This document shows, piece by piece, positions 1-7,813 of a stretch of DNA of 7,813 bases. The notes under the pieces are model-generated. The model was not told where the DNA came from and did not search any database. It saw only the letters and a list, made by a program, of their open reading frames with translations. Source of the stretch: Candidatus Bathyarchaeota archaeon (GTDB taxonomy: Archaea > Thermoproteota > Bathyarchaeia > TCS64); the NCBI GenBank assembly GCA_030601645.1, contig JAUWBQ010000079.1:1-7813 (forward strand), written 5' to 3'. The position numbers and the translations under genes are program-made. The stretch's first letter is position 1. Every line of letters begins with the position of its first letter.

Positions 1-686
1 ACGAGGGCGTCCCGCATCATCTCCCCCTTCTCCGCGGTGGCCAGGGTCGGGTCGCCTGTGGCCGCGTAGGGGGTGAGCTCGTCGAAGGTCCACTTCAGCT
101 GGACGTGCTCGGGGAGGTCGGGTATGACGCCCCTGGCCCTCTCCATGTCCACGAGGCCCGGCTCCACCGCTAGCATCATCGATGTCTCCCCCTCCCCTCC
201 GTGGCCGAGGCCGCCCCAGGCCTCGAAGGTATCCTCGGGGAGGAGGTCCCCCGCGGTCACCCACCAGGCCTCCAGGACCGCCACCTTCATCTCCGGGTGC
301 GCCACCCTGAACTCCCTGGTCGCGGCCTCGATCGCGGGTATGTTCCCGTCGTGGCCGTTGACTATGAGGAGCTTCAGGATGCCGTGGGCCAGCAGGGATT
401 CGAGGACCTCCCTCAGGACCTTAATGAGAGTCTCCGTGGTGAGTGTTATCGCGACTGGGAAGGAGGCGTAGTGGACGCTCATGCCGAAGGGTAGGCTGGG
501 GAGGACCAGGAGCCCCTCCACCCGATCCGCCACGGCCTCGGCGAGGTGCTCCGCCACCAGGGTGTCCGTCCCGTATGGGAGGTGTTCGCCGTGGGATTCC
601 GTCGACCCGACGGCGAGGACCGCCTTATCGTAGCCTCCGGACTTTAGATCGTGGGCGGTCATCCTCAGGAGACGTTTCTCGACCAT
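1..686 (-). CDS. Creatininase-family amidohydrolase, N-terminal 228 residues (3' end outside window)
   Basis: The reverse-strand frame is open from the ATG at 686 to the window edge. It carries the creatininase-family metal motifs: GSTESHGEHLPYGTD (residues 28-41, with E30, H32 and D41), NGHDGN (110-115, H112) and GHGGEGETSMM (161-171, E165/E167). Members are cytosolic dinuclear metal hydrolases acting on cyclic or formyl amides. In archaea the family includes the formamide hydrolase ArfB of the flavin/F420 pathway as well as uncharacterised enzymes, so the substrate cannot be assigned. Usual length is about 240-260 residues, so only a short C-terminal piece should be missing. A GTG three codons upstream is an alternative start, but the ATG fits the promoter, which predicts a leader of about 9 nt. 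The gene is GC-rich, unlike the island beside it. A decayed relative lies at 2040-2600. Confidence 0.9.
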   Translation of the reverse strand, partial: MVEKRLLRMTAHDLKSGGYDKAVLAVGSTESHGEHLPYGTDTLVAEHLAEAVADRVEGLLVLPSLPFGMSVHYASFPVAITLTTETLIKVLREVLESLLAHGILKLLIVNGHDGNIPAIEAATREFRVAHPEMKVAVLEAWWVTAGDLLPEDTFEAWGGLGHGGEGETSMMLAVEPGLVDMERARGVIPDLPEHVQLKWTFDELTPYAATGDPTLATAEKGEMMRDAL

Positions 687-715
687 CCTGGACACAGTAA
701 AGCAATTACGCCGAA

Positions 716-730
716 TGGATATAAGAACAG
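716..730 (-). promoter_or_regulatory. Archaeal TATA-type promoter for the creatininase gene
   Basis: The reverse strand reads TTCTTATATCC with the TATA core near 719-724. A start site about 26 nt downstream falls near 695, roughly 9 nt before the ATG at 686, as is common for archaeal short-leader mRNAs. No Shine-Dalgarno sequence is visible. Confidence 0.5.
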
Positions 731-874
731 GTATAGCCGGAGGAGCGAAGACTCCGCACTCGAATCTGGTGAGGCTGATGGCTTTGGAGAGCGTCTGGAT
801 CGAGAAGAAGGGAAACTAACGTCAAAGACAAGGGGATTACCCTAGAGAACCCCAAAAACCCCCTATTTTAAGCA

Positions 875-890
875 AGTAATCTTATATATC
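875..890 (+). promoter_or_regulatory. TATA-like promoter facing the island
   Basis: The sequence AAGTAATCTTATATATC is a good archaeal BRE/TATA match. Transcription would begin near 911, inside the GT tract and just before the hairpin and short ORF that follow. The core is nearly symmetrical, so the minus direction is also possible. Confidence 0.4.
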
Positions 891-901
891 AGACCTTTTG
901 A

Positions 902-920
902 GTGTGTGTGTACGTGTGTG
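902..920. repeat. (GT)n alternating purine-pyrimidine tract, 19 nt
   Basis: GTGTGTGTGT followed by ACGTGTGTG alternates purine and pyrimidine without a break. Such tracts can adopt left-handed DNA and are slippage-prone. It marks the left edge of the AT-rich island. Confidence 0.85.
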
Positions 921-926
921 AAGTGT

Positions 927-980
927 TGGTGAGGATGAGGACCAAAAGGCGGTTAAGACATCAGTTTTCCATCCTCACCA
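927..980 (+). repeat. Inverted repeat, 11-bp perfect stem with 32-nt loop
   Basis: TGGTGAGGATG at 927-937 is the exact reverse complement of CATCCTCACCA at 970-980. Both arms fall in the 5' part of the transcript predicted from the TATA box at 881-890, and the left arm overlaps the possible start codons of the short ORF at 935. It could be an RNA hairpin or a remnant of an element's inverted ends; no further evidence separates these. Confidence 0.6.
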
Positions 981-1042
981 TTAGTTCTGTAGAGCTTCTA
1001 GCACATAGTAATTATTGGAAAAGGTTAGAGAAAAGTCAGTAA
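935..1042 (+). CDS. Possible 35-residue basic protein, or gene fragment
   Basis: An ATG at 935 (with in-frame GTG codons at 914, 923 and 929) opens a 35-codon frame ending in TAA at 1040-1042. The product is strongly basic at the N-terminus (MRTKRRLRHQ) and then mildly hydrophobic (FSILTISSVELL). The TATA-like box at 881-890 is at the right distance for a short-leader start. No family is recognised and there is no Shine-Dalgarno sequence. It may be chance or the truncated start of a longer gene, since the surrounding island is full of fragments. Confidence 0.25.
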   Translation: MRTKRRLRHQFSILTISSVELLAHSNYWKRLEKSQ

Positions 1043-1101
1043 GCAAGAATCACGAACATCAATACATATGTAAAATGTTAGTTAAGGTTAGGTTCATCCA
1101 T

Positions 1102-1111
1102 CACGCGCGCA
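1102..1111. repeat. (GC)n tract T1
   Basis: CACGCGCGCA, followed directly by copy 1 of the direct repeat. Its sequence context on the right matches that of tract T4. Confidence 0.8.
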
Positions 1112-1149
1112 GGCGAATTTAATAATTGTGTTAAAAATGGTTTTAATTC
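1104..1149 (+). repeat. Direct repeat, copy 1 (GC tract plus 39-nt AT-rich sequence)
   Basis: CGCGCGC at 1104-1110 is followed by 39 nt (1111-1149) that match 1908-1946 at 34 of 39 positions without a gap. The shared core is GCGAATTYAATAATTGTG, then AAAATGGTTTTAATTC. Similarity stops after 1149. Neither copy sits in a supported gene. The two copies are in the same orientation, 797 nt apart. Confidence 0.85.
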
Positions 1150-1220
1150 TTATTTTCTGATTTTAGTGCAGTTCTGGGACACGAGCATCAACATACACAG
1201 TTATCTCTCACGTGTTTTAG

Positions 1221-1229
1221 GTGCGCGCA
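1221..1229. repeat. (GC)n tract T2
   Basis: GTGCGCGCA lies 9 nt beyond the stop codon (TAG, 1238-1240) of the frameshifted minus-strand membrane-protein gene. Confidence 0.8.
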
Positions 1230-1237
1230 AGCCCAAG

Positions 1238-1688
1238 CTACCACATGCTAGCAATTCTGTGACCTTGATCGCTATGGGTTAGGTACTCTAAATAACCAAG
1301 TGCAATGATAATTACATTCATTATTACAACCCCCATTGCATAGTATCCCGCGGTAAATGCAAATACAAAAGGGATTTCAATTATACTTAATTTTATCGCA
1401 ACCATCGAGCCCCATTTCTTTTTTAAGAAGACACCATACATGGATGTAATGTATAACAATAGGAATGCAAGAATAGTTACTAATCTAAAACCGGAATACT
1501 TTGAAACAATATTAAGTTGAGAAAGTGCTCTTATCCCTAGTATACTCATGAATATATAGGAAAACCATATGGTCCCATCGGGTTCGTTTTCAATCAGTTC
1601 TCATCAACTCATTGAGGGAGACAGTGACTTCCGCGGATACATTATTTTTGAATACTTGCGCGAGCGATTTAACAAGTATCGACCACAC
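1238..1688 (-). pseudogene. Small multi-pass membrane protein gene broken by one frameshift
   Basis: Two reverse-strand frames join into one plausible protein of about 149 residues. The first runs from a GTG at 1688 (product MWSILVKSLAQVFKNNVSAE, ending in LNELMRTD) to a TGA at 1590-1592. The second is open from 1600 to the TAG at 1238-1240 and begins ELIENEPDGTIWFSYIFMSI. A +1 shift near 1597-1604 links them. The second part contains a hydrophobic stretch around IWFSYIFMSIL, a clear helix around TILAFLLLYITSMYGVFL, and two more around IEIPFVFAFTAGYYAMGVV and IMNVIIIALGYL. An ATG at 1549 gives a shorter 103-residue frame, but it would cut into the first hydrophobic segment and has no promoter at the right distance. 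The GTG start has a strong TATA box about 33 nt upstream. No family is recognised. A true frameshift mutation, a sequencing error and programmed shifting are all possible. Confidence 0.55.
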
Positions 1689-1717
1689 AACAGATAATGT
1701 ATTTACTTTAATTATTA

Positions 1718-1725
1718 TTTATAAA
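1718..1725 (-). promoter_or_regulatory. TATA box for the frameshifted membrane-protein gene
   Basis: TTTATAAA (reverse strand continuing to TTTATAAATA) is close to the archaeal consensus. A start site about 26 nt downstream would be near 1695, 7 nt before the GTG at 1688. This placement is the main reason to prefer that start over the ATG at 1549. Confidence 0.5.
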
Positions 1726-1789
1726 CGATTATTTAACATTTGATATACATTAGATGAAAAATATTAACATATTGTAAAGCAGCTAATGT

Positions 1790-1802
1790 TGCATGCGCGC
1801 GC
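1790..1802. repeat. (GC)n tract T3
   Basis: TGCATGCGCGCGC. On the reverse strand it overlaps the last base of the TAG stop of the 29-codon fragment (1802-1804). Confidence 0.8.
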
Positions 1803-1891
1803 TATCTTCTCCGCTGGTCCATATTTTCGTCGTATACAACCTTGCTCGTCATGGGGTCTACATCGTAACCCAGAAATTCAATAAACGCCGT
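1802..1891 (-). pseudogene. Orphan C-terminal gene fragment, 29 codons
   Basis: On the reverse strand, 29 codons of normal-looking protein (TAFIEFLGYDVDPMTSKVVY, then DENMDQRRR) end in a TAG at 1802-1804. The frame is closed upstream by a TAA at 1892-1894 and has no start codon near its beginning. The composition, rich in acidic and basic residues with a plausible charged C-terminus, differs from antisense shadow reading. It fills the space between GC tracts T4 and T3. I read it as the tail of a gene whose body is missing; the family is not recognised, and chance cannot be excluded at this length. Confidence 0.35.
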
Positions 1892-1898
1892 TTACCTT

Positions 1899-1908
1899 TG
1901 CGCGCGCG
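1899..1908. repeat. (GC)n tract T4
   Basis: TGCGCGCGCG, followed directly by copy 2 of the direct repeat; this context matches tract T1. Confidence 0.8.
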
Positions 1909-1946
1909 GGCGAATTCAATAATTGTGGGTAAAATGGTTTTAATTC
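1901..1946 (+). repeat. Direct repeat, copy 2
   Basis: Same orientation and layout as 1104-1149: CGCGCGC followed by the 39-nt sequence (34 of 39 identical). It ends about 95 nt before the start of the decayed creatininase gene. Confidence 0.85.
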
Positions 1947-2004
1947 GTTTTCACGTTAATCCTTGATATCCAGACATCGTCAGAACATTCAACGAGAATT
2001 CATT

Positions 2005-2012
2005 GTTTATTT
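2005..2012 (+). promoter_or_regulatory. TATA-like box upstream of the decayed creatininase gene
   Basis: GTTTATTT centred near 2008 predicts a start site near 2034, 6 nt before the ATG at 2040. This supports 2040 rather than 2064 as the original start codon. Confidence 0.35.
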
Positions 2013-2039
2013 GGGAGAACCACCTCAATAAGCTTAGGA

Positions 2040-2600
2040 ATGGCTAAAGAGACTGGTTCTCCCATGCTACTATTCGAGAACCTGACCTGGGTGGAGGCCG
2101 AGGAGGCCCTGAAGAAGCACGATGTGGTGATGATCCCCCTGGGGGCGAGGACCAAGGAGCACGGACCCCACCTCCCCCTGAACAACAACTGGATCATGGC
2201 CGAGTACCTCGCGTAGAAGGTGGCAGAGGAGGTGCCCGTCGCCGTGATGCCCACACTCCAGTACGGCTACTACCCCTCATTCCTCGAATACCCGGGGTCC
2301 GTCTCCCTGGGCCTGGAGACCTTCAAGGAGGTCTTGAAGGATATCTGCGTCTCATTGAATGGCTACGGCATCAGCAAGTTCTACGTCCTGAACACCGGGG
2401 TCTCCACAATACGGGGGCTGCAGCCCGCAGCCGAGGAGCTCAGGGAGCTGGGGATGGAGATGAGGTACACGGACATCCTGGCCTCGGGCGCCAGGGCGGA
2501 GGAGGGGGTCTCGGAGCAGGAGGGGGGCACCCACGCAGACGAGATGGAGACCAGTATGATGCTATTACATAGTTCTTATAATTATTGGGTGTTCTATTAG
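2040..2600 (+). pseudogene. Decayed creatininase-family gene (internal TAG, lost ligands, broken 3' end)
   Basis: Starting at ATG 2040 (or ATG 2064), the frame encodes a creatininase relative: LTWVEAEEAL, then GARTKEHGPHLPLNNNW, FLEYPGSVSLGLETF, FYVLNTGVST and THADEMETSMML. It is interrupted by a TAG at 2214-2216 inside AEYLA-stop-KVAEEV, where one change from CAG would restore glutamine. The metal-binding Asp of the usual GTD/NTD motif reads Asn here, and the NGHGGN histidine is replaced by NTGVST. After about 2565 the similarity stops and the frame runs through AT-rich sequence to a TAG at 2598-2600, so roughly the last third is missing. GC-rich codon use resembles the chromosomal genes, not the surrounding AT-rich sequence. 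It is a divergent paralogue of the intact gene at 1-686, not a recent copy. Initiation at GTG 2220 could give a 126-residue fragment, but it would lack the first metal site. Confidence 0.8.
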
Positions 2601-2637
2601 GCAGTTTGCTCTGATTTTCTGTTTGTTTTTCAGTTCC

Positions 2638-2655
2638 TGTGTGTGCGCGCGCGCG
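2638..2655. repeat. (TG/CG)n tract T5, 18 nt
   Basis: TGTGTGTGCGCGCGCGCG is the longest uninterrupted alternating tract that includes GCGCGC. It lies about 38 nt beyond the broken 3' end of the creatininase pseudogene, at the transition to an unrelated AT-rich segment. Confidence 0.85.
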
Positions 2656-2789
2656 AACTTCAGCCAAGGCATAATGGGGTTAGGTAGTTCAAACCAGAAA
2701 CCACACAAGAACCCCTCATGTCCGTCACAGACTCCTTCCACTGCCTAACCCTTCCCCTTTTTATTGACTTAAGATTCGTAGGATCAATA

Positions 2790-3312
2790 ATGTTTTTTGA
2801 ATTAAGTTTCTTCTTATAGTCTGATCTCCAAGTAGTCAACGACAAGTACATTGTATGGCGATGGGCTAAACCTTCTAAAAGATTTGTACCAACAAGAAAT
2901 CGATCTTGGGGAGATGTGGAATTGGGGATATTCAATTATGTAGTTTTCGCTGGGCTCTCACCAACGGCTTGGATTTGGATAGGTCGAGCAAGGCCGAGTG
3001 AGGGTGCTGTATTACATAGAATATCTCTCAATAGGGAGGAAGCATCTCGTTGTGTCGTGGCCGAACAGTATTTTGATCCTTCTGAAAAGGAGATCGATGA
3101 ATATCTCATGAGAACAGGTAGGAAACGCATAGGTAGCCTGAATGGATATTCTAGGGAGCAATATCCGTTATCATTCATTCCATTACCAGAATATGATGAT
3201 GAACATAACATGCCTGAGGTTCTGATACCGTTTGAAGTTGAGGCCAATGTCGATTGGATTAGAACCTATTGGGTTAGACTTGGTGAAACTCAATCCCCGA
3301 TTGCGCGCGCGC
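2790..3312 (+). pseudogene. Unrecognised gene with an early TAG and truncated 3' end
   Basis: ATG 2790 opens MFFELSFFL and meets a TAG at 2817-2819. The same frame then stays open with convincing protein sequence: DLQVVNDKYIVWRWAKPSKR, AWIWIGRARPSEGAVLHR, EEASRCVVAEQYFDPSEKEI, PLPEYDDEHNMPEVLIPFEV and VDWIRTYWVRLGE. Protein-like composition begins at 2820, well before the first downstream start codon (GTG 2916), so starting at the GTG would discard real coding sequence. At GC tract T6 (3302-3312) the composition changes; the in-frame continuation to TAG 3513-3515 is Ser/Ile/Phe-rich and antisense to minus-strand coding-like sequence, so I end the gene at T6. The product is soluble, rich in Trp, Tyr and charged residues, with no motif I recognise. 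I read it as a nonsense-mutated, 3'-truncated gene. Confidence 0.5.
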
Positions 3313-3472
3313 CTAATATTAATCCATTAAAAAAACCAATAGCATTCTCTCCAACTTGTTCTATAAATCTATCTAATCCTTCTTACGGCGTAATTAATTG
3401 TTTTATCTCAACAAGTTCCGTTTTTTTCCTTCCATTCATCAATGTATTGATCTCTGGCTTGGGGCGCGCACG
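3290..3472 (-). pseudogene. Stop-interrupted fragment in frame with the upstream subtilisin-like gene
   Basis: Beyond the TGA of the subtilisin-like gene (3473-3475) the same reverse-strand frame continues RARPKPEINTLMNGRKKTEL, VEIKQLITP, a TAA at 3383-3385, then EGLDRFIEQVGENAIGFFNG, LILGARAIGD and a TGA at 3290-3292. The composition is more protein-like than the opposite strand. It lies between GC tracts T7 and T6 and reads through T6. An ATG at 3439 has no ribosome-binding site. It is probably a decayed piece of a separate gene placed after tract T7; a former C-terminal extension of the upstream protein is the alternative. No family is recognised. Confidence 0.3.
3302..3312. repeat. (GC)n tract T6
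   Basis: TGCGCGCGCGC marks where plausible + strand coding ends and plausible minus-strand coding begins. Confidence 0.8.
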
Positions 3473-3473
3473 T
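3464..3473. repeat. (GC)n tract T7
   Basis: GCGCGCACGT immediately follows, and by one base overlaps, the TGA stop codon of the subtilisin-like gene on the reverse strand. Confidence 0.8.
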
Positions 3474-4498
3474 CATAAGATCTTGATACTCGCTAGTTCA
3501 GTTTTGGAAGCGTAGTCACCAAAACACTGCTCAGTTATGGCTCGGCTGATGAAGCCTGCGCCTACTTCATGTGGTTGATATCCTTGCATAGGTATCGCTA
3601 ACTTCATCACGAAGTCTTTTATGTTCCAGGGGTGCTTGCTGACTTTAAACCTGAGGATTTTATAGCAGCCACCTATGGATAGGGTAATCACTCTCTGAGT
3701 ATGCCCTAAGTTCATATGTTCCTCCATATATCCCATTATATTTGCTATGGCTCCACTTACATCTGCAGCAGCCATACTCGTTCCTGAAACTACGATGTAA
3801 TGATCCAGCTTGTCTTCAGAGATAAATTGCCTATCTTTTGCTAGTTGTTCTGGAGTTTTTTTGATATCAGGCGGATGTGTGGTAACTCTATCGATCCCCG
3901 GTCCAACAACTGTTGGTCTATAAAGCTGGTCGCCCGGTCTGCCTCGCGACGAAAAATCAGCCAACTTTTTGCCATTTTTAGTTGCAGCTCCGACTCCAAT
4001 TACCCAGGGTGCTACAGACCAAGGATTCAACGTGTCATTTCCTAACCTGCCGTAGTTACCAACTGCAATCACAACGGTCATACCAGCTTCATAGAGTCTC
4101 TTCGTAGCGACGTTGACCGGTTCGTCGGGATCAAAGCTTAGAGTACCTGGCCTCTCTATGGGAGGACCCAGACTCATGTTAACGATCGAAGCTCTTTCCG
4201 CCTTCATGGATAGTATATATTGGGCTGCCTTAAGGAGATTGAAATAGGGATCAAATATTCCCGGATTCACGTACCAAATCTTTTCTACCTTAGCTTCCTT
4301 CGCTAGCTCCTTTAGGCGACCCGCTTGAATTTTAACGGCGGCATATCGGAGACCTTGGCCTAAGAATCGTCCATTTCTGGAGCTAACCAGACTTTCTAGC
4401 GACTTTGGATCCTCTGACGTCTCAACTATGACCTTCATCTCGGCAGATGGGTAAGTCCTTGAAATGTTTTTTAGACGAGGGTCAATCTCATCAAGCAT
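3473..4498 (-). CDS. Subtilisin-fold (S8) protein lacking catalytic Asp and His; probable pseudopeptidase
   Basis: The product has 341 residues. Residues ~21-78 (MKVIVETSED to VEKIWYV) resemble the I9 propeptide/inhibitor domain of subtilases. The subtilisin core follows: SIVNMSLG (104-111), VVIAVGNYG (142-150, oxyanion-hole N148), the PTVVGPGIDRVTTHP segment (195-209) and the serine motif SGTSMAAADVSGA (238-250, S241; Ala replaces the usual Pro). The C-terminal VGAGFISRA matches the GAGLV-type end of S8 domains. The segments that should carry the DTG aspartate and HGTHVAG histidine are absent: the text goes from the propeptide end (VNPGIFDPYF) straight into the helix before NMSLG. The frame is otherwise intact, so this is a clean in-frame loss. 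With no signal peptide or membrane segment, the product should stay in the cytosol. The 236-residue gene lies 19 nt upstream without an intervening promoter, so the two are probably co-transcribed. Lower GC than the flanks suggests transfer. It may be a scaffold, inhibitor or regulatory pseudoenzyme; peptidase activity is unlikely from these residues. Confidence 0.8.
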   Translation of the reverse strand: MLDEIDPRLKNISRTYPSAEMKVIVETSEDPKSLESLVSSRNGRFLGQGLRYAAVKIQAGRLKELAKEAKVEKIWYVNPGIFDPYFNLLKAAQYILSMKAERASIVNMSLGPPIERPGTLSFDPDEPVNVATKRLYEAGMTVVIAVGNYGRLGNDTLNPWSVAPWVIGVGAATKNGKKLADFSSRGRPGDQLYRPTVVGPGIDRVTTHPPDIKKTPEQLAKDRQFISEDKLDHYIVVSGTSMAAADVSGAIANIMGYMEEHMNLGHTQRVITLSIGGCYKILRFKVSKHPWNIKDFVMKLAIPMQGYQPHEVGAGFISRAITEQCFGDYASKTELASIKIL

Positions 4499-4517
4499 TT
4501 CTGATCATATCGAGAAT

Positions 4518-5228
4518 TCAAATAGGGCTTGGGTTGAATTGAATCGTACTCTCTCCTGCCACTCTCGCACTGTCGTTTAATATGAGTGGAATGCGTCGCC
4601 TGTCAAAAAATACTCCTAATTCAAAAAATATTTTCATTTGCTCCACGATACGTGGACGCATTATCACGACCTTAAGGTCTATACCCCCTTGGGGTGCCTC
4701 ACCACTCGCTGAGCGAAAGTTCCAGTGGAAATTCGAGCCAGATGTTCCAGAGTCTACACGTGCTATCCTTGGGATGTAGCTAAATTCAACTTTAGCTTCA
4801 CCTTCGAAACCCCCCTCACTAAATTTCTTCATCAAGTCTGGTAATTTATTAAAACCCAGACTCGCAGACACGCCAAAATCTCCAGACACTTTCCAGTTTG
4901 GATCCACGAATTCTGTGGATGGAAAGATATGAGTCACGCAGGGACGCTGCAGAGGAGGATCCCAGGGATTGAGAGTACACTGTATGTTAACACATTTAGG
5001 CCTATACTGTGGTTTAGCGTTAATTACAATTTGAAACTCTGAAAGATGGAAGTCATATTTGGATCGCCATTCCCGAACGAAATCATCCACTTGTGTCGCT
5101 TCAATCAATAAGTTCTTCGAAAAAATTTGATCCGGAATGCCCACATAGCCACCCTTCGATTCCTGAGCCTCTTGCAGGATAGCTGTTTGAGCCTCAATTT
5201 CACTAGGTAAGAGCATTGGAACTTCCAT
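4518..5228 (-). CDS. Unrecognised 236-residue protein, first gene of the pseudo-subtilisin operon
   Basis: No family is recognised. After an acidic N-terminal helix (residues ~8-25) the chain appears beta-rich: LSEFQIVIN (62-70), a Cys/Pro-rich stretch with C79, C84 and C97 (CVNIQCTLNPWDPPLQRPC), then NWKVSGDFGVSASLGF (111-126), GEAKVEFSYIPRIARV (143-158) and GGIDLKVVIMRPRIVEQMKI (181-200), with helix-like DLMKKFSEGGF between strands. There is no signal peptide or obvious transmembrane helix. The alternating polar/hydrophobic strands could belong to a beta-sandwich or a pore-forming fold; this is speculation. The ATG is preceded by a well-placed BRE/TATA, giving an essentially leaderless mRNA, so the start is well supported. 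The gene is intact in an island where most neighbours are broken, which argues that it is functional. It probably works with the pseudo-subtilisin 19 nt downstream. Confidence 0.75.
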   Translation of the reverse strand: MEVPMLLPSEIEAQTAILQEAQESKGGYVGIPDQIFSKNLLIEATQVDDFVREWRSKYDFHLSEFQIVINAKPQYRPKCVNIQCTLNPWDPPLQRPCVTHIFPSTEFVDPNWKVSGDFGVSASLGFNKLPDLMKKFSEGGFEGEAKVEFSYIPRIARVDSGTSGSNFHWNFRSASGEAPQGGIDLKVVIMRPRIVEQMKIFFELGVFFDRRRIPLILNDSARVAGESTIQFNPSPI

Positions 5229-5251
5229 GTTTTAATTTTAATTTTATCACA

Positions 5252-5266
5252 CATATAAGTTTTACG
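5252..5266 (-). promoter_or_regulatory. BRE/TATA promoter of the two-gene operon
   Basis: The reverse strand reads CGTAAAA (BRE, 5260-5266) followed by CTTATATG (TATA, 5252-5259). The TATA centre is about 27 nt from the ATG at 5228, predicting a leaderless transcript. GC tract T8 begins only 4 nt upstream of the BRE. Confidence 0.7.
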
Positions 5267-5269
5267 CGG

Positions 5270-5281
5270 ACGCGCGCGCGC
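5270..5281. repeat. (GC)n tract T8
   Basis: ACGCGCGCGCGC joins the truncated IS110 transposase stub (5282 onward) to the promoter region of the operon. Confidence 0.85.
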
Positions 5282-5465
5282 TCCGGATCTTCACCTTGAG
5301 CTTGGTCTGCTGCCGGACTAGGAACGCCCTTCGTCTCACCTTCTCCCGGAGCTCCGCGATAATCGGCGGGGGCATGTAGCTCTCGGGGAGGCTGTTCAAC
5401 CTGAGCAGCTCCGCAAGGGCCATGGAGTCGACCCTATCCGTCTTGATGCGGGCCTCCGCGTCAAA
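5282..5465 (-). pseudogene. IS110-family transposase fragment (~62 codons, both ends lost)
   Basis: The reverse strand encodes FDAEARIKTDRVDSMALAEL, LRLNSLPESYMPPP, AELREKVRRRAFLVRQQTKL and KVKIRS. The KTDRVD motif followed by an LA-LLR helix, the PPP-x-ELRE linker and the RRR-FLVR-TKLK helix are characteristic of the segment joining the DEDD catalytic domain to the second domain of IS110-family transposases. These enzymes cut and join with an RNA-guided (bridge RNA) mechanism. A full protein has about 300-400 residues; here everything upstream is lost at a TAG (5466-5468), and everything downstream is replaced by GC tract T8. No element ends or guide-RNA region can be recognised. It is a dead relic, but it shows that this site has hosted a mobile element. 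Confidence 0.8.
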
Positions 5466-5657
5466 CTACCCCTACAACCACCATATCCAGCAACCTTTAC
5501 AAGATCCACCCCATAACCCTTGGGTTCTCCTCGTTGTCACAGCTGCGATGTTCATTATACTAACAGTCATAATGCATATTTTCTCGTTATGCGATATTTC
5601 AGCGCATTTATTCATTACTACGGTTGATTTTCCAACACTTATCCGTTTTACTCTGTG
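5466..5657. other. Non-coding stretch between IS110 stub and aminopeptidase gene
   Basis: No gene is supported. A reverse-strand ATG followed by GVDLVKV-like sequence in a shifted frame (near 5510-5490) could be a trace of the transposase N-terminus, but the match is too short to claim. The + strand frame crossing this stretch has a hydrophobic run but begins and ends in antisense of neighbouring genes. Confidence 0.4.
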
Positions 5658-6734
5658 TCAAGATCTGTTGAGTTCGAAGCCAGCCTCCAAAGCCTTCAGG
5701 GAGGCGACTAGAATCTTCACCAGGTTCTCCATGTCCTTAAGGTCGAAGAGCTCCACCGGGCTGTGGGAGTACCGCCTGGGGACGCCGACGGTGATGGCGG
5801 GGATGCCGCCCCTTGTCTGGGCCATGGCGGAGGCGTCGGTCCCCCCGAGCTGGTAGCTCATCTGGTAGGGGATGCCCTCTGCCTCAGCCGTCTCCGCCAG
5901 CCATCTCCTCAGCTTGTGGTGGTATATCCAGGTCCGGCGGCTCCCCATCTCGCCGATGTGGATGGCCGGGCCCTTTCCCACCTCGTAGACCACGTCCCTC
6001 ATGTTCACGTCGGGCTGCCACCCGGAGGGCGCGGTGTCCACTGCCACGGCCGCATCCACGTCGAGGTCGTGGAGGGCCACCTCTGCGCCTCTGAGGCCTC
6101 CCTCCTCCTCCACGGTTCCGATGTAGTAGACCGTGGCGGGGATGGCCTCGTCCCTCAGGGCCTCGGCGACCGCCAGCAGCACCGTGAGGCCCGCCTTGTC
6201 GTCCACGGCGGGGCTGGCGATGAGGTCGTTGGCCAACTCCAGGGGCCTGGCGCCGAAGACGATGGGGGTTCCCACCCTGACTCCCATGGCCTCGACCTCC
6301 TCCCTGCTCCAAGCGCCGATGTCGATGTACATCTCCTCGATGGAAGGGACAACGTTGGCCTCCTCGGGCTTGGTGACGTGGCCGGGCTTGATGCCCACCA
6401 CCCCGGGGACGGGACCCTTCTCCCCGAGGAGCCTCATCTGCTGCCCCTGGATGGCCCTGTTCGCGGCCCCACCCACCTTCCTGAACCTGACGAACCCCCT
6501 GTCATCGATGTTGAAGACGCAGAAGCCGACCTGGTCCATGTGGGCTGCTAGGGCCACAGAGGGCGCCTCGGGGTCCGTGCCCTTCTGGATGCCTACGACG
6601 TTCCCCCTGGGGGTGTCGTAAACCTCGTCCACGAGGGGATCCAGCTCTGCCTTGAAGAAGGCTATCATGGGCTCCTCGAAGCCGTAGGGGGAGCCAACCT
6701 CCACCAGCCTGAAGAACGTGTCCTTGAGTTCCAT
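5658..6734 (-). CDS. M42-family metallo-aminopeptidase (TET/endoglucanase-M type)
   Basis: The 358-residue product is full length for the family. M42 metal and catalytic residues are present: AHMDQVG (H65, D67), SPAVDDKAG (bridging Asp at 178-179), TVEEEGGLRGA (catalytic E210, metal ligand E211), AVDTAPSG (D233) and YSHSPVE (H324). M42 enzymes usually bind two divalent metals (zinc or cobalt) and form dodecameric tetrahedral (TET) particles in the cytosol, trimming short peptides from the N-terminus downstream of the proteasome. Substrate preference cannot be read from sequence. The start is supported by a GAGGTG ribosome-binding site 6 nt upstream. The gene is GC-rich and ordinary for the chromosome; its 3' end borders the island. 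Confidence 0.95.
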   Translation of the reverse strand: MELKDTFFRLVEVGSPYGFEEPMIAFFKAELDPLVDEVYDTPRGNVVGIQKGTDPEAPSVALAAHMDQVGFCVFNIDDRGFVRFRKVGGAANRAIQGQQMRLLGEKGPVPGVVGIKPGHVTKPEEANVVPSIEEMYIDIGAWSREEVEAMGVRVGTPIVFGARPLELANDLIASPAVDDKAGLTVLLAVAEALRDEAIPATVYYIGTVEEEGGLRGAEVALHDLDVDAAVAVDTAPSGWQPDVNMRDVVYEVGKGPAIHIGEMGSRRTWIYHHKLRRWLAETAEAEGIPYQMSYQLGGTDASAMAQTRGGIPAITVGVPRRYSHSPVELFDLKDMENLVKILVASLKALEAGFELNRS

Positions 6735-6740
6735 AAGCTA

Positions 6741-6746
6741 CACCTC
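6741..6746 (-). promoter_or_regulatory. Shine-Dalgarno site of the M42 gene
   Basis: The reverse strand has GAGGTG, matching the archaeal anti-SD (GGAGGTGATC), with a 6-nt spacer to the ATG at 6734. A TATA-like AACATATTC lies at about 6768-6778, giving a short leader. Confidence 0.6.
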
Positions 6747-6798
6747 ATCTCATTGAGGCCTATCTACTTGAATATGTTTCGCAGAAGGGAGCATCAAT

Positions 6799-6805
6799 AA
6801 AAAAA
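6799..6805 (-). terminator. Poly-T terminator after the desulforedoxin gene
   Basis: Seven consecutive T on the reverse strand, about 22 nt beyond the TGA of the 38-residue gene and before the M42 promoter, fit an archaeal U-tract terminator. This separates the two minus-strand genes into different transcripts. Confidence 0.5.
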
Positions 6806-6827
6806 TGAGGGGGATGGTGAGCTGGTG

Positions 6828-6944
6828 TCATTCGATCTTGATCATGGGCTGGCCGCAGCAGACCAGGACGCCGGGGCCGTTCTCCAGCACCTTCACCTTG
6901 TTCCCACAGATCTCGCAGAGATAGATCTCGTTCACATCAGTCAT
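6828..6944 (-). CDS. Stand-alone desulforedoxin, 38 residues
   Basis: The product is MTDVNEIYLCEICGNKVKVL followed by ENGPGVLVCCGQPMIKIE. Cysteines 10, 13, 29 and 30 form the C-x2-C...CC pattern of desulforedoxin and of the N-terminal domain of desulfoferrodoxin, which binds one iron in a tetrahedral Fe(Cys)4 site; desulforedoxin of Desulfovibrio gigas is a dimer of similar size. No superoxide reductase domain follows, since the TGA comes right after KIE. It is probably a small electron carrier for superoxide or peroxide reduction, consistent with the divergent rubrerythrin gene next to it. The start is the first in-frame ATG and sits near a TATA-like box, with no clear Shine-Dalgarno. The gene is short and easily missed by gene callers. 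Confidence 0.9.
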   Translation of the reverse strand: MTDVNEIYLCEICGNKVKVLENGPGVLVCCGQPMIKIE

Positions 6945-6973
6945 CGCTGTTCACATAGGAGTTTAATCATCGC

Positions 6974-6987
6974 CCTATTTACTTTTC
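6974..6987 (-). promoter_or_regulatory. Promoter of the desulforedoxin gene
   Basis: The reverse strand reads CGAAAAGTAAATAG, a BRE plus TATA-like core. The predicted start site near 6954 is about 10 nt before the ATG. It is back to back with the rubrerythrin promoter, so one regulator could control both. Confidence 0.45.
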
Positions 6988-6998
6988 GAGCCGAGCCA

Positions 6999-7008
6999 AC
7001 ATTTATCC
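6999..7008 (+). promoter_or_regulatory. Promoter of the rubrerythrin gene
   Basis: ACATTTATCC has a TATA-like core near 7004. The start site would be near 7030, just before a weak ribosome-binding sequence (GGTAGTG at about 7034-7040) and the ATG at 7044. Confidence 0.45.
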
Positions 7009-7043
7009 AGCGCCACGAAGAAATCAGAGATAGGTAGTGTAAA

Positions 7044-7547
7044 ATGAGCGAGTCAAGCGAGAAGCTTAAAGCCGCCTTCGCAGGGGAGTCCCAGGCCAAC
7101 AGGAAGTACCTCGCCTTCGCCAAGAAGGCGGATGCCGATGGCCAGCCCCAGGTGGCCAGGCTCTTCAGGGCGGCCGCCGAGGCCGAGACGGTCCACGCCC
7201 TTAATCACCTGAGGATCGACGGGGGAATAGGCTCCACCGCCGAGAACCTGGAGGAGGCGATATCGGGGGAGACCTTCGAGTTCACGAAGATGTACCCCGA
7301 GTACATAGAGATCGCCAAGAAGGAGGGAAACGGACAGGCCCTGTGGAGCTTCGACATAGCCAACCGGGTAGAGGAGATCCACGCAGGCTACTTCGATGCG
7401 GCCCTGAAGGCGATGAAGGCAGGGGAGAAGCTGGCGGAAGTCGCATACTACGTCTGCCAGGTCTGCGGGAACACCGTCGAGGCCGAGGCCCCGGATAAAT
7501 GCCCCATCTGCAACGCCCCTAAGGCTCAGTTCACCAGGGTGGCCTAG
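7044..7547 (+). CDS. Rubrerythrin (peroxide reductase)
   Basis: The 167-residue product has the two-domain rubrerythrin layout. The ferritin-like four-helix domain shows diiron ligands E15 (AFAGESQANRKY), E48 and H51 (EAETVHALNH), E86/E89 (YPEYIEIAKKEG), and E110/H113 (VEEIHAGYF). The C-terminal rubredoxin domain has CQVCGN (C138, C141) and CPICNAPKAQF (C153, C156). Rubrerythrins reduce hydrogen peroxide to water in the cytosol of anaerobes, with electrons passed through the rubredoxin-type iron. Length is slightly below the classical ~190 residues and typical of the shorter archaeal forms. The gene lies divergent to the desulforedoxin gene and convergent to a probable ferritin-like gene. It ends in TAG, which matters when judging the in-frame TAG codons elsewhere in the window. 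Confidence 0.95.
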   Translation: MSESSEKLKAAFAGESQANRKYLAFAKKADADGQPQVARLFRAAAEAETVHALNHLRIDGGIGSTAENLEEAISGETFEFTKMYPEYIEIAKKEGNGQALWSFDIANRVEEIHAGYFDAALKAMKAGEKLAEVAYYVCQVCGNTVEAEAPDKCPICNAPKAQFTRVA

Positions 7548-7557
7548 ACCACCTCCG

Positions 7558-7563
7558 TTTTTT
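7558..7563 (+). terminator. U-tract terminator of the rubrerythrin gene
   Basis: Six consecutive T begin 11 nt after the stop codon, as in archaeal oligo-T termination. No strong hairpin precedes it. Confidence 0.5.
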
Positions 7564-7575
7564 AGGGAAGAACGA

Positions 7576-7586
7576 CAAAACAAAAA
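7576..7586 (-). terminator. T-rich terminator of the convergent ferritin-like gene
   Basis: The reverse strand reads CTTTTTGTTTTG about 36 nt past the TAG at 7622-7624. Together with the T-run of the opposite gene it forms a two-way termination zone. Confidence 0.35.
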
Positions 7587-7621
7587 GGTGAGATGTTTCG
7601 CCTCGACGGGCACTCTCGCCT

Positions 7622-7813
7622 CTATTGCTCCTCTTTCTTTCTCCAGAACTCCTTGGATCGCTTGTACCTCTCCTCGGCGAACTCGGAGCCCCTCATGATG
7701 ACGGTGAAGTCGTTGGGGTCTAGACGGAAGAACGTCTTCTCGGAGAGCTTCTTCAGGGTGTCGTGGTGGCGCTTCTCGTCGTCCCTCAGCTTCTTGATCA
7801 GCTCCTCGACAGC
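7622..7813 (-). CDS. C-terminal 63 residues of a probable ferritin-like/rubrerythrin-type protein
   Basis: The reverse-strand frame enters from the window edge and ends in TAG at 7622-7624. It begins AVEELIKKLRDDEKRHHDTL and continues KKLSEKTFFRLDPNDFTVIM, RGSEFAEERYKRSKEFWRKK. The DDEKRHHDTLKKL stretch (residues 11-23) resembles the last diiron-binding helix of ferritin-like proteins, which has an E-x2-H-type pattern and often reads EKRHH. The tail is charged and helical with no rubredoxin cysteines. Convergent placement next to rubrerythrin and desulforedoxin supports an oxygen-defence or iron role. Family membership rests on one helix, so other helical proteins remain possible. Confidence 0.55.
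   Translation of the reverse strand, partial: AVEELIKKLRDDEKRHHDTLKKLSEKTFFRLDPNDFTVIMRGSEFAEERYKRSKEFWRKKEEQ

What the first reader, a model, noticed from the sequence alone, without database searches (positions are those of the whole stretch)
902..5281. Nine alternating purine-pyrimidine tracts punctuate a mosaic island of gene fragments
Eight tracts containing GCGCGC (1102, 1221, 1790, 1899, 2638, 3302, 3464, 5270) and one GT tract (902) all lie in the AT-rich island. I saw none of this length in the more GC-rich flanks, the reverse of what base composition predicts. They coincide with boundaries: just past the stops at 1238, 1802 and 3473, at the switch of coding strand at 3302, at the cut end of the IS110 stub at 5282, and 4 nt before the operon's BRE. 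The inference is that segments were joined at these tracts, either by a recombination process using them as sites (a cassette-like array) or by breakage at Z-DNA-prone fragile DNA. An artefact is conceivable, since every tract contains GCGCGC, a common six-base restriction site (BssHII).
Basis: partly seen in the sequence, partly recalled or inferred. Interest (0 to 1): 0.72.

Follow-up and report, generated by a model that had tools for sequence, protein, structure and literature searches.

The report
Jumping genes that target CG tracts
The odd CGCGCG stretches in this archaeal DNA look like landing sites of a family of small jumping genes; two of the eight stretches still carry the tip of such an element, and insertions of this kind help explain how an ordinary gene neighbourhood was broken up.

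Summary
In detail: eight alternating CG runs of 6 nt or more lie in the AT-rich island 902-5281 (shuffled mean 0.5, maximum 4 in 1000) and none in the flanks. The window is bathyarchaeal. In two relatives the locus holds intact creatininase 1, creatininase 2 and M42 peptidase genes in a row; in the window creatininase 2 is cut up by foreign DNA. Tracts 1104 and 1900 carry the terminal repeat (CRGGCNNDTTHAATAATT) of an IS5/IS1182-like insertion sequence found in 8 of 61 relatives. Of 56 tips read, 50 abut at least 3 nt of alternating CG; 0 of 120 matches to a near-identical pattern in viral contigs do. Three insertions, compared with a relative lacking them, show a CG tract already at the site; the one with both flanks comparable fits a 2-bp CG duplication. 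Other comparisons show no tract, but those alignments end 9 nt or more before the tip. So the tracts act as integration sites, and an insertion leaves a tract on both sides. Six of the eight window tracts have no recognised tip, and at 5271 related uninterrupted genes lack a tract. New target specificity in a known kind of element.

The parts
3..695 (-). creatininase 1, host gene (open at the window start)
   Evidence: PF02633; orthologue next to creatininase 2 in L002
778..806 (+). 5' end of host creatininase 2 (MALESVWIE), cut after TCGAGAA
   Evidence: aligned with intact genes in L002 and L001
807..1055 (+). segment X (contains the GT tract 902-920)
   Evidence: 851-1028 is 75% identical to G002:C50:8680-8860, where X follows an IS left end at TCGAGAAC; the only match in 61 genomes
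1104..1190 (+). CG tract 1104-1110 and left end of an element; repeat at 1110-1127
   Evidence: 85% identical over 1104-1190 to L033 in G001; exact repeat pattern
1223..1228 (.). CG tract without recognised element tip
1238..1549 (-). 103-aa ORF, no family above cut-off
1795..1802 (.). CG tract without recognised element tip
1900..2080 (+). CG tract 1900-1908 and IS left end: repeat at 1907-1924, leader, first transposase codons from 2040 (MAKETGSPMLLFEN) running in frame into creatininase 2
   Evidence: 1906-2081 is 90% identical to a stretch of G002:C50
2074..2563 (+). rest of host creatininase 2, with an in-frame stop at 2214-2216; its 3' part is missing
   Evidence: 84% identical to L001 and L002; PF02633; stop
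2645..2655 (.). CG tract without recognised element tip
3303..3312 (.). CG tract without recognised element tip
3464..3469 (.). CG tract without recognised element tip, 4 nt past the stop of the subtilase ORF
3473..4498 (-). subtilase-like ORF (PF00082), possible cargo
4518..5228 (-). 236-aa ORF; nine homologues besides the window's own in the protein collection, none in 61 relatives
5271..5281 (.). CG tract at the cut end of the IS110 fragment
5280..5460 (-). fragment of an IS110 transposase gene
   Evidence: 85% identical to two copies in G001; PF01548 above cut-off for 5283-5459
5658..6734 (-). M42 aminopeptidase, host gene, right border of the broken locus
   Evidence: PF05343

Best explanation
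The (CG)n tracts are integration sites of an insertion-sequence family of the IS5/IS1182 kind and of derivatives without transposase. Shown: tips of the form CRGGCNNDTTHAATAATT lie directly beside alternating CG runs, two of them in this window (1104, 1900); at three sites a relative without the insertion has a CG tract; at the one site with both flanks comparable the filled site is 2 bp longer. Inferred: the transposase cuts inside an alternating CG tract (minimal site G^CG^C) and duplicates CG; since a tract remains on both sides, the site stays open to further insertions, so elements and what they carry can pile up. Also inferred: such piling up, with deletions and with IS110, made the island and destroyed creatininase 2. 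The creatininase cut itself was a separate event: segment X and the IS left end are both joined to the gene at the shared word TCGAGAA, as if a circle opened at that word had been integrated.
For: Repeat pattern at 56 places in 8 of 61 genomes, 0 with the pattern reversed. 56 tips read (54 of those places and 2 in the window): 50 abut at least 3 nt of alternating CG, 42 at least 4; in viral contigs 0 of 120 matches to a slightly stricter pattern do. Sites without the insertion: G001:C3 has CGCGCGCG where G002:C11 has CGCGCG-IS-CGCG; G002:C12 has a tract where G001:C86 has an IS end; G019:C22 has GTGCGCGC where G012:C84 has an IS end. Copies of one element in G001 with the same end sequence have CG runs of 3 to 8 nt, so the run is not a fixed part of it. 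G003 has 64 GCGCGCGC but no repeat and no transposase match. Intact locus in L001 and L002. More distant relatives with other repeats also abut CG runs (15 of 16 tips).
Against: Six of eight window tracts have no recognised tip, and no right-hand tip is found in the window with up to 3 mismatches. At 5271 the two uninterrupted IS110 copies in G001 have no tract. Counterparts of G011:C24 (in G019, G016), G001:C25, G001:C85, G001:C86 (in G008) and G012:C84 (in G016, G010) have no tract, though alignments end 9 nt or more before the tip. The creatininase cut is not at a tract. In two sister groups the run is almost constant (6 or 7 nt), which could mean it belongs to the element there. Two of the three site comparisons have one flank only.
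Confidence: 0.72

Rival explanations
1. The CG run is part of the element's own ends, carried with it and changed in length by slippage; there is no target preference.
For: Run of 6 or 7 nt at 15 of 16 tips of two sister groups; sites with no tract in some relatives; no tract in uninterrupted IS110 at 5271.
Against: Three sites without the insertion hold a tract; end-identical G001 copies have runs of 3 to 8 nt.
Confidence: 0.15
2. The tracts without insertion are footprints: elements jumped in and out and left CG behind, so that tracts are products as much as targets.
For: A 2-bp gain per insertion would do this; most window tracts have no element now; a CG run sits at a deletion inside a decayed copy in G010.
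Against: Genomes without the repeat have as many tracts (G003); no excision product was observed.
Confidence: 0.2
3. Fragile Z-prone DNA broke and was rejoined at the tracts without a dedicated enzyme.
For: Tracts at the IS110 fragment's end and beside gene ends.
Against: Specific repeat sequence beside the tract at 50 of 56 tips and reproducible element ends.
Confidence: 0.1
4. An integron-like cassette array joined by a site-specific recombinase.
For: Gene-bearing segments lie between tracts.
Against: No integrase among the nine window ORFs scanned with Pfam; the ends are inverted repeats of a DDE transposase element. No dedicated attC search was made.
Confidence: 0.02
5. Cloning or assembly chimera at BssHII sites.
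For: Every tract contains GCGCGC.
Against: Same kind of joins in several independent assemblies, one on a 445-kb contig, with run lengths that vary.
Confidence: 0.01

Closest known systems
IS1182 family, in particular IS1272 (PMC5678879: abstract and the section on targets read)
   Same: Best NCBIfam match of the transposase is the IS1182 model; IS1272 also chooses a self-complementary target.
   Different: Score 60.5 against a cut-off of 270; IS1272 was reported to replace inverted repeats with no duplication, whereas here a CG run is split and the one whole site gains 2 bp.
IS5 family (PMC5493358: passages read)
   Same: DDE_Tnp_1 and DUF772 domains; weak IS5 model matches; that paper ties IS5 insertion to DNA structure.
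   Different: IS5 target there is Py-T-A-Pu, with destabilised DNA; IS5 model scores are far below cut-off.
IS elements that target REP palindromes (PMC1525189, search listing only)
   Same: Target is a short dispersed palindromic sequence.
   Different: Here the target is a dinucleotide run.
IS110/IS1111 with guide RNA (PMC11187229, PMC11208160, search listings only)
   Same: An IS110 fragment lies beside tract 5271, and in G001 an IS110 end abuts two IS tips.
   Different: The tip-bearing family has a DDE transposase; no guide RNA was sought.

Membership tests
Insertion sequence with DDE transposase (general kind) | one transposase gene between terminal inverted repeats | tested here: met
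   complete copies in G012 and G002, 335-aa ORF, DDE_Tnp_1 and DUF772 above cut-off; the window holds only left ends
IS1182 family | transposase reaches the curated NCBIfam score | tested here: not met
   60.5 and 55.6 bits, cut-off 270
IS1182 family | target is an inverted repeat that is replaced, no duplication (as reported for IS1272) | tested here: not met
   the one whole site: 8 nt of CG empty, 6+4 filled
IS5 family | transposase reaches the curated NCBIfam score | tested here: not met
   best 33.3 bits, cut-off 140
MITE (derivative without transposase) | both ends of an autonomous element, no transposase | tested here: met
   in relatives: G002:C39:6387-6692 and G011:C145:818-1289; not met in the window, where no right-hand end is found
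Integron cassette array | integron integrase | tested here: not met
   none among nine window ORFs scanned
Integron cassette array | attC sites | not tested
   no dedicated search
IS110 family (fragment 5280-5460) | DEDD_Tnp_IS110 domain | tested here: met
   PF01548, 35.3 bits, cut-off 29; partial gene

The most novel reading that the evidence does not exclude
A transposase clade reads alternating CG DNA, perhaps in its left-handed form, as its landing site; its 2-bp duplication lengthens the tract at each visit, so the element strengthens its own targets and builds arrays of gene-bearing segments separated by CG tracts.
Probability: 0.2. Interest if true: 0.8.

Novelty: new variant of a known kind. 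Interest (0 to 1): 0.5.

Why it matters
A mobile element that chooses (CG)n tracts would link DNA shape to where genomes of uncultured archaea are broken and rebuilt, gives a simple mark for finding its insertions, and offers a natural system to ask whether Z-forming DNA guides transposition. I saw no report of such a target in seven searches of an open-licence paper library, which misses most subscription journals.

Tried and rejected
Rfam and tRNA searches of the window: nothing. The G002 transposase in viral contigs: no relative confirmed. DNA 2560-3480 and the 236-aa protein: no match in 61 relatives. Segment X: one match, in G002. Defence-system scan of four island ORFs: one weak subtilase match. 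Transposase in solved structures: no meaningful match. Spread: 5 of 398 genomes of a phylum sample, G001 among them, match the transposase profile at E 1e-20, so the clade is not common there. Considered and left as an idea: X as a site-specific element with target TCGAGAAC; the word borders X in two unrelated genes, but there is one copy outside the window and no recombinase with it. Structure prediction was not run.

Full report
What is there. The window's M42 peptidase finds 16 loci, the eleven nearest from Bathyarchaeota. No whole genome is held for the window, so relatives were used. In G002 (L002) creatininase 1, creatininase 2 (249 aa) and the M42 peptidase lie next to each other; in G001 (L001) the three genes are in the same order, with about 650 nt between the creatininases that include a CGCGCGC run. 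In the window creatininase 2 stops after TCGAGAA at 806 and resumes at 2074-2080 with the same word, an insert of about 1.27 kb; homology ends for good at 2563, and about 3.1 kb of foreign DNA follow before the M42 gene. The second piece has an in-frame stop at 2214-2216.

The tracts. Eight alternating CG runs of 6 nt or more lie in 902-5281 against a shuffled mean of 0.5, none in the flanks against 1.2. Genome-wide they are not rare: GCGCGCGC occurs 9 to 105 times in each of seven relatives, which by a rough estimate of mine is near what base composition gives. The local density is the anomaly.

The element. A 51-nt direct repeat at 1104 and 1901 led to a dispersed family in G001 and G002, then by DNA in 7 of 61 relatives. 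Complete copies in G012 and G002 are insertion sequences of about 1.3 kb with a 335-aa transposase (DDE_Tnp_1, DUF772), inverted repeats CRGGCNNDTTHAATAATT, and CG runs outside both ends. The best NCBIfam model is IS1182, below its cut-off. Elements without transposase carry other genes: a winged-helix gene between two ends in G011:C145, with relatives of that gene beside ends in G001:C27, G001:C54 and G011:C56, and a CxxCxxCC protein between two repeat-like ends in G011:C147.

Tracts beside tips. The repeat pattern occurs at 56 places in 8 of 61 genomes and never reversed. I read 54 of them and the two in the window. Two were not in that script: G001:C27 and G010:C1:1836772; they show 6 and 4 nt. 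CG run directly outside: 0 nt in 3, 1 in 1, 2 in 2, 3 in 8, 4 in 11, 5 in 8, 6 in 14, 7 in 7, 8 in 2, so 50 of 56 have at least 3. Two of the three zeros abut the same IS110-side sequence (IS110 by Pfam). In viral contigs 0 of 120 matches to a slightly stricter pattern have 3 nt or more (the scan stopped at its limit and nothing says what those places are).

Sites without the insertion. Flanks were compared in two searches (seven and ten flanks). (1) G001:C3 holds GAAATGAA-CGCGCGCG-GCTGAG where G002:C11 holds CGCGCG-IS-CGCG: 8 nt against 6+4, a gain of 2. (2) G002:C12 holds GAGGCGGCGCGCGCC where G001:C86 holds an IS end after GAGGCGGCG. (3) G019:C22 holds GTGCGCGC where G012:C84 holds an IS end after GCGCG. 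Cases 2 and 3 rest on one flank. Against: counterparts of G001:C25 (G002, G008, G010, G003 and others), G001:C85 (G008, G019), G011:C24 (G019, G016), G001:C86 (G008) and G012:C84 (G016, G010, G003) show no tract at the place. These alignments end before the tip, by 9 nt for G011:C24 and by more than that for the rest, and the bases there have diverged; in G008 a GCGCGCG run lies within about 25 nt of the G001:C25 place. The remaining flanks gave no usable counterpart.

Wider clade. Transposases 31 and 35% identical to that of G002 belong to groups with other repeats (NAGGNTGTTTAGAAA; ATNNGTGTTCATTAATT), and 15 of 16 tips of these groups in the loci at hand abut a CG run of 6 or 7 nt. These loci came in mainly through transposase similarity and are no random sample. 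The near-constant length leaves open that part of the run belongs to those elements; no insertion-free site was found for them.

What remains in the window. Tracts 1104 and 1900 carry tips; no right-hand tip is found with up to 3 mismatches. The other six have none. At 5271 the tract sits where an IS110 gene is cut, and two uninterrupted copies in G001, 85% identical, have no tract there. There the tract came with the joined DNA, arose later, or was private to this copy.

The creatininase cut. Both junctions lie at TCGAGAA. Joining the insert's right end to its left end gives, up to a few bases, the junction seen in G002:C50, where an IS leader meets segment X at TCGAGAAC. A circular form opened at this word is the simplest reading. 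It is inference; rejoining at the short shared word is the alternative, helped by a loose similarity between the starts of the two genes.

Literature. IS1272 of the IS1182 family was reported to replace inverted repeats (PMC5678879, abstract and one section read). IS5 insertion has been tied to DNA structure (PMC5493358, passages). No paper on a CG-tract target was seen in seven searches.

Verdict. Observation confirmed. Most likely a new target specificity in a known kind of mobile element; the link is shown for two of the eight window tracts and inferred for the rest.

Noticed in passing
window 2040-2083: First codons of the IS transposase run in frame into creatininase 2, and the two genes' starts look alike (..GSP..ENL).
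   Followed up: partly
G001:C30 (L095, L217) and G001:C81 (L193, L218): The same IS110 end abuts the tips of two different IS copies at the first base of the repeat, as if that IS110 uses the other element's tip as its site.
   Followed up: partly
G011:C145:818-1289 (L075), G001:C27, G001:C54, G011:C56: Elements without transposase that carry a winged-helix regulator gene between the same kind of ends.
   Followed up: partly
G010:C1, L087 (reverse complement 2283 and 2363): CG runs of 10 and 9 nt inside a decayed IS copy, one of them at an internal deletion.
   Followed up: no
window 3473-5228: Subtilase-like ORF with a 236-aa partner ORF just upstream, lying between tracts 3464 and 5271; the partner has nine homologues in the protein collection besides the window's own.
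   Followed up: partly
L002 11081-13441: Three creatininase-family ORFs in a row in G002.
   Followed up: no
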